Shown: positions 1 through 64,000 of the stretch, piece after piece
Layout of the letters: the number at the start of each line of letters is the position of its first letter
How positions within the stretch are numbered: the stretch's first letter is position 1
Assembly (NCBI RefSeq): GCF_014696715.1
Contig: NZ_JACJQO010000019.1
Span: 372,001-436,000 of the forward strand
DNA from: Pseudanabaena sp. FACHB-2040
GTDB lineage: Bacteria > Cyanobacteriota > Cyanobacteriia > Phormidesmidales > Phormidesmidaceae
Direction of reading: 5' to 3'
DNA: 64,000 nucleotides
Notes under the pieces: generated by a model
Told to the model about the DNA's origin: nothing
The model's database searches: none
Seen by the model: only the letters and a program-made list of their open reading frames with translations
Translations under genes and position numbers: made by a program

Positions 1-5
1 GCACT

Positions 6-1454
6 ATGGCCTACAGGTCAATTGGTTTGGCTGCTTTACTTGGGCTTATGGCCTCTATGGCCGGAGCTTCGGTGGCGCTGGCAAGCCCAGTGAAGGACGA
101 TTCTGTGAAGCTCCCTACCCCTGTTGACGACTCCCCCAATCAGCGCCAGCTGGCACCATTTGATTTAGAAGCGGCGGACATTTCCCCCGCGAACCACCCC
201 AATTCTGGGCTTCCTCAGTCGGGCCGCCTCTTAGCCGAGTTTCAGGGGGAGGTTCGCGCGCTCAGCACCGACCAACAGTATGTGTTGACAGACTCCTCTA
301 CTGCGGATGCTACCTATCTATACGATCGCTCAGGCAACCTGGTTGCTGAACTGGCAGGGTATCTCAGTGACTTTAGCCCAGATGAGCAATTTGTTGTTGC
401 CAGTTCATTTGAAACCAACACAACGGGTGTATACGACCTTTCTGGCCAACAGGTAGCTATACTGCCAGGCTACCTTACCGGATTTGGTGCAGACGGCCAA
501 AGCCTGACAACCTACTCAGAACCCGAGGATTTAGGGCGGCTTTACGACTTCTCTGGCAAGCTTTTGGCCGAATTTCAGGGGTCAACGATTGCCCTCAGCA
601 CCGATGGACAAGTTGTAGCTACCAACAGTAGTGACCAGATTAGCCACGTGTACAACACGGTTAGCGGCCAACTGATTCGTCTAGAAAAGGGATCGCTGCG
701 AGGGGATCGCCCTGTCTTTGTTTTAGAGGATCAGTATGTGGCAACCCACCCTTGGGGGCTAGAAGAGGAAATGGGTTATCTCTACAGCCGAGCAGGTAAT
801 GAGGTGGCACAGCTTCGAGGATCTCTAATTAGCGTTAGCCGAGATCAGCAGCACCTGATCACATTTAATAGCAACACTTACCTTTATGATCGTTCTGGTC
901 AGCAAACTGCTCAGCTAGAAGGCCAATTTAGAGCCCTTGGTCTGGATGACCAACACCTAATTACCCACAGTTACGGGGGCAACATCAGCCGCCTTTATGA
1001 CTTCTCTGGCAGATTAGTTGCCCAGTTCTCAGGGGAATTTGCAGGCTTCAGCCCAGACGGCCAAGGAATCTTGACGAACTTCTGTGCCGATGGAAACAGC
1101 TGCCTCTTTGACTTAAACGGCAGCGAAGTCGCTCAGTTTCAGGGATGGTTTAGCGACTTTAGCCCTGATGGGCAGCATCTACTCACAACCACTGAAAATA
1201 CCAGCTATCTCTACAGGCTTTCTGGTGAATGGGTGGGTCAGTATGAGGGCGGCAGAGGGACTTACAGTGCTGATGGTCAACACTTTGTTACCTCATCGTT
1301 TGGGGAGGATGTTTTGAATGTTTACGACCGCTTCGGCAACCCGGTTGACCAACTGCGAGGGCAGCTCTCCATTTTTGTCCCCAATCAGCCGCAGGTGATT
1401 ACCTATTCCGAACGTCAGGGGGCCAGCTATCTTTATGACCTTTCAGATGACTAG
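6..1454 (+). CDS. Exported beta-propeller-like repeat protein
   Basis: A 482-residue protein with an N-terminal signal peptide: a hydrophobic stretch over residues 7-26 ending ALA before SPV, a good signal peptidase I site. The rest is about eleven degenerate repeats of 35-43 residues. Each ends in a motif like LYDxSGxxVAxLxG followed by FSPDGQ or a relative, as at LLAEFQG, LVAELAG, EVAQLRG and EVAQFQG. The pattern resembles WD40-type or PD40-type propeller blades, though the classical W-D pair is absent. Location is therefore probably periplasmic or extracellular. No catalytic residues stand out, and a binding or scaffold role is inference only. The start lies five bases from the window edge; it is credible because the signal peptide follows directly. 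The next gene is convergent. Confidence 0.75.
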   Translation: MAYRSIGLAALLGLMASMAGASVALASPVKDDSVKLPTPVDDSPNQRQLAPFDLEAADISPANHPNSGLPQSGRLLAEFQGEVRALSTDQQYVLTDSSTADATYLYDRSGNLVAELAGYLSDFSPDEQFVVASSFETNTTGVYDLSGQQVAILPGYLTGFGADGQSLTTYSEPEDLGRLYDFSGKLLAEFQGSTIALSTDGQVVATNSSDQISHVYNTVSGQLIRLEKGSLRGDRPVFVLEDQYVATHPWGLEEEMGYLYSRAGNEVAQLRGSLISVSRDQQHLITFNSNTYLYDRSGQQTAQLEGQFRALGLDDQHLITHSYGGNISRLYDFSGRLVAQFSGEFAGFSPDGQGILTNFCADGNSCLFDLNGSEVAQFQGWFSDFSPDGQHLLTTTENTSYLYRLSGEWVGQYEGGRGTYSADGQHFVTSSFGEDVLNVYDRFGNPVDQLRGQLSIFVPNQPQVITYSERQGASYLYDLSDD

Positions 1455-1549
1455 CAAGTTTGTCTCATTGGGGTTTTGATAGCTATCTCTGCTTGCTTCA
1501 TCTATCCACTCCAGCCTGTAGCTTAATAATCTGAAAGTCGCTGCAGTGG

Positions 1550-2383
1550 CTATAGCGGGCCTTTGTTCTTGACCTGGTCGTAAAGGGTTTCCATCGCCTC
1601 TAAAAAAGAGTTGTCGCGGTGCCAGAAGGCGGGGTAATCGCCCTGTTTTTTCACGGCGATGCCGGAGACACGAGTTTCGGGCAGCGGCTCCATGGTTTGG
1701 GGCAGGCGTTTGGCCCCCTGCCAAAAGTCGCGCAGGCTGGTGATGGGTGCTGCTGGAGCCGTTTGCAGACGGGTGTAGTACGAAGTAACGGGCTGGGGCG
1801 GGCGTTGCTCTAGCTGAAGTTCGGCAGAGAGGGCTTGGCCTAGGGGAGATTTAGCCAGTTCCTTGTGCAGGTCTGCTCGCGACAGCCCCCGCAGCTCAAA
1901 CAGCAGAAAGGGGTCGCGATCAAGTTCGGCGGCGACTAGGTAATAAACTCCGGCGATGTGCTTGCAGGGGTTGCCCCAATCGGGGCAGGAGCAATTGGCC
2001 TTGAAATCCTTGCGACTGTGGGGCAGTAGCGTTAGCCCCAAGGTGGCAAAGGAGTCTTCGATGTTGTCGGGAATTTCGTTGAGCAGCAGGCGGGAGATTA
2101 GGCTGGCTTTCGAGGCAATGAGTGCGATCGCAACTCCCCACTTCGCCTTACTGATTGGCTGAAACTCAATTGTGGTGCTGTAGAGCGGCTCTTTGTAAAC
2201 CCCATAATAGGGATTGACGGAACCTTTGACCTGAGCAGTTACTAACCCGTCTCGGATTTCAAAGTGGCTGACCTTGCCGTTATTGGCGTAGGATCGGCCC
2301 CGGCTTAAGCGGCCTGAGTCAGAAAGTTCTTCCATTGCTTCAATAAATTTCAGGCCCCACCAAGTACGGCTGAATTTGCTCAT
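1550..2383 (-). CDS. SWIM zinc-finger protein, partner of the SNF2 helicase
   Basis: This 277-residue protein carries one SWIM zinc finger: C131-x-C133-x6-C140-x-H142 (CSCPDWGNPCKH). SWIM fingers bind nucleic acid or protein. The N-terminal 120 residues contain the WWGxxF(I/L)E start and the SRGRSYAxxGKV segment that I associate with SWIM proteins encoded beside SNF2 helicases. The gene begins four bases after the stop codon of the SNF2 gene on the same strand, so the two are almost certainly co-transcribed and translationally coupled. Its likely role is to give the helicase target recognition; that is inference from the pairing. The C-terminal 80 residues are less conserved-looking. Confidence 0.88.
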   Translation of the reverse strand: MSKFSRTWWGLKFIEAMEELSDSGRLSRGRSYANNGKVSHFEIRDGLVTAQVKGSVNPYYGVYKEPLYSTTIEFQPISKAKWGVAIALIASKASLISRLLLNEIPDNIEDSFATLGLTLLPHSRKDFKANCSCPDWGNPCKHIAGVYYLVAAELDRDPFLLFELRGLSRADLHKELAKSPLGQALSAELQLEQRPPQPVTSYYTRLQTAPAAPITSLRDFWQGAKRLPQTMEPLPETRVSGIAVKKQGDYPAFWHRDNSFLEAMETLYDQVKNKGPL

Positions 2384-2387
2384 GGGT

Positions 2388-5300
2388 TCACTCCATAATG
2401 GCGCTCTTGTTAAGCGCGATGAGTTGCCTAAAGGCGTCGTTATCCAACTCAGTCAGCCAAGATTCATCAGCTCCAACGATGGCTCCTGCTAGCTTTTTCT
2501 TGTCCTCAATCATCTCGTCAATGCGTTCCTCCAGCGTCCCCACAGCAACGAACTTGTGGACAAAGACATTCTTCTGCTGGCCGATGCGGAAGGCTCGGTC
2601 GGTAGCCTGGTCTTCAACGGCCGGGTTCCACCAGCGATCGAAGTGGAAGACGTGGTTAGCTTTGGTCAGGGTAATGCCTACACCCCCCGCTTTTAGGGAC
2701 AGCACAAAGATCGAAGGCTCAGTTTCGGGGTCTTGAAATTCGCGGATCATCTGCTCCCGTTTGGGCTGGGTGGTGCCGCCGTGCAGGTAGTAGGTGTTGC
2801 GGCGACAGGTGTGGCGCAGATACTTTTCCAAAGCATCCCCCAGCTCTCGGAACTGGGTGAAAATCAGCAGGCTTTCGCCTTCTTCCACGGCCTCTTCGAC
2901 CATTTCACTGAGGCGGGTGAGCTTGTGCGATCGCTCGGGGGTAAACTCGCTGCCGTCCTGCAAAAACTGCATGGGGTGGTTGCACACCTGCTTCAGCTTG
3001 GTGAGGGTAGCCAAAATCAGGCCCTTGCGCTGAATGCCCTCGGTTTGCAGGATCTGCTCCTCAACATCTTTGACTACCGCTTCGTAGAGCGATGCCTGTT
3101 CCTTGGTGAGGTTGCAGTACAGCTTTTGCTCAACCTTATCGGGCAGGTCTTTGATGATGGACTGGTCGGTTTTCACCCGTCGTAGAATAAACGGTTCCAC
3201 CAGCTTTTTCAGAGTAGTTGACTGGCGCGGGTCGCCGCTTTTCTGGATAGGTAGCTCAAAGCTGCGGCGAAACTGGGTCTGGTTGCCCAGGTAGCCCGGA
3301 TTGAGAAAGTTGAAGATCGACCACAGATCGAGCAGGCGGTTTTCGATGGGGGTGCCTGTCAGGGCCAGCCGATGGGGAGCCTCTAGCTTCAGGATGGATT
3401 TGGTCAGGGCGGCTTTGGGGTTTTTGATGTTCTGGGCTTCATCCAGCACGATGCGGTGCCACTGAATATCGTTCAGCAGCTTGGCATCTTTGCGGGCCAG
3501 GGCAAAGGAGGTGATCAGCACGTCGTGGTCGCGGCAGATCTGCTTGAAGGTTTTGGCATCTTTGGCCCGTTCGCTGCCGTGGTGCACAGCCGCTTTGAGG
3601 TTGGGGGCGAACTTCTGAATTTCTCTGGCCCAGTTGCCCACCACCGAAGTCGGAGCGATCAGCAGCGTCGGCGGAATTTTGGCAGGCTGACCCGGCTCTT
3701 CCAGGGCTTCTCGCTCTTGCAATAGGCGGGCGATTACCTGGATGGTTTTGCCTAGGCCCATGTCGTCGGCCAGACAGCCGTTTAAACCCAGCTGCTCTAG
3801 ATACTGCAGCCAGGAGACGCCTCGCTTTTGGTACTCGCGCAGCTGGCCTGCTAGGGTTTGAGGATTGTCGATAGGCTGGAGTCGGTTTTTGTCGCCTAGC
3901 TTAGCCAGCATATCGGCCAGACTGTTGTCTCGATCCACATCGATTTCTAGGCTGTCGTCTTCTCCTGCCGTTAGCTTCATGAAGTCGAGCAGGCTTAGCT
4001 CTGGGTTTTCTTGCTGCTGGGCCTGCCAAAACTCGAGCATTTGCTTCATTTTGTCTTGGTCTAGCTCCATCCACTGGCCCCGAAACTGAACTAGGGGCGT
4101 TTTGGCGTTGACTAGCTGGTGCCACTCCTGCTCGCTAACGGGTTCGCCGCCGATGGCCAGGTCATACTGATACTCCACCAGCCGATCCAATGAGAAGTAG
4201 GACTTGGCCTTATCCTCGCCGCCGCTGAGGGACTTGCCCTTAGCGCGCAGCCGCACCTTGGCCCGCTGCCTGCCCTGGGGAGTCCACCAGGCCGGAACGA
4301 CCACCTTGTATCCGGCATCTTCTAGCACCCAGGCCGCCTCTTTGAGAAAACCAAAGGCTGCCTCCAGATTCAGAAAAATGCCTACAGGTTCGTCGGTTTC
4401 TAGCCCGCGCCACAGGTCTGAGTAGATCCGGGCGGCATAACCCAGGTTCAGCAAGAGCTGTTGCTCAAAGTCTTGCCCCATGTGAGCCTGCACATGCTGA
4501 CGCTGCTCGGCCCGCATTCGCCAATAGTCTTCTAGCGCTACCCGCAGGGAGGGGTCTTGCTTAGCGGCCACTTGAAACTGAAGCTCCCAAGCATCTTCGG
4601 GTGTGGCCGGATCTCGCAGCTGAAAGCAGAGGTAAAACGCTTGGTCGGTCTGGGTGCGGGAGATGCGATCGCGCCACGCCTGCCACTGCCGGTACTGCTC
4701 TAGCCTCGCTGCCGACCCCCAAGCTTTGCCGCCTGGGCTTAAACAATCGTGGATCAGAGACTCTGCAATGGTCTTCTCATACGCCTGGGTAATAGGGGCA
4801 TGGGTGACAATCTCGGTCAGCAGGCATTCGGCAAAGTGGCGCAGGAGGGAGTTGCGATCGTAAAACTGAGGCGTTTCTGGCACTTCTGCAAAGCCCGCTG
4901 CACAGGCCAACGGCATGTACTCCAGCGACTGCTGTATCAGATCTTCGTAATCCGCCCCGATAAACTCCCAACCCGGATAAATCTCAAACTTGCCCCCTAC
5001 CGGCTTCGCCTCGACCTCAATCGTTTGACTAGCCGCCGCTCGCTTCTTTCCCGTTGCCGCCGCCTTCTTTTGTCCCGCAGCAGCCGCACTCCGGCTTGCC
5101 CGCCCCCCAGTTCCCTTGCTCCCCGGCTTCCCCTTCTTACTCTCTGCCTGCTTACCTTCTACCTTCCCCAGCTCCCGATACCGTAGAGCCGGAATATACT
5201 GGTCCCTGACAATAATCCGCTTTAGGCCCTGGGTGAAGTGAAACCAAAACAGCAGGTCTATGCCGAGCTGAATTTCGGCCAGGTTGTGCAGCGCTAAAAA

Positions 5301-5711
5301 GTGCAGATCGTTGAGCAGGGGAATGACGGTATTGACCAGTCCACCTCGTTTCGCAGGCCCAACCGTTGGGTAGCAGTCTACCTGCCAGTACTGAAACTCA
5401 AAGGTGTCGGGCGGCTCTTCTTCTAGGTAGCGAGACAGCTCTAGAGACGGCAGGGGTTGACCGTCAACCGTGGGCAGCAAAAAGTATTGCGGCGAAATAA
5501 CGTCTTTAAGCGGGTGACGGCCCAGCGGCTGAATACCCAGTTCCTGAGTCAACATCTCGGCCAGGTCTTCTGCTACAAGCTGGCGCGGGTGGCGCTGGCT
5601 GGGCTGGCGAAACCGCTTGTGCTCAGTCGTTTCTACCCATAGGTAAAAGGCTCCCTGCTGCACAAAATCTTCCCCTGCTTGGGGAATCCAGGTCCCGTGG
5701 AGAATTTGCAT
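2388..5711 (-). CDS. SNF2-family DEAD/DEAH helicase
   Basis: An 1107-residue SNF2-type ATPase. The C-terminal half holds the two RecA-like lobes: Walker A in ADDMGLGKTIQ near residue 650, the DEAQ box (VLDEAQNIKNP) near 757, SALTGTPIENR-like motif III after it, and helicase motifs V-VI near 1030 (FDRWWNPAVEDQATDRAFRIGQ). The N-terminal half is the long region found in bacterial SNF2/HepA-like proteins. A basic low-complexity stretch rich in A, G, K and S (roughly residues 180-230, DNA 5021-5170) looks like a flexible linker. Members translocate on double-stranded DNA and remodel protein-DNA complexes. The SWIM gene follows four bases downstream. Substrate and process (repair, recombination or defence) cannot be read from the sequence. 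Confidence 0.93.
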   Translation of the reverse strand: MQILHGTWIPQAGEDFVQQGAFYLWVETTEHKRFRQPSQRHPRQLVAEDLAEMLTQELGIQPLGRHPLKDVISPQYFLLPTVDGQPLPSLELSRYLEEEPPDTFEFQYWQVDCYPTVGPAKRGGLVNTVIPLLNDLHFLALHNLAEIQLGIDLLFWFHFTQGLKRIIVRDQYIPALRYRELGKVEGKQAESKKGKPGSKGTGGRASRSAAAAGQKKAAATGKKRAAASQTIEVEAKPVGGKFEIYPGWEFIGADYEDLIQQSLEYMPLACAAGFAEVPETPQFYDRNSLLRHFAECLLTEIVTHAPITQAYEKTIAESLIHDCLSPGGKAWGSAARLEQYRQWQAWRDRISRTQTDQAFYLCFQLRDPATPEDAWELQFQVAAKQDPSLRVALEDYWRMRAEQRQHVQAHMGQDFEQQLLLNLGYAARIYSDLWRGLETDEPVGIFLNLEAAFGFLKEAAWVLEDAGYKVVVPAWWTPQGRQRAKVRLRAKGKSLSGGEDKAKSYFSLDRLVEYQYDLAIGGEPVSEQEWHQLVNAKTPLVQFRGQWMELDQDKMKQMLEFWQAQQQENPELSLLDFMKLTAGEDDSLEIDVDRDNSLADMLAKLGDKNRLQPIDNPQTLAGQLREYQKRGVSWLQYLEQLGLNGCLADDMGLGKTIQVIARLLQEREALEEPGQPAKIPPTLLIAPTSVVGNWAREIQKFAPNLKAAVHHGSERAKDAKTFKQICRDHDVLITSFALARKDAKLLNDIQWHRIVLDEAQNIKNPKAALTKSILKLEAPHRLALTGTPIENRLLDLWSIFNFLNPGYLGNQTQFRRSFELPIQKSGDPRQSTTLKKLVEPFILRRVKTDQSIIKDLPDKVEQKLYCNLTKEQASLYEAVVKDVEEQILQTEGIQRKGLILATLTKLKQVCNHPMQFLQDGSEFTPERSHKLTRLSEMVEEAVEEGESLLIFTQFRELGDALEKYLRHTCRRNTYYLHGGTTQPKREQMIREFQDPETEPSIFVLSLKAGGVGITLTKANHVFHFDRWWNPAVEDQATDRAFRIGQQKNVFVHKFVAVGTLEERIDEMIEDKKKLAGAIVGADESWLTELDNDAFRQLIALNKSAIME

Positions 5712-5818
5712 GGTTCAGAAAACGCCCTGATACCGCTGTTATTGAGTTTTAGCCTACCAATTTTTTTGAGGGGCAATGCAGCTAATTATCCTAAAGGTGC
5801 GATCGCACTCCCCCTCTC

Positions 5819-6235
5819 TCACAACTCAAAAATATCTGTTAGCTGGGGCAGCAAATCTTGACAAGCAACGATCAGACTCGCACTCTCTGGGAGTGGCGAG
5901 GTGATATTTTGCAGCGCTTTGATGGAGTGCTTCGCCAACTGCTGCATGTGTGCCTGATCGATTGCCTGCCCTGCCGTTGCCAGTTCAGCTACATCTAATA
6001 GAGCTTGGGCTTTTTGAGCATCACTGAGATCGGGTTCGGCTTCGATGGCTTGCTGAAGCTGAGTTAGCAGGTTTCTCAGGGTGGGATTGGGTTCTTCTGC
6101 AGCGCCTAGCAAGTCGTTGATCTGATGGGTGAGCTGACTACTGACCTGGCTGAGGTTGAACTGTCTGCCCGTTTCATTAGCATCGCCTGGGGTGGTCAAG
6201 CGATTGTCTTCAGCGGAAATGTCGGGGTTGTTCAT
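5819..6235 (-). CDS. Hypothetical acidic helical protein
   Basis: A 138-residue protein I do not recognise. It is predicted to be mostly helical, has a polar N-terminus (MNNPDISAEDNR), no signal peptide or membrane segment, and many Q, L, A and E residues. Residues 50-85 (LRNLLTQLQQAIEAEPDLS and after) have the spacing of a helical hairpin. It lies upstream of the SNF2 gene on the same strand with about 107 bases between them, including a HIP1 site at 5799-5806. Amino-acid composition is normal and no overlapping frame is better, so it is probably real. Function unknown. Confidence 0.6.
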   Translation of the reverse strand: MNNPDISAEDNRLTTPGDANETGRQFNLSQVSSQLTHQINDLLGAAEEPNPTLRNLLTQLQQAIEAEPDLSDAQKAQALLDVAELATAGQAIDQAHMQQLAKHSIKALQNITSPLPESASLIVACQDLLPQLTDIFEL

Positions 6236-6459
6236 GGCGATGAGGCGTAAATTGCCTATAGCCTAACCACATAAGCGCTATATGAGGAGGGCTCTGTACT
6301 GCTTCGCTAGGAGGGTTTTGTGGATGCGGATGGTGACTAAACACCTGCTGATTGAGTAGAGACGGAGGCACGGAGAGGGTAGGGGAGATGGGGCTGGTGA
6401 GGGAGAGGAGCCTAAGTTTCTCCTTATCGTCCTTATCCTCCCCACCTCCCTTACCTCTC
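6236..6459. repeat. Intergenic spacer with purine/pyrimidine-rich low-complexity tract
   Basis: Between the hypothetical gene and the first Uma2 gene. Bases 6358-6470 are first almost all G and A (GGAGGCACGGAGAGGGTAGG and similar) and then C and T rich, a composition shared with inserts in the 5-oxoprolinase gene near 31.8 and 33.4 kb. No convincing gene or RNA is seen. Confidence 0.5.
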
Positions 6460-7140
6460 CTAGACACTCAACTTCTGGACAAAGTCACCATGCTCAGCAG
6501 ACTGCACCCCTGCCTGGACAACCGCCAACACCTGCCGCATATCTTCGGCTAGCAGCGCCTCCACTGCCAGCCAAAGTCCCGGAAAAATTCGGCTGCGTAA
6601 AATCCGATCTGGGTCTGCCGACAGTTCCCGATATTCGCCCTGCTCCAAGTAAAACCAGCTCAGCTTCTGGTCGAGCACCTGCCAGACAATGTATTCCTTC
6701 ACGCCATTACGACGATAGGCTTGCTTCTTCGCATGTAGGTCAATTGCTACGCTACTGGCCGCAATTTCAACCACCAGTTCTGGAGGCCCTTCAATGTAGT
6801 CATCCTCGCTAAGTCGGCTCTGCCCTCCCGCAGCCTCATCAATCAGCAGCACTGCATCTGGCTGCGGTTCGTTGTCCAAGTCTAGCCTCACGGTTGGCGC
6901 ATCCCCAACTGCTACAGAAGGCGTCATTGCTTCATAAATTCCCAACCAGGCTAGCATCCTACTGTGGGGTTGGCCGTGGCTCTTGAAACGCAAAGCAGCA
7001 GGCATGTAGACAATTCCTTCGATTAGCTCCGCTTTCTTCAGATGGGTCATTGCATCGTAGCGCCGCTCAAATTCGTAGCGGTTCAAGCGATCGCCGTTTT
7101 CCAAAGGCGGAATTGTTAGGAGTTGAGAAGGTTTCACCAT
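6460..7140 (-). CDS. Uma2 family protein (DUF820), copy 1
   Basis: A 226-residue member of the Uma2/DUF820 family, which has a PD-(D/E)xK nuclease-like fold and is strongly expanded in cyanobacteria. Visible family features are the N-terminal YEFERRYDAMTH segment, VRLDLDNEPQPDAVLLID in the middle (catalytic-site aspartate region), PELVVEIAASS near residue 130 (glutamate) and KKQAYRRNGVKEYIVWQV, which supplies the lysine and the characteristic YIVWQ strand. The family's biological role is not settled; nuclease activity is predicted from fold. A second Uma2 gene lies 52 bases upstream on the same strand, suggesting a pair transcribed together. Confidence 0.88.
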   Translation of the reverse strand: MVKPSQLLTIPPLENGDRLNRYEFERRYDAMTHLKKAELIEGIVYMPAALRFKSHGQPHSRMLAWLGIYEAMTPSVAVGDAPTVRLDLDNEPQPDAVLLIDEAAGGQSRLSEDDYIEGPPELVVEIAASSVAIDLHAKKQAYRRNGVKEYIVWQVLDQKLSWFYLEQGEYRELSADPDRILRSRIFPGLWLAVEALLAEDMRQVLAVVQAGVQSAEHGDFVQKLSV

Positions 7141-7192
7141 GCCAAACCTCTTTTGAAAACGTCTACACCCATCAAAACTGAGCCTAAATTGC

Positions 7193-7786
7193 CTACCCTT
7201 TGCTAATGGCCTTACGAAATTCGCGGATAGCTTCTAGCCTAGACGTCTCACCCATCAGCACACACCGACCCAGCAGTTCCAGATCGAGCGTTGCCAGTTG
7301 CGAAATCTCACTGCGCTCAATCAGCTCATACCCCGCCTGCCGCAGACGATAGAGTGTAGATACCCCATCCTGCCAAAACCACACCTCAGGTACCCCCAAG
7401 GCTTGGTACCGCTGCAGCTTAGCTCGACCGCCACTAGTAAAGACGACTTCAATAGACAGATCCGGAGTCGGTTTAGACGTGCCAATGCAGTAAGACTCAT
7501 CCGCCTGAGCTGACACGACCCCTTCCTGCTCCTGAGTCATCGCTCCAGTCGGCTCAAACTCAATGTCCTTCTCCTCAAAGAAAACACCCATCAATAGGGC
7601 AATAATCCCCTTAAAGACTTCGTGTTCACGTCCGGGTATAAGAATCTCAATCGTGCCGTCAAAATAGGCCAGCCGAACACCAGGCGAGTCCTCAAAGCCT
7701 TTCTGGATTAGCTTAAATTGCTCCCAGGTGCGGCCTGCCAAAACGATGCGTTGATCAGTGCTTGGGGGAGCTGTTGCTAGGGTCAT
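7193..7786 (-). CDS. Uma2 family protein (DUF820), copy 2
   Basis: A 197-residue Uma2 protein of a different subgroup from its neighbour. It shows VRLAYFDGTIEILIPGREHE near residues 35-55, then PDLSIEVVFTSGG (acidic active-site strand), and KLQRYQALGVPEVWFWQDG, the usual lysine plus V-W-F-W strand before the C-terminus. Sequence identity to copy 1 is low by eye, so this is not a recent duplication. It may be co-transcribed with copy 1. Function beyond the predicted restriction-endonuclease-like fold is unknown. Confidence 0.87.
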   Translation of the reverse strand: MTLATAPPSTDQRIVLAGRTWEQFKLIQKGFEDSPGVRLAYFDGTIEILIPGREHEVFKGIIALLMGVFFEEKDIEFEPTGAMTQEQEGVVSAQADESYCIGTSKPTPDLSIEVVFTSGGRAKLQRYQALGVPEVWFWQDGVSTLYRLRQAGYELIERSEISQLATLDLELLGRCVLMGETSRLEAIREFRKAISKG

Positions 7787-7841
7787 AAATTACCTCGCTG
7801 CACAGGCGCTCTCTCTGTTCTACCTCACTCCCTTCGCCCCA

Positions 7842-8324
7842 TTAACACCCCTGCCCAGGTTCCTCGCAGGCCCCAATGCTGACCCAGCTCGTAGAACCAT
7901 CGGCCCAGTGCTCCTTTTTCCATATGGGAGCGTTGTGCTTAAGCGTGTCGATCGCATATTTGCAGGCCGCAAACGCCTCCGAGCGGTGGGGGCAGCCTAC
8001 CGCCACCAGCACACTGATCTCCCCGACTACTAATCTGCCGGTGCGATGGTGAATCACCACTCGGCTGACATCGGGCCAGGTCTGCCGAATCTCTGCCGCA
8101 ATCTGCTTAAACACCGCTAGCGCCATCGGTTCGTAAGCCTGATATTCCAGGGCAACCACAGGCTGGCCGTCTGTGTTGTCTCGTACCATGCCGCTCATGA
8201 CTACGACAGCTCCGTTCTGCGGCGCATCGGCCAGCGCATAGGCCTGATCGAGCGAGAGCGGCGCAAAGGTAATGCGGAGATCGTCAGCAGCAGTTGAAGT
8301 CGAAGCGGGAACGACAGAAGGCAT
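7842..8324 (-). CDS. moaE: Molybdopterin synthase catalytic subunit MoaE
   Basis: MoaE is the large subunit of molybdopterin synthase; with thiocarboxylated MoaD it adds two sulfurs to cyclic pyranopterin monophosphate in molybdenum cofactor synthesis. Family features here are GAVVVMSGMVRDN, ALEYQAYEPMA, VVIHHRTGRLVVGEISVLVAV, and near the C-terminus the active-site lysines in CKYAIDTLKHNAPIWKKE. I chose the ATG at 8324 (MPSVVPAS); an upstream in-frame ATG at 8363 would add 13 residues outside the conserved domain. No moaD or other moa gene is adjacent, so this copy stands alone, as often happens in cyanobacteria. Confidence 0.93.
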   Translation of the reverse strand: MPSVVPASTSTAADDLRITFAPLSLDQAYALADAPQNGAVVVMSGMVRDNTDGQPVVALEYQAYEPMALAVFKQIAAEIRQTWPDVSRVVIHHRTGRLVVGEISVLVAVGCPHRSEAFAACKYAIDTLKHNAPIWKKEHWADGSTSWVSIGACEEPGQGC

Positions 8325-8568
8325 AGCCAAAAACTCAGGTTGAACGACAAGACACAGGTGCACTCACCAAATCCAAAACCTCTGGTGAGGGCGCAGGGGC
8401 CTGCACCCTCTGACACCCCAAAACCCCATTCCTTACAGCCCAGCCCAATGTCTACAGCCAGTGAGCGAGCCTATGGGCAGATCCGGACAAAATATGTCAC
8501 AACTGGTTAAGACTATTGTGCCAGGTGAAAGCCTGGGCACAGAGCGCAGGTGACAAACTCAAATCGCA

Positions 8569-9420
8569 GTGGAATGCATAACCATGATCGATCCATCGTT
8601 GTGTCAAGAAACCGTAGAAAGCAGTTTGGTACCAATCAAACACATGATTTTTCGTTGGGTAACTCAGCCTACCCTCGTTGTGCCGGTGCTGCTGGCGTTT
8701 ACCGGCCTGCCGTGGCTGCTGCGAGCTGAACGCTGGAAACGCCCCGTCAGCCGCATCGGGCTGACGTTAACACTCATTTACCTGGTACTGTTTTCCCCCA
8801 CGATTGCCAAAATAGGCAGTCGTTTTTTAATGGTGGGGGTTCCCCAAGACCCAGGGCAGCCTGCCGATGCCATTGTCGTCTTGGGTCGAGGAACCCCTTT
8901 GCGGCCTAGCCGGGTAGACGTTGCCACCGAGCTGTGGCAGCAAGAGCGGGCACCGTTGATCTTCACCAGTGGCCGGGGAGACGCCATCGAAATCGCCCAA
9001 AAGCTGAAGTCTAAGGGAGTACCGGCCCAAGCCTTAGATGGCGAGCCCTGCTCCTCAACTACCGAGGAAAATGCTGAGTTCACGGCAGCCCTACTGCGGC
9101 CCCAGGGAGTGCAGCGAATTGTGCTGGTGACCGACCCGCCACATATGCTGCGATCGCAACTCACCTTCCAGAGCTTTGGCTTTAAGGTCACCCCTCACAT
9201 CAGCCCTCTTCCCGGCGACCTAGAGAATCGGGGCAATCAGGTGCTGGTCTTGCGTGAGTGGGCAGGGCTAATTGCCTACGGGCTCATGGGCCGCTACTTC
9301 GCCCGCTCAGAGTCGCCCGAGGTGCCCTGGGCCAACCAGACCCTTACCCCAACTGCGCTCAATCCTTCGCAATTACCCCTCCAAGCCATCAGTGCCGTGG
9401 CCGACCGAGATCAGGTATAG
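8569..9420 (+). CDS. YdcF/DUF218 family membrane protein
   Basis: A 283-residue protein with two N-terminal membrane helices (about residues 30-48 and 60-80) and then the DUF218 domain: [11 protein letters not shown] near residue 100, [36 protein letters not shown] (the conserved S-T-x-E-N motif) and [22 protein letters not shown]. The family includes YdcF and the ElyC/SanA-type envelope proteins; the DUF218 domain is probably periplasmic. The first candidate start is GTG at 8569; an ATG at 8584 is equally possible and I cannot decide. The last 48 bases overlap the end of pyrB on the other strand. Exact substrate unknown. Confidence 0.85.
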
Positions 9421-10395
9421 CAGCGCCATTCTAACCGCCACCCCGTTAGTCACTTGGTCTGAAATCAGGCTGCGGTGGGGGTCATCCATCAGCTCAGAGC
9501 TAATTTCCACGCCCCGGTTTACCGGGCCGGGGTGCAGCACCTTTACCTGAGGCTGGCAGTAGGCAATGCGATCGCACGTCACCCCAAACTGCTGATGATA
9601 CTCCCGCAGGCTGGGCAGCAGGTGCTGGGCCATGCGTTCTTTCTGTAGCCGCAGGGTCATGACAAAGTCGGCATCGGCCAGGGCTGGCTCCAGCGCCCAG
9701 TGCTGCACAATAGGGCGGGGAATGTCTATGGGTGAAAGGGCCACAAACGCCTCAGCAAATCCCGGCGGCAGCAGCGTTGGCGGCGCTGCTAGATGAACCT
9801 CGGCCCCAGCAGCGCTGAGGCTCCATAGGTTAGATCGGGCCACTCGCGAGTGCAAAATGTCGCCCACAATGGCAATCTTCTTACCTTTCAGCGAGGCGAT
9901 GCTGGGATTTTCCGGATCAAGGGCCATACAGAGTGTGAAAAGATCCAGGAGCGCTTGGGAAGGATGTTCGTGCAGGCCGTCCCCCGCATTGAGAACGCCG
10001 ACTCCAGTTTGCAGTCGGTCCATTTCGGCTGCGATCGCATCTGGCACCCCCGACTCACCGTGGCGAATCACCATCAGGTTAGTGCCCATCGCTAGATAGG
10101 TCTTAGCCGTATCCAAAATGGTTTCGCCCTTGGTCAAGGATGAGGTGCCCGGTGCAAAGTTGAGCACATCCGCCGAGAGGCGCTTGGCCGCCAGTTCAAA
10201 GCTGCTGCGAGTCCGGGTAGACGGTTCAAAAAACAGATTCGTCACCACCAGGCCCTGCAGGGCAGGCACCTTCTTAGTCCGGCGCGACAGCACCTCCCGA
10301 AAGCTCACAGCCGTCTGCATAACGGTTTCTAGCTCCGCTGCCGTAAAGTCTGCCAGGGAAATAACGTGACGTCGATTCCAGGGGGCATTATTCAT
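9373..10395 (-). CDS. pyrB: Aspartate carbamoyltransferase, catalytic subunit
   Basis: PyrB condenses carbamoyl phosphate with L-aspartate to N-carbamoyl-aspartate, the first committed step of pyrimidine synthesis, in the cytosol. The 340-residue protein has the carbamoyl-phosphate loop S59-T-R-T-R63 within [19 protein letters not shown], the active-site segment TSSLTKGET, the [12 protein letters not shown] strand, and [13 protein letters not shown] near the C-terminus, all standard. The start [17 protein letters not shown] fits cyanobacterial homologues. Its start codon overlaps that of the divergent lipoprotein gene (CATG shared), so its promoter must lie inside that gene. Its 3' end overlaps the convergent DUF218 gene by 48 bases. 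No pyrI is present. Confidence 0.97.
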
Positions 10396-11077
10396 GATCC
10401 ATCAACCCATTCACACTCCAAATCCAACCGGCAGCCGCCGATCCCCCTACCAGTATTCCATCGCGAGGCGGCTGCAGGACCTTCTAGCCCAGACAATCCT
10501 GGGCGGGCTGTTGCTGGCTGGCCTCTCTAGCTGCACCGCTCCAGCCTCTTCCGGCCAGTCTGAGCAGGCTCCCCCCACCGCCACTGCACAAGCAGACCCA
10601 GAAGCCGATCCAGAAACAGGCCCAGAAACAGCCATCGCCTTTGACTCTGCGCCACTACCCGCTGACCCGCTCCTAGAAGCCCTGCAGCAGATGCAGGCTC
10701 AGATCTACTGGCTGGCCCCCCGCACCGATCCCATTACCGTAACCCTGTACCGCCTAGACGCTCGCTGCGAAGACTTTATCTCTGAACCTCTTGAAGTCTC
10801 CCGCGAATCGCCCATTCAAGACACAGTAGGCCGGGTTTTGGCAGCTCAAAACTTCTTTGCCTTTGACCTAGCTGGCTACCGCGTTGCTGTCGATCCCTTC
10901 GGCACCGCCAACGTTGATCTGCGTCTGCACCCCAAATCCGAGCGGCTGCTCACCTCCCTATCCATCTGCGAGCAAATGGCGCTCTTTGGCAGCCTCAGCC
11001 TTACCCTGCAGGAAAACCCCGACTGGAATATCGAGCAGGTCACCTTTACCGAACGGGGCAACCCCCTAATCTTTTGA
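10394..11077 (+). CDS. Lipoprotein, possible GerMN-like domain
   Basis: A 227-residue protein with a lipoprotein signal: a hydrophobic segment ending LLAGLSSC at about residues 40-47, which fits a lipobox with C47 as the lipidated residue. A low-complexity stretch follows (repeats of [12 protein letters not shown]). The C-terminal domain has [16 protein letters not shown], then [20 protein letters not shown] and [26 protein letters not shown]. This strand-helix order, ending in a late strand ([10 protein letters not shown]), resembles GerMN-type domains; I am not certain. It is divergent from pyrB with overlapping start codons, so a start further inside the reading frame is possible, but no better ATG precedes the signal sequence. 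Confidence 0.75.
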
Positions 11078-11085
11078 TTGGCTAG

Positions 11086-11700
11086 CTAGCGCTTAGACAC
11101 TGCCAAAGACGCCGTCGCGTACCAGCGCCAGGGCAAATCAGCGCCCTGAGTCAGGCCAATTCGCGTGGTCTGAGTTACAGCAGCAGTGTCTGCCAGCAGT
11201 GTCTGCCAGCGGGTATCGCGGTGCTCTAGCCACAGCGGCGAATTTGTTGATAGAGGCAGAGCACTCAGACTGCGATCAACGTCAAACACGCGGCAGAGCT
11301 TACCCGGCCCAGCCGCCCAGCGGACAGGCTTTTCTCGCGCCGACCCGCTTAGCCAATCTGGAATAGCCTCTAATTCCAGCGCCCGAATCAGCACCGCACT
11401 GGGAACGCCGTCAGCATCAGTCACCACGTTCAGACAGTGGTACATGCCATAGATCAGATACACATAGCTAAATCCGGCAGGCCCAAACATCACCTGATTG
11501 CGATCGGTGCGTCTGCGGTAGGCGTGGCAGGCCGGATCGCCAGGCGCATACGCCTCCGTTTCCACAATCACACCACGCAATATCCGCCCGTCGGGCCAAC
11601 GTCTGACCAGTTGACAGCCCAGCAAATCAGGAGCCACCACCAGCGAAGGCCGCGCCAGCCAGTCAGGAGCGATAGGGTCTGCAATTACCTTAAGAGACAC
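11086..11700 (-). CDS. 3-methyladenine DNA glycosylase (AAG/MPG family)
   Basis: This 204-residue enzyme belongs to the AAG/MPG family, which flips out and removes alkylated purines such as 3-methyladenine and hypoxanthine in base-excision repair. Diagnostic segments are LLGCQLVRRWPDG, GVIVETEAYAPGDPACHAY (catalytic glutamate in the V-E-T-E-A-Y motif), RNQVMFGPAGFSYVYLIYGMY and VLIRALE. The C-terminal WAAGPGKLCRVFDVD segment is also standard. Length is normal for bacterial members. It is convergent with the lipoprotein gene, with 8 bases between their stop codons, and divergent from the 40-residue microprotein. Confidence 0.95.
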   Translation of the reverse strand: MSLKVIADPIAPDWLARPSLVVAPDLLGCQLVRRWPDGRILRGVIVETEAYAPGDPACHAYRRRTDRNQVMFGPAGFSYVYLIYGMYHCLNVVTDADGVPSAVLIRALELEAIPDWLSGSAREKPVRWAAGPGKLCRVFDVDRSLSALPLSTNSPLWLEHRDTRWQTLLADTAAVTQTTRIGLTQGADLPWRWYATASLAVSKR

Positions 11701-11845
11701 TAAGCTTTACAGGTGAAAATTAGCAGAGCTTGCTACGATCTAGGGAAATAGCACCCAACAGGCTTTCCTCCTCTAGAGGGTTTTAGCCGGAAGACAAGCC
11801 CAGTAGTTTAGACTTAGCTCTCTACCGTTAATCAACACTCTGCTC

Positions 11846-11968
11846 ATGGACGTCAAATTTATCTTAGTGGTTTTGACAGCAGTCTTTGTGGTAGCCACCC
11901 TGTTCTTTGGCACCAAAAATGGGTTCTACGACACCGACAGCTACCACGGCAATGGCTCAGCCCACTAA
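11846..11968 (+). CDS. 40-residue single-helix membrane microprotein
   Basis: An ATG at 11846 opens a 40-codon frame ending TAA at 11966-11968. The product begins MDVKFILVVLTAVFVVATLF, one strong membrane helix, and continues with a polar tail (GFYDTDSYHGNGSAH) rich in aspartate, histidine and tyrosine. The shape resembles small subunits of thylakoid complexes. I have an impression of similar short proteins in other cyanobacteria but cannot name the family. It stands alone: 145 bases from the divergent glycosylase gene and 46 bases before the metallo-beta-lactamase-fold gene. The sharp hydrophobic/polar division and lack of a competing frame argue that it is real. Confidence 0.65.
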   Translation: MDVKFILVVLTAVFVVATLFFGTKNGFYDTDSYHGNGSAH

Positions 11969-12014
11969 AACCACTGCTTGAAACCGCTTCTGTGCTGTAC
12001 GGGTCTGAGATTAC

Positions 12015-13715
12015 GTGAGTGAGCTGGCTTGTCTACCGTATAGTGTCGGCCACGGCCATGAGGGTGTCTGTCTTCAGGTTCAGATAGGTCCTTATCGGGT
12101 TCTCCTGGACTGTGGCCTGGCAGAGGGGGTCGGCATTCCACCTGACCCAGCTGGTGGCGGCCAGCCCGTCGATTTGGTGCTGTGCAGCCACGCCCACCCC
12201 GATCACGTGAGTGGGCTGCTGGAGTTTCACCAGACCTACCCAAAAGTTCCGATCTTTGCCAGCGAGGTGACCGCTCAGCTGCTGCCCCTAAACTGGCAAG
12301 ACTCAAAGCCGGTCCCTGCCGATCTCTGTCATGCCCTGCCTTGGCGCACGCCGATTGAGGTAGCCAAAGGGCTGACTCTACAGCTTTGGCCCGCCGGACA
12401 TCTGCCGGGAGCGGCCTGTGTCTTGCTCAGCTATGTGGCCCCAGAGCGCACCTACACCGCTTTCTATACTGGAGACTTTTTCCTTTCAAACTCCCGATTG
12501 GTGGAGGGGCTACCCCTGGAAGAGGTACGGGGCCTCAAGCCCGACGTACTGATTTTAGAAGGCAGCTACGGCACCGCCCGCTATCCTCACAGGCGGCAGC
12601 AGGAAAACCGGCTGGCCGATAATGTGTTTCATCTCCTGCAGGAGGGCCGCAGTGTGTTGCTCCCCACGCCAACTTTAGGCATTGGGCAAGAGCTGGCTAT
12701 GCTGCTGCGGAGCCATCACCAGTTTACGGGTCAGGATCTAACGGTTTGGGTTGATCCAGTCGTGGCTGCTGGCTGCGATATGTATCTGGAGCTGATGCCC
12801 TACTTTCCCAGCAGCGTTCAAAATTTTGCTCGCCATCAGCCGCTATTTTGGGATGAGCGAATTTTGCCTCGGGTGCGCCGCATTCCGGCTGAGGGTCTGC
12901 CAGAGCTAGATGCGCCCTCGATTGTGATTGGGCACCGGACCTCGGATCTCAGCAGCCACTGCAGCAACTCACCCTACCCCTGGACTATCCTGTTTCCAGA
13001 GTCTTTTGCCACCAGCATCGCCACAGTTGCCCTGCAGACTCACTCCAACGACGCCAACCCCACCCTGGATTGGCTGCAGCTGCTGGCCCCCGAGATGGAA
13101 TCGGGCCGAGTCCAGATCGCCACCTACCTCTTAACTACCCACAGCGATGCGACGGGAACCACTCAGCTGATTCACAACCTGCGGCCTCAGCATGTGGTGT
13201 TTGTCCACGGTGACTCTAGCAACCTGTCGGATCTAGCCTGTTTAGAAGATCTACAAAACCGCTACCAGCTGCATCTGCCGTCTGCTGGCAACTCCGTAGA
13301 CCTGCCAATTGGCGAAACTTTTGTGCAGCCTGCGGCTCCCGATATCGTGTATGACGGGGAGGTAACAGAGACCGGCGACGGCATTACCGTTCTGCTGCCA
13401 GAAACCCTCACTGCCGACCCACGCTGGATGCGGTTTGGCGATACGGGGGTACTCCAGGCTCGCTGGCAGGGAGATGAACTGGTTTTGCATGGGGTGAGCC
13501 AGCATGAACTGCTCAGTGATGCCAACGCTGCTGTCAATACGCCCTATCAAGAGTGCTGTCAGCGCTGTGTCCACATGCGAGGTCAGCGCTGCTGGAATAC
13601 CGCCTCGCCGCTGTACCGCTTTCGGGTGACACCGGAGGGTTACTGTCCAGCGTTTGAGGCGCAGTCGAACATGCGATCGCAACCCAACTCCGACTCGTCC
13701 GAAGAGACTGCCTAG
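12015..13715 (+). CDS. Metallo-beta-lactamase-fold hydrolase with C-terminal cysteine cluster
   Basis: A 566-residue protein starting at GTG 12015. The metal-binding HxHxDH motif is at H59-A-H-P-D-H64; later elements are PAGHLPGAACVLL (third-metal histidine) and YTGDFFLSNSRLVEG. The region LILEGSYGTARYPHR and the central stretch resemble beta-CASP proteins of the RNase J/CPSF class, which suggests nucleic-acid hydrolysis, as inference. The unusual part is the C-terminus: C514-C515-x2-C518-x7-C526, with a further C544 in TPEGYCPAF, a spacing suited to a zinc or iron-sulfur site. A short acidic tail ends the protein. A palindromic repeat follows the gene. Confidence 0.85.
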   Translation: MSELACLPYSVGHGHEGVCLQVQIGPYRVLLDCGLAEGVGIPPDPAGGGQPVDLVLCSHAHPDHVSGLLEFHQTYPKVPIFASEVTAQLLPLNWQDSKPVPADLCHALPWRTPIEVAKGLTLQLWPAGHLPGAACVLLSYVAPERTYTAFYTGDFFLSNSRLVEGLPLEEVRGLKPDVLILEGSYGTARYPHRRQQENRLADNVFHLLQEGRSVLLPTPTLGIGQELAMLLRSHHQFTGQDLTVWVDPVVAAGCDMYLELMPYFPSSVQNFARHQPLFWDERILPRVRRIPAEGLPELDAPSIVIGHRTSDLSSHCSNSPYPWTILFPESFATSIATVALQTHSNDANPTLDWLQLLAPEMESGRVQIATYLLTTHSDATGTTQLIHNLRPQHVVFVHGDSSNLSDLACLEDLQNRYQLHLPSAGNSVDLPIGETFVQPAAPDIVYDGEVTETGDGITVLLPETLTADPRWMRFGDTGVLQARWQGDELVLHGVSQHELLSDANAAVNTPYQECCQRCVHMRGQRCWNTASPLYRFRVTPEGYCPAFEAQSNMRSQPNSDSSEETA

Positions 13716-13736
13716 GAAAACGAAAATACCAAAAAC

Positions 13737-13814
13737 TGTCATTGCGAACGAAGCATGGCAATCTTTCTGTAGCAGCTAGTCTACCGAGATTGCTTTGCTC
13801 CACTCGCAATGACA
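13737..13814. repeat. 78-bp imperfect palindrome (REP/MITE-like)
   Basis: The ends are inverted copies: TGTCATTGCGA at the left and TCGCAATGACA at the right, with further pairing through GGCAATCT and AGATTGC. The whole element folds into one long hairpin with mismatches. Sequences starting TGTCATTGCGA and ending in its complement are dispersed in many bacterial genomes. It has no coding capacity and sits between convergent genes, where it could also help stop transcription. Confidence 0.7.
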
Positions 13815-13868
13815 AATATCTATTGGAACTGAAACGTTCTAGCTTAGTTTAGGCCAGTAGCGACCGAA

Positions 13869-14180
13869 TTAATCAGGATTAGACTCAGAGCGATGGTCCC
13901 GAATTTGCTCAGTTTCTGGGCAATCATCAGAAACTAGCAGCTCCACATCACCCCGAGGAACCGTTGCCAGCTTCTGCATTACCGAGCCAATGCTCTCTAG
14001 CCGAAGCATTTCTTCCCAGGAGCAAATTTCGTCTTCCTCTTCTGTCTCGTAGCGCACGGTGACCAGGTCACCTTCAATATCTAGAATGCGCGCCCGTTCA
14101 ATCCACCGCTGTTGGTCCCGCAGAAAGATCCAGACTTCTCGACCGTCACAGCAGAGTTGATAGATCTTGCGGTGCAGCAT
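13869..14180 (-). CDS. Conserved cyanobacterial protein, DUF6679-like
   Basis: A 103-residue soluble protein beginning MLHRKIYQLCCDGREVWIFL, followed by RARILDIEGDLVTVRYETEEEDE and CSWEEMLRLESIGSVMQKL. I recognise it as a small protein widely conserved in cyanobacteria and assigned to a domain of unknown function, probably DUF6679. The middle reads like a small barrel with an acidic loop. The start at 14180 is chosen because GAGGAG (minus strand, 14190-14195) lies nine bases upstream; in-frame TTG/ATG codons at 14210 and 14207 would add ten residues. Function is unknown. It stands alone and is convergent with the gene at 12015. Confidence 0.8.
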   Translation of the reverse strand: MLHRKIYQLCCDGREVWIFLRDQQRWIERARILDIEGDLVTVRYETEEEDEICSWEEMLRLESIGSVMQKLATVPRGDVELLVSDDCPETEQIRDHRSESNPD

Positions 14181-14690
14181 GTAGTGCTTCTCCTCAGCCA
14201 ACAACATCAAAGCTAGTCCACCTTAACGAAACCGGAAACGCAGCCTTCACCTGCTTTGAAAACCGTAGGCACCCTTTGATGCCTCTGTTCGCAGCAGTGG
14301 AAATCGTAGCGAATCGCTCTCGATCCAGTTTGCCCAATTTTGCTTAACCATACTAAAGATAGTTACATATCAGTCTAATAGGGTTTGATCAATGTGAACG
14401 AAAACTCTGTTAGTGGTTGTTTTAACTTACCAGCCGCTTAATCTCAGCTTTACACTCCCCTCAGCAGTAGAGATAAAACATGGGCTCAGTCTACCTTCGT
14501 TTCTAGCGACTCTCTCCGGCTAGTGTAACTCAGGCTACTTATTAGCCCAGAAAAGTAAAAGGCGCTCGAACGGTACAGCTACTGTCTTTCAATACAACCA
14601 CTATAAAAAGCTTGTCTTGCCAGGGTCGTTAAGCTAACTCGCTATAGTAGATCTTCAAATCCCTCCACCCAAGCGCGTCGAGAAATTGCT
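14181..14690. other. Long intergenic region without a recognisable gene
   Basis: A 510-base gap between divergent genes, richer in A and T than its surroundings. I found no tRNA fold, no SRP, RNase P or tmRNA core, and no reading frame with a convincing protein. A possible -10 box TATAGT is at 14643-14648 before the creatininase gene, but no well-spaced -35 box goes with it. Confidence 0.5.
14190..14195 (-). promoter_or_regulatory. Ribosome-binding site deciding the DUF6679 start
   Basis: GAGGAG on the minus strand, nine bases before the ATG at 14180. It favours this start over the in-frame TTG at 14210 and ATG at 14207, which would place the site inside the coding region. Confidence 0.65.
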
Positions 14691-15440
14691 ATGCTGCTGC
14701 ACCTATCTACCTGGCCGGAAGTAGAAGCTTACCTAGCTCAGTCTAAAGGCATTATTTTCCCTATTGGCTCCACTGAGCAGCATGGCCCGACCGGCCTGAT
14801 CGGCACCGATGCCATCTGTGCTGAAACAATTGCCAAAGGGGTGGGAGAAGAAGTTAAGGCGCTAGTTGGCCCGACGATTAATGTCGGCATGGCACTGCAC
14901 CATACAGCTTTTCCTGGCAGTCTCAGCCTCAGGCCCAGCACGCTGATTGCGCTAATTCAGGACTACCTCAAGCCCTTAGCCCGTTACGGCTTTACCCGGT
15001 TCTTTTTCATCAACGGCCACGGCGGCAATGTTGCCACTCTCAAAGCGGCTTTTTCAGAAACCTATGCGGCTCTCAGCGATCTCAACCTGCCCCAGGCCGA
15101 GCAGGTACGCTGCCGAGTCGCCAACTGGTACATGGCCAGCGGTGTGTATCAGATAGCCAAAGAACTCTACGGCAATCAGGAAGGCTCTCACGCAACCCCC
15201 AGTGAGGTGGCCCTGACCCAGTTTGCCTACCCCGACCACATCAAGCAGGCCCCTTTGGAGCCACCCATTGCCCCAGCCGGTCACCCCATTTATGGGGCAG
15301 CAAATTTTCGCCAGCACTACCCGGATGGCCGCATGGGGTCTAATCCAGCGCTAGCTACCCCAGAGCATGGGCAGCGGCTTTATGAGGCAGCGGTTAAGGA
15401 ATTGAGTCAGGAGTATTTGAGGTTTTTGGCGGAGGAGTAG
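14691..15440 (+). CDS. Creatininase family amidohydrolase
   Basis: A 249-residue member of the creatininase superfamily, zinc- or manganese-dependent amidohydrolases that include creatininase, MftE and the formamide hydrolase of riboflavin synthesis in archaea. Metal and active-site segments are visible: IGSTEQHGPTGLIGTDA (E29, H31, D40), HHTAFPGSLSLRP, FFINGHGGN near residue 107 and QEGSHATPSEV with the late glutamate and histidine. Length is typical. No creatinine pathway genes are nearby, so the true substrate is unknown. A perfect 32-bp palindrome follows 26 bases after the stop. Confidence 0.92.
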   Translation: MLLHLSTWPEVEAYLAQSKGIIFPIGSTEQHGPTGLIGTDAICAETIAKGVGEEVKALVGPTINVGMALHHTAFPGSLSLRPSTLIALIQDYLKPLARYGFTRFFFINGHGGNVATLKAAFSETYAALSDLNLPQAEQVRCRVANWYMASGVYQIAKELYGNQEGSHATPSEVALTQFAYPDHIKQAPLEPPIAPAGHPIYGAANFRQHYPDGRMGSNPALATPEHGQRLYEAAVKELSQEYLRFLAEE

Positions 15441-15465
15441 GGGAGAGGGCAAAGGGGATTTAAAG

Positions 15466-15497
15466 CTGTAGAGACGCGACTAGTCGCGTCTCTACAG
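15466..15497. repeat. Perfect 32-bp palindrome
   Basis: CTGTAGAGACGCGACT is followed immediately by its reverse complement. It may act as a terminator hairpin between the convergent creatininase and FKBP genes, although no T-run follows. Palindromes built on GTAGAGACGCG are common dispersed repeats in cyanobacteria. Confidence 0.75.
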
Positions 15498-15506
15498 GTA
15501 AGAAAG

Positions 15507-15552
15507 AAATTTAGTTGAGGTTTTAGCTTAAATTTAGTTGAGGTTTGAGCTT
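15507..15552. repeat. Two adjacent 23-bp direct repeats
   Basis: Copies at 15507-15529 and 15530-15552 differ at one base. Each begins AAATTTAGTTGAGG and ends AGCTT. The second copy overlaps the stop codon of the FKBP gene by two bases, so this is a local tandem duplication of that gene's 3' end. Confidence 0.8.
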
Positions 15553-16132
15553 AGCCGAGGCTGAGCAGCTCCACATCGAAAATCAGGGTGGAGTTGGGTG
15601 GAATGACACCGCCTGCGCCCCGGGCTCCGTAGCCTAGCTCGGGCGGAACGACCAGCTTGCGCTGACCGCCAACTCGCATGGTGCCGACACCTTCATCCCA
15701 GCCTTTGATCACTTGGCCTACACCAATATTGAACTGAAACGGACGACCCCGATCGCGAGAGCTATCAAAGGTGGTGCCGTTTTCCAAAGTGCCAGTGTAG
15801 TGAACGGTGACCCTTTGGCCTGTTTGGGGCATCGCGCCTGTGCCTTCTACCAGGTCGATATACTGCAGGCCAGAGCTGGTCGTAGTTAGGTTTTCTTCGG
15901 GTGTCGGACTTAGGTTCTCTTCGGTCATGGATGAGGCTTCCTCGCCTGGGACATTTGCTGGGATCAGATCAGCAGCCGACTGGGCTAGCTGTATCGTTTC
16001 GGTAGGCTCAGCCGGGCTGGAGAAGGTAGCTGCGATCGCATCCGGCGAGGTGCCCGTCAGCTGAGCTATCAGCAGCACTCCGCAGCAAAGAGCCAAAATG
16101 CCAAAGCTAATCAAAATTTCCCGCACGCGCAT
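15551..16132 (-). CDS. FKBP-type peptidyl-prolyl isomerase, membrane-anchored or exported
   Basis: A 193-residue protein with an N-terminal hydrophobic segment (residues 7-26), a Ser/Thr/Glu-rich linker and a C-terminal FKBP domain from about residue 85. The domain is complete: GQRVTVHYTGTLENGTTFDSS, FQFNIGVGQVIKGWDEGV, MRVGGQRKLVVPPELGYG and IPPNSTLIFDVELL. These enzymes speed cis-trans isomerisation of proline peptide bonds and help protein folding. The N-terminal segment may be a signal anchor or cleaved signal, placing the domain in the periplasm or thylakoid lumen. It is 88 bases downstream of the phasin-like gene on the same strand. Confidence 0.95.
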   Translation of the reverse strand: MRVREILISFGILALCCGVLLIAQLTGTSPDAIAATFSSPAEPTETIQLAQSAADLIPANVPGEEASSMTEENLSPTPEENLTTTSSGLQYIDLVEGTGAMPQTGQRVTVHYTGTLENGTTFDSSRDRGRPFQFNIGVGQVIKGWDEGVGTMRVGGQRKLVVPPELGYGARGAGGVIPPNSTLIFDVELLSLG

Positions 16133-16220
16133 TCCTCCGGTAACACTTCAGTCGGTAACACTTAGGGAAGAGCATCCCGAATGCTCAGTAGGCCAAAACA
16201 GCCCACCCTCTAGTGTACGA

Positions 16221-16544
16221 CTACCGCCAGAGCTTATTCTCTAAATCTCGTACCTGCCGCTCTAGCCGGTCTAAGCGGCCCCGCAGTTCATCCATTTCTG
16301 CCTGCCGGGGCACACCCAAATCTTGCAGCACATTGCGGAACTGACGATGCAGCTGGTCTTCCACCGAGCCGTTGACCGTATTGAACTGCTTCATAAAATC
16401 ATCGACAAAGCTGCGGGCCTGTTCCGGATTGAATTTGCCGTCGCGAACCCATTCCTCAGTTACCTGGCGCAGCTGCTCAGCTACCAGGGAAGTCGTACCA
16501 ACGCCAATCATCAGAAGCTGCCGGAGCAGGTTGTTATTTTCCAT
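16221..16544 (-). CDS. Phasin family-like small helical protein
   Basis: A 107-residue, almost wholly helical protein. It starts MENNNLLRQLLMIGVGTTSL, has a central amphipathic region (VTEEWVRDGKFNPEQARSFV) and ends in a coiled coil (MDELRGRLDRLERQVRDLEN). This layout matches the phasin-like proteins common in cyanobacteria, related to polyhydroxyalkanoate granule proteins, though many members probably have other roles. It lies between the cdsA and FKBP genes on the same strand, and no phaC or phaE gene is in the window. Function is therefore uncertain. Confidence 0.75.
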   Translation of the reverse strand: MENNNLLRQLLMIGVGTTSLVAEQLRQVTEEWVRDGKFNPEQARSFVDDFMKQFNTVNGSVEDQLHRQFRNVLQDLGVPRQAEMDELRGRLDRLERQVRDLENKLWR

Positions 16545-16751
16545 AAGTGCGCTTTATTCTCGCAGTAACATCGAGCCCCAGCAAACCCTCACTGCAGCCC
16601 ACCGCTTCATTCTGTCAAACAATAGGTTAACCCCTGGGTAAGAAAGCCGAACCCGTAAAGGGGTGAAAAGCGCCACACAAAAGTAAAAATTACCCTCTGC
16701 CCTTTCCCCTACCCCTCCAGCCCTCTGCCTTCTGCCTACTTTTAACGCTTT

Positions 16752-17630
16752 TTAACGCTGGGGCAAAACTGGTAATAGCAGCGTAACAAAGTAATAAACC
16801 AAGGCCCCGGTAAAGACGTAACTGTCGGTGCGATCGAGCATGCCGCCGTGGCCTGGAATCAAATCGCCAGAGTCTTTGACCCCAGCATCTCGCTTCATCA
16901 GCGATTCGGTCAGGTCGCCTAGCAGACTGGAGGTACCAATTAAAATGCCTAGCGCCGACCCGGCCAGCGGCCAGAGCGGCCAGTGCAGCGAATAGCTGCC
17001 CAGCAGACCCACGCAGATGCTGGCCGCCATGCCGAACAGCGCCCCTTCTACGGTCTTTTTGGGGCTGATGTTGGACAGTGGAGTACGGCCAAACAGGCGA
17101 CCTATGGCATAGGCCCCAATATCAGAGGCCCAAATACAGGCAAAGGCCAGCAAGGTGACAGTCAGCCCCTGAGGCAGCGCGGTGATCGACAGCCAAGATT
17201 CGGGCCAGTAGCCTCCTAGCGGCAGGTTAGCTACCTCGGCGCTACCCAGATCTCGCAGGCGAATCCAGAAGCTGGGCAGATAGCCGCCATAAAACAGCCC
17301 TAGGATAGACGCGGCCACATCGGCAATGGTGGCAAATTTGGGCTGAAACAACAGATAGAAGCAGATAAAAGTGCCGCCAACGGTGAGCAGGGCACTGGCT
17401 AGAGAAGGCGCAATGTGGGCCGTCAGCAAAAGAATTTGGCTGACTAGCAGCGTGGTCTTGGCAGCCGGGAGAATGCCTTTTGCCCGCACCAGCTGAAAAA
17501 TTTCTAGCTGGCCGAGGAAGACAATTACGCCAAAGCCCACCGTGAAATACCAGCCGCCCAGCAGGATCATGCCGAGAGCGACTGCGATCGCAACAATTCC
17601 GCTAATAATCCGAGACCACGGCATAGGCAA
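16752..17630 (-). CDS. cdsA: Phosphatidate cytidylyltransferase
   Basis: CdsA makes CDP-diacylglycerol from phosphatidate and CTP, the branch point to phosphatidylglycerol, an essential thylakoid lipid. The 292-residue protein is polytopic with about seven or eight membrane helices. The family signature is intact near the C-terminus: SLLGDLTESLMKRDAGVKD followed by LIPGHGGMLDRTDS. An earlier WASDIGAYAIGRLFGRTP segment is also typical. The start MPMPWSRIISG places a membrane helix immediately after. A low-complexity C/T-rich spacer near 16690-16740 separates it from the phasin-like gene. Confidence 0.95.
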   Translation of the reverse strand: MPMPWSRIISGIVAIAVALGMILLGGWYFTVGFGVIVFLGQLEIFQLVRAKGILPAAKTTLLVSQILLLTAHIAPSLASALLTVGGTFICFYLLFQPKFATIADVAASILGLFYGGYLPSFWIRLRDLGSAEVANLPLGGYWPESWLSITALPQGLTVTLLAFACIWASDIGAYAIGRLFGRTPLSNISPKKTVEGALFGMAASICVGLLGSYSLHWPLWPLAGSALGILIGTSSLLGDLTESLMKRDAGVKDSGDLIPGHGGMLDRTDSYVFTGALVYYFVTLLLPVLPQR

Positions 17631-17766
17631 AGGATGGTGCTCTCCAAAGCCAACCTGCTGCTACAGAGCGCATTGCGCCCGCTGCCCCAGGTTGGCCTTG
17701 ATCTCGCATTGAGTACTGAACGCTAGTGTAATCGGTTGGGCGCGCTTTGGCCTTACCTACGAGCCC

Positions 17767-19695
17767 CTAAGGACGACTCACCACATTGGGAAACGCCTCT
17801 TTAAACCCATCGGCACGCTGCTGCGGTCCCTCGGGGCCAATCCAGAGCGTTTCATAAAAGAAGAAAGACACGCCTGCAAAGTTGCGATCGCGCACCGCAT
17901 CAATCTGTGCCCGCAGCCAGGTCATATTCACCGGCTTGGCCCGCAACCCACTGAGCAGCCCCACACTGGTCGAAATGCGGCGGCGCGCCTCTTCGATAGA
18001 TGGCTTATTAAGCTCCCAAATAAAGCGGTTCTGGTCATCCCGGTAAATCTGCACAATCAGCTCATCAATGATGCCCCGGCGCTGCCACTCAGGCCAGTCC
18101 TGCAGGTAATTGACGTAGGAAAAGGGGTACGGATTAGGCGAAACCGACACCACAGCCTGAGGCTTGCGGGCTTTGACTAGCTTGTGAATCTGGCCCATAA
18201 AGTCAGAGATTTTATTAGCCCGCCAGCGCACCCACTCGGCATTTGCATAGTCATCGGGCGGAGCATTTCCCTCATGCTCTGATTTGTAAAGATTGATTGT
18301 GTAGGGGTCATAGCCGAACTCAACCGGTAGCCCCAAATGATCATCCACCTGAAATCCATCGACATCGTAGTTCGACATCACATCGTTGGTCAGCTCCAGC
18401 AGAAACTTCTGGGCCTGGGGGTGGAAGGGATTGAGCCACAGTCTAGGCAACACGTTGCCCTCTAGCCAGATACGCGGATCGGGCGGTGGCGGCGCTGCTT
18501 CAACCCCTGGCAACCGCTGCAAGATGCTCGGAATCAGCGGCGTTTCGGGCACTTCCACCCGCTTTTGAGTAAACCAGTCTGGGTGGCGGCGCTCCAGCAC
18601 ATAGTTGTCGGGGGCCATAAAGCCAAACTCAAACCAGGGAATCACCTTCATGCCCCGAGCATGGCCCAGTTCGATCAACTCCTGCAGCATGTCCCGGTCG
18701 GCTTGAGCCGCTTCGAGCTGAGGCGTACTGGTTTCCCCATAGAGGTGCTGCTTAACCCCCAGTTCCCGCTCCGCTGAGCGGCTGGGAAAAAGGGTGTAGC
18801 CCCAGTTCCAGATCACGGGGTAGAGGGTATTAATGTTTAGCGCCGCCAGGCGGTCGACCGCAGCTTCGAGGTTTTCCCTAGAAAACAGCACGTTGCTGTC
18901 AATGTTGGTCAGCCAGACGCCTCGCGTTTCTCGCCCTGGGGCAGCAGGGCTTTGGGGCTGAGGAAAGGCAGGCACATACTGAGCAGGCACCAGCGCCTGC
19001 ACAGTCGGATCGCCATTGGCCCGACAGAGCAGCGCTGCAGCCGCGCCCCGTGTCATCGGCTGGTTGGGGTTAAGCTGCCGGGCCTCCGGATAGTTCACTA
19101 CCAAGCCCCGCATTAGGGCCGCCGCAACGCCTTCACGGGCATAGGCAGGTACCTGACTGGCATCACTCAAGCTGCTGGCTAAAACTCCATTGGCAACCGT
19201 CGGATATGCTGCCTCCAGCTTGGCAGCCAGCGCCATAATCGCCTCTGCCCGAGCAATTGGCCGAGTCGGAACGAAGTAGTGAGGCGGATAGTGGGACACC
19301 ACATTGGCCACGCTGGTCAGCCCCAAGGCCCGCTCTAACGGACTGGCCCAATTGCCGGCTTGACCTGAAGGAAACACCAAATTGAGCACACCGACAAAGT
19401 CGCCCCAAGTAATCGCCTCATCTGGGTAGAAGAACCCCTCCTGATTTGGCGCAATCGTGCGCTGCTGAGCCAAGAACCGTAGACAGTCCTGAGCCCAGTG
19501 CCCTTGAATGTCGCGGGGAATAACTGGAGGTGCAGGCACGACTACCGGGGCAGGCGAAGCAGGGGCCGTCGGGCGAGGAAAGACCTGAGCCTGCAGCGGC
19601 AGTCCGGCCCCTGTCGCCAACACCAGTAACAGGGCCAATATAAACCCGGCTGATGCAGTTAGCCCACTGCGCCAGCCCCGACCAAGCTTGAACAT
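17767..19695 (-). CDS. SLH-domain GHL10-type glycoside hydrolase
   Basis: A 642-residue exported protein. It has a signal peptide (hydrophobic residues 12-36), a proline-rich spacer, S-layer homology-like repeats around residues 60-230 (DIQGHWAQDCLRFLAQQ, YFVPTRPIARAEAIMALA, LNPNQPMTRGAAAALLCRA), and a C-terminal glycosyl hydrolase-like domain from about residue 255. That domain starts RGVWLTNIDSNVLFS and includes NTLYPVIWNWGYTLFPS, GMKVIPWFEFGF, DGFQVDDHLG and WRANKISDFM, typical of the GHL10/DUF187 group. SLH repeats bind cell-wall polymers, so the enzyme probably acts on a surface polysaccharide or wall glycan. Substrate is not established. Confidence 0.92.
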   Translation of the reverse strand: MFKLGRGWRSGLTASAGFILALLLVLATGAGLPLQAQVFPRPTAPASPAPVVVPAPPVIPRDIQGHWAQDCLRFLAQQRTIAPNQEGFFYPDEAITWGDFVGVLNLVFPSGQAGNWASPLERALGLTSVANVVSHYPPHYFVPTRPIARAEAIMALAAKLEAAYPTVANGVLASSLSDASQVPAYAREGVAAALMRGLVVNYPEARQLNPNQPMTRGAAAALLCRANGDPTVQALVPAQYVPAFPQPQSPAAPGRETRGVWLTNIDSNVLFSRENLEAAVDRLAALNINTLYPVIWNWGYTLFPSRSAERELGVKQHLYGETSTPQLEAAQADRDMLQELIELGHARGMKVIPWFEFGFMAPDNYVLERRHPDWFTQKRVEVPETPLIPSILQRLPGVEAAPPPPDPRIWLEGNVLPRLWLNPFHPQAQKFLLELTNDVMSNYDVDGFQVDDHLGLPVEFGYDPYTINLYKSEHEGNAPPDDYANAEWVRWRANKISDFMGQIHKLVKARKPQAVVSVSPNPYPFSYVNYLQDWPEWQRRGIIDELIVQIYRDDQNRFIWELNKPSIEEARRRISTSVGLLSGLRAKPVNMTWLRAQIDAVRDRNFAGVSFFFYETLWIGPEGPQQRADGFKEAFPNVVSRP

Positions 19696-19746
19696 GCCTA
19701 TCTCCTAAAAAATGCCGTACGTAAATTGGGCCAACCCCAAAGCAGC

Positions 19747-20100
19747 TTAGCCACCGCTGCGTTTGGCTTGGTAGCCTTTTGCTACCAGCAAATCGACAAG
19801 CTTTTGGGTGTGATCTCCCTGAATTTCAATCGTGTCGTCTTTGGCAGTACCGCCTGTACCACACTGTGCCTTTAGCTGCTTGGCCAGTGTCGCCAGGGTT
19901 TGTGGCGAGTGCTGAAAGCCAGTGATTACAGTCACTGTCTTGCCATTGCGGCCTTTACGAGACGGCTGGACCCGAATCTGCTGCTGGTTGGGCGGTAGAT
20001 CCGGCACTCCCCGATTCAGAGCGGCTGGCTGGGTATTGCCAAATTCGCTGTAGACCCGCCGATCTCCCCGCTCAAAGGGGTTGGGTTTGGATTTAGCCAT
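19747..20100 (-). CDS. SUI1/eIF1-like translation factor (YciH family)
   Basis: A 117-residue protein beginning MAKSKPNPFERGDRRVYSEF. The C-terminal SUI1 fold is clear: KTVTVITGFQHSPQTLATLA, then AKQLKAQCGTGGTAKDDTIE, IQGDHTQKLVDLLVAKGY. Bacterial members resemble eIF1 and can influence start-codon selection in vitro; their in vivo role is minor or conditional. An in-frame ATG three codons upstream (20109) is the alternative start. The gene follows the pseudouridine synthase gene on the same strand, with about 130 bases between them. Confidence 0.93.
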   Translation of the reverse strand: MAKSKPNPFERGDRRVYSEFGNTQPAALNRGVPDLPPNQQQIRVQPSRKGRNGKTVTVITGFQHSPQTLATLAKQLKAQCGTGGTAKDDTIEIQGDHTQKLVDLLVAKGYQAKRSGG

Positions 20101-20231
20101 GAGTTGCAAAATGCGCTTTGAAGGTGCATCGGCGCATAGGATGAAGGCATTTTAACCTCCCGCTGCTCGCTTTAGTAGGATCATGGGGACAGCTGCCCCC
20201 TTCTTTGCCCGCTGTCCCTCCCACGTCTCCC

Positions 20232-21176
20232 CTAACTCCGCTTACGCAGAACGTCCAAGAGTTTCAGGAAATGAGCGGGCAGAGGTGCGATCGCAACCAC
20301 CGTTTCCCCAGTAGCGGGGTGCCGCAGCTCTAGTCGCTCAGCATGCAGCGCCTGACCCGGCAAATTCACACCGACTGAGCGACCTGAGCCATAAGTAGGA
20401 TCGCCTACGATGGGGTGGCCAATGTGGGCGCAGTGAACCCTGATTTGATGGGTACGGCCGGTCTCCAGGCGAAACCTACAGAGGGTAAAGTTGCCCAGGC
20501 GCTCCTCGACCTGCCAGTGGGTAACGGCGTGGCGGCCGCCCTTCTCTTCAGGCACAATAGCTTGCTTTTTGCGGTCAGCCGGATGGCGACCCACAGGGGC
20601 ATCAACTGTGCCAGATTCCTGCGGGGGCAAACCATACACCACCCCTAAATATTCGCGGCGAGCAGTCTTGGCCTTCATCTGCGCCTGCAGGTCTTGATGG
20701 GCCAAGTCGGTCTTAGCGACTACAATCGCCCCGGTCGTGTTCTGGTCGAGCCGATGCACAATGCCCGGACGCTGCACCCCACCAATTCCCAACAGCTGCT
20801 CGCCGCAGTGGGCCAGCACTGCATTAACTAGGGTACCGCTCATGTTGCCAGGAGCCGGATGCACTACCAGCCCCGCTGGCTTGTTGATAACAATCAGGTG
20901 CTCGTCTTCATAGAGAATGTCGAGGGGAATGGGCTCTGGCGTTAAATCAAGGGGCTTGGTTTCGGGGATGGTGAGGCTAATCTTGTCGCCTACCTGCACC
21001 TCTCGCTTCTTGTCGGTGCAGACCTCGCCATTAAGCTCAACATACTCCCAATCGATCAGCTTCTGAATGCGGTTGCGAGACAGCTTTTGAATATGGGCTG
21101 TCAGCCACCGATCCAGTCGCTCAGGCTGGGCTTCAATCACAGACAGTTCAATTGTTTCGTCAGAAATAGCAATCAC
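20232..21176 (-). CDS. RluA/RluD family 23S rRNA pseudouridine synthase
   Basis: A 314-residue enzyme with an N-terminal S4 RNA-binding domain (about residues 18-75: RLDRWLTAHIQKLSRNRIQK) and a RluA-type catalytic domain. The catalytic aspartate is in HRLDQNTTGAIVVAK near residue 145. Other conserved parts are INKPAGLVVHPAPGN, LETGRTHQIRVHCAHIGHP and GDPTYG. The closest E. coli relative is RluD, which modifies the helix 69 stem-loop of 23S rRNA; exact target here is inferred. It is part of a minus-strand run with the SUI1 gene. Confidence 0.94.
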   Translation of the reverse strand: MIAISDETIELSVIEAQPERLDRWLTAHIQKLSRNRIQKLIDWEYVELNGEVCTDKKREVQVGDKISLTIPETKPLDLTPEPIPLDILYEDEHLIVINKPAGLVVHPAPGNMSGTLVNAVLAHCGEQLLGIGGVQRPGIVHRLDQNTTGAIVVAKTDLAHQDLQAQMKAKTARREYLGVVYGLPPQESGTVDAPVGRHPADRKKQAIVPEEKGGRHAVTHWQVEERLGNFTLCRFRLETGRTHQIRVHCAHIGHPIVGDPTYGSGRSVGVNLPGQALHAERLELRHPATGETVVAIAPLPAHFLKLLDVLRKRS

Positions 21177-21344
21177 CAGAGCGCCCCAGAGGGAGACTTT
21201 AGCATGTCCCTATTCCTATTTTGACAGAGACAGCGACAGACCCTTCTTCCTATACAGGGTGATTGGCAAGACAAGTAAAATCTTGAGGGGAAAGCTTCTT
21301 TGATGGCTTACCCCATGAGTTTATGGCTAGAGGGCAAAGTCTCC

Positions 21345-22169
21345 TTATTGCCCGGTAGCAATGCGACCATAGCGAGCCATGAAAAACATATGGATGCCAT
21401 AGGCCAGTAGCCCTAGGGCCATCACAGCGAAGACCCAGGGGTTGGCCCACTGCTGTAGCGTTTGCAGCGCCTCGCCAGGATCTTGAATCCGACTGGGATT
21501 GGTATAGTAAGCAGCCTGTAGGGCGAAGATGCCAATCAGACTAAAGACAATGCTTCGGGCAATCAGCCCCAGTCTACCTACCCGTGTCGCCCAGGTACGT
21601 TCGTCTGCGCTCATTTCCTGCAGCTTGAGCTTGCCCCGAAACTTCGCCTTAAAGCCTCTGTACATCTCATAAAATGCGCCACCGAGGACAATGGCACCGC
21701 CTAGAGCAATCAGCCAGCGGCCCAACGGCAGCGCCATGATGCGGGCAACCGAATCCTGGCTGGAGCTGCCGCTCTCGCCACCAGAACCCATAGCCAGCTT
21801 AAACGCGGTGAAGGCTAACCCTCCGTAAATGCCCACCTTGACGAGATAACTCAGGCGGTGAAAAACACTCTCGGCACCTGAGCTATTAGGATGCTCTGGA
21901 TCTTTGACAACTTCTATCAGCCGCCAGAGGGCATAACAGGCAAAGCCAATGCCAATTAGAAACAGCATGAACTTACCAAACGGCTGACCCGCCAGCGTAG
22001 TCAAAACACCCTGGCTATCAGTAGTCTGACCCCCGGCTTGAAAAGCTGCCAGGAGCGCCAGCAGACCAATGAGACTGTAGATAATGCCTTTAGTGGCGTA
22101 GCCCAATCGAGCAAACGTGTCGATCCACTTAGAAGAAGAGACGTTGGGTGGAGAGGCGAGCTGAGGCAT
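21345..22169 (-). CDS. DUF1206 integral membrane protein
   Basis: A 274-residue membrane protein with six predicted helices arranged as three two-helix units. Each unit has the DUF1206 signature of a short motif before the first helix: FARLGYATKGIIYSLIGLLA, FHRLSYLVKVGIYGGLAFTA and VGRLGLIARSIVFSLIGIFA. The protein is of ordinary length for the family. Function is unknown; members are plasma-membrane proteins in many bacteria. The start at 22169 (MPQLASPPNVSSSK) leaves a short cytosolic N-terminus. It lies alone between the methyltransferase and the pseudouridine synthase genes, all on the minus strand. Confidence 0.9.
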   Translation of the reverse strand: MPQLASPPNVSSSKWIDTFARLGYATKGIIYSLIGLLALLAAFQAGGQTTDSQGVLTTLAGQPFGKFMLFLIGIGFACYALWRLIEVVKDPEHPNSSGAESVFHRLSYLVKVGIYGGLAFTAFKLAMGSGGESGSSSQDSVARIMALPLGRWLIALGGAIVLGGAFYEMYRGFKAKFRGKLKLQEMSADERTWATRVGRLGLIARSIVFSLIGIFALQAAYYTNPSRIQDPGEALQTLQQWANPWVFAVMALGLLAYGIHMFFMARYGRIATGQ

Positions 22170-22315
22170 GGCGACATATTAGTGCAGTGCTCTAGGTATA
22201 GCCGCGATCGTGTCCTTACCCCATCCCTCAGGGGAAATATCTCCCAACAGTGCTCCTATTCCAAGGGCTTAAAACAAGGAAGACCCTATTTTTTAGGTAC
22301 CCTGCCCAGAGGCTG

Positions 22316-23032
22316 TCAAACCGTCCCCTTCTGGCAAGCGAAAACATCCTGATGCTGATCCCAGCTGTGCTCTGAGAAGGCAGTAATGGTTAGCTCAGGG
22401 CGCTGCTCAAGCTGCCTAAAAACCCAGGATGGGGCAGAGAGAGAAACCCCATAATCAGGATGACTGGCGTAGTTTACATAGCCAAAGCCAGTTGCCTCAT
22501 AGTCCTTGAGCAGCTCATGGCCAGCCTGCTCGTGCAGACCATAAGAATGCTTGAGGCTCCGGAGGTTATTGTAGGCCCGCCGACCGTGCGTAGAAAAGAC
22601 AAAAATACCGTTTTCAGTTAAATGTTGAGAGAAAAATTGCAGGCAAGATGGCCAACGTTCCTCTTCCAAGTGCGTCAAGAGAGAGCCACACCAGATTAAA
22701 TCAAAGGTTTGATCAAGAGCCAAATCAAGCAGATTCTGACTTGAATAGACGCCTTTTGCCCCAAAGGTTTCAACGCAAAAATCAACCCCTCCTCGATTTA
22801 AATCACAGGCGGTAATTGCAGCCTCAGGAAAGTAAGCATGAAGATGCCTCAGCACCCTACCATAGCCACAAGGCAAATCTAGGATAGTGTTTATCGTTTT
22901 CTCTTGAGAAGTACTTAAAGCTGCAATGATATTTTTAAGCGCAGATTCCCCGGTCGAGAAATAGTGAGACTTGTGCTCAGCCACAAACATATCATCGTCA
23001 GTATGAACGGTTAAATTAATATTCATAGCCAT
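22316..23032 (-). CDS. Class I SAM-dependent methyltransferase
   Basis: A 238-residue cytosolic protein with a Rossmann-type SAM domain. Motif I is ILDLPCGYGRVLRHL near residue 47, the acidic end of strand 2 is in AAITACDLNRGG, and FDLIWCGSLLTHLEEERW is the strand-4 region. A later segment, GIFVFSTHGRRAYNNL, matches strand 5. It resembles small methyltransferases found near glycan or secondary-metabolite genes, but no such genes are nearby and the acceptor is unknown. Base composition is a little more A+T-rich than its neighbours, a mild hint of separate history. Confidence 0.85.
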   Translation of the reverse strand: MAMNINLTVHTDDDMFVAEHKSHYFSTGESALKNIIAALSTSQEKTINTILDLPCGYGRVLRHLHAYFPEAAITACDLNRGGVDFCVETFGAKGVYSSQNLLDLALDQTFDLIWCGSLLTHLEEERWPSCLQFFSQHLTENGIFVFSTHGRRAYNNLRSLKHSYGLHEQAGHELLKDYEATGFGYVNYASHPDYGVSLSAPSWVFRQLEQRPELTITAFSEHSWDQHQDVFACQKGTV

Positions 23033-23223
23033 TACCTGAATTAACCCCTATCAAAAATTGCCGTTATTAGGAAGCGTGGTCACGCCCTTTTTTCGTTCCC
23101 TGTAGATCAGGCTTTCAAGGACGAACCTATGTGCGGCTATCTTATTTGAATTTTTCGATTGGGGGAAGTCTTTTCGGCAATTCTGAGCCAATTTAGTATG
23201 GCAAGTTCTGTTTATAAAAATGC

Positions 23224-23256
23224 AAAAAAGGTAGAGACATTGTCTCTACCTTTTTT
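23224..23256 (-). terminator. Intrinsic terminator after guaA
   Basis: AAAAAAGGTAGAGACA, one T, then the exact reverse complement ending in six T residues. The stem is perfect and flanked by A-run and T-run, so it can terminate on both strands. For guaA (minus strand) it lies 20 bases after the stop codon. Confidence 0.9.
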
Positions 23257-23275
23257 ACTCAGACAACCCTAATGC

Positions 23276-24889
23276 CTATTCCCACTCGATGGTGCCAGGC
23301 GGCTTGGAGGTAATGTCGTAGACGACTCGGTTAACGCCTTTGACTTCATTGACAATGCGGTTAGAAATTGTCTCTAGGAGATCAAAGGGCACTCGCGCCC
23401 AATCGGCGGTCATGCCATCTTCGCTGGTGATCAGGCGCAGCACAATTGGGTAGGCATAGGTGCGCTGGTCGCCCATCACGCCGACGCTACGAACCGGCAG
23501 CAGCACTGCAAAAGCTTGCCAGAAATCGTGGTAGATGCCGCGCAGGCGAATTTCTTCGCGCACAATGTAGTCTGCATCGCGCAGGATGTTAAGACGCTCA
23601 GAGGTGACTTCACCAATGATGCGAATGGCTAGGCCGGGACCGGGGAAGGGGTGGCGGCGAACAATTTCTTCCGGTAGGCCAATGGAGCGACCTACTTTGC
23701 GCACTTCGTCTTTGAACAGCTTGCGTAGGGGCTCGACCAGCTTGAATTGTAGGTCTTTGGGCAGGCCGCCGACATTGTGGTGGCTCTTGATCTTAACTGC
23801 AACCCGCTCGCCTGTCGCAGGGTCCACGTTGGTGTCAGCAGACTCGATCACGTCGGGGTAAAGAGTGCCTTGGGCCAGATAGTCGAAGGGGCCAAGCCGC
23901 CGTGACTCTTCTTCAAATACCCGAATAAATTCGTGCCCGATGCGCTTGCGTTTCACTTCGGGGTCGGTCACGCCGTCAATCTTCTCTAAGAAGCGATCGC
24001 GCGCATTGACGTAGCTAACCGAGATGTGAAACTGCTCCTCAAAGATTTTGACCAGGCGCTCTGGTTCACCTTTACGCATGAAGCCCTGGTCGATGAACAT
24101 GCAGGTGAGCTGATCGCCAATGGCCCGGTGCAGCAAAAAGGCTAGTGTAGACGAATCCACGCCTCCAGACAGGGCTAGCAGCACCCGCTTGTCTCCAACT
24201 CTGGCCCGCACTTCGCGAATCGCTTCTTCAACGAAGGCTTCGGTCGTCCAGGTGGGCTGGCAGTTGCAGATGTGATAGACAAAGTTGCGGATTAAGGCAA
24301 TGCCGCCAGTGGAGTGAACCACTTCTGGATGAAACTGCACGCCGTAGAACTTGCGCTCGTGATCTGCGATCGCAGCGCAAGGCGTGTTGTCGGTGTGGGC
24401 CAAAACAACAAACCCCTCGGGCATTGCGGTCACCGAGTCGCCGTGGCTCATCCACATTGTGCTGCCGTCTTCGACATTGGTCAGCAAATCGGTGGGATCG
24501 TCAATAAATAGGGAAGCTTTGCCGTATTCACCCCGGTCGGCCCGCTCAACTTTGCCGCCCATCTGCTGCACCATCAGCTGCATGCCGTAGCACACGCCCA
24601 TTACGGGAATGCCCAGTTTCCAAATTTCGGGATCGCAGTGGGGTGCGCCAGTGTCGTAGACAGAATTGGGGCCACCAGAGAGAATAATGCCCTTAGGATT
24701 GAGCTGCCGCAGCTGCTCAGCCGTAGTGCGGTAAGACAGCACCTCGGAGTACACCTCGGTTTCCCGGATGCGGCGGGCAATCAGCTCAGAATACTGGGAG
24801 CCAAAATCGAGAATGACCAGCATTTGGCGATCGACGTTCTGCAGAAACGTATCGTCAAGGTTGGCTAGTTTTTCAGTTTGAAGGGTCAC
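23276..24889 (-). CDS. guaA: GMP synthase (glutamine-hydrolysing)
   Basis: GuaA converts XMP, ATP and glutamine to GMP. The 537-residue protein has an N-terminal class I glutamine amidotransferase domain with nucleophile Cys in [10 protein letters not shown] near residue 100 and the His/Glu pair in [10 protein letters not shown] near residue 190. The ATP pyrophosphatase domain carries the P-loop [15 protein letters not shown] near residue 243. The C-terminal dimerisation domain ends [11 protein letters not shown], as is standard. An intrinsic terminator follows. Its upstream neighbour cbiD is on the same strand with about 180 bases between them; no purine riboswitch is visible there. Confidence 0.98.
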
Positions 24890-25070
24890 TGTTCAATCCT
24901 GGAAATGCTCGTGTGGACAAAACCGACAAAACTGCGACAGAAAAGAATAACTAAAAGGAATACTTTAGAAAACAGTGAGTAAAAAGACAGATACCCGAAA
25001 AGGCCCCGTTCTTAGGCAGCAGAACGAGTGAGCAAACGCCCCAGACAATTTGTAAAAAAAATTATTCCTT

Positions 25071-26204
25071 CTAGCTTACCAAAGTTTCTCTCAGCAGTGC
25101 ATTTCCAATTGAACTGGTTGTAATTACCCTACGGCTGCGATCAAATAGCAGTGAGCCTACGGTCAAGCGTTGGGCACTGAGGGCAAAGACGTAGTCACTG
25201 GCCCGCTGGTCAATGCGAGTTGCGATCGCACCATACACCCGCTCCACCCAAGCCGCGTCTAGCTGCCGCAGGTGCTTGAGGCCAGCCTCCACCGTTTCGC
25301 TAGCAAGGACATGCCGGACCTCGTCCGGCGGCAGCCCTGCCGCTGCACAGTGGGCCGCCAAAATCTCCTGCCTGCCGTCGGCCACATGGTGATGGGTGTG
25401 AAAAATGCCGCCAGCCAGCTTGATCAGCTTGCCGTGGTAGCCAAACAGCAACACCTTCGGCAGCCCTTGATTACCGGCCTCGACCAGCAGCGGCCCCAGC
25501 CAGTTTGCAGTCTTCACTCGACAGTCGGGAGCCACGCCCATCTGAGCGGCTAAATCCAGCCCGTTTTCCCCGATACAAAACACCAAGGTGTCGAACCGGG
25601 CCGCCTTGTCTTTGAGTTCTTGTCGAAACGCCTCTAGCTGGCCGGGGGCACTCAAGGGTTGGGAAATGCCGCCCGTTCCCAGCAGCGACAGCCCCTCCAC
25701 CACGCCAAACGCTTCATTAGAGGTGCGCTGCGCCAGTGCCCGCCCTTCCGGCAAAATAATCGTCACCCGCAGAGCTTTATCGGGGGGCAAGAGAGGGGTC
25801 AGGTTGGCCTGCAGCAGTCGGGTTGCGTAGCGGTAAATGGCGGCTTTGTCGCCCTCCCGCAGCCTGCCAATGCCCTCGCCGCCCTCGATCAAAATACGCT
25901 CTGACTGGTCGGCAGGGCCCCAGTTCACGACTGCCCAGATAGGCGTGTGGCGGGTTAGGTCTAGATTGCTGCCAGGATCGCTGCGAGTGATTGCCAAGAC
26001 TGAGCCATCGGGCAGTGCCGCTATCTGCTCAACGGGAATATCGGCAGTTTGGTCAGGCTCAATCAGGTTAATCGAGACACTGCTGGGCCTGTCGGTGGCA
26101 TTGAGCAGGTGGCGCAGAGCTGCGATCGCACTGGCGCAAGCAAACACCGGCAGCGTATAGCCCGCACGCAGGTCCGCAATATTTGAGCTGCCGGGATCTG
26201 CCAT
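25071..26204 (-). CDS. cbiD: Cobalt-precorrin-5B (C1)-methyltransferase
   Basis: CbiD methylates C1 of cobalt-precorrin-5B in the anaerobic (early-cobalt) route to cobalamin, or pseudocobalamin in cyanobacteria. The 377-residue protein has the family start RAGYTLPVFACASAIAALRHL, the glycine-rich VVNWGPADQSERILIEGGEGIGRL region (split here from a longer motif), EGLSLLGTGGISQPLSA near residue 183, and LLFGYHGKLIKLAGGIFHTHHHVADGR near 255. Its length is normal. No other cobalamin genes lie in the window and no cobalamin riboswitch is evident upstream. The pentapeptide gene upstream ends 28 bases before it. Confidence 0.95.
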   Translation of the reverse strand: MADPGSSNIADLRAGYTLPVFACASAIAALRHLLNATDRPSSVSINLIEPDQTADIPVEQIAALPDGSVLAITRSDPGSNLDLTRHTPIWAVVNWGPADQSERILIEGGEGIGRLREGDKAAIYRYATRLLQANLTPLLPPDKALRVTIILPEGRALAQRTSNEAFGVVEGLSLLGTGGISQPLSAPGQLEAFRQELKDKAARFDTLVFCIGENGLDLAAQMGVAPDCRVKTANWLGPLLVEAGNQGLPKVLLFGYHGKLIKLAGGIFHTHHHVADGRQEILAAHCAAAGLPPDEVRHVLASETVEAGLKHLRQLDAAWVERVYGAIATRIDQRASDYVFALSAQRLTVGSLLFDRSRRVITTSSIGNALLRETLVS

Positions 26205-26232
26205 ATGCTTAAAAATCGCTCAGATTGCCCAA

Positions 26233-26742
26233 TCAGCAGCCGCTATTGTTGACAGCGCCATCGGGCATCGTCGTGCCACAAAACCGCGTGGTGTTTAAAA
26301 TCGCAAAGCGAATATCTGCCTCTCTCAAATTGGCCCCGCTTAGATTAGCGCCACTCAACATGGCTCCCCTCAGGTTAGCCCCCTGCAGGTTGGCGTTGGT
26401 TAGATTGGCTTGGCTCAGGTAGGCGCGGCTGAGATCGGCTCCGCTCAAATCAGCCTCGCTTAGATTGGCCGCACTGAGAAAGACGCTGGGCATGCTTGCC
26501 CCGCTTAAAACGGCCTGACTCAAGTTAGCCCCAAATAGCTGCGCTTCACCGAGTTGAGCACCGCTGAGATCTACACCACTGAGATCGCCGCCCCGCAATC
26601 TAAGGCCAGCCAAATTACAGCCAGGGCAGGCGTTGGAGCGAGTTAGCTGTCTCAAGTCGCGGGAGCTAAACGCCTCCGCAGACAGTGGAAACAGCACAGT
26701 AGCTGCCAATACCCCAGCTAATACCAACCCTTGACGCTTCAT
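26233..26742 (-). CDS. Exported pentapeptide-repeat protein
   Basis: A 169-residue protein starting MKRQGLVLAGVLAATVLFPL, a signal peptide ending SAEA before FSS. The body is a run of about twenty pentapeptide repeats of the A(D/N)LxX type (LSGADLSRAYLSQANLTNAN and similar), forming a right-handed quadrilateral beta helix. Cysteines flank the fold: CPGCNLAGL at the start and RFCGT and NNSGC at the end, a CxxC that could bind metal or form disulfides. An in-frame ATG at 26784 would add 14 residues before the signal peptide and is less likely. Function is unknown. It overlaps no other gene. Confidence 0.85.
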   Translation of the reverse strand: MKRQGLVLAGVLAATVLFPLSAEAFSSRDLRQLTRSNACPGCNLAGLRLRGGDLSGVDLSGAQLGEAQLFGANLSQAVLSGASMPSVFLSAANLSEADLSGADLSRAYLSQANLTNANLQGANLRGAMLSGANLSGANLREADIRFAILNTTRFCGTTMPDGAVNNSGC

Positions 26743-26826
26743 GGTCCACATCCCCGAATACGCTGACTTATTCTTAAGTACCACATCTTAGACCGCGAAT
26801 CCGGGGATGGTTGGGAGAACCTGTGT

Positions 26827-27396
26827 CTACGGCTGCCCCAGCCCTAGGCAAACTGTGGACCAGGTTTCTACATTGCTGCGGGCCTCTAAAAAGCCAGTAA
26901 TCTCGCCCCGATAGGCCACAAGCTGAGCTCGCTCTAGCGAAGTCGCTGGAAAGTAAGTCGTTAGCTGATCAACGGTTGCCGCCGCACAAGACCAGTCTGT
27001 CTGCCCTACCGCTGCAGTTAAGCGAGCCTGCAAGGTAGCAATTTCTCGCCGCCTCGCCGCCTCTCTTTGTTCGACGATAAATGACTCCATGTTGCGAATG
27101 GCAGCCTGAGCGTAGCGGTCGTTAGGCCGGGCCGCCAAGGCCCGCCGAAAGTTGATCAAAGCCGTTTGATAATCCCCCTGCTCAGCCGCCGCATAGCCAA
27201 GCAGCATAGCTCGGGTGTAGGCATCGGGCTGGGCAGGTCGCGCTGGGGCACCAGGGGCCGGTGGGGCAGTGGGGGCACTCGTAGGAGCGGTTTGAGGTTG
27301 GGCCATTCCAGGGGGCATCCCATCGGCCCAGCCAGAACCTTGAGCGCCCATCCATCCCCCCAGCATCAGAACCATTAACACCATTAGGCGTTTCAT
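26827..27396 (-). CDS. Exported TPR-type repeat protein
   Basis: A 189-residue protein with a signal peptide (MKRLMVLMVLMLGGWMGAQG), a proline/alanine-rich spacer around residues 30-60 and a helical domain. AYTRAMLLGYAAAEQGDYQT through NFRRALAARPNDRYAQAAIRN is one clear tetratricopeptide repeat. A second helical region (ATLQARLTAAVGQTDWSCAA) follows. The start at 27396 is chosen because it opens directly on the signal peptide; an ATG at 27426 is possible. It probably acts in the periplasm as a protein-binding module. No partner can be named from context. Confidence 0.75.
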   Translation of the reverse strand: MKRLMVLMVLMLGGWMGAQGSGWADGMPPGMAQPQTAPTSAPTAPPAPGAPARPAQPDAYTRAMLLGYAAAEQGDYQTALINFRRALAARPNDRYAQAAIRNMESFIVEQREAARRREIATLQARLTAAVGQTDWSCAAATVDQLTTYFPATSLERAQLVAYRGEITGFLEARSNVETWSTVCLGLGQP

Positions 27397-27503
27397 CTTA
27401 TACCTCACCACCAGACTAGTCGCCATTAGGTTACCGAAAAATTCGTGTAAGAAAGCAGGTTTTCTCTCTAGTATTTGGAGGTTATCCAGGTAATTCTTTA
27501 GGG

Positions 27504-28409
27504 ATGAAGCGCAATTTCAACTCCACTGAGCTACCGCTCGGCCAGCTCAATGCCATTTTGGAACTGTTGCTGCTGCTGCCTCGGCTCTGGCTAGTGACAG
27601 CGGTGCTGGTTATCCTCCTAAGCATGATCGATGTCGCCTATTCAGCTCAAACGGGCTGGTCATTTAACTTTGGTATCAAATCGATTACAGCGGTGATGTT
27701 TGGCCTGATCTGGCTACCAGTGCTGCTGCGAATTTTGGCGGTTGCGGGCGGCGGCATTAAAACGGGAGCTGGAGAAGCCAATACACCGGGCCTGATTAGC
27801 CTGCTGCCCAAGCTTATTGCAACGCTAGACTCGGTCGAGCCATCGCTGGGCAAGGCTGAACAGGAGCAGGTAGCCGCCGTGCGTCAGGAGGCCGAACAGA
27901 AGCTAGGGGCAGCGGCAGCAGGCAGCGAAGCCGAGGCCCGCGATCGTCTCAGTTCGTTAGCCAGAGAATATGAAGAAGTGCGGCGGGTGATGTCGTCAGG
28001 CAGTCAGCGCACGTTCCGGATGCAGGAGATTACAGCCCGGATTCGGGCGATGGCGGGAGAGGCCCATTGCGACTCTCAGACCATCTCAGCAATGTTCAAT
28101 CGAGGCAGTGAGGGCGATCGCATTGTGGCCCTGCAGATGCTACACCGCTATCCCTACCGGGAGTGTTTTAGTCTGGTGGTCAACGCAATCGCTCAGCCTC
28201 GTTCGGCATTTGAGCAGTTTGCGGCGCTTAAAGCAGCCAGCAAAATGCTTTCTGATATGAACCTTGATCAGCTACAGCAGCTACAGCAGGCGATTTTAGA
28301 CCAGCGCAGTGAAGGACCCAACCATTGGCTAACGCCGGAGGATAAGCCCCGTTGGAGGTTAAGCGAGCAAGTTTTAGATGCGATCGCAGACCGTTTAAAA
28401 GGGGCTTAG
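27504..28409 (+). CDS. Two-helix membrane protein with helical cytosolic domain
   Basis: A 301-residue protein I cannot assign. Two membrane helices lie near residues 27-48 and 58-80, followed by a glycine-rich turn and a coiled coil (LGKAEQEQVAAVRQEAEQKL). The segment YEEVRRVMSSGSQRTFRMQE (about residues 152-171) resembles a motif I recall from multidomain proteins of bacterial conflict systems; this is uncertain. The C-terminal 100 residues are helical, with HEAT-like spacing (SEGDRIVALQMLHRYPYREC, FAALKAASKML). A MazE/MazF pair follows 39 bases downstream on the same strand. Function unknown; a signalling or stress role is speculation. Confidence 0.65.
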   Translation: MKRNFNSTELPLGQLNAILELLLLLPRLWLVTAVLVILLSMIDVAYSAQTGWSFNFGIKSITAVMFGLIWLPVLLRILAVAGGGIKTGAGEANTPGLISLLPKLIATLDSVEPSLGKAEQEQVAAVRQEAEQKLGAAAAGSEAEARDRLSSLAREYEEVRRVMSSGSQRTFRMQEITARIRAMAGEAHCDSQTISAMFNRGSEGDRIVALQMLHRYPYRECFSLVVNAIAQPRSAFEQFAALKAASKMLSDMNLDQLQQLQQAILDQRSEGPNHWLTPEDKPRWRLSEQVLDAIADRLKGA

Positions 28410-28447
28410 ACTATTATGTAATTACGCTGTAACTACACCTACTGATC

Positions 28448-28723
28448 ATGGTCGCCTCCACCGCCACAACCCGCACCCGCATTGTCAGGATTGGCAACTC
28501 CCAGGGCATTCGCATTCCCAAGCCGATTCTGGAGCAGTTGGGGCTATCTGGCGAAGTTGAGCTAGAGATTCAAGCTGACCAGCTTATTATCCGCTCGGTG
28601 CAGGCCCCCCGCCACAGTTGGGCCGACCAGTTTCAGCAGATGGCCGAGTTTGAAGACGATACCCTGCTCGATGAAAATAGCCCCAGCCTGAGCGACTGGG
28701 ATGAGGATGAATGGACGTGGTGA
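28448..28723 (+). CDS. MazE-type antitoxin (AbrB/SpoVT fold)
   Basis: A 91-residue antitoxin. The N-terminal DNA-binding domain has the AbrB-like pattern TRIVRIGNSQGIRIPKPILE and then LSGEVELEIQADQLIIR, a swapped-hairpin beta barrel. The acidic C-terminus (AEFEDDTLLDENSPSLSDWD) is the usual toxin-binding tail. The gene overlaps the toxin gene by 13 bases, the classic arrangement that couples their translation. Such pairs normally repress their own promoter; no operator is evident by eye upstream. Confidence 0.92.
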   Translation: MVASTATTRTRIVRIGNSQGIRIPKPILEQLGLSGEVELEIQADQLIIRSVQAPRHSWADQFQQMAEFEDDTLLDENSPSLSDWDEDEWTW

Positions 28724-29040
28724 TCAGGCGCTTCGATGTTATTCTTGTCAACCTCGATCCCACCATTGGCAACGAAATTCGCAAAACCCGGCCCTGCCTA
28801 GTCGTCTCCCCCGATGAGATGAATCGCTACATCTCAACTCTCATCGTGGCCCCCATGACTACGAAAGGCCGTGACTACCCCACCCGCATTACCTGCGAGT
28901 TTGAAGGCAAAGCCGGACAAATCGTGCTCGATCAGCTCCGCACAATTGATAAAAAGCGCATCATCAAAAAGCTGGGGGCCATTCCGGTGGTGACGCAGAA
29001 GGACGTTCTAGCCGTCTTGGCCGAACTCTTTGCTGAGTAA
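28711..29040 (+). CDS. MazF/PemK-type mRNA interferase toxin
   Basis: A 109-residue toxin of the MazF/PemK family, ribosome-independent endoribonucleases that cut mRNA at short sequences. Family features are FDVILVNLDPTIGNEIRKTR near residues 9-28 (substrate loop and catalytic arginine region), PCLVVSPDEMN, LIVAPMTTKGRDYPTRI with the conserved threonine/serine region, and GQIVLDQLRTIDKKRI. Length is normal and no truncation is seen, so the toxin is probably active. It overlaps mazE by 13 bases. A 15-bp perfect stem-loop lies about 95 bases downstream. Confidence 0.93.
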   Translation: MDVVIRRFDVILVNLDPTIGNEIRKTRPCLVVSPDEMNRYISTLIVAPMTTKGRDYPTRITCEFEGKAGQIVLDQLRTIDKKRIIKKLGAIPVVTQKDVLAVLAELFAE

Positions 29041-29447
29041 GAATGAGCCATCAGCGTCTGTCTGCCTGTTGTCTTTTTGTCTCTTTGAGGTGCGATCGCA
29101 CCCTAGTCCAGCGCCCCTAAATCCGCGCAACATACAGACCCCAGGGTTCTTTAAGAACCCTGGGGTCTAAGGCTGGCTCATCAAAAGCCGTATCAGTTTT
29201 TACTTGTCTTTAGAGATCAAATCAGATAGCATGCTCAGCTATAGCTGTCTCACAGCAGCTTGTCTTGCCCCGAAAATTTGGTCTGCGGCACTGGCAGATG
29301 CGCCAACATCAACCAGCGCCTAACCCGTTGACAGCAAACACCTGTCTCAGGGCTGTCCTATTTTAGGTCGCTCTGTTACTTGCTCACTGTTGGGAAAAAC
29401 CATCTTTTCGGGGATTCCTACCCATTAATTTCCAAGGAATCCCTGAA
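29041..29447. other. Intergenic region after the toxin-antitoxin pair
   Basis: About 400 bases with no coding frame of note. It holds a HIP1 site near 29092, the perfect stem-loop at 29136-29168, and nothing else I recognise. The last 100 bases before the next gene include A/T-rich stretches suitable for a promoter, but no clear -35/-10 pair. Confidence 0.5.
29136..29168. terminator. Perfect 15-bp stem-loop
   Basis: AGACCCCAGGGTTCT, loop TTA, then the exact reverse complement. It lies 95 bases beyond the mazF stop. The stem is strong but no T-run follows, so intrinsic termination is uncertain; it might instead stabilise the transcript end. Confidence 0.55.
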
Positions 29448-29741
29448 ATGCTGCAAATTCAATACTTCTTGTCGTCTCCTCTCGCCGAGGCGGCACGGCC
29501 TCCTGCGCCTGTAGCCCCAATCCGGCCCAAGCGTGAGCGCTTACGCCTGTATCTAGTTGGCTCAGAAACAGCAATTCAAGGCGCAATCAACAGCCTGCAC
29601 CTGCTGGGCTATGCCGAGCAATTTGAGTGGAGCCACGTCATCGACATTCCAGAAAATGGCCTGCTGATTCGTCCTGACCCCAGCGACGTGCTGCGTTACC
29701 TACAGCGCTACCGTCTCCCCACTCAGCCACTAGCACAATAA
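29448..29741 (+). CDS. Conserved-looking small protein of unknown function
   Basis: A 97-residue soluble protein. A proline-rich N-terminus (EAARPPAPVAPIRPKRERLR) is followed by an alpha/beta segment: LRLYLVGSETAIQGAINSLH, YAEQFEWSHVIDIPENGLL and DVLRYLQRYRL. The strand-helix-strand pattern looks like a small folded domain and the codon usage is normal. I believe similar proteins occur in other cyanobacteria but cannot name a family. It stands alone, preceded by about 400 bases of noncoding DNA and followed by a palindromic repeat. Confidence 0.65.
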   Translation: MLQIQYFLSSPLAEAARPPAPVAPIRPKRERLRLYLVGSETAIQGAINSLHLLGYAEQFEWSHVIDIPENGLLIRPDPSDVLRYLQRYRLPTQPLAQ

Positions 29742-29764
29742 GTTCAGTCCCCATAGCGTTAGTA

Positions 29765-29794
29765 GGGTGCGTCATCGTAGCGCGTGACGCACCC
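29765..29794. repeat. GTGCGTCA-type palindromic repeat, copy 1
   Basis: GGGTGCGTCA, a 10-base loop, then TGACGCACCC. Palindromes built on GTGCGTCA are frequent dispersed elements in cyanobacteria. A degenerate relative is at 50599-50625. Confidence 0.7.
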
Positions 29795-29904
29795 ATCCTC
29801 GCAAACAGTAGAGTCCCCGCAGGTTGAGTTGGGGCTTGGCAAAACTCAACAGTCTCAAGCTTTATAGCGCCTTGCAAGCTCGACACTAACCTACCAACAC
29901 GCTG

Positions 29905-30126
29905 CTAAACCTGCTGTCCGGCTGCCACATAGGTATTGACCTGGGCCGTCAACTGATTGACCATTTCCACCAGCGCTGTCTGCTGAGCCGCAGTGGCCTT
30001 AAGCAAGCTAACCACCTGCATGTGCTGCTCAATCAGAGCCGCCTGCTGAGCCGAGGCCGCTTCTAAAATTGCGGTGGCGCTAGCGAGCCGCTGCTCAATC
30101 ATTTCAAATCGTTGCTCAGGGGTCAT
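29905..30126 (-). CDS. Small coiled-coil protein
   Basis: A 73-residue all-helical protein beginning MTPEQRFEMIEQRLASATAI and continuing with alanine- and glutamine-rich heptads to the end. It has no membrane segment. The chosen start gives a typical N-terminus; an upstream ATG at 30159 would add 11 residues. Similar short coiled-coil proteins occur near Uma2 and toxin genes in cyanobacteria, but no function is known. It is 82 bases downstream of the 5-oxoprolinase gene on the same strand. Confidence 0.55.
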   Translation of the reverse strand: MTPEQRFEMIEQRLASATAILEAASAQQAALIEQHMQVVSLLKATAAQQTALVEMVNQLTAQVNTYVAAGQQV

Positions 30127-30207
30127 GCGGGTTTCAAGGTGCCTGGTTAAAAGCGCCACCGTTGGCGGGGGCGTCGCTCGTACTGTAACACTTGACAGCC
30201 ACTGCAG

Positions 30208-33200
30208 TTAGTCCGGCTGACAGGGGCCGTAGCCGCCGCCGCCGGGGGTTGCGATCGCAACCACATCCCCCACCTCCACAGCCACCGTCGCCTGGCTGCC
30301 CAGGATCTCGATAGTGCCCTCCGCCCGCTCCACCGCATTCTCCCCCACCTGACCCGGCTCTCCCCCCGACAGACCAAAGGGTGGCACCCGCCGATGGCTA
30401 GAGAGAATCGCTGCCGTCATCGCTTCTCGAAACTCCAGTCGCCGCACAATGCCGTTGCCCCCTCGGTATTGGCCGCTGCCGCCGCTGCCCCGCCGAATCG
30501 AAAACTCCCGCAATAGCACCGGAAAGCGCCACTCCAGCACCTCCGGATCAGTCAACCGGGAATTGGTCATGTGAGTATGTACGGAATCCGTCCCATCAAA
30601 GCCAGGGCCAGCCCCCGAACCGCCGCAAATCGTCTCGTAATACTGGTGCCGCTGATTGCCAAAGGTGAAGTTGTTCATCGTGCCCTGAGAACCTGCCATC
30701 ACCCCCAGCGCCCCATACAGCGCATCCGTCACCGCCTGCGACACCTCCACATTGCCCGCCACCACTGCCGCCGGATAGCGTGGTTTTAGTAGAGAACCCT
30801 CTGGAATCACGATATCTAATGGCTTCAAACAGCCCGCATTAAGCGGAATGTCATCATCCACCAGCGTCCGAAACACATAGAGCACCGCCGCCTTACACAC
30901 GGCAGACGGCGCATTGAAATTACTAGGTCGCTGCTCCGAGGTGCCCGTGAAATCAATGCGGGCTTTGCGCTCCTCGGGGTTAATTGCGATCGCTACCCGG
31001 ATCTCGCTGCCATCATCCAAGGCATAGGTAAACGCCCCATCCTTAAGCACCGCAATCACCCGCCGCACGCACTCCTCAGCATTGTCCTGAACGTGCTGCA
31101 TATACGCCTGCACTGTCTCCAAGCCATAGTGCTCCACCATGCGCCGCAGCTCCTGCGCCCCCTTCTCATTGGCTGCAATCTGCGCCTGCAAATCCGCCAC
31201 ATTCTGAGTCGAGTTCCGCACTGGGTAAGGCGCACCCGTCAGCAGATCCAGCAGCGCCCGCTCTCGAAACTCCCCGCCATCGACCAGCAGAAAGTTATCG
31301 ATCAGCACCCCCTCCTCTTCAATCGTGGTGCTGGCAGGGGGCATGGAGCCTGGGGTGATGCCACCGATGTCAGCGTGGTGACCGCGTGAGGCGACGTAGA
31401 AGAGGGGAGGGGTGGGGGAAGTAGATGGGTGGATAGACGGATGGGTGGCTGGGGAAGTGGAATCGGTGGGAAGGAAAACGGGGGTGATGACGGTGATGTC
31501 AGGGAGGTGGGTACCGCCGTTGTAGGGGTTGTTGAGCATGTAGACATCCCCCGGCTTGAGCTGATCGCCCTTGGCCTGAATTAGGCTCTGGATGCTTTCT
31601 CCCATTGATCCCAGGTGAACTGGGATATGAGGCGCATTAGCTACCAGTTGCCCATGCTGGTCGAAAATGGCGCAGGAAAAGTCTAGACGCTCTTTGATGT
31701 TGACTGAGTAGCTAGTGTTTTGCAACGTCACGCCCATTTCTTCAGCAATGGCCCGAAAGAGGTTGTTGAAGATTTCGAGCATGACGGGATCGGGGGGAGT
31801 GGAGGGGTGGAGGGGTGAAGGGGTGGAGGGGTGAGAGCTTCCGCTGTCCGCCTGCTGCCTGCTGCCTTCCCACTCCTCTCTCTTCTCTCCCCTCTCCTCC
31901 CTTCTCAAAATCAAATACCCCCTCTCTGTCAAACTTGCTGACCAGCCAGGTTCGACAACGTTGGTGCCTGTTGGCTCAATTAGGATGGCAGGGCCAGTAA
32001 TGGTGTCGCCAGGGATAAGGTCTTGTCGATCAAAAACGGGGGTGTCCCACCACTGATTTGCGGTGTAGACGGGGACGGTAGTTTTGGGTTTTAGGGAAGC
32101 ACTTCTTTGAGCCTGAAGCGGGGGTTCTTCGGGCAGTTCGGTTTTGCCGATGACTTCCACCGAGACGGTGGCGACGATCAGGGGCTTGTCGGGCAGGGTG
32201 AAGCCGTAGCGTTGGTGGTGCAGGCGCTCGAAGTGCGATCGCATCTCCGCCACTGTTCCAAAATCCACCAGCAGCGTCGAATCGGTGCCCTCGTAGCGCA
32301 AATGAACCTGGGGCAACACTTGAAGCTGGGCAGTAGATTCTAGGGGAGCGGCTGTTTCAGGGACGGTGATACCTTGCTTCGCCAAATCAGCTTTGCCCCG
32401 GTTTGCCAGGTCAGCTAAGAGGGCTTCTAGATCAGCTCGATTGGCCTCCGACAAAGCAGCTTCAGCTGAGCGCTCATGCACCGACCGAATATCGGCCAGC
32501 CCCATGCCGTAGGCCGAGAGCACGCCTGCGTAAGGATGCAGAAAAATTTCTCGAATGCCCAGAGCATCGGCAATCATGCAGGCGTGCTGGCCGCCCGCGC
32601 CGCCAAAGCAGCAGAGGGCATATTCCGATACATCGTGGCCTCGCTGAACAGAGATCTTTTTGATGGCGTTGGCCATTTTTTCAACTGCGATCGCAAGAAA
32701 CCCTGCCGCCACCTGCTCCGGCGTTCGCCTATCGCCCGTCTCACTCTGAATACGCTCAGCTAGGGCAGTGAATTGCGATCGCACCCCCTCCCCCTCCAGC
32801 GGCAAATTCCCCTCCGGCCCAAACACATGCGGAAAAAATGCAGGCTGCAACTTGCCCACCATCACATTGCAGTCAGTCACCGCCAACGGCCCTCCCTGCC
32901 GATAACACGCAGGCCCCGGATACGCCCCCGCCGAAGCAGGCCCCACCCGATAGCGCGACCCATCAAAGCTCAGAATCGAGCCGCCCCCCGCCGCCACCGT
33001 GTGAATCGCCATCATCGGTGCCCGCAGCCGCACCCCCGCCACCTCCGTCTCAAAAGCTCGCTCATACTCGCCGCTGTAGTGAGACACATCCGTTGAGGTG
33101 CCGCCCATGTCAAAGCCAATGATTTTGCTATACCCCGCCATGCGGCTAGTCTGCACTGCTCCGACAACACCCCCGGCTGGGCCTGACAGGATGCTGTCCT

Positions 33201-34182
33201 TACCCTGAAAGAGCGCCGCATCGGTGAGGCCGCCGTTGGATTGCATGAACATGAGACGGGGGAGGGGGGCAGAGGGTAAAGGGTTTAGGGGTTTAGGTTT
33301 AGGGTTTAGGGTTTTAGGTTTAGGGTTTAAGGTTTCGGGCAATTGTTCTTCTCCGCTCCCCCACTCCCCTGCTCCACCGCTCTGCGTCCTCCCCTCTCCC
33401 TTACCTTCCCCATCCACCCATTCACTTATCCACTCATCCACTCCCACTCCCCCTAACTCCCCCGCCACCCGATCTACATACCGCCGCAAAATCGGTGACA
33501 GATACGCATCTACTACGGTTGTATCGCCTCGGCTGATCAGCTTTATCAAGGGGCTGACCTGATGCGAAACCGACACCTGGGTAAAGCCAACCTGACGCGC
33601 CAGAGCTGCTACCCGCTGCTCATGAACCGGGTAGCGGTAGCCGTGCATCAGCACGACAGCACAGGATTGAATCCCCGCTGCCAGCGCCTCTTGTAGCGAT
33701 GTGATTAATCGCGTCTCCTCCTCCTGCGAAAGCCCCTGCAGCACCTCTCCCTGGGCGCTAATTCGTTCCGCCACCTCGATCACTCGTTCATAGAGCATTT
33801 CCGGTAGCTCAATCTGGCGGGCGAAGATGTTGGGCCGATTCTGATAGCCGATCCGCAGCGCGTCTTTAAAGCCTTGGGTGATGACGAGCAAAGTGCGATC
33901 GCCTTGGCGCTCCAGCAGCGCATTAGTCGCGACGGTCGTGCCCATCTTCACCGCCGCAATCTGCTCCGCCGGAATTGGCGCATCCCCCGGCACCCCCATC
34001 AGCTCTCGAATCCCTTGGATCGGCGCATCCTGATAGCGATCGGGGTTTTCAGAGAGCAGCTTGTGTACGACTAGCTGACCATCTGGCCGCTGCGCCACGA
34101 TGTCGGTGAAGGTGCCGCCTCGGTCGATCCAGAACTGCCAGCGACGATCTGAGGGCGATTCCGAGGGCAATGAAGAGGACAT
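30208..34182 (-). CDS. oplA: 5-oxoprolinase, HyuA-HyuB fusion, with low-complexity inserts
   Basis: A protein of about 1324 residues fusing hydantoinase A and B domains, the layout of ATP-dependent 5-oxoprolinase, which opens 5-oxoproline to glutamate. HyuA features: [16 protein letters not shown] near the start, [32 protein letters not shown] and [16 protein letters not shown]. HyuB features from about residue 810: [29 protein letters not shown] and [18 protein letters not shown]. Three proline/glycine-rich inserts interrupt it: in HyuA (33256-33456), at the HyuA/HyuB junction (31791-31913) and in HyuB (31396-31475). All keep the frame. The start at 34182 (MSSSLPSES) is preferred to an ATG at 34218. 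The gene is divergent from a Uma2 gene. Confidence 0.92.
31396..31475. repeat. Low-complexity insert in the HyuB domain
   Basis: Degenerate GGATGGGTGG-like units (coding strand CCACCCATCC) add a stretch rich in T, S, P and H, such as [17 protein letters not shown], between conserved VFLPTD and [12 protein letters not shown]. The reading frame is preserved. Confidence 0.7.
31791..31913. repeat. Low-complexity tract at the HyuA/HyuB junction
   Basis: On the plus strand, units of GGAGGGGTG repeat four or five times, followed by a CTGCCTGCTGCCT and CTCCTCTCTCTT tract. Translated on the minus strand it gives an arginine/glutamate stretch and then [18 protein letters not shown], which acts as the interdomain linker. 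Confidence 0.75.
33256..33456. repeat. Low-complexity insert in HyuA with telomere-like heptamers
   Basis: Bases 33281-33336 are near-perfect repeats of GGGTTTA (coding strand CCCTAAA), coding [16 protein letters not shown]. Beside them are C/T-rich tracts resembling those at 31.8 kb. The insert splits the conserved block between VDRVAGELG and [10 protein letters not shown] without changing the frame. Confidence 0.8.
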
Positions 34183-34248
34183 AGGGCAGCAATGCGACAC
34201 AACAGTGACCAATAGCATAATGATAGGAAACCCCTCTGGAGAATCGCC

Positions 34249-34962
34249 GTGACTGCTGCGTTTTCACCCCAGACAGAGGCCGAGATTGACTATCCCAGCT
34301 CCGATGGTGAACCTGTGGCCGAAAGCTTCGTGCATCTCTATGCCCTGCTGGTCACGATGGAAGTGCTGCTGCAATACCTGGAAGGGCAGCGAGCAACGGT
34401 ATTGGGAAACCAGTTTCTCTATTACGCTCAGGGCTTTCCCCGACTGCGGGTAGCTCCTGATGTCATGGTGATTTTCAATGTGGAGCCGGGGGGACGCGAC
34501 AACTACAAGACTTGGGAAGAGGGTGAGGTGCCAGCCGTCGTTTTTGAAATGACCTCAAAAGGCACCCGCGAGCAAGACCAGGTGTTTAAGAAAACCCTGT
34601 ACGAGCAGATGGGCGTTCAGGAATACTGGCTGTTTGACCCCAAAGGCGAGTGGATCGAAGGCCAGCTCAAAGGATATCGGCTGCGAGGAGAAATCTACGA
34701 ACCAATTACTGATGGACGAAGCGAACCGCTCAAGCTCCGGCTCCAGGTAGAAGGCCAGCTCATCGGCTTTTACCGGGAGGATACAGGAGAGAGGCTGTTG
34801 ATTCCAGCAGAGTTGGCCGCTTCGCTTAAGCAGGAAACCTTAGCCCGCCAGCAGGCCGAACAACAGGCCGAGCAAGCAAAACAGCGAGCCGAGCAGGCAG
34901 AGGCACAGCTAGAGCAACTTAAGGAGCGTCTACGGCAGGCAGGCATCGATCCTGACCAGTGA
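34249..34962 (+). CDS. Uma2 family protein with coiled-coil tail, copy 3
   Basis: A 237-residue Uma2/DUF820 protein starting at GTG 34249. The nuclease-like domain shows [20 protein letters not shown] (acidic residue), [15 protein letters not shown] (glutamate) and [19 protein letters not shown] (lysine and closing strand). The C-terminal 45 residues are a long coiled coil of [20 protein letters not shown] type, a common extension in this subgroup and possibly an oligomerisation stalk. It is divergent from the 5-oxoprolinase gene and convergent with the glutamine synthetase-like gene; only four bases separate the stop codons of the latter pair. Biological function unsettled. Confidence 0.88.
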
Positions 34963-34966
34963 GAAA

Positions 34967-36298
34967 TTAATACCGTTCTAGCAGCATCCGGACTTCTCCT
35001 TCCAGGTCCAAATCTTTCATCGCGTCCCACTCCGCCTGACGCACAGCCAAATAGGTCTGGGCCAACGGCTCTCCTAACGCTTGGGTGAGGGGCAGGTTCT
35101 GCCGCAGAGCATGAATTGCGGTTTTGAGGTCAGTCGGCAGCCGGTCGATCTGGCGGGCGCTGCGTTCGGCTTCGCTCAGAGTGCCAGGGTCGCAATCAAT
35201 AGGTTCAGGCAGCGGCAGATTTTGCTGGAGGCCGTCTAGTCCGGCTGCGATCGCACCTCCCAACGCCAAATAAGGATTCGCCGCCCCATCCACCGTCTTC
35301 AGCTCAATATGAGTCGGGCTAGGCGGCGCAGGATTGCTAGGCACTCGAATCGCCGCTTCCCGATTGTCATAGCCCCAGGCCCGAAAGGCCCCGCTCCAAA
35401 AATGGGGCTGTAGGCGGCGGTAGGAATTGGTGCTAGGAGCCGTCAGGGCCATCAGCGCGGGGAGATGGGTTAGCAGCCCCGCCGTGAACGCTTGAGTTGT
35501 AGAGGAGAGCGCACCGCTGCCGTTCCCGGTAATGTTCCCACCATCGCGCCAAAGACTGAGGTGAAGGTGACAGCCACTGCCCGCTGCCGCTTCAAACACC
35601 TTTGGCACAAAGGAAGCCACCAGACCATGCTGACGAGCCACGGCCCGCACCGTTTCCCGGTAAATAATGTGCTGGTCGGCTGCGGCTAGCGCATCCGTGT
35701 AGCACACCGAGATTTCCTGCTGTCCCGGCCCCGACTCTGGGTAATACTGCTCGATCAAAACACCTTGGGCGCTCAGGGCATCTGCGATCGCATTAATCAC
35801 CCCATGCTGCAAATCCATCGCCAGGCTAGCCGCAAACACTGTAGTATCCGCTGGCAAGATCTGCCCATTCTCATGCCGCAGCAGATAAAACTCCGGCTCA
35901 AAAGCCGCTTTAATCTCCAGCCCCAGCCCTGCCGCCTGCCCAATCATCCGCTTGAGAAACTGCCTGCCGCACCAAGGCCAAGGCTCTCCCGCCCGCACCA
36001 TGTCCCCCATCACCCGCGCATGGCCCGGCGCATAGGGCAGTCGCTGCAGCGTAGCCCAATCTGGCACCAGCCACACCTCTCCCACCGGCCCTAGCCCACT
36101 CCCCGGAGCTACCGCATCCGCCATTACCGGAATCGCCTGCTGCGCCGCCGACAGCCCCACCCCTTCCTGTGCCCCCCCAAACGCATCCCGATGAATCGCC
36201 TTACCGCGAATCACGTTGGCATTGTCACACCACACCACCCGCAAAAACCGAATCTGATCCGCCTGAAGAGACCGGAGAATATCGTCATTCATCGCCAC
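34967..36298 (-). CDS. Glutamine synthetase family protein (GlnA/PuuA-like)
   Basis: A 443-residue protein of the type I glutamine synthetase fold. Present are the N-terminal beta-grasp region (IRFLRVVWCDNANVIRGKAI), the metal/glutamate site in FEPEFYLLR, ESGPGQQEISVCYTDAL, the GSGCHLHLSLWRDGG motif and NSYRRLQPHFWSGAFRAWGYD with the ATP/ammonia region. It lacks the adenylylation-loop sequence of canonical GlnA and is nearer to gamma-glutamyl-amine ligases such as PuuA, or GlnA3/4-type enzymes; the amine substrate is unknown. With the adjacent 5-oxoprolinase gene it hints at gamma-glutamyl metabolism. Its start at 36298 (MAMNDDIL) is 95 bases from the divergent cofG. Confidence 0.88.
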   Translation of the reverse strand: MAMNDDILRSLQADQIRFLRVVWCDNANVIRGKAIHRDAFGGAQEGVGLSAAQQAIPVMADAVAPGSGLGPVGEVWLVPDWATLQRLPYAPGHARVMGDMVRAGEPWPWCGRQFLKRMIGQAAGLGLEIKAAFEPEFYLLRHENGQILPADTTVFAASLAMDLQHGVINAIADALSAQGVLIEQYYPESGPGQQEISVCYTDALAAADQHIIYRETVRAVARQHGLVASFVPKVFEAAAGSGCHLHLSLWRDGGNITGNGSGALSSTTQAFTAGLLTHLPALMALTAPSTNSYRRLQPHFWSGAFRAWGYDNREAAIRVPSNPAPPSPTHIELKTVDGAANPYLALGGAIAAGLDGLQQNLPLPEPIDCDPGTLSEAERSARQIDRLPTDLKTAIHALRQNLPLTQALGEPLAQTYLAVRQAEWDAMKDLDLEGEVRMLLERY

Positions 36299-36357
36299 AA
36301 AGCAGGATTTGAAATCCCAACTATCCTACTGGGTTCTTACCATTAGAATCGTCACAA

Positions 36358-36393
36358 AACCGCCCTCCACCCCTCCACCCCTCTTCCACCCAA
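36358..36393. repeat. CCCCTCCA-type short tandem repeat
   Basis: CCCTCCACCCCTCCACCCCT followed by CTTCCACCC immediately upstream of the cofG start. The unit matches those in the 5-oxoprolinase gene. It leaves no recognisable Shine-Dalgarno sequence before cofG. Confidence 0.65.
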
Positions 36394-37401
36394 ATGCCCC
36401 ACCTCATCACCTACAGCCCCGCCTACACCCTCGTCCCCACCTACGAGTGCTTTAACCGTTGCACCTACTGCAACTTCCGGGTCGATCCAGGGCAAGATTC
36501 GTGGCTGAGTCTGACAGAAGCCCAACAGCGGCTCCAGCAGCTTCAGGGTCAGGGCGTCATCGAGATTCTTATACTAAGCGGCGAAGTTCATCCCCAAAGT
36601 CTACGACGACAGGACTGGTTTGAGCATATCTACAGCCTGTGTGAGCTGGCGCTAGACCTCGGATTTTTGCCTCACACCAACGTCGGGCCGCTCAGCTTCG
36701 ACGAAATGGCTCGTCTTAAGCAGGTGAACGTATCGATGGGGCTGATGCTAGAGCAAATCACGCCTCGGCTACTAGAGACAGTTCATCGCCACGCGCCTAG
36801 TAAGGTGCCCGATCTGCGGCTTCAACAGTTGGCCTGGGCTGGAGAACTCCAGATTCCCTTCACCACCGGGCTGTTGTTAGGAATTGGGGAGACGCCGGAA
36901 GATTGGCGGGAGACATTGGGTGCGATCGCAGCCCTCCACCTCACCCACGGCCACATTCAGGAGGTCATTCTGCAACCCCACAGCCCTGGCACCTCCCAGG
37001 CCAAAGCCGAAAAGCCCTTTCCCCCAGCGCAGCTAATCGAAGTCGTGCAGATGAGCCGAGAACTGCTGCCTGCCGACATCACCCTGCAAATTCCGCCTAA
37101 TCTGGTCAATGATGCCTGTCTGCTGGCTTGCCTAGAAGCAGGAGCCCACGATCTGGGCGGCATTGGCCCCACCGATGAAGTCAATCCTGACTATCCTCAC
37201 CCCACGGCAGCGAGCCTGGCAGCCCGTCTACAGCCTGGCGACTGGCACCTGCAGCCGCGCCTGCCAGTCTATCCCCAATACGATACCTGGTTGCCCTCGC
37301 TGCTGCGCCAGCCAGTGCAGCAGTGGCGAGATCGCCTGGGCCAGCCCCCCGCTAACTGGACTAAGGCACCTGCGATCGCAGCTCAGAAGCAGTTAAGCTA
37401 G
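36394..37401 (+). CDS. cofG: FO synthase subunit 1 (radical SAM)
   Basis: CofG with CofH makes 7,8-didemethyl-8-hydroxy-5-deazariboflavin from a 5-amino-6-ribitylaminouracil derivative and tyrosine; in cyanobacteria the product serves as the antenna of some photolyases. The 335-residue protein has the radical-SAM cysteines C19-x3-C23-x2-C26 (CFNRCTYC), then NVGPLSFDEMARLKQVNVSM, HRHAPSKVPDLRLQQL and IPFTTGLLLGIGET. The C-terminal DLGGIGPTDEVNPDYPHPT segment is also typical of CofG. CofH is not in the window. A CCCCTCCA repeat occupies the space just before the ATG, so the ribosome-binding site is weak or absent. Confidence 0.95.
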   Translation: MPHLITYSPAYTLVPTYECFNRCTYCNFRVDPGQDSWLSLTEAQQRLQQLQGQGVIEILILSGEVHPQSLRRQDWFEHIYSLCELALDLGFLPHTNVGPLSFDEMARLKQVNVSMGLMLEQITPRLLETVHRHAPSKVPDLRLQQLAWAGELQIPFTTGLLLGIGETPEDWRETLGAIAALHLTHGHIQEVILQPHSPGTSQAKAEKPFPPAQLIEVVQMSRELLPADITLQIPPNLVNDACLLACLEAGAHDLGGIGPTDEVNPDYPHPTAASLAARLQPGDWHLQPRLPVYPQYDTWLPSLLRQPVQQWRDRLGQPPANWTKAPAIAAQKQLS

Positions 37402-37440
37402 AGGGTAAATTTTGTCCATCTTTGACTCGGTCTAGAAATT

Positions 37441-37857
37441 ATGCGCTTCCAAGACCGCACTCGCAGTTCCGGTATTCCCGAAGTCAACCTCGTCCCGATG
37501 ATGGACGTGCTGATGACAGTACTGACCTTTTTCATCATCATCGCCATGACCCTAACCGGAACTCAGCTAGCCAACGTGCGGCTGCCGCAGTCGGTCACAG
37601 GGGCTGATCAAGAACCCGCCGCTCAGACCGTAGACCCTTTAATTGTGGGCCTAGACAGCAACGGCGACTTGGTTATGGATAACCAGCCCATCTCGTCGGC
37701 TCAGCTAGATCAGCGCATTCGCACCTACTTCGGCCAAAATCCCGAAGGCAAAATTATTCTCAAAGCAGATCGCGATCTGTCCTACGAAACCGTGGCCGAT
37801 CTCCTGACAGAGCTGCGTGCCATTGGCGGCAATCGAGTTTCGCTAGCAGTTGAATAG
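37441..37857 (+). CDS. exbD: ExbD/TolR-type proton-channel subunit
   Basis: A 138-residue ExbD/TolR family protein. It has a short cytosolic N-terminus, one membrane helix (about residues 19-40) with the key aspartate D22 in VNLVPMMDVLMTVLTFF, and a periplasmic domain ending NPEGKIILKADRDLSYETVA plus LLTELRAIGGNRVSLAVE. With ExbB, ExbD uses the proton gradient to drive TonB. No exbB gene is adjacent. It lies 39 bases downstream of cofG and 140 bases before pstS, followed by two TonB-like genes, all on the plus strand. Confidence 0.93.
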   Translation: MRFQDRTRSSGIPEVNLVPMMDVLMTVLTFFIIIAMTLTGTQLANVRLPQSVTGADQEPAAQTVDPLIVGLDSNGDLVMDNQPISSAQLDQRIRTYFGQNPEGKIILKADRDLSYETVADLLTELRAIGGNRVSLAVE

Positions 37858-37996
37858 GTAATCGCCAACCCCTTTTACCTTTCTTTAATTAATTCAACGC
37901 ACTCTCATAATCTCTTTACGGTTCACCCTTTACCTGGGGCCGATAGGGTTACGTGTGGCCAGTTTTGACATATCAAACGCCACGGAGTGTGATTGT

Positions 37997-38914
37997 ATGG
38001 TTGTGAGCGAAGTTAAGCTCAATCGTGTTGCTGTTGCAGGTGCGATCGCAGCATTGGCAGCCCTAGGAGTGTCTGCTCCCCAGGCCCTGTCCCAGAGTGC
38101 ACTGATTGAAATCGACGGCTCGAGCACAGTTTTCCCCATCTCCGAAGCGATGGCGGAAGATTTTATGGCGGCTAACCAGGGCAGCCAAGTTGTTGTCGGT
38201 GTCTCAGGTACCGGCGGCGGCTTCAGGAGATTCTGTGAAGGTGAGACCGATATTTCCAACGCATCTCGCCCCATCAAAGATTCAGAGAAAGAAGCCTGTG
38301 CGGCAGCAGGCATCGAATTTATCGAAATTCCCGTCGCTTACGACGCCCTCACTGTTGTGGTCAACCCTGACAACACTTGGGCCCAAGAAATGACGGTCGA
38401 ACAACTCAAGATGCTGTGGGAGCCCGACGCCGAGGGCACTATCACCCGCTGGAACCAAATCGATCCTAGCTGGCCCAACCAGCCCATCAACCTGTTTGGC
38501 CCTGGTACAGACTCCGGCACTTTCGACTATTTCACAGAAGAAATTGTGGGCGAAGCTGGGGCTAGCCGCGCTGACTACACCGCCAGCGAAGACGACAACA
38601 TCCTAGTCGTCGGCGTCGAGCGCGATCGCAACGCCCTCGGTTACTTTGGCATGTCCTACTACCTGGAAAACCAAGAAAGGCTAAATGCCGTTGCCATTGA
38701 CGGAGTTTATCCCACCCCCGCTAACGTTGAGAGCGGCAGCTACACACCTCTATCCCGGCCACTCTATATCTACGTCAGCAGAGCCAGCCTCGAGAAACCT
38801 GAGGTGCGCTCTTTTGTGCAGTACTACCTAAACAACGCCGAGGACATCGTTCCCGAAATTGGTTACGTACCGCTGCCCTCTGCTCAGTACAGCGAAGGAC
38901 TCGCTGCCCTGTAG
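37997..38914 (+). CDS. PstS-family phosphate-binding protein
   Basis: A 305-residue periplasmic substrate-binding protein of the PstS/SphX type. After a signal sequence ([20 protein letters not shown], cleavage probably near ALSQS) comes [20 protein letters not shown] with the phosphate-binding serine/threonine, [20 protein letters not shown] and [10 protein letters not shown], then [17 protein letters not shown], the second binding loop. ATG 37997 is preferred over 37955 because it opens on the signal peptide. No pstC, pstA or pstB genes follow; the next genes encode TonB-like proteins. It is probably a high-affinity phosphate-binding protein; specificity is inferred from family. I see no convincing Pho box upstream. 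Confidence 0.93.
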
Positions 38915-39073
38915 ACCTCCCTTAGCGCCTTAATCAGCAGCTCATCAAAACTCTTGGGGCAGTTCATCTACCCCAAGAGTTTTTGACAGCGCTGTGATGC
39001 GATCTCAGGAAGATGCGATCGCATCTTCCGTGTAACCACCATTGCCACTACTGCTCAAGCAATTACCCTAGTT

Positions 39074-39877
39074 ATGGGCGATCAATTCAGGCCCTCACCC
39101 TCAAAAAGACCTTACCTCTCAAAATGGCTGGTGGCTCCACTCTTCATTACCTCGATAGCACTTCACGCTATTCTGCTGGCCTTTCCATTATCCTCTCCTC
39201 AGACGGCTGTAGAGCCAGAGGAAGCAGAGGAAGAAGAACCTGCCGTTATTGATATTCTCGGCATTGCTCGACCTGAACTAGTTGAGCCTGAGCCGATTGA
39301 AACAGCACCTCCACCCTCAGCAGAAACGCCTCCAGCCACAGCTCAACCAGCTCCTTCCCCAGCCGCCGCCGCCCCAGCCAATCCCGATACCCTGCCGCCG
39401 CCCGAAGACAATCCTGTCGACGATCCTCCAGCAGTAGACGATCCATTCCAAGCCCCCCCCGCAGACGAGCCTCCAGCCACTCCTGCTTTCGATCCCCAGG
39501 CCTCCCGACAGCAGTTCTTCGCAAACCTCCCCAATATTGGCGTGTCGGACTACACGGGTACGATTGGGCTACCAGATCGCAGGAGGTTCAGAAATCCAAG
39601 CAGCGCCGACCGGTTTCTAGCTAACGTCGATCACACCCCGACTGCACTGCCAAACACCACCGCCCGATGGTTGGATAAAGAACCTGGTACAATTCTGCGG
39701 GACGGCCTGCAGGCTGCCTATGAAGCCAGTGGATTAAGCTTTGTGGAGCAAGAAGCCTTTGTAGAAGAGCGCTTCTTTGAAGCCCAAAACGCTGAAGGCC
39801 AAACAGTTTTCTACATTAGTCTGGTTCAGCTTGAGGGCTCAACCTTACTCGTTATGTGGGACAACGATCCCCGCTAG
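39074..39877 (+). CDS. TonB-like energy transducer, atypical C-terminus
   Basis: A 267-residue protein with one N-terminal membrane helix (residues 19-39) carrying S27-x3-H31 in ITSIALHAILLAF, the Ser/His pair that in E. coli TonB (S16/H20) faces ExbD. An acidic then proline-rich stretch follows (residues 45-150, rich in PPA, PEP and DDPP), as in TonB spanning the periplasm. The C-terminal 110 residues (DYTGTIGLPDRRRF and later FVEQEAFVEERFFEAQ) do not look like the TonB_C fold. The next gene starts 10 bases after its stop. Its partner at the outer membrane is unknown; the TonB-like role is inferred from layout and the exbD gene nearby. Confidence 0.65.
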   Translation: MGDQFRPSPSKRPYLSKWLVAPLFITSIALHAILLAFPLSSPQTAVEPEEAEEEEPAVIDILGIARPELVEPEPIETAPPPSAETPPATAQPAPSPAAAAPANPDTLPPPEDNPVDDPPAVDDPFQAPPADEPPATPAFDPQASRQQFFANLPNIGVSDYTGTIGLPDRRRFRNPSSADRFLANVDHTPTALPNTTARWLDKEPGTILRDGLQAAYEASGLSFVEQEAFVEERFFEAQNAEGQTVFYISLVQLEGSTLLVMWDNDPR

Positions 39878-39887
39878 TTGCAAAACC

Positions 39888-40928
39888 ATGAGAAGACCCT
39901 CCGAAAGTAAGCAAAAAACAGGTTCCTGGCGACTTTTTTGGGCTCCTATGCTGCTGGCATCCCTAGGGCTTCACGTCGCCTTGCTCTTCATTCCCACCGC
40001 TGCCTCCGATGAGGCAGACATCCCCCCACCTGATTTTGAGCAAGACGATATTGCCATCACGCGCATTCCTCCCAGTGCCCCCCCCAGCCAGCCCACTGCC
40101 GCACAGCCTGCCGCCTCAACACCAGTTGCCGCAGTCGGCAGCCAAAGCCGTCCTGCCCAGTCAGCAGCTCCCCCAGGATCAGCGCCAGGAACAGCATCAG
40201 CCACCCCAGCAGCAGGCAGCAACGCTCGTAACCAGGCTCAAAGACCAACTCAGACCCAGTCTCGCCGCGATCGCACCAATCAGACATCCCGCCAGAATCA
40301 GCCCTCGGCTTCATCCGAGAGGGCCGCAGTTCCTACCCTTAGTCAATCCCCGTCAAATACCCCGCCTAGCCCCCCTAATCCAGGAGCACCCCTGCCGTCT
40401 GTTCAGCGGCAGCCGTTTAACTCAACAATCCACCAAAAGCTACTAGCCCATGCCCAAAGCCTGACGCTGCCAGCAACCCAGATTAATCAGCTAGCAGCTG
40501 CCCTAACGCAGCAATACACTTTCTCACCCATCAACACCAGCGGAACCGAGTACAGCGTCAATCTGTCTCAGTGGATAGAGTCTGTCAAACAGGCTGCCGG
40601 ACGACCCGATCTGTGGAATGAAGACTTAGAGTCATCCCTCACGCTCAAGCACCATCGGCGGGTCTGCCTGAGCCCTGATCCACTGCCTGCTGTGGTCGGT
40701 GCAGTGGTTAGTCCCAGCGGCCAGATTCAAGGAGAACTCAGTCTGCTCCAAAGCACCGGCTACGGCTTCCTAAATACGGCAGTGCTAGAGATGGTTAAAC
40801 AGCACAATTTCCCGGCTACCGGCGAACAAAAAGCTTACACCGTCGATACGGCTATCCAAATCGAGTACGGTAGCCAGGCGTGCCTAAAGCCCTATTCTCA
40901 GCCGGCAGAAACCACTGCTCAAAGCTGA
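39888..40928 (+). CDS. TonB family protein
   Basis: A 346-residue protein. The N-terminal helix (about residues 14-36) carries S25-x3-H29 in [13 protein letters not shown], the TonB-type Ser/His pair. A long proline-, serine- and glutamine-rich linker spans residues 60-190. The C-terminal domain resembles Ton[42 protein letters not shown] and [14 protein letters not shown] 39888 is chosen since it lies 10 bases after the preceding stop and opens on the basic N-terminus; longer in-frame extensions would run into the previous gene. It overlaps map by 10 bases at its convergent 3' end. Probably transfers energy from ExbB/ExbD to an outer-membrane receptor. Confidence 0.75.
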
Positions 40929-41758
40929 GTGCGATCGGTAAGAATTTCGTAGCCGTCTTCAGTTACTAAAACCGTATGCTCAAACTGGGCTGAGAGACTG
41001 CGATCAACAGTCACAACAGTCCAGCGATCGCTCAGCGTGCGCGTATGCTTCGACCCGGCATTGAGAATCGGTTCAATCGCCAGAGTCATTCCCGGCAGGA
41101 GCTTCACATTGGGCAACTGACGAGTGCGGAAATTAAATACTGAAGGAGCCTCATGCAGGTTCCGACCCACGCCATGCCCCGTAAAATCTTCGACCACGCT
41201 AAAGCCAGAGGCATTGATACTGTCCTCAATCGCCCCAGCAATATCGAGTAGACTATTGCCCGGCTTGACCTGGCCAATACCGGCATAGAGAGCTGCCTCA
41301 GCCGCTGCCATCAGCTGCTGTCCCTGCTCTGAAATCTGACCTACTGCGATCGTGATACACGAATCTCCGTGGAAGCCATTGTAGTAAGCCCCCGTATCGA
41401 CCTTAAGCAGGTCCCCTACCCGAATCACCTTACGACCCCGAGGAATGCCGTGCACGACCTCGTCGTTGACACAGGCACAGATAGAGGCCGGAAACCCGTG
41501 GTACCCCTTAAAGCTAGGCGTCGCCCCCAGCTCTCGAATGCGCTGTTCAGCATACTCGTCCAGATCAGCCGTGGTCATGCCCGGTTTGACCTGCTCAGAG
41601 ATTTCCTTCAAGACGGTCGCAACAATGCGAGCGGCTTCTCGCATGATGGCGATCTCCGCCTCAGACTTCAGCTCAACACCATTGGCCCGACGACCTGAGC
41701 GGCGAGAACGAGTTGCCTCAGAAGAACGCTTTGAAAGTAACTGGGACAAAATTTTCAT
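40919..41758 (-). CDS. map: Methionine aminopeptidase type I
   Basis: Map removes the initiator methionine from nascent proteins using two divalent metals. The 279-residue protein has an arginine-rich N-terminal extension of about 30 residues, then the pita-bread fold: [39 protein letters not shown] (first histidine), [20 protein letters not shown] (metal aspartates), [20 protein letters not shown] (metal histidine) and [11 protein letters not shown], with [14 protein letters not shown] at the end. The extension is seen in some cyanobacterial Map proteins. The stop codon overlaps the convergent TonB-family gene. Confidence 0.96.
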
Positions 41759-41845
41759 ATCAATAGCTAGTGCTTAAAAATCACAAAGCGGTTAAGGCAC
41801 AGACACGACGGCCAAAGAGCCGACAAACAACCTTAGAAGCAAACT

Positions 41846-42088
41846 TCAGAAGCAAATTTCTTCCAAGCAAGGGTCTGAGCTGGCCTGCAGCACAGACTCT
41901 ACCCAAGATGTTGGCGAATCCTCTGCCTCAACAACCTCAAAAATATCAGGAGCCAGATCAGGATGATAAAAACCAACCGCAGCCGTTTTATCCACTCGCC
42001 CCACCAGGAAGTTCAAGCCCAGAGCCACCGCCATGAACGTATAGAGGCAAATACAGATAGTCAGGAGAGATTGACGGAGATACTGCAT
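41846..42088 (-). CDS. Small membrane protein of unknown function
   Basis: An 80-residue protein starting MQYLRQSLLTICICLYTFMA, a single N-terminal membrane helix running to about residue 29, followed by an acidic soluble tail (DKTAAVGFYHPDLAPDIFEV, then VEAEDSPTSWVES). I do not recognise it. The hydrophobic/polar division and the placement of the start before the rplS promoter region suggest a real gene. A reading frame on the other strand in the same place is proline- and glutamine-rich and lacks any such structure, so I reject that one. Confidence 0.55.
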   Translation of the reverse strand: MQYLRQSLLTICICLYTFMAVALGLNFLVGRVDKTAAVGFYHPDLAPDIFEVVEAEDSPTSWVESVLQASSDPCLEEICF

Positions 42089-42244
42089 TAAGGGGGTTAT
42101 CCGGTCTTTGAAGGAAAATACACTCGCAAAAGAGGCAGGGCCAGTCTACTTTAATGCTACTCATTTAGTGTACGGTAGGTAAGCCAAGGTCTAAAGCCAT
42201 CGACTACAAACCATCTCCGGTTTCGTTAGTGGGCTTAAAGAAAT

Positions 42245-42273
42245 TTGGCTTTTTGCGGTACTTACCGTATAAT
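42245..42273 (+). promoter_or_regulatory. Sigma-70-type promoter for rplS
   Basis: TTGGCT at 42245-42250, a 17-base spacer, then a perfect TATAAT at 42268-42273. The ATG of rplS is 28 bases further on, which predicts a very short leader. Confidence 0.75.
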
Positions 42274-42300
42274 GATAGACCGTGACTTTGACAGGCCTTT

Positions 42301-42666
42301 ATGAACGCAGAGCAAATCATCCGCTCGATTGAGGCGGAGCACTTAAAAACAGATCTGCCCGACATTTATGTCGGCGATACTGTTCGGGTTGGCGTTCGCA
42401 TTCAAGAGGGTGGCAAAGAGCGGATTCAGCCCTACGAAGGTACAGTCATTGCCAAGCGCAATGGGAGCATTAACGAGGCCATCACCGTCCGCCGAATCTT
42501 TCAAGGAGTCGGTGTTGAGCGGGTTTTCCTGGTTCATGCACCTCGGGTTGCTAGCATCACCGTGCTTCGTCGGGGTCGAGCTCGTCGTGCCAAGCTTTAC
42601 TACCTGCGTGACCGGGTGGGCAAAGCAACTCGCTTGAAGCAGCGATTTGATCGTCCGATCAAGTAA
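42301..42666 (+). CDS. rplS: 50S ribosomal protein L19
   Basis: L19 sits at the 30S-50S interface near helix 14 of 16S rRNA. The 121-residue protein shows the family segments [58 protein letters not shown] and [20 protein letters not shown]. It has an excellent promoter directly upstream (TTGGCT-17-TATAAT). The tRNA-Trp gene begins 63 bases after its stop and may be co-transcribed. Confidence 0.97.
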
Positions 42667-42729
42667 GATCTTGGTTACGGCCAAGGTAGCTTGATTGGGT
42701 GGGGTTAACCAAATTAAGTTTGGCCTCAT

Positions 42730-42802
42730 GCGTCCTTAGTTCAGTTGGTAGAACGCAGGTCTCCAAAACCTGATGTCGAGGGTTCGAGTCCTTCAGGGCG
42801 CG
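42730..42802 (+). tRNA. trnW: tRNA-Trp (anticodon CCA)
   Basis: A complete 73-nt cloverleaf: acceptor GCGTCCT pairs with AGGGCGC (one G-U pair), followed by discriminator G. The anticodon arm is CAGGT-CTCCAAA-ACCTG, giving anticodon CCA for tryptophan. The T arm is intact (GAGGGTTCGAGTCCTTC). CCA is not encoded. It lies between rplS and secE, the usual cyanobacterial order. Confidence 0.97.
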
Positions 42803-42992
42803 CTGAACACGGCACCAATTCTGCCTGAAGTTACAGGGGTCTTAAGCATTTAAGCTGACTTGACTGAGCTTCGGGTAGAATTGTTGTTTGGGTAGTTTGG
42901 GGTCGTATTGCAGCCAGAAGTGCACACTTGGGCTGCTATTTGAGGCGGTAAATTGCCACCTCTTCCATCAGACAGCACAGGAGCCAAACGCA

Positions 42993-43244
42993 GTGGTCAA
43001 GAAAGACACCAATACAGAAACAAAGCGCAAGGATGCTGACAGCCAGCCCACTGCTGGCGGCAGCGGTCTTGACGTTGGGGGCTTTTTGCAGGACACCAAG
43101 GAAGAGTTGGGCAAAGTTGTCTGGCCAAGCCGTCAACAGCTCATCAGTGAATCAGCCGCTGTCATTCTAATGGTCAGTCTTTCTGCCTCCCTGATCTACT
43201 TGATAGATAAGCTCTTTGGCTGGATGTCTAGGCAGGTATTTTAG
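42993..43244 (+). CDS. secE: Preprotein translocase subunit SecE
   Basis: SecE is the small essential membrane subunit that clamps SecY. This 83-residue form has one C-terminal membrane helix (SAAVILMVSLSASLIYLIDK), preceded by the conserved amphipathic helix FLQDTKEELGKVVWPSRQQL. The start is a GTG at 42993, favoured by AGGAG at 42979-42983; a longer frame from 42888 would add an unlikely cysteine-rich stretch. Its stop codon directly abuts the nusG ATG. The N-terminal 25 residues are polar and variable, as usual. Confidence 0.92.
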   Translation: MVKKDTNTETKRKDADSQPTAGGSGLDVGGFLQDTKEELGKVVWPSRQQLISESAAVILMVSLSASLIYLIDKLFGWMSRQVF

Positions 43245-43907
43245 ATGACCTACGCATCGGACGAATTTAACTACGATGAGTCCACGCCTGAAACGGCGGA
43301 AGAAGAGCTTGACAGACCTGACCTTACCGAAGAAGCCTTAAAGCGCAAAGCTCGGTGGTATGCGGTTCAGGTCGCTTCCGGCTGTGAAAAGCGGGTGAAG
43401 TTAAATCTGGAGCAAAGAGCTAAGACTCTGGATGTGGAAAATCGCGTGCTTCGCATCGAAATTCCTCAGACTCCCGCAATCAAGCTGCGTAAAGACGGTT
43501 CTCGACAAAATATCGACGAGAAGGTCTTTCCTGGCTACGTGCTAGTCCGCATGGTGATGGATGACGAAACGTGGTCAGTTGTTAAAAACACGCCTCACGT
43601 CATCAACTTTGTAGGGGCAGAGCAGCGCCGTGCTGTCGGTCGAGGCCGAGGCCACGTCAGACCCATGCCATTGAGCATGACTGAAGTAGAGCGCATCTTC
43701 AAACGGGCCGAAGAGCAAAAGCCTGTGGTCAAGGTGGATATGGCACCGGGCGACAAGATTTTGGTGCTCTCAGGACCGTTTAAAGACTTTGAAGGGGAAG
43801 TGATTGAAGTTAGCCCCGAACGCAGCAAGCTGAAGGCGCTGCTGTCCATTTTTGGACGTGACACGCCGGTAGAGTTGGAATTTAATCAAGTCCAGAAAGA
43901 GAGTTAA
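43245..43907 (+). CDS. nusG: Transcription termination/antitermination factor NusG
   Basis: NusG binds RNA polymerase, promotes processivity and links it to Rho or ribosomes. The 220-residue protein has an acidic N-terminal extension of about 35 residues, the NGN domain (WYAVQVASGCEKRVKLNLEQ, IPQTPAIKLRKDGSRQ, FPGYVLVRMVMDDETWSVVK, HVINFVGAEQ) and a C-terminal KOW domain (PGDKILVLSGPFKDFEGEVI, VSPERSKLKALLSIFGRDTP). The gene starts with no gap after secE and rplK starts three bases after its stop, so the three are translationally coupled. Confidence 0.97.
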   Translation: MTYASDEFNYDESTPETAEEELDRPDLTEEALKRKARWYAVQVASGCEKRVKLNLEQRAKTLDVENRVLRIEIPQTPAIKLRKDGSRQNIDEKVFPGYVLVRMVMDDETWSVVKNTPHVINFVGAEQRRAVGRGRGHVRPMPLSMTEVERIFKRAEEQKPVVKVDMAPGDKILVLSGPFKDFEGEVIEVSPERSKLKALLSIFGRDTPVELEFNQVQKES

Positions 43908-43910
43908 TCG

Positions 43911-44336
43911 ATGGCGAAGAAGGTTGTTTCAATTATTAAGCTAGCCATTCCTGCTGGCAAGGCAAACCCAGCGCCTCCTATTGGTCCAGCTTTGGGTCAG
44001 CACGGGGTCAACATCATGGCCTTTTGCAAGGAGTACAATGCTAGAACGGCTGATAAGGTAGGCCTAGTAGTTCCGGTTGAGATCTCCGTCTTTGAGGATC
44101 GCAGCTTTACCTTCATTCTGAAGACGCCGCCAGCCTCGGTTTTAATCAAAAAGGCAGCGGGTATCGAGCGTGGATCTGGTGAACCTCAAAAAGTTAAGGT
44201 AGGCTCCATCACTCGCCAACAGCTGCGGGAGATCGCCGAGACAAAAATGCCTGACTTAAATGCCAATGATGTCGAAGCCGCTATGAATATCGTTGAAGGC
44301 ACCGCTCGTAATATGGGTGTTACGGTTCAAGACTAG
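43911..44336 (+). CDS. rplK: 50S ribosomal protein L11
   Basis: L11 forms the base of the L7/L12 stalk and the GTPase-associated centre with 23S rRNA. The 141-residue protein has the proline-rich N-terminal motif [32 protein letters not shown], and the C-terminal rRNA-binding domain ([37 protein letters not shown]). Length is standard. It follows nusG by three bases. Confidence 0.98.
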
Positions 44337-44464
44337 GGTAGTAGCAACCCTGGCTTGTTAGCCCTGACATTCTTTTTTCAGCAGGGCCTTTCAGAGAAAA
44401 TAAACTTTGTTGTTTACGGGGAAGAGGCTGAGCTTCGTTATTACCCCAAGGAGTATCAAGCAAA

Positions 44465-45181
44465 ATGGCTAAAAAAGTTTCAAAGCGCCTGAAAGCGCTT
44501 CAGGAAAAAGTTGAAGATCGGCTGTATGAGCCGGTAGAAGCGCTTTCCCTACTCAAGGAAACAGCTAACGCCAAATTTACTGAGTCTGCTGAAGCCCACA
44601 TTCGTCTGGGCATTGATCCTAAGTACACGGATCAGCAGCTGCGGACGACGGTGATTTTGCCTAAGGGCACAGGTCAAACTATCCGAGTAGCCGTCATTGC
44701 CCGAGGCGAAAAGGTGACTGAGGCGAGCGATGCGGGTGCTGATATCGTAGGTTCTGAGGAACTGATTGACGATATCCAGGGCGGCATGATGGATTTTGAC
44801 ATCCTGATTGCTACCCCCGACATGATGCCTAAAGTAGCTAAGCTCGGTCGTCAGCTTGGTCCTCGGGGTTTGATGCCCTCACCTAAGGGTGGGACGGTAA
44901 CTTTTGATCTGCCTCAAGCAATCTCGGAGTTCAAAGCAGGTAAATTGGAATACCGGGCTGATCGAACTGGGATTGTTCATGTTATGTTCGGTAAGGCGGA
45001 TTTTTCAGGTGAGGATCTGCTGGTTAACTTGAAGGCGCTACAGGAGAGTGTTGACCGCAACCGTCCTTCTGGGGCTAAAGGTCGCTACTGGCGCAGTGTG
45101 GCTATTTCAGCAACGATGGGTCCATCCATCTTTCTAGATGTCAGCAGCCTGCGTGACTTCAAGTTGTCCGAAGCTATATAG
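44465..45181 (+). CDS. rplA: 50S ribosomal protein L1
   Basis: L1 forms the mobile E-site stalk and in many bacteria represses its own operon by binding the mRNA. The 238-residue protein includes [66 protein letters not shown] and the late segment [26 protein letters not shown] lies just upstream of the ATG. A 128-base gap separates it from rplK and contains an imperfect inverted repeat near 44363-44392 that could be an mRNA control site; this is speculative. Confidence 0.98.
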
Positions 45182-45370
45182 GCTTTTGAGCTGATAGGTT
45201 TACTGAGCAGTTGAAGCTTCTGCAGGAGAGTGTCTAGAGTCTGACTTCCTAAAACTGTATAACAACCGGAGACAGCAGGTGCTGACTTGTGTTAGCTGAA
45301 AGTCCTGCCGAGGTATGCATTCGCTTCTAGAAACTCACTGTACTAAGCAGTGAATCTAGTTTTGTGAGTC

Positions 45371-45399
45371 AACCCCGGCATCTCTTCGCCGGGGTTTTT
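45371..45399 (+). terminator. Intrinsic-terminator hairpin (attenuator) in the L10 leader
   Basis: AACCCCGGC, eight-base loop, GCCGGGGTT, running into five T residues. It lies 80 bases before rplJ, so it can act as an attenuator controlled by the upstream leader rather than a full stop. Confidence 0.85.
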
Positions 45400-45464
45400 G
45401 AATTTCTGGCGGCTGTTTTAGGCCCTGACCTGTGGGCAAAAGCTTGACAACCGTTCCCACTTTT

Positions 45465-45474
45465 AAGGAGGTGA
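45465..45474 (+). promoter_or_regulatory. Full-length Shine-Dalgarno sequence of rplJ
   Basis: AAGGAGGTGA, complementary to the 16S rRNA 3' end over ten bases, six bases before the ATG. Its strength is unusual among the genes in this window. Confidence 0.8.
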
Positions 45475-45480
45475 GATTGA

Positions 45481-46014
45481 ATGGGGAGAACGTTAGAGGA
45501 CAAGAAGGAGATCGTCTCAGAGCTTAAAGAGCTGCTGAGCGAAGCCCAACTAACCTTTGTAATCGATTACAAGGGGCTGTCTGTGGCAGAAATCACCGAT
45601 CTGCGTACACGTCTACGTGAGAAAGGTGGCGTTTGCAAGATCGCCAAGAACACCCTGATGCGGATTGCCGTGGAAGGGGATGAAAGCTGGCAACCTATGC
45701 AGGAATTCCTGAAGGAATCCTCTGCATTTTTGGTAGTCAAGGAAGACGTATCGGGTGCGGTCAAAGCTTACAAGGAATTCCAAAAGGTTTCCAAGAAGAC
45801 CGAACTGCGCGGCGGTGTGATGGAGGGCAAAGCGCTCTCCAAAGAGCAGGTTGAAGCCATTGGCGATCTGCCGTCTAAAGATCAGCTGTACGCGCAAATT
45901 GCGGGTGCGCTCAATGCTCTGGCCACTAAGGTTGCTGTGGGTATCAAAGAGGTGCCGTCTTCCCTGGCCCGAGGAATTAAGGCTGTATCTGAGCAGGATA
46001 ACGACGCTGCTTAG
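45481..46014 (+). CDS. rplJ: 50S ribosomal protein L10
   Basis: L10 anchors L7/L12 dimers to the ribosome. The 177-residue protein has the N-terminal rRNA-binding domain (RTLEDKKEIVSELKELLSEA, FVIDYKGLSVAEITDLRTRL, CKIAKNTLMRIAVEG) and the C-terminal helix that binds L7/L12 (LYAQIAGALNALATKVAVGI). It is preceded by the L10 leader and a ten-base Shine-Dalgarno match, consistent with autogenous control. rplL follows 60 bases downstream. Confidence 0.98.
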   Translation: MGRTLEDKKEIVSELKELLSEAQLTFVIDYKGLSVAEITDLRTRLREKGGVCKIAKNTLMRIAVEGDESWQPMQEFLKESSAFLVVKEDVSGAVKAYKEFQKVSKKTELRGGVMEGKALSKEQVEAIGDLPSKDQLYAQIAGALNALATKVAVGIKEVPSSLARGIKAVSEQDNDAA

Positions 46015-46074
46015 GCAGCTGTCGGCAGTCGGATTTAATGTTTGATTTGGTCCAATACTAAGGAGATTAGTGGA

Positions 46075-46464
46075 ATGTCTGCTGCAACTGATGAAATTCT
46101 TGAGAAGCTTAAGACCCTGACCTTGCTGGAAGCAGCTGATCTGGTCAAGCAAATTGAAGAAGCCTTTGGCGTTAGCGCGGCGGCTCCGGCTGGCGGCATG
46201 ATGATGGCGATGCCCGGCGCAGCAGCTCCGGCTGAAGCAGAAGAAGAGAAGACCGAATTTGACGTCGTTCTCGAAGAAGTGCCTGCTGATAAGAAGATCG
46301 CTATTCTTAAGGTGGTCCGGGCGCTGACTGGCCTTGGTCTGAAAGAGGCTAAGGAGTTGGTTGAATCTGCACCTAAGTCTGTTCGCGAAGCAGTGGCTAA
46401 GGATGCCGCTGAGGACGCTAAGAAGCAGCTAGAAGAAGCTGGTGCTAAAGCTTCCGTTAAGTAA
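46075..46464 (+). CDS. rplL: 50S ribosomal protein L7/L12
   Basis: L7/L12 recruits and stimulates translational GTPases. The 129-residue protein begins [20 protein letters not shown] (N-terminal dimerisation domain), has a glycine/alanine/methionine-rich hinge ([20 protein letters not shown]) and the C-terminal domain with [20 protein letters not shown]. The ATG at 46075 is preceded by AGGAG at 46061; an in-frame upstream ATG at 46042 has no such site. A strong terminator follows. Confidence 0.98.
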
Positions 46465-46506
46465 GTCAAGGGTAAGAACTGAGTAAAGTGCTCGGTTTTT
46501 AACTCT

Positions 46507-46537
46507 AGCCCTGGTCTTTTTAGACCAGGGCTTTTTT
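46507..46537 (+). terminator. Intrinsic terminator after rplL
   Basis: AGCCCTGGTCT, loop of four T residues, then the exact complement AGACCAGGGCT running into T residues. It lies 43 bases beyond the rplL stop and closes the ribosomal-protein cluster. Confidence 0.95.
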
Positions 46538-46625
46538 GTGTCTAATGAGATGTCTAATAAGACCTGTCGGGAACAGGAGATCGCCTTCTGATAGGATGCC
46601 AATGGAGATTGTAAAGGATTGACCT

Positions 46626-46919
46626 ATGACCGTAAATCCGGCTGAAACGACCGGCGCAGATGCAATTGATGTTGCGATCGCACAAGGTCTCGACTTTGAT
46701 GGCACCCCGATTCCTGCGGCTCGCTTAGAGCTATACAGCAAAGTAATGGGCATCGAAGCCCAGCGCCAGCGCAGCGGCGTTACTAACACTATGCGCTCCC
46801 GCATTGTTCGCATTGGGGCCAAGCATTTTCCCAAAGATGAGCTAAACCAGATGCTGCAGGCAGCTGACTTTGCGCCCCTGAAGGAGAAGGAAATTGCTTT
46901 TTACTACGGCGGCAAGTAG
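46626..46919 (+). CDS. DUF4090 family protein
   Basis: A 97-residue soluble protein with the segments AIAQGLDFDGTPIPAARLEL, YSKVMGIEAQRQRSGVTNTM, IGAKHFPKDELNQMLQAADF and the ending IAFYYGGK. I recognise it as a small protein conserved across cyanobacteria (DUF4090). It is predicted to be helical and has no known function. It stands alone between the rplL terminator and the convergent TlyA gene. The conserved -YYGGK end may contact a partner, but that is speculation. Confidence 0.85.
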   Translation: MTVNPAETTGADAIDVAIAQGLDFDGTPIPAARLELYSKVMGIEAQRQRSGVTNTMRSRIVRIGAKHFPKDELNQMLQAADFAPLKEKEIAFYYGGK

Positions 46920-46959
46920 GGGCAACGCGTTGTAGAAATCCTGACCGCAACGCCTTTCC

Positions 46960-47775
46960 CTACGTCAAATCGTTCTGAGCACTCTGAGTCAGGGCTTGAA
47001 TGTGGCTCAATTCCATTGGCCCTGTCTCTGCCCCCTCACTTTTGAGCCAGAGTAGATACTCAATATTGCCGGCTGGGCCGACAATCGGTGACCAGGTCAG
47101 CCCCTGATAGAGCCAGCCCAGCGATCGCGCCACCTGCACCACACACCAGATAGCCTCAGCTTGGTCTTTAGAGTCCCGCACCACGCCCTTTTTGCCCACC
47201 TTTTCCCGGCCTACCTCAAACTGGGGCTTAACCAGGAGGATGACCTCGCGAGGAGCCACCAAGAGTTGCCAGAAGGCAGGCAAAACCTTGCCTAGCGAAA
47301 TAAAAGAAACGTCCATTACGCCTAAGTCTGGACGAGGGGCTTCTGGGCTGTAGAGGTCTTCTGGGGACAAATACCTGAGGTTGGTTCGTTCTCTAAGGAC
47401 TACCCGCTCGTCTTGGCGCAAAGACCAGGCGGCCTGGCCATAGCCCACATCAATGCCATAGACCTGCTTTGCGCCTGCCTGCAGCAGACAGTCGGTAAAG
47501 CCCCCGGTAGAAATGCCGCCATCAAGGCAGATGCGATCGCAGACCTCTATCTGAAATTCACTCAGCGCCTTAGCCAGCTTTTCACCGCCACGCGAGACAT
47601 AGGGCGACTTTTGCTTGACCTGAATCGTTGCTGTCTCGGCAATCAGCGTACCCGGTTTGTCTACTACAGCATGATCGACCTGAACTTCGCCAGCTCGTAT
47701 CAAACGTTGAGCCTGTTGCCGCGAGTCGCATAGGCCGCGTTCCACCAAAAGCATGTCTAAACGTTGTTTGGCCAA
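46960..47775 (-). CDS. TlyA family rRNA 2'-O-methyltransferase
   Basis: A 271-residue protein with an N-terminal S4 RNA-binding domain (RLDMLLVERGLCDSRQQAQR) and an FtsJ-like methyltransferase domain: ICLDGGISTGGFTDCLLQAG (SAM motif I), VYGIDVGYGQ, DLGVMDVSFISLGKVLPAFW and EVILLVKPQFEVGREKVGKK with the catalytic lysine region. TlyA in mycobacteria methylates 16S C1409 and 23S C1920; older annotations call this family haemolysin A. The target here is inferred. It is convergent with the DUF4090 gene. Confidence 0.94.
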   Translation of the reverse strand: MAKQRLDMLLVERGLCDSRQQAQRLIRAGEVQVDHAVVDKPGTLIAETATIQVKQKSPYVSRGGEKLAKALSEFQIEVCDRICLDGGISTGGFTDCLLQAGAKQVYGIDVGYGQAAWSLRQDERVVLRERTNLRYLSPEDLYSPEAPRPDLGVMDVSFISLGKVLPAFWQLLVAPREVILLVKPQFEVGREKVGKKGVVRDSKDQAEAIWCVVQVARSLGWLYQGLTWSPIVGPAGNIEYLLWLKSEGAETGPMELSHIQALTQSAQNDLT

Positions 47776-47887
47776 GATCTCGTATCCAGTTTTACCCCTT
47801 CCCCTGATTATCCTACCGGGCCTGTAGAATCCAGGGCATTAGTCTCGAATCTACCGACTACGGTTGGGAATTTAGCTGTAACTTTTT

Positions 47888-48835
47888 ATGATGAAGGAAG
47901 AACATGAAACACTTCTTGATAATCTCCCTATGACTGCCCAACTCGTTGCCGACTTCGCTTTAGAAAAGCAGACCTGGACCTGGCAGGGCTACAACATTAA
48001 GTATGTGGTGCAGGGCACCGGACAGCCCCTGGTCTTAATCCACGGTTTCGGAGCATCGAGTGGGCACTGGCGCAAGAATATTCCAGTGCTGGCCGCTGCC
48101 GGGTATCAAGTGTTTGCCCTAGATTTGTTGGGCTTTGGCGGATCGGAGAAACCTGCGATCGCATACTCCCTCGATCTCTGGCAAGATCTGCTCAAAGATT
48201 TCTGGACCGTCTTTATCCAGAGGCCAGCTGTGTTTGTCGGCAACTCCATTGGCGGGCTGCTAGCGATGATGATGCTAGCTAACCACCCTGAGATTGCCGC
48301 TGGCGGCATCTTGCTAAACGCAGCAGGCGGACTCAATCACCGGCCCGACGAACTCCCCCCACCCCTGCGGCTGGTCATGGGCTCATTTACCAAGCTGGTC
48401 AGCTCAAACTGGGCCGGGCCCCTGCTCTTTAATCAAGTACGCCAGAAGCACCGGATTCGCGGTTCCCTGCGGCAAGTCTATGGCAACAAAGACGCTATCA
48501 CCGATGAACTGATAGACATGCTGCATCAACCAGCTTTAGAAGCCGGTGCCCAAAAAGTCTTTGCCGCCATTTTGACTGCGCCTCCTGGCCCTAGACCTAT
48601 CGACCTGCTGCCCCTGATCCAACAGCCGCTGCTGGTAATTTGGGGGGAAGACGACCCTTGGACTCCAATCAAAGGCGCAGAAGTCTATAAGACGTTAAGC
48701 ACAGCCGTAGACGGCCAATCTGTTGTTACCTTTCACAGCATTCCAAAAACAGGCCATTGCCCCCACGATGAGCGCCCAGACGTCGTCAATGCCCTCATGA
48801 TTGACTGGCTAGCAACGCTAGCGGCCTTTGCTTAA
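47888..48835 (+). CDS. Alpha/beta hydrolase
   Basis: A 315-residue alpha/beta hydrolase. The oxyanion region is LVLIHGFGASSGHWR near residue 55; the nucleophile serine is in FVGNSIGGLLAMMML near 121; the acidic residue is probably in VIWGEDDPWTPIKGAEV near 258; and the histidine is in IPKTGHCPHDERPDVV near 296. An N-terminal extension of about 30 residues precedes the domain. Similar enzymes in cyanobacteria are annotated as epoxide hydrolase-like or as chlorophyll-related esterases, but substrate is unknown. It is convergent with the OCP-CTD homologue. Confidence 0.9.
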   Translation: MMKEEHETLLDNLPMTAQLVADFALEKQTWTWQGYNIKYVVQGTGQPLVLIHGFGASSGHWRKNIPVLAAAGYQVFALDLLGFGGSEKPAIAYSLDLWQDLLKDFWTVFIQRPAVFVGNSIGGLLAMMMLANHPEIAAGGILLNAAGGLNHRPDELPPPLRLVMGSFTKLVSSNWAGPLLFNQVRQKHRIRGSLRQVYGNKDAITDELIDMLHQPALEAGAQKVFAAILTAPPGPRPIDLLPLIQQPLLVIWGEDDPWTPIKGAEVYKTLSTAVDGQSVVTFHSIPKTGHCPHDERPDVVNALMIDWLATLAAFA

Positions 48836-48872
48836 AGTCTTTTAGAAGATAGTCTGAAGCGTCTCCATACCG

Positions 48873-49292
48873 TCAGTTCGACTCTGCCTCCGATTCTGAG
48901 CGCAGGCTCATTAGTTCTTGAAGAGACGCTAAGAGCTTCACTTCTGCCTGCACAATCTCATCCTCATTGTTAAGCAGAAATGTCCAGCGCACATTGACAT
49001 TAAAAATAATGGCTCGTACAGTGCCTTTGACAATGACTTGCCTCAATTCACCGAGTTCAACACTCGCCATTTCTTGGGGGCTAGCCTGCATATTACTTGC
49101 TTCTTCCTGCAGATAAGCCTCAATAGCCTCTCGACCGCTGATGGGCTCTTCAAATGGGGCCCGAAGCTCTCCCTCAGCCGCAAAGAGAGCAGCGGTTGCA
49201 GCGAAATCGCCCTGATTGAAGGCCGTAAAGTAAGTCTGAACAACCGGCTCAACCTGCAGTTGAAGCAGCCCCTGAGTAGGCGTAGAAGTCAT
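48873..49292 (-). CDS. Orange carotenoid protein C-terminal-domain homologue (CTDH-like)
   Basis: A 139-residue protein of the NTF2-like fold. It aligns with the C-terminal domain of OCP: VQTYFTAFNQGDFAATAALF, APFEEPISGREAIEAYLQEE, VNVRWTFLLNNEDEI and LLASLQELMSLR. Standalone CTDH proteins bind keto-carotenoids and can pass them to helical-carotenoid proteins. Of the OCP carotenoid-contact residues, Tyr201 is matched by Y21 and Trp288 by W103, but Trp277 is replaced by I96 and the loop between them is four residues shorter. There is no cysteine, so the disulfide-linking Cys of one CTDH clade is absent. Carotenoid binding is therefore uncertain; another NTF2-like role remains possible. Confidence 0.75.
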   Translation of the reverse strand: MTSTPTQGLLQLQVEPVVQTYFTAFNQGDFAATAALFAAEGELRAPFEEPISGREAIEAYLQEEASNMQASPQEMASVELGELRQVIVKGTVRAIIFNVNVRWTFLLNNEDEIVQAEVKLLASLQELMSLRSESEAESN

Positions 49293-49496
49293 AGCAGCTC
49301 CGTTGAAATGAATCGATTAAGACTCATTGTTCAAAACGGTGCACCTTAATGCGCCCTCTAGGAGGTAGATATTCCCTCAAACAGCACCTCCATGAGTTGT
49401 CTCAGCAGCCAGCAGATCACTGGCCATATTGGCAATCGAGTTCCGGGCGTTCTGATACTCTGGTAAATTATTGCTGAGTAATACCCTGCACCCACC

Positions 49497-50573
49497 GTGA
49501 CCCAAGCCACCGTTGACGCTCCCGCCATTCAAGACTGGCCCCAACTGCTGCAGCAGCTGATTGACAAGCAGTCCCTCACAACTGACCAGGCCGAAGCGTT
49601 GATGACCGGATGGTTGAGTGCAGCCATTTCCCCCGAACTGTCGGGGGCTTTTCTGGCGGCCATTCAGGCAAAGGGCGTCTCTGGGACAGAGCTGGCAGGC
49701 ATGGCCCGCGTGCTGCAGTCCCAGTCCTTAGGAGGCGAAGCTGATACCAGCCTACCTAGCCCACGTATTGACACCTGCGGCACCGGGGGCGATGGCTCTC
49801 ACACGTTCAATATTTCTACTGCCGTTGCTTTCGTCACGGCAGCAGCCGACGTTGCCGTTGCCAAGCACGGTAACCGCTCGGCCTCCAGCAAAGTCGGTTC
49901 TGCCGATGTGTTAGAAGCTCTAGGTATTGATTTAGCCGCCCACCCCGATCTAGTCAGAGCAGCGCTAAAGGAAACAGGCATTACGTTTCTGTTTGCTCGG
50001 GGCTGGCATCCGGCAATGAAAGCCGTAGCGCCTATCCGGGCCAGCCTTAAGGTGCGAACTGTCTTTAACCTGCTGGGGCCGCTGGTGAACCCGCTGCGGC
50101 CAACCGGTCAGGTAATTGGGGTTTTCGATCCGTCGGTGCTGTCCTCAATGGCAGAAGCACTCAATCAGCTCGAAATGCCCCAAGCAATTGTCTTGCACGG
50201 TCGAGAAAATCTGGACGAAGCCGGTCTAGGCGATAAAACCGATTTGGCAGTGCTAGAAAACGGACAGGTCACCCCTGCCGTTTTGGATCCCCAGGCATTT
50301 GGGCTAGCAGCCGCTGACAAAACAGCGTTGCGGGGCGGTGAGATCGCAGAGAATGCAGCCATCCTTCAAGCTGTTCTCCAGGGCAAGGGCACTCAGGCTC
50401 AGCAGGACGTGGTCGCTTTGAATGCGGCCCTAGCACTCAAGGTAGGAGGCGCGCTCTCCAGTGCAACTTGGGAGGGCTCTGTGCAGCAGGGCGTGAGTCT
50501 GGCCCAGGACGTTCTCAGCAGCGGGGCAGCCTGGGATAAGCTGCAGCAGCTGGTTAGCTTCCTAAAGGGCTAA
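49497..50573 (+). CDS. trpD: Anthranilate phosphoribosyltransferase
   Basis: TrpD transfers the phosphoribosyl group of PRPP to anthranilate in tryptophan synthesis. The 358-residue protein starts at GTG 49497. Family elements are [20 protein letters not shown], the PRPP motif [18 protein letters not shown] near residue 92, [39 protein letters not shown] and [20 protein letters not shown]. Length is normal. No other trp genes are adjacent, as is usual in cyanobacteria. A GTGCGTTG-type palindrome lies 25 bases after its stop. Confidence 0.97.
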
Positions 50574-50598
50574 CATCCTGACAGAGCACAGTCCGCTA

Positions 50599-50625
50599 GT
50601 GCGTTGTCGCTGTGGTGCAACGCAC
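50599..50625. repeat. GTGCGTTG palindromic repeat, copy 2
   Basis: GTGCGTTG, loop of 11, then CAACGCAC. Related GGTGCATCACGCGC sequence follows at about 50660-50690. Together they look like a decayed member of the GTGCGTCA family seen at 29765. Confidence 0.55.
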
Positions 50626-50718
50626 CAATCAATTGCCAAAGCCTAATGCTTGTTGGCTCTGGTGCATCACGCGCTGAGATAGCGCACACTACATGAGATA
50701 GGAGATAGGAGAAAACAC

Positions 50719-51597
50719 CTATCCCTTCAACCCACTGCCTGTTTCTGTAGGCACAATGTAGCGCTGCAAAAACACAAACAGCAGAATCACCGGCACAATC
50801 GAAATTACCGATCCGGCAGCGATCAGCCGCCAGTCTAAGGAAAAGCTACCCGCTAGCTGAGCCACGCCCAGGGGTAGGGTATAGTACTCCGGCCGATCTA
50901 GAACAATTAGCGGCCAGAGAAAATCGCTCCAGGAGCCAATGAACGTAAAGATGGCCAGCGTGACTAGCGCCGGACGAGTTGCTGGCAGCATCACGTTCCA
51001 CCAGATCCCCAGTTCCGAACAGCCATCCATGCGAGCCGCTTCTTCTAGCTCTTTAGGAACGCTCTGAAAAGCCTGACGCATGAGAAAAATGCCAAAGGCA
51101 GAAGCGATATAGGGGAAAATCAGCCCCAGATAGGAGTTCCGCAAGCCCAGCTGCACCGTGAGGATGTACAGCGGAATCATGACAATCTGAAATGGGATCA
51201 AGATGGTGGAAACTACCAGGGAGAAGATTACTTCACGGCCCCGAAAGACGAGCCTTGCCAGAGGGTAGGCCGCAAGAGAGCATACCAGCAGGTTGAGCCC
51301 CACCGTGAGCACGGCGACAATCGTGCTGTTGATGAAATAGCGGCCGAAGGGGTTGGTCTGCCAGACCGTAATGAAATTTCGGAAGGTGGGCCGAGCCGGA
51401 ATGAGCTGGGGCGGAAAGGCAAAGATGTTTTCATCGCCAGACTTGAGGGCGGTGCTGAGCAGCCAGAGCAGGGGGATGAGCATGACCAGTGCGATCGCAC
51501 TTAGCACCGCATACAGCCCCACCCTGGCCCAAAGCGGTTGCCGCCAAAACTTTTCTAGTGGCTGAAAGCGCGGCTTAGAAGGGGAGCTAGCAGACAT
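50719..51597 (-). CDS. ABC transporter permease, carbohydrate type (MalG/UgpE-like)
   Basis: A 292-residue inner-membrane permease with six predicted helices. The family loop that contacts the ATPase is EEAARMDGCSELGIWWNVML near residue 190, matching the EAAxxxG motif of binding-protein-dependent permeases. VLSAIALVMLIPLLWLLSTA is the first helix and SWSDFLWPLIVLDRPEYYTL is typical of the MalG branch (CUT1). ATG 51597 is chosen over a longer frame from 51642, which overlaps the upstream gene. No partner permease, ATPase or binding protein is adjacent, so this subunit is encoded apart from its transporter. Confidence 0.93.
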   Translation of the reverse strand: MSASSPSKPRFQPLEKFWRQPLWARVGLYAVLSAIALVMLIPLLWLLSTALKSGDENIFAFPPQLIPARPTFRNFITVWQTNPFGRYFINSTIVAVLTVGLNLLVCSLAAYPLARLVFRGREVIFSLVVSTILIPFQIVMIPLYILTVQLGLRNSYLGLIFPYIASAFGIFLMRQAFQSVPKELEEAARMDGCSELGIWWNVMLPATRPALVTLAIFTFIGSWSDFLWPLIVLDRPEYYTLPLGVAQLAGSFSLDWRLIAAGSVISIVPVILLFVFLQRYIVPTETGSGLKG

Positions 51598-51611
51598 CTT
51601 GGTAGCCACCC

Positions 51612-52475
51612 TTAGCCAAAGTTGCGCTCTTGCAGCAGCCAAAACCCAGCAAATGAATCAGCTTCTGGGTTAGCCTGCACGCCAATGAAGTGCACTTGAT
51701 TGGCTGCCTGCTTTGCCACCTCAAAGTCCTTGGCTTCGCTCTGGGTGTCGGCAGTAGTTAGGTTTGCCAAAATCCAGCTCTCAGCCGGCCCTGTTTCTAA
51801 AATTACGCGTGGGGTTTTGCCTTGCTCTAGCCGCAGATAGCCCAGCTCCAAGCCAGACATCCAGCCAGCTAGGGGCATTGCCCGAGGAGAGAAAATTAGA
51901 ATGCCAGGAATTGGAGTATCGGGGCTAATGCCTGCTAACTCCAGGGGAAAGGCTTCGCCAAAATCAATTTCCCAGTCGGGCATTTCCTGCAGGGCAGCCG
52001 CCTCTAGAGTGACAAAAGCCCACTTCTGGCCCATTAGCGCATCTGGCAATGGCTGGGGGCTGGGTGGGGGAGCTGCTACGGTGGGCGCTGGAGCATTTGT
52101 GTAGCCAGGCTGATGCGGGTAAAAATTTTGCTTGCGATCGTCTAGCCACTGCTGCAGGGTCAGGGTGCGACGACTGGCCTTGGCAGACAGCCCCGCATCT
52201 TCACAGGCCCGGCTGATCATGTTTTGCATTTGATAGCGGAAGAAGCGAATGCGGCTGGGCCGGGCTGGAGCCTGAGCCAAGGCCTCCTCAATGGCTTCTT
52301 TGAGCTTGATCGAGTTGACCTCGCTGTTGGACAAAAACTTGCTGAAGCGAAAAGGTTCTCTCGCTTCAGCGTTTACCGTCTGCAGCCCTTCGCAAATGAG
52401 CACCTCCCAGACCTTCTTCTGGTTCTCATCTAAAATTGGGCGTGAATAAAAGTCCAGTTCCCAAACGCTACCCAT
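51612..52475 (-). CDS. Tab2/Atab2 family RNA-binding protein (DUF1092)
   Basis: A 287-residue soluble protein starting MGSVWELDFYSRPILDENQK, with PSRIRFFRYQMQNMISRACE near residue 75, RRTLTLQQWLDDRKQNFYPH, and ALMGQKWAFVTLEAAALQEM. This is the DUF1092/Tab2 family. In algae and plants, Tab2/Atab2 bind the 5' region of psaB and related mRNAs and are needed for photosystem assembly; the cyanobacterial protein's target is not established. A proline-rich insert near residues 150-165 separates the two halves. The permease gene follows 14 bases later on the same strand. Confidence 0.92.
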   Translation of the reverse strand: MGSVWELDFYSRPILDENQKKVWEVLICEGLQTVNAEAREPFRFSKFLSNSEVNSIKLKEAIEEALAQAPARPSRIRFFRYQMQNMISRACEDAGLSAKASRRTLTLQQWLDDRKQNFYPHQPGYTNAPAPTVAAPPPSPQPLPDALMGQKWAFVTLEAAALQEMPDWEIDFGEAFPLELAGISPDTPIPGILIFSPRAMPLAGWMSGLELGYLRLEQGKTPRVILETGPAESWILANLTTADTQSEAKDFEVAKQAANQVHFIGVQANPEADSFAGFWLLQERNFG

Positions 52476-52538
52476 GCCAAATGGCTATCCTACGTGATGT
52501 GCTGGTGCAAAACCAGTATCGCTGAATTTTGGCCCGTA

Positions 52539-53420
52539 TCAGTTTTCGCTCTCGGCCAGAATGCGGCTAATGTCTTGAGTCCGGCTCTCGGCCTCGGCCA
52601 TTACAGTTTCAAGATCCTTTAGCATTTCACCAGGGTACTTCTCCAGCACCTTGGTTGACAGCGAGATGCGATTACGGGCCGCATCGAGATCGACCACAAC
52701 AGCTTTAATCGCTTGACCTAGCTGAAAGATGGTCGATAGCGAATCGACGTAACTTTTGCTGATCTGGTTGATGTGGAGCAGGCCAGTAATGCCGTTGAAT
52801 TCAATAAATGCGCCAAATGGCTTGAGGTTGACGACGGTACCGCTGATGAGCTGACCCAGCTCTAGCTGAGTCATGACTTGGGTGCGGGCGGCAATTCGTT
52901 GGGAGAGCACCAGCTTGTTAGTCGCTGGGTTTGCCTCCAGGAAACCTACCGTGAGCTTGCTGCCTACTAGAGTTTCTAGATCTTCAACTTTTTGGCTTAG
53001 GTGCGATCGCGGCACAAACCCGCGCAGCCCTTCGACGTCTACAGTCACGCCGCCCTTGTTGGTACCGGTAACTTTGACTTCAACGGTAGCGCTTTCTTCT
53101 TGCATGGCGCTCAGCTTCTCCCACAGCTTTTTCAGCTCTAGTCGGCGGAGCGAGAGCAGCACCTGCCCATCTGCATCCTGATCGCGAATAATTAAAAAAT
53201 CCCTTTCATCGCCAATATCGATCACGTCTGCCAGGTTGCTTACCCGCTTGACGGTCACTTCTTCAACGGGCAGCAGGGCCGAGGATTTGCCGCCGATATC
53301 CACAGCAGCTCCCTCCGAATCAAAATTCACAACCGTGCCCCGCACGACGCTACCCACCTGAAACGTGTAGTCGTGCTGCTCTTCTAGGGCTCTGGCAAAA
53401 TCATCAGCGGAAAACGTCAA
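52539..53420 (-). CDS. S1-domain ribosomal protein (Rps1b-like)
   Basis: A 293-residue protein of S1 repeats. Repeat 1 (about residues 20-90) has GSVVRGTVVNFDSEGAAVDI and GGKSSALLPVEE; repeat 2 (about 105-170) has VTGTNKGGVTVDVEGLRGFV; repeat 3 (about 185-260) has LISGTVVNLKPFGAFIEFNG and GLLHINQISKSYVDS. Cyanobacteria have short S1 proteins that bind mRNA on the 30S subunit; this size suggests the second, Rps1b/Nbp1-like form. The start is taken as TTG 53420 (MTFSADDFARAL), preceded at seven bases by GGGAGG; the longer frame to 53444 would translate the Shine-Dalgarno itself. Confidence 0.9.
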   Translation of the reverse strand: MTFSADDFARALEEQHDYTFQVGSVVRGTVVNFDSEGAAVDIGGKSSALLPVEEVTVKRVSNLADVIDIGDERDFLIIRDQDADGQVLLSLRRLELKKLWEKLSAMQEESATVEVKVTGTNKGGVTVDVEGLRGFVPRSHLSQKVEDLETLVGSKLTVGFLEANPATNKLVLSQRIAARTQVMTQLELGQLISGTVVNLKPFGAFIEFNGITGLLHINQISKSYVDSLSTIFQLGQAIKAVVVDLDAARNRISLSTKVLEKYPGEMLKDLETVMAEAESRTQDISRILAESEN

Positions 53421-53427
53421 CGTCGGT

Positions 53428-53433
53428 CCTCCC
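53428..53433 (-). promoter_or_regulatory. Ribosome-binding site deciding the S1 TTG start
   Basis: GGGAGG on the minus strand, seven bases before a TTG at 53420. It supports a non-ATG start and excludes the in-frame ATG at 53444, which lies upstream of it. Confidence 0.7.
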
Positions 53434-53599
53434 AAACGGAGCAAAGTCAGTCTTTCAACTATAGCAATCCTATTGGATTCACGAAGCCAAGCAAGGGAGT
53501 AAAGCGTCGTTTAGACTCTGCCAATTCATATAAAAATGCAGGGCTGCGCTATAGACGATGCTGACAAGTTCAAGCGGCAATAAGAAACTGTGAGCCCGT

Positions 53600-54343
53600 C
53601 TATAGAGTTTCTTTGAATAATTGCATCACCTGCTGCCAGGCATCGCCAGCGGCTTGCGAATGGTAGCTATCGCGCTGGTCACAAAAAAATCCGTGCCCGA
53701 CTCCTTCGTAGAGAAAGACCTGATGGGGCACGCTGTGTTTCGCCAATTCAGCTTTAATCTGATCTACCTCCTTTAGCGGAATCAGCGGATCTTCGTTGCC
53801 AAAGAAGCCATAAACGGTGCCAGCAATCGCTTGAGTGCGGGTTAGGGTCGGTTCGCCACCACCCGGCGTTAGTGAAGTGATGCCCGCGCCATAGAAAACA
53901 GCAGTCGCCTTGATAGCTGGTAGCGTCGCTGCCAGGTAGGCCACATGGCCCCCAAAGCAAAAGCCGATGCAGCCAACCCCGTCCGGCTTGACAGTGGCTT
54001 TGCTGTGCAGCAGATCGACCGCAGCTTGAATGTCGCTCAGCAGCTCGTCGGCCTGAGTACCTACCTTATATTTGCGGCCTAGCTCCAAATCCGCCTGAGA
54101 ATAGCCGACTTCAAAGCCAGGGGCTTGACGGTAGTAAATATGGGGTGCGATCGCAACATAGCCAGCCTCGGCAAACCGATCTGTCACCGATCGAATATGC
54201 GCATTGACGCCAAACACCTCCTGAATCACCACCACTGCCGGAAAAGGCCCTTCTCCACCGGGTTCTGCCAGATAAGCTAGGATCGGAGTGTGGTTGCTAA
54301 TAATCTCGATAGTGGCCGTGCGAATCGGCAAGGATGTCGTCAT
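53600..54343 (-). CDS. Dienelactone hydrolase family protein
   Basis: A 247-residue alpha/beta hydrolase. The nucleophile is a cysteine in GVGCIGFCFGGHVAYLAATL near residue 128, as in dienelactone hydrolase, rather than serine. The acidic residue is in VYGFFGNEDPLIPLKEVDQI near 188 and the histidine in LYEGVGHGFFCDQRDSYHSQ near 220. The N-terminal VVVIQEVFGVNAHIRSVTDR strand is also typical. Substrate is unknown; members act on lactones and esters. It is divergent from the CcmK gene with about 110 bases between them. Confidence 0.92.
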   Translation of the reverse strand: MTTSLPIRTATIEIISNHTPILAYLAEPGGEGPFPAVVVIQEVFGVNAHIRSVTDRFAEAGYVAIAPHIYYRQAPGFEVGYSQADLELGRKYKVGTQADELLSDIQAAVDLLHSKATVKPDGVGCIGFCFGGHVAYLAATLPAIKATAVFYGAGITSLTPGGGEPTLTRTQAIAGTVYGFFGNEDPLIPLKEVDQIKAELAKHSVPHQVFLYEGVGHGFFCDQRDSYHSQAAGDAWQQVMQLFKETL

Positions 54344-54454
54344 AGGCTGCTCTCATTGCGCCATCCTTAACTTATCGTGAAGCTGCTGTTAGCAGAAGCC
54401 TGCTCAGCCTCGATTGCTCGAGCCCCATTGCTAAAATACGATTGCTAAAGTGCC

Positions 54455-54775
54455 ATGCCAGAAGCCGTTGGGGTGATTGAAACCCTGGGAATGCCCACTG
54501 CCCTAGAAGCAGCTGATACGCTCTGCAAGAGCGGCCAAGTGCAGTTTGTGCGATTTGATAATGTGCAGGCAGGGCTAATTAGCGTCATCATCCGAGGGCC
54601 TGTCTCGGAGGTCACGGCAGCCATTCAGGCCGCCCTTTCTACGCTGGGCCGAATGCCGAAGGGCAGAGTAGCTGGGCACCACATCATTCCCTGCCCTGAT
54701 GGCAACCTAGAGGCTGTCCTGCCGCTGCAGTCCCGCTCAGGGACCTCAGAATCGGCAGACTGGCTAATTGATTAG
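54455..54775 (+). CDS. Divergent CcmK-type carboxysome shell protein (BMC-H)
   Basis: A 106-residue BMC-domain protein that aligns without gaps over 90 residues to CcmK proteins, which form hexameric tiles of the carboxysome shell. VGVIETLGMPTALEAADTL and ISVIIRGPVSEVTAAIQAAL are diagnostic. Edge lysine K25 is kept, but the usual Arg80 (HIIARPHEN) is C80 in HHIIPCPDGN, and the pore-lining positions 36-40, KIGSG in CcmK2, are NVQAG here. No other ccm gene is present, so this is a satellite copy. Such copies are thought to tune permeability or cap; here altered packing or hetero-oligomer assembly is inferred. A GntR gene follows. Confidence 0.88.
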   Translation: MPEAVGVIETLGMPTALEAADTLCKSGQVQFVRFDNVQAGLISVIIRGPVSEVTAAIQAALSTLGRMPKGRVAGHHIIPCPDGNLEAVLPLQSRSGTSESADWLID

Positions 54776-55052
54776 GAGTAGCCCCACCTGCCGACATTGA
54801 ACGCTGATGTTGAATGAGTGAGGGCTACCCTATTAGTCAAGGGGGTTCAGCCCTGCCCCCTATCAAGAAATGCTTTGTTTACATAGAAGAGGCGATAGTC
54901 AAAAGAAGCGATAGTCAAGCTCAAAGTGTCAAAATTTGTTGCGCTCGTGCGGCTTTGACAAAGACTTTCTTCAGATTTTTGTGAATCTAGTTCGTAATGG
55001 CCGATAAAACAGGTGTAATACCTTGAGGGCCATTTGGTGTGCTCACGACTCC

Positions 55053-55064
55053 GGAGGTGCTGTG
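55053..55064 (+). promoter_or_regulatory. Ribosome-binding site deciding the GntR start
   Basis: GGAGG at 55053-55057 followed after four bases by GTG at 55062-55064. This spacing is slightly short but the in-frame TTG at 55023 has no comparable site. Confidence 0.55.
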
Positions 55065-56051
55065 GCTGTTCAATTTCATATTCAACCTGACAGCGAGATT
55101 CCAGCTTCGACGCAGCTTTATGACCAGATCTGGTTTGCGATCGCGTCGCGCCAATATCCCCCCGGCTACCGCCTACCCAGCACTCGCCAGCTGGCCATGC
55201 AGACGGGGCTGCACCGCAACACCATCAGCAAAGTTTATCGCCAGCTTGAAGACGCCGGCGTTGTCGAAGCCCTGCCCGGCTCCGGCATTTACGTACGAGA
55301 GCAGAACAGTCTGGAGAGCGCTCGGCCCCAGTCCCAGCTTTGGGATGAGTTTCCCAAAGCTCGTGAGGTCGTAGAAAATAGCCTGGACGAGCTGCTGCGC
55401 CAAGGCTGCTCTCTCAACCAAGCCCGCGAGCTGTTTCTCGGCGAGATCGACTGGCGGCTGCGCTGCAGCGCGCGCGTTTTAGTGACCACGCCCCGGCAAG
55501 ACATTGGAGCCGGACAGCTGATGGTACGGGAGCTAGAAGCTGCTCTCAAAATTCCAGTGCAGCTAGTGCCCCTAGAAGAACTCGAAGACGTGCTGGCCCA
55601 AACCCGATCCGGTACGGTAGTCACCAGCCGCTACTTTATTACTGAGGCAGAAGCGATCGCCGGTCCTAAATCGGTGCGGGTCATTCCTATCGACATCTAC
55701 GATTACAACAAAGAGCTGGGCCTGCTCAAAAACCTGTCCAAAGACACCTGTTTGGGCATGGTCAGCCTCAGTACCGGCATTTTGCGGGCGGCAGAGGTGA
55801 TCAGCTACAGCTTGCGGGGCGACGACATTCTAGTCATGACTGCCCAAAGCGACGATGCCTACAAGCTTGGCTCCCTAGTCCGGAGCGCTCAAACTATTGT
55901 CGTGTTCGACCAGAGCAGCCTGCCCGCCGTTAAGCAGGCCGTTAACGAGGCCCGCGAAGAGCTGATCCGACCGCCCCAGCTCATTGTCTGCGACAACTAT
56001 ATTGGTGAGAAGTCAATCAACCTGCTAAAGCGGGAGCTGGGCCTGGACTAA
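55062..56051 (+). CDS. GntR-family transcriptional regulator with sensor-like C-terminal domain
   Basis: A 329-residue regulator. The winged helix-turn-helix is at residues 10-80: SEIPASTQLYDQIWFAIASR, then RLPSTRQLAMQTGLHRNTIS and KVYRQLEDAGVVEALPGSGI, the GntR signature. The C-terminal 190 residues form an alpha/beta domain (VLVTTPRQDIGAGQLMVREL, GTVVTSRYFITEAEAIAGPK, DTCLGMVSLSTGILRAAEVI, GDDILVMTAQSDDAYKLGSL) that is neither an aminotransferase nor the FadR/HutC domain; it looks like a ligand-binding fold with two lobes. Start GTG 55062 is favoured by GGAGG upstream. Ligand and target genes unknown; the CcmK gene upstream on the same strand is a candidate. Confidence 0.82.
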   Translation: MAVQFHIQPDSEIPASTQLYDQIWFAIASRQYPPGYRLPSTRQLAMQTGLHRNTISKVYRQLEDAGVVEALPGSGIYVREQNSLESARPQSQLWDEFPKAREVVENSLDELLRQGCSLNQARELFLGEIDWRLRCSARVLVTTPRQDIGAGQLMVRELEAALKIPVQLVPLEELEDVLAQTRSGTVVTSRYFITEAEAIAGPKSVRVIPIDIYDYNKELGLLKNLSKDTCLGMVSLSTGILRAAEVISYSLRGDDILVMTAQSDDAYKLGSLVRSAQTIVVFDQSSLPAVKQAVNEAREELIRPPQLIVCDNYIGEKSINLLKRELGLD

Positions 56052-56065
56052 AAACCCAGCGCAAG

Positions 56066-56926
56066 CTACTCCGCTAAAAACCGATTGACCTGATCCAGAT
56101 AGGTTTTTGAGTCTTCCAACATGGGAAAGTGAGAGGTTCTGGGGATCTCAACGTATTCCACGCAGGGGCTCAAAGCTGCCGCTCGCCTGCCCAAATCAGA
56201 GGGTGTAATTTTGTCGTACTGTCCCGACACCATCAGGGTCGGCACCTTAACCTGAGTAAACTCTCCCGGCATGACCTCAGTCGCTTTCTGGCTGACTGAG
56301 GTAAAAATTGTGCCCAGGGCGGTACCGTAATCGGCATTCAAAAAATCTTCTAGAAAAGCCTGCCGCTCGCGCCTGGGAATTGGTCGATGCAGGAAGCGAG
56401 CCATGAAGAACCGAGGGGCCAGCGGAATCCGCGCCAGCCAGGTTGGGCGAAACTTCACCACATAGCCGCCAAACTGATAAAAAGCGTTGAAGGCCCGCTC
56501 ATCGTAGTCAAAAATGCCGTTGCAGGTGAGGATAGCCTTGATCACTCGCTCCGGATAGCGGTTGAGGAAAAAGACGCCGACCGAAGCACCCATCGAGTGG
56601 GCATTGAGGTAAACCCGCTCCAGCCCCAACGCATCCAGCAAAGCGATCAGATCGTCGGCAAAGGTTTCTAGTTCATAGCCCCGCTTCAAGCAAAGCTCTC
56701 GGCCCGCATCGTCTATGTGCGATCGCCCAAATCCGCGCATGTCGTACAGCAGGCAGTCAAACTGCTCACGCTGGGCTAGCGCTGTGCTGCGCCAATAGCG
56801 CGCCGAACCCGCCCAGCCATGCACAAAAACCATAACCGGCTTAGGAGCCGATCCAGACGCTGATGCCTCAGGCGATTTTATCCACTCGTAGTAATGGTTA
56901 ACGCCGTTAACTAAAACATACGGCAT
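56066..56926 (-). CDS. Alpha/beta hydrolase downstream of clpX
   Basis: A 286-residue alpha/beta hydrolase: MVFVHGWAGSARYWRSTALA near residue 32, LLYDMRGFGRSHIDD, nucleophile serine in VYLNAHSMGASVGVFFLNRY near 112, acidic residue in LMVSGQYDKITPSDLGRRAA and histidine in IPRTSHFPMLEDSKTYLDQV near 265. Substrate is unknown. Its ATG is three bases after the clpX stop on the same strand, so it is probably translated from the clpP-clpX transcript. Confidence 0.9.
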   Translation of the reverse strand: MPYVLVNGVNHYYEWIKSPEASASGSAPKPVMVFVHGWAGSARYWRSTALAQREQFDCLLYDMRGFGRSHIDDAGRELCLKRGYELETFADDLIALLDALGLERVYLNAHSMGASVGVFFLNRYPERVIKAILTCNGIFDYDERAFNAFYQFGGYVVKFRPTWLARIPLAPRFFMARFLHRPIPRRERQAFLEDFLNADYGTALGTIFTSVSQKATEVMPGEFTQVKVPTLMVSGQYDKITPSDLGRRAAALSPCVEYVEIPRTSHFPMLEDSKTYLDQVNRFLAE

Positions 56927-56929
56927 GGG

Positions 56930-58267
56930 CTAAGCAGATTCTGGTTTGGGTAGAGAGGACGGGTGCAGCAGCAGGTCTGCTGTAGAGCGTTTTTCAACCA
57001 TTTCTCGTGTGATCATGCAGCGCTTCACATCCATTCGGGAAGGCAGCTCATACATCACATCTAGCATGAGCTCTTCTACGATGCCTCGCAAGGCCCGCGC
57101 TCCAGTCTTGCGGCGGTAGGCTTCACGTGCGATCGCAGTCAACGCATCGGGCTTAAATTCAAGCTGCACGTTGTCCATCCGCATCAGCTTTTGGAACTGC
57201 TTCACCAGAGCGTTCTTAGGCTCTGTCATGATCGCCATTAGGGCCTCTTCATCCAGCGGTTCAACCACCGAGATCGCTGGAATACGGCCAATGAACTCAG
57301 GAATCATGCCGAACTTAACCAGATCGTCTGGCTCTAGATGGCGCAGCACATCAGCTGCCCGCTGTTCTCGTGAAGGCTGGTTTTCGCCAGGCTGGATAAA
57401 GCCGATAGACTTCTTACCAGTTCGCTGCTCGACAATTTTCTCTAGACCAACAAAAGCACCGCCACAGATAAAGAGAATATTGCTGGTGTCGATCTGAATA
57501 CAGTCTTGGTAAGGATGCTTACGGCCACCTTGGGGTGGAACATTAGCAACCGTGCCCTCCAACATCTTCAGCAACGCCTGCTGAACACCCTCACCCGAGA
57601 CATCACGCGTGATTGAGGGGTTTTCGCTCTTGCGGGCAATCTTATCAATCTCGTCGATGTAGATAATGCCCCGCTGCGCCTCTTCTACATCCAGATCAGC
57701 TACCTGCAGCAACCGCAGCAGGATGTTCTCGACATCCTCACCCACGTAGCCCGCTTCAGTCAGAGTCGTGGCATCAGCGACAGCAAAGGGCACATCCAAA
57801 ATCTTGGCCAGCGTTTGAGCCAGGAGGGTCTTGCCACAACCGGTTGGGCCAATCAGAAGAATGTTGGACTTTTGCAGTTCCACATTCTCATCTAATGGAT
57901 CATTCCCTCTGTTTTGAAGATAGCTAAGCCGCTTGTAATGGTTGTAGACAGCTACAGAGAGCACTTTTTTGGCCTCATCCTGGCCAATGACGTGCTCGTC
58001 GAGATATTTTTTAATTTCCCGAGGCTTGGGAATTTGGTTTAAAGAAATACTGGACGAAGATCGGCGCTTCTCAGCGGGAGGCTCCCGCCGAGGAACTGGC
58101 TGGGCCACGGTTGCCCCAGAGTCAAACAGCTCTTCGTCCAAGATCTCGTTACAAAGGTCAACACATTCGTCGCAGATATAGACTCCCGGTCCTGCGATTA
58201 ATTTTCGGACTTGCTCCTGGGACTTGCCACAGAATGAGCACTTGAGATGGGAGTCGTACTTAGACAT
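56930..58267 (-). CDS. clpX: ClpX ATPase subunit of the ClpXP protease
   Basis: ClpX recognises, unfolds and threads substrates into ClpP. The 445-residue protein has the N-terminal zinc-binding domain with [11 protein letters not shown] and [11 protein letters not shown] (four cysteines), the AAA+ module with Walker A in [20 protein letters not shown] near residue 140, the GYVGEDVE pore loop, Walker B in [20 protein letters not shown] near 205, and [10 protein letters not shown]-like [12 protein letters not shown] near 295. The IGF loop that docks on ClpP is present in this last segment. It follows clpP by nine bases. Confidence 0.98.
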
Positions 58268-58276
58268 AGTGGCCTC

Positions 58277-58984
58277 TTACTGGAGTGCAGTCACGTCTAC
58301 GTTAGCTGATAGCTCTTGCCGCTGGATGACTTTGTCGATTAGGCCGTAGGCTTGAGCATCTTCGGCGGACATGTAAAAGTCTCGCTCGGTGTCTGCTTCA
58401 ATCCGCTCCAGAGACTGGTGAGTGTGGTTGGCAATTAGCTCATTGAGCCGCTGCTTGTGATAGAGAATTTCCTTGGCCTGAATCTCGATGTCCACCGCCT
58501 GACCTTGGGCACCGCCTAGGGGTTGGTGAATCATGATTCGAGCGCTCGGGAGAGACAGTCGCTTACCCGGCGCACCCGCACACAGCAGGAAAGCCCCCAT
58601 ACTTGCAGCTAAACCAAAGCAGATAGTGACGACATCTGGCCGAATCTGCTGCATTGTATCGTAAATAGCCATCCCTGCATAAATTGATCCACCTGGAGAA
58701 TTAATATAAAGCTGCACATCCTTCTCAGGATCTTCAGCATCCAGATAGAGCAGTTGAGCCACAATAGAGTCGGCTACCTGATCGTCAACCGGTGTTCCCA
58801 GAAAGACAATGCGTTCCCGCAGCAGCCTGGAGTAGATATCAAAAGCTCGTTCTCCTCTGCCGGATTGCTCAACGACAACCGGGAGAATGCCTTGCGGAGA
58901 TTGGTTCGCAGCCGAGATCCTGGGATCGAGGCTACGAAGAGAATGAAATGCGATCGAAGAAAACATGGACCCAGCGCTATTCAA
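58277..58984 (-). CDS. clpP: ClpP protease subunit
   Basis: A 235-residue ClpP serine protease with an N-terminal extension of about 30 residues before the mature start region. The catalytic serine is in [20 protein letters not shown] near residue 130, histidine in [20 protein letters not shown] near 155, and aspartate in [20 protein letters not shown] near 204. [20 protein letters not shown] precedes the serine. It is the clpX-linked copy; cyanobacteria have several ClpP/ClpR subunits. A 10-bp inverted repeat lies in the tig-clpP spacer. The ATG at 58984 is one option; a start six residues later is possible. Confidence 0.97.
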
Positions 58985-59015
58985 TAGAAAATCCGCACTT
59001 GCTAAGTAGTATATC

Positions 59016-59051
59016 GGGAGTGAAAGACTAAACTTAGCCCTTCACTCCCGC
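59016..59051. other. Inverted repeat in the tig-clpP spacer
   Basis: CGGGAGTGAA, 16-base loop, TTCACTCCCG. It lies 32 bases before the clpP start and 141 bases after the tig stop. It lacks a T-run; it could be an operator or a leader hairpin. Confidence 0.5.
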
Positions 59052-59192
59052 CATGTCTCCATTATGCCTCAACTTTTTAAGCAGAGGCGACTTGGCTACC
59101 GCAGCAAAAACGTCCCAAAAGCAGCAACGAAACGGGAACGCAGCTTAGGTCTGCCCCTTCCCGCCTCAATCTTCACTTCAGAGAAGCTTTCG

Positions 59193-60614
59193 TTATTCTT
59201 CAGAATCTTCCGCAGCAGCCTCAACGACCTCAGCTTCCACGTCTATAGAAGCTACGGCTGGATCAGGTGAAGCTTCTTCCTCCTCGGCAGGCGTTAGCGT
59301 TCCTTCGGGCACCAGTTCGAGCGTACTGTTTTCCTCTAGCCAGGCCAAAATCTTGTCCTGTAACAAGTCTTCCTGCACCACCTCTCGCAGCCGCTGAGGA
59401 TCGACCTTAGTGGGGTCGGAGATTTCAGCCATCATCTCGTCAGCTTTGGCCTCGATTTCAGCCTCTTCAACGGTAATAGAAGCGTGTTTGGCTACTTCTC
59501 CTAAGGCCAGGGTACGCTGCAAGCGCTCAATGGCTTCAGGGCGGGTGCGCTCACGCATTCCAGCAATTAGTTCTGGCGTGAGCAGCTTGTTCACATCTAG
59601 CCCCTGGTTGCTCAACTGCATCACTGTTTGGGTCAACAAAAAGTCAACCTCTCGCTGGATCAAAGTACTGGGAATCTCGACATCAAGCTGTTTAACCAAT
59701 TCTGCCAGCAGGGCCTGCTCTCGATTCGTCTTGGTTTGCTGCTCAGCCTCATTGCGGTAGCGCTCCTCTAGAGATTGGCGCAGCTCAGCTAAAGTCTCAA
59801 ATTCGCTGACTTCCTGGGCAAAGTCGTCGTCTAGTTCAGGCAGTTCCTTTTCTTTGATCTCCTTCACTGTGATAGTGAAGACTGCCTCTTGTCCAGCCAA
59901 ATCCTCTTGGGGGTAACCCTCTGGGAAGGTAACCTCGATTTCCTTGGTTTCGTCCAGCGTCATACCGACAATGCCTTGGACAAATCCTTCGATGAAGCGG
60001 CCGTCCTGCAGCTCTACCTGAAAGTCTTGGGCGCTGCCGCCAGAAAATTCTTCAGGCTCTTCCCCTTCTCTTTTGACTTTGCCAACAAAATCAACTACGG
60101 CAATGTCGCCTATTTGGGCCGGTCGGTCTTCAACGGGTACTAGGGTAGCTAGGTTGGTGCGATATTGCTCCAGGGTTTCGTCTACCTGCTCCAGTTTGGG
60201 TTTAACTTCCTCAGCCTGGGCTGTAAAACCACTGTACTGCTTTAGGGTGACTCGAGGCGGCACATCCACAGCAGCCGAGATAGTGAGGTCTTGGCCAGGC
60301 TCATATTGAGCGATCAGGTCATCGATCGATGACTTGAGCTGGTAGTTGCCGATGGCTTCGATTTCTTCTTGCTTGATGGCTTTATCAACGGCGTTTTGAA
60401 CCAATTCCTCCAGCACCGCTGCCTTGAATTGGGTAACTCCCACGCGCTGTAAAAAGACTTGGCGGGGCACCTTCCCCTTGCGAAAGCCCGGGATATTCAT
60501 AGAGTTCATGTACTTACGAAGCACTTGCTCGTAAGTCTGCCGACTCATATCGGCAGGGATCTCAATCTCCAGACCTACTTGACTATCGGGCAGCTTTTCC
60601 TGAGTGACTTTCAT
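59193..60614 (-). CDS. tig: Trigger factor (ribosome-associated chaperone)
   Basis: Tig binds L23 at the exit tunnel and shields nascent chains. The 473-residue protein has the ribosome-binding tail with the GFRKGKVPR signature (IPGFRKGKVPRQVFLQRVGV near residue 40), a central FKBP-type domain (IGDIAVVDFVGKVKREGEEP, FIEGFVQGIVGMTLDETKEI, VTFPEGYPQEDLAGQEAVFT) and a long helical C-terminal arm. It ends in a very acidic tail of about 35 residues that is common in cyanobacterial forms. It is first in the tig-clpP-clpX order, with 208 bases before clpP. Confidence 0.98.
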   Translation of the reverse strand: MKVTQEKLPDSQVGLEIEIPADMSRQTYEQVLRKYMNSMNIPGFRKGKVPRQVFLQRVGVTQFKAAVLEELVQNAVDKAIKQEEIEAIGNYQLKSSIDDLIAQYEPGQDLTISAAVDVPPRVTLKQYSGFTAQAEEVKPKLEQVDETLEQYRTNLATLVPVEDRPAQIGDIAVVDFVGKVKREGEEPEEFSGGSAQDFQVELQDGRFIEGFVQGIVGMTLDETKEIEVTFPEGYPQEDLAGQEAVFTITVKEIKEKELPELDDDFAQEVSEFETLAELRQSLEERYRNEAEQQTKTNREQALLAELVKQLDVEIPSTLIQREVDFLLTQTVMQLSNQGLDVNKLLTPELIAGMRERTRPEAIERLQRTLALGEVAKHASITVEEAEIEAKADEMMAEISDPTKVDPQRLREVVQEDLLQDKILAWLEENSTLELVPEGTLTPAEEEEASPDPAVASIDVEAEVVEAAAEDSEE

Positions 60615-60862
60615 CGAGGCTATTGGCTATCTACAAAACTGCGATCGCTGCCCTTCTATATAGAGGAGGACAATTTTTCACGCAATATGCAATCATAGCC
60701 CATTCCAGCCATGCTCTTAAAAGTCTTTCTAAGATATATAGAATGGGCGGTAGCACTCTTTCGCCAAAGGGTGGAAGGGCACTGGGCAGAGTGAATATTG
60801 TTACAGGGGTTGGCTGTCTAGCAGGCACCTGTAGTAGAGTTGAAGTCTATTCACGTTGGCAT

Positions 60863-60881
60863 TAGGAGGGTTTTCGGCTTG
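60863..60881 (+). promoter_or_regulatory. Ribosome-binding site and TTG start of asd
   Basis: TAGGAGGG at 60863-60870, eight bases, then TTG at 60879-60881. It is the only good site near the start of the Asd coding region and excludes the upstream TTG at 60840. Confidence 0.75.
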
Positions 60882-61913
60882 TCGCAAGGGTATCGAGTTG
60901 CCATCTTAGGAGCTACCGGAGCCGTCGGCAGTGAACTGTTGATGTTGCTGGAGGAGCGGTCTTTCCCTCTAGCGGATCTAAAGCTGCTAGCATCTCCCCG
61001 ATCGGCGGGTAAAACTCTCCGCTTTAAACAAGAGACCCTGACCATTGAAGCGCTCAGCGATACCTCCTTCAACGGCATTGATATTGTTCTGGCCTCCGCA
61101 GGCGCATCGATCTCCCGAGAGTGGGCTCCCAAGGCAGCACGGGCCGGGGCAGTCGTGATAGACAACTCCAGCGCCTTTCGTATGGATCCCCAGGTGCCTT
61201 TGGTTGTCCCTGAGGTCAATGGTCAAGCAGCAGCTCAACATCAGGGCATTATCGCCAACCCCAACTGCACAACTATCTTGATGTCTCTGGCTGTCTGGCC
61301 GCTGCATCAGGTTAGGCCCGTGCAGCGGCTGGTCGTTGCAACCTATCAGTCAGCTAGCGGTGCAGGCGCACGAGCCATGGAGGAAGTCAAGCAACAGGCT
61401 CGCGCCATTCTTGACGGCCAAACGCCCCAAACAGAGGCGTTTCCCTATCCTCTAGCCTTCAATCTGTTCCCCCACAACTCAGCCCTAAACGAGCTGGGCT
61501 ACTGCCAGGAAGAGATGAAAATGGTGAATGAGACCCGCAAAATATTTGATGTGCCCAATTTAAGAATTACGGCAACTTGTGTTCGGGTTCCCGTGCTGCG
61601 GGCACACTCAGAAGCAGTTAACCTAGAGTTTGAAGAACCTTTTGCTCCAGCAGAAGCTAAAGCCATCTTGGCCCAAGCCCCCGGAGTTAAGGTAGTAGAA
61701 GACTGGCAAGCTAACTACTTCCCGATGCCTATTGACGCTAGCGGTCAAGACGATGTGCTGGTCGGTCGGATTCGGCAGGATATCTCTCACGACCATAGCC
61801 TAGACCTGTGGCTCTGTGGCGATCAGATCCGCAAGGGTGCCGCCCTCAATGCGGTACAAATCGCTGAGCTATTAGTCGCTAAGCAGTGGCTGAAGGTACC
61901 TGCCACAGTTTAG
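60879..61913 (+). CDS. asd: Aspartate-semialdehyde dehydrogenase
   Basis: Asd reduces aspartyl phosphate to the semialdehyde, a branch point for lysine, diaminopimelate, threonine and methionine. The 344-residue protein opens with the NADP-binding motif RVAILGATGAVGSELLMLLE, and has the catalytic cysteine in IIANPNCTTILMSLAVWPLH near residue 130, QSASGAGARAMEEVKQQ and the histidine region CVRVPVLRAHSEAVNLEFEE. The TTG start at 60879 is chosen for its Shine-Dalgarno site; it gives MSQGYRVAIL. It is divergent from tig and followed by dapA, the next enzyme of the pathway. Confidence 0.96.
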   Translation: MSQGYRVAILGATGAVGSELLMLLEERSFPLADLKLLASPRSAGKTLRFKQETLTIEALSDTSFNGIDIVLASAGASISREWAPKAARAGAVVIDNSSAFRMDPQVPLVVPEVNGQAAAQHQGIIANPNCTTILMSLAVWPLHQVRPVQRLVVATYQSASGAGARAMEEVKQQARAILDGQTPQTEAFPYPLAFNLFPHNSALNELGYCQEEMKMVNETRKIFDVPNLRITATCVRVPVLRAHSEAVNLEFEEPFAPAEAKAILAQAPGVKVVEDWQANYFPMPIDASGQDDVLVGRIRQDISHDHSLDLWLCGDQIRKGAALNAVQIAELLVAKQWLKVPATV

Positions 61914-62024
61914 CTAGAGATATCGCTTAAAGATAATCGTGTTAGCCTGTGTTCGATGGCTTAAGCGCCTGCCCCTTAAGGATTCGCTGTTGCCATAGAC
62001 TTCATGTAAACCTGGAGATGCCGC

Positions 62025-62030
62025 TATGAT
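62025..62030 (+). promoter_or_regulatory. Possible -10 box of dapA
   Basis: TATGAT at 62025-62030, 18 bases after a poor -35 candidate TTCATG. It would give dapA its own promoter in addition to read-through from asd. Confidence 0.3.
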
Positions 62031-62085
62031 GCCGTGGACAGTAGCGTCAGCACAGAAAAGATGATAACTAGGAGATAGAGAACGC

Positions 62086-62964
62086 GTGGCGTATTTCGGG
62101 CAAGTCTTGACGGCTATGGTGACCCCCTTTAACGAGGATGGAGCCGTTAACTACGCTGTTGCTGAAAAGCTGGCGGCCCACTTAGTTGACCACGGTAGTG
62201 ATGCTCTAGTAGTGTGCGGCACAACAGGGGAGTCGCCGACACTTTCCTGGGATGAAGAATACCAGCTGTTCAAGACCGTGCAGCAGGCGGTTGCCGGTCG
62301 GGCCAAGGTGGTTGCCGGTACCGGCTCCAACTCCACTCATGAGGCTGTTGAAGCAACTCGCAAAGCCAGCCACCTGGGATTAGATGGTACGCTACAGGTA
62401 GTCCCTTATTACAACAAACCCCCGCAGGAGGGCCTCTACCAGCACTTTCGTGCGATCGCACAAGCCGTTCCTGATTTGCCTTTGATGCTCTATAACGTGC
62501 CAGGGCGCACCAGCCAAAACCTAGCAGTAGAAACGGTGGTTAAGCTGGCTGAGATTCCCAACATCATGGCTATCAAGGAAGCTAGCGGCAGTCTCGATCA
62601 GGCTAGCCAGATTCGTGCAGCTACTCCCGAAGAGTTTGCCATTTACTCCGGAGATGATTCTCTAACGCTGCCTTTGTTAGCAGTAGGAGGCACTGGAGTG
62701 GTCAGCGTAGCCAGCCACCTGGTAGGCGACCAAATTCGGCAGATGATTCAGGCCTTTGAATCAGGACAGGTCAAGCAGGCTACCCAAATTCACCTGCAGC
62801 TCATGCCTTTGTTTAAGGCTTTGTTTGCAACGACTAATCCTATCCCTGTTAAAGTAGCCCTAGCGCTAAAGGGCTGGCAAGTAGGCGGCGTTCGTCCCCC
62901 TCTCTGCCCTCCTTCTGCTGATGTTAAGCAAGTGCTTGAGCAGGTTCTACATGAGCTTGCCTAG
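62086..62964 (+). CDS. dapA: 4-hydroxy-tetrahydrodipicolinate synthase
   Basis: DapA condenses aspartate semialdehyde with pyruvate, the first step of the lysine/diaminopimelate branch. The 292-residue protein starts at GTG 62086. It has [40 protein letters not shown] near residue 45, [20 protein letters not shown] near 105, [12 protein letters not shown] near 133 (conserved tyrosine) and the Schiff-base lysine in [20 protein letters not shown] near 162. Length is standard. It lies 172 bases after asd on the same strand and 395 bases before rnj, the conserved cyanobacterial order. Confidence 0.98.
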
Positions 62965-63359
62965 CTGCTAGATGCAAACTACCAGCTTGACCTCAGCAAC
63001 ACCAATTTTCTAACAACTAAATACCCTCCAGAGACTTCCTTTCCGGCTTCAAAACCTCTTGTCAAAGTCCACTGATATATCCATAGCAGCTGTCTATGTC
63101 AATCAATTTAGCACCTGACCTTCCACTCAAAATTTGCCTGTCCACTACTCATTTTGGCAGTCTGCTTTAGGCTGAGCCTCACAACCTCGCTTACCAGGCA
63201 CTGTCTAAGGCATCCCCACACCAGAAATAAGCTTCTTATTTTTGCTCTTTCTAACTTCACTCCAAAGGAATTTGCCTGCTAACGCTATAGCAAACCAGCA
63301 TCTTCCATGACTAAAGCTTCTCCGTCCGTTCACACTTTTTGGATAAATTGTCTTTTTGT
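62965..63359. other. dapA-rnj intergenic region
   Basis: A 395-base A/T-richer gap between two plus-strand genes. I see no coding frame, tRNA or strong hairpin. Its length leaves room for an rnj promoter and a leader; RNase J genes in some bacteria are self-regulated through their 5' leader, but nothing diagnostic is visible. Confidence 0.5.
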
Positions 63360-64000
63360 ATGACTCAAAACAACTCAGAACCTGCTTTGAAAGTGATTCC
63401 CCTCGGTGGGCTGCACGAAATCGGTAAAAACACCTGCGTCTTTGAATTCAATGATGAAATCATGCTGTTAGACGCGGGATTGGCATTTCCCAGCGAGGAT
63501 ATGCACGGCGTCAACATCGTTTTGCCCGACGTCACTTACCTGCGAGAGAACCGTCACAAGATCAAAGGCATGATCGTGACCCACGGTCACGAAGACCACA
63601 TCGGCGGTATTTCCTTCCACCTCAAGCAGTTCGATATCCCTGTCATTTACGGGCCTCGGCTAGCCATGGCCCTGCTTGAAAACAAGCTTGAAGAAGCAGG
63701 CCTTAGCGATCACACTGAATTGCGTACCGTTCGCCCTCGGGAAATTGTCAGAATTGGCAACTCTTTCCTAGTTGAATACATTCGCAATACCCATTCCATT
63801 GCTGATAGCTTCTCAGTCGCTATCCATACCCCTGCTGGCATTGTCATCCATACTGGAGATTTCAAGGTAGACCACACGCCGGTTGATGGCGAACATTTCG
63901 ATCTGCAAAGACTAGCAGACTACGGTGAGCGCGGAGTTCTGTGTCTAATTAGTGACTCCACCAACTCTGAAGTGCCTGGCCATACGCCTTCAGAGCGGTC
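63360..64000 (+). CDS. rnj: Ribonuclease J (partial, 5' portion)
   Basis: The first 213 codons of RNase J, which runs off the window. The metallo-beta-lactamase domain is plain: VIPLGGLHEIGKNTCVFEFN, MLLDAGLAFPSEDM, the metal motif MIVTHGHEDHIGGISFHLKQ near residue 80, and later VEYIRNTHSIADSFSVAIHT and VIHTGDFKVDHTPVDGEHFD with CLISDSTNSEVPGHTPSE. RNase J is a 5'-3' exo- and endoribonuclease that matures rRNA and degrades mRNA; in cyanobacteria it works beside RNase E. The ATG at 63360 has no strong Shine-Dalgarno site. Confidence 0.96.
   Translation, partial: MTQNNSEPALKVIPLGGLHEIGKNTCVFEFNDEIMLLDAGLAFPSEDMHGVNIVLPDVTYLRENRHKIKGMIVTHGHEDHIGGISFHLKQFDIPVIYGPRLAMALLENKLEEAGLSDHTELRTVRPREIVRIGNSFLVEYIRNTHSIADSFSVAIHTPAGIVIHTGDFKVDHTPVDGEHFDLQRLADYGERGVLCLISDSTNSEVPGHTPSER

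Follow-up and report, generated by a model that had tools for sequence, protein, structure and literature searches.

In CcmK crystals, Arg28 and Asp49 make an ionic contact between hexamers, and in PduA the main edge contributors are Lys26 and Arg79, the lysine being fully conserved; the single mutants R28A, D49A and R80A of CcmK1 still form assemblies (PMC10109471). According to Sommer et al. (PMC5853843), Arg79 is kept in all CcmK classes but CcmK3, where its loss is linked to a minor role in tiling. The same paper describes what CcmK3 and CcmK4 do as enigmatic, reports CcmK5 only from genomes without CcmK3/4, and places CcmK5 and CcmK6 never near carboxysome genes. The C-terminus of CcmK1 is bound by CcmS at the outer shell surface (PMC11635287). 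The gene class described here bears on the reason for which several accessory CcmK proteins are maintained in cyanobacteria.

We report comparative analysis of a CcmK-like gene lying in a 64,000-nucleotide stretch of DNA (the window). The gene belongs to a distinct, vertically inherited CcmK-like BMC-H class, which occupies one site in part of one order and is under purifying selection. The class is marked by Cys80, by the loss of Arg28, Asp49 and the pore lysine, and by a private WL[D/I]D tail. The cysteine and the tail shared by its members give it the look of a selected and so far undescribed type of shell protein, and we met no other case in which a shell gene is fixed next to plmA.

The gene and its genomic setting

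Positions of the gene, its diagnostic residues and its neighbours are given in Table 1. The protein contains a single BMC domain (PF00936, residues 4-81), scoring 76.1 bits against the Pfam cut-off of 24.5, and its residues 1-93 align without gaps to CcmK2 of S. elongatus (4ox7) in HMMER, as the preliminary description of this DNA had stated. The replacement of Arg80 by cysteine and the altered pore lacking its lysine, both read there from the letters, were confirmed. The gene is solitary, as was also claimed: the CcmK3/CcmK4 pair of the same contig is about 209 kb away and no carboxysome gene adjoins. A single-chain AlphaFold2 model (mean pLDDT 85) has a confident BMC core and values below 50 at residues 93-100; its best solved match is CcmK2.

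Table 1. Location of the Cys80-class gene, its residues of interest and its flanking genes in the window
Feature	Position	Strand	Remark
dlh, dienelactone hydrolase-family gene	53600..54343	-	upstream flank of conserved site
BMC-H gene, Cys80 class, CcmK-like	54455..54775	+	ORF, 106 aa, ATG start, Pfam match
Cys24	54524..54526	+	not conserved in class; usual in CcmK6 (13/15)
Lys25, edge lysine (Lys26 of PduA)	54527..54529	+	kept 11/11
Residue 28, Gln (Arg28 in CcmK1/2 and CcmK4)	54536..54538	+	Arg in 0/11
Pore residues 36-40, NVQAG	54560..54574	+	pore lysine lost 11/11; pore sequence variable in class
Residue 49, Pro (Asp49 in CcmK1/2 and CcmK4)	54599..54601	+	Asp in 0/11
Cys80 replacing edge arginine	54692..54694	+	invariant 11/11
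C-terminal tail WLID, end of poorly conserved linker	54761..54772	+	WL[D/I]D in 11/11; low pLDDT
plmA (Sll1961) orthologue	55023..56051	+	downstream flank; start TTG 55023 or GTG 55062

The PF00936 search of the window genome (G000) gave seven BMC-domain matches in six genes: two CcmK and the two-domain CcmO in an operon on contig C12, the CcmK3/CcmK4 pair (C19:216585-217323), and the window gene (C19:426455). The beta-carboxysome operon is complete (CcmK, CcmK, CcmL, CcmM, CcmN, CcmO), with CcmO, CcmN, CcmM and CcmL above their NCBIfam cut-offs and two BMC-H genes adjoining. CcmP is reported in every beta-cyanobacterium; a CcmP-like gene was not found in this genome by the PF00936 search at E 0.001, a model that may simply miss CcmP. 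A scan of positions 54200-55200 for sigma-70 promoters and terminators gave no match.

Edge, pore and tail residues

The residue census comprised 34 CcmK1/2, 43 CcmK4, 45 CcmK3 and 15 CcmK6 proteins and 11 class members, the CcmK6 set being 15 of the 16 proteins found by profile (L216 was left out). Motif-labelled rows were drawn from 146 distinct proteins; 24 unlabelled rows are repeats under other names, outgroup or a frameshifted copy. Residue 80 is Arg in all CcmK1/2 (34/34) and in 42 of the 43 CcmK4 (one Asn), Asn in all 45 CcmK3, and Arg in 13 of the 15 CcmK6 (His in L203, Gln in L209). Every one of the 11 class members has Cys there; a strongly diverged copy, G177, has Gly. Exceptions to the published Arg79 rule are thus this class and two of the 15 CcmK6 proteins. 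The main text of the paper on the CcmK classes (PMC5853843) does not contain the word cysteine. A CcmK4-like protein, L192_3, carries Asn80 instead of Arg80.

Cys80 is encoded by TGC in six members and by TGT in five, and its retention in 11 of 11 alignable orthologues with either codon makes it more than chance; a one-off mutation or sequencing error is ruled out. Orthologues combining Arg80 with a normal pore, by which the changes could have been read as individual, were not encountered: the pore lysine is lost in each member that has Cys80, and G177 has Gly80. Cys24, which the preliminary description had singled out as a second cysteine, is indeed present in the window protein, but it is no feature of the class, being shared with G177 and no other member (2/12 with this diverged copy counted), and no second conserved cysteine exists in the class.

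The loss at the edge extends beyond residue 80. The combination Arg28, Asp49 and Arg80 occurs in 33/34 CcmK1/2 and 40/43 CcmK4, and none of the three residues is present in any of the 11 members, whereas Lys25 and Asp21 are kept in all rows, G177 included. The earlier suggestion that the protein resists tiling gains support from the absence of Arg28 and Asp49 together with Arg80; on the other hand, the reported assembly of the CcmK1 single mutants at these positions (PMC10109471) means that tiling does not necessarily fail when these residues are lost. In the pore, residue 36 is Lys in CcmK1/2, Arg in CcmK4 and Asn in CcmK6 (15/15), and the class has Asn in nine members and Thr in two.

All 11 proteins have Gly74, Cys80, Trp103, Leu104 and Asp106, five residues that are not the usual ones in other CcmK groups. 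The last three belong to the tail. After the PCP motif the sequence has drifted from the usual NLEAVLP in the six members of genus g2 plus G183, and the linker is variable both in length (18-24) and in sequence, whereas the last four residues hold to WL[D/I]D; this pattern suggests a short binding motif at the end of a flexible tether. G177 lacks the tail motif as well as Cys80. A weak search of five genomes for similar tails, its pattern admitting TGG as a 'stop', gave 40 places, 30 with loci and 17 with true stops, the latter comprising this gene (4), frames of no more than 26 aa (11) and a further two of 129 and 65 aa; a reversed control pattern was equally frequent.

Purifying selection shows in the measurable sequence pairs. 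The dN/dS ratio (Nei-Gojobori) was 0.23, 0.06, 0.06 and 0.15 in four pairs out of eight, those in which saturation at synonymous sites is incomplete; two of these values, with dS >2, are rough. All 11 reading frames are open, one of them cut by a contig end.

Distribution, locus and descent

Orthologues were sought in 63 genomes of the window's order, all of one family, and the locus upstream of the regulator plmA was read in the 57 of them where it was found, with one plmA match per genome. Cys80 orthologues occur in 11 of the 63 genomes and are spread over six genera, six members coming from the single genus g2. A BMC gene stands at plmA in 12 genomes: that of the window, G372, G387, G122, G013, G061, G326, G083, G345, G197, G183 and G177. 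Eleven of these orthologues align well; G177 is left out of most counts. Its BMC gene (L170, about 989-1315, minus strand) adjoins plmA, lacks the PCP motif and keeps Cys24, Lys25 and a pore reading NAEAG; in that genome only the regulator was found beside it. The order dlh, BMC gene, plmA is seen in 10 of the 11 members, and in G372 the contig starts inside the gene, with plmA following.

In 45 of the 57 genomes plmA has no BMC gene upstream, so the gene is dispensable. Between dlh and plmA, the empty sites of the 37 genomes with dlh measure 230 bases in the median (107-996), and the ten filled ones 638 (581-858). No remnant of the gene above noise was detected at empty dlh-plmA sites, where three matches had E 2.4-4.1. 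In G149 the stretch between the two genes (L149, bases 917-1913) is about 1 kb long and densely packed with near-repeats of one GC-rich unit; it contains no BMC remnant.

A profile of the eleven proteins was run against 388 genomes of the window's taxonomic class, sampled evenly from a larger set and including the order. Members, which match by construction, scored 129-178 bits and everything else 103 bits or less, CcmK6 proteins of other families coming next. With the window protein as a single query, members of the class, G372 apart, barely stand out from CcmK6 and CcmK1/2. A short-peptide scan of named genomes, which may leave out records close to the window genome, gave 46 loci; residue 80 was readable in 44 and was Cys in none.

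Trees were built from 85 columns, without the trait columns (24, 36-40, 80), the tail or any CcmK5 sequence. The class including G177 forms one side of a branch (90/98) adjoining CcmK6; without G177 its support is 99/98, and that of class plus CcmK6 is 98/91. As CcmK6 alone has no clade support (29/0), the class may be either nested within it or its neighbour. Two changes each are required for CcmK3 and for CcmK4 in the tree, because L192_3 (CcmK4-like, Asn80) had carried a CcmK3 label. In AU tests a clade with CcmK3 (p 0.023) or with CcmK4 (p 0.0005) was rejected; one with CcmK1/2 (p 0.167) or with CcmK3 and CcmK4 together (p 0.226) was not. A grouping with ordinary CcmK3 or CcmK4, raised in the preliminary description as a case against a separate protein, therefore fails for each alone, though not for the two jointly, and the family tree proposed there puts the class most probably next to CcmK6, within the limits of 85 columns and of long branches in the class, and with the two wider groupings unrejected.

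Ordinary CcmK3 is ruled out by Cys80 in place of Asn80, by the AU test and by the lack of an adjoining CcmK4, and ordinary CcmK4 by the AU test and the absence of its Arg36 and Arg80. The protein differs from CcmK1/2 in lacking the Lys36 pore and the Arg28-Asp49-Arg80 edge (Asp49 in 33/34 CcmK1/2) and in lying outside the main operon; with CcmK1 and CcmK2 it shares fold, gapless alignment, Lys25 and Asp21. CcmK5 does not fit a genome with a CcmK3/K4 pair. CcmK3 resembles the class in that its edge arginine is exchanged for one fixed residue, Asp49 is lost, no pore lysine is fixed and the gene is a satellite one, yet it keeps Arg28 (43/45) and is adjoined by CcmK4; moreover, a separate CcmK3 is present in the window genome.

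CcmK6, like the class, is encoded by a lone BMC-H gene at a distance from carboxysome genes (PMC5853843), with Asn36 in the pore and with the Cys24 that some class members have. Canonical CcmK6 is nevertheless ruled out by residue 80, pore and tail: its pore is NTDLG in 14/15 (one NTDFG) and its tail FPPPLS in 14/15, against a variable pore and WL[D/I]D in the class. A profile of eight CcmK6 proteins picked out 16 of the 388 genomes, with scores of 182-216 bits against 155.5 for CcmK1/2 as the next group; the window's order contributes none of these 16, and the two kinds of gene never occur together in one genome among the 388. In the CcmK6 loci that were read, no synteny with the class was seen within 1.5 kb. 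The rare long sub-branches CcmK6* and CcmK5*, compared by their published description (PMC5853843), are likewise rare and solitary with unusual pores; five K6* genomes are said to be without CcmK3/4 and CcmK5, and the window genome has CcmK3/K4. CcmK6* was not found in eight genomes of other families.

On the plmA tree, five changes are required to account for where the gene is present, three or more of which rest on well-supported branches, and within the g2-g10-g8-g6 part this tree and that of the gene branch in the same order. Counts alone do not separate gain from loss, and vertical descent with several losses would be the simplest account. The class could also be this order's CcmK6, weakly constrained after losing its old role and heading to loss. 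The affinity to CcmK6, the common Asn36, Cys24 in the window protein and G177, the absence of canonical CcmK6 from the order, the long branches, the gains or losses numbering at least five and the strongly diverged G177 all agree with this. We consider it unlikely, as purifying selection and 11 open frames out of 11 speak against decay, and drift is not expected to yield five residues that are new to the class and fixed across six genera.

Possible role in the shell

We give an even chance to a joint reading in which the class is an accessory protein of the carboxysome shell whose tiling edge is weakened and whose disordered tail docks a partner; shell membership, edge behaviour and tail function are inferred. 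The protein would be a low-abundance component of the beta-carboxysome shell, entering it as a hexamer or hexamer subunit, with the Lys25/Asp21 edge contact kept and the other edge interactions gone. By itself it would form no large sheets, and it would serve as a minority tile, as a mixed subunit or as a cap, with a pore predicted to be neutral or acidic rather than basic. The tail may dock a partner much as CcmK1 binds CcmS through its own; the CcmS-bound C-terminal extension (PMC11635287) is likewise a disordered tail on a CcmK core, of different sequence. Against this reading stand the dispensability of the gene, the assembly reported for the CcmK1 mutants, the absence of Cys80 and of the tail motif from G177, and the drifted stretch after PCP in genus g2 and G183.

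It is quite unlikely, in our judgement, that the edge is redox-responsive, with Cys80 bonding reversibly across facing hexamers or with thioredoxin, glutathione or another partner, and the bond locking or unlocking the edge at shell closure or at the change from light to dark. Cys80 is invariant among proteins only 40-60% identical to the window protein, the carboxysome interior is reported to be more oxidised than the cytosol and CcmK4 to be redox-sensitive (PMC12935002), and the neighbouring PlmA has thioredoxin-target cysteines. Strict conservation of residue 80, however, does not need a thiol role, as CcmK3 keeps Asn80 in 45 of 45 proteins without redox chemistry, and Cys80 has no conserved second cysteine as a companion.

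A BMC-H protein co-opted outside the shell, working as hexamer or monomer with PlmA or another regulator and taking no part in the carboxysome, is very improbable. None of the 12 loci read lies beside carboxysome genes and all 12 are beside plmA, three edge residues are lost and the tail is private; yet CcmK5 and CcmK6 too are reported never to lie near carboxysome genes (PMC5853843), Lys25 and Asp21 are kept, and plmA adjoins dlh with or without the BMC gene, so that the neighbourhood may be plain vertical inheritance.

The regulator itself is recognisable as PlmA. The downstream protein has the GntR N-terminal domain (PF00392, 53.3 bits) and no other GntR effector family, and it shares CLG.VSLS and C..YIGE with Sll1961 primer sequences. 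In Synechocystis Sll1961 a C229-C307 disulfide is reduced by thioredoxin M (PMC5923263); Cys137, 232 and 312 of the window protein lie 3, 3 and 5 residues after C134, C229 and C307 of Sll1961. PlmA is reported to occur in all cyanobacteria and to partner PII-PipX (PMC5083789). PlmA may control the BMC gene, but plmA adjoins dlh with or without this gene, and a literature search found no paper joining PlmA, carboxysome and CcmK. Little credence can be given to a redox-gated shell element at plmA, in which Cys80 would act as a reversible edge thiol, the tail would recruit an outer-face partner and expression would follow PlmA; were it true, shell behaviour would track redox and carbon/nitrogen state via the thioredoxin- and PII-PipX-linked PlmA.

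The class is a natural experiment, in which the Arg28-Asp49-Arg80 set was removed, a fixed cysteine put in and a tail added, all kept under selection, and it offers a small clonable protein for probing edge contacts, mixed hexamers and tails. Elsewhere in the window, a gene for a Tab2/Atab2-like RNA-binding protein is located at 51612-52475 on the minus strand.
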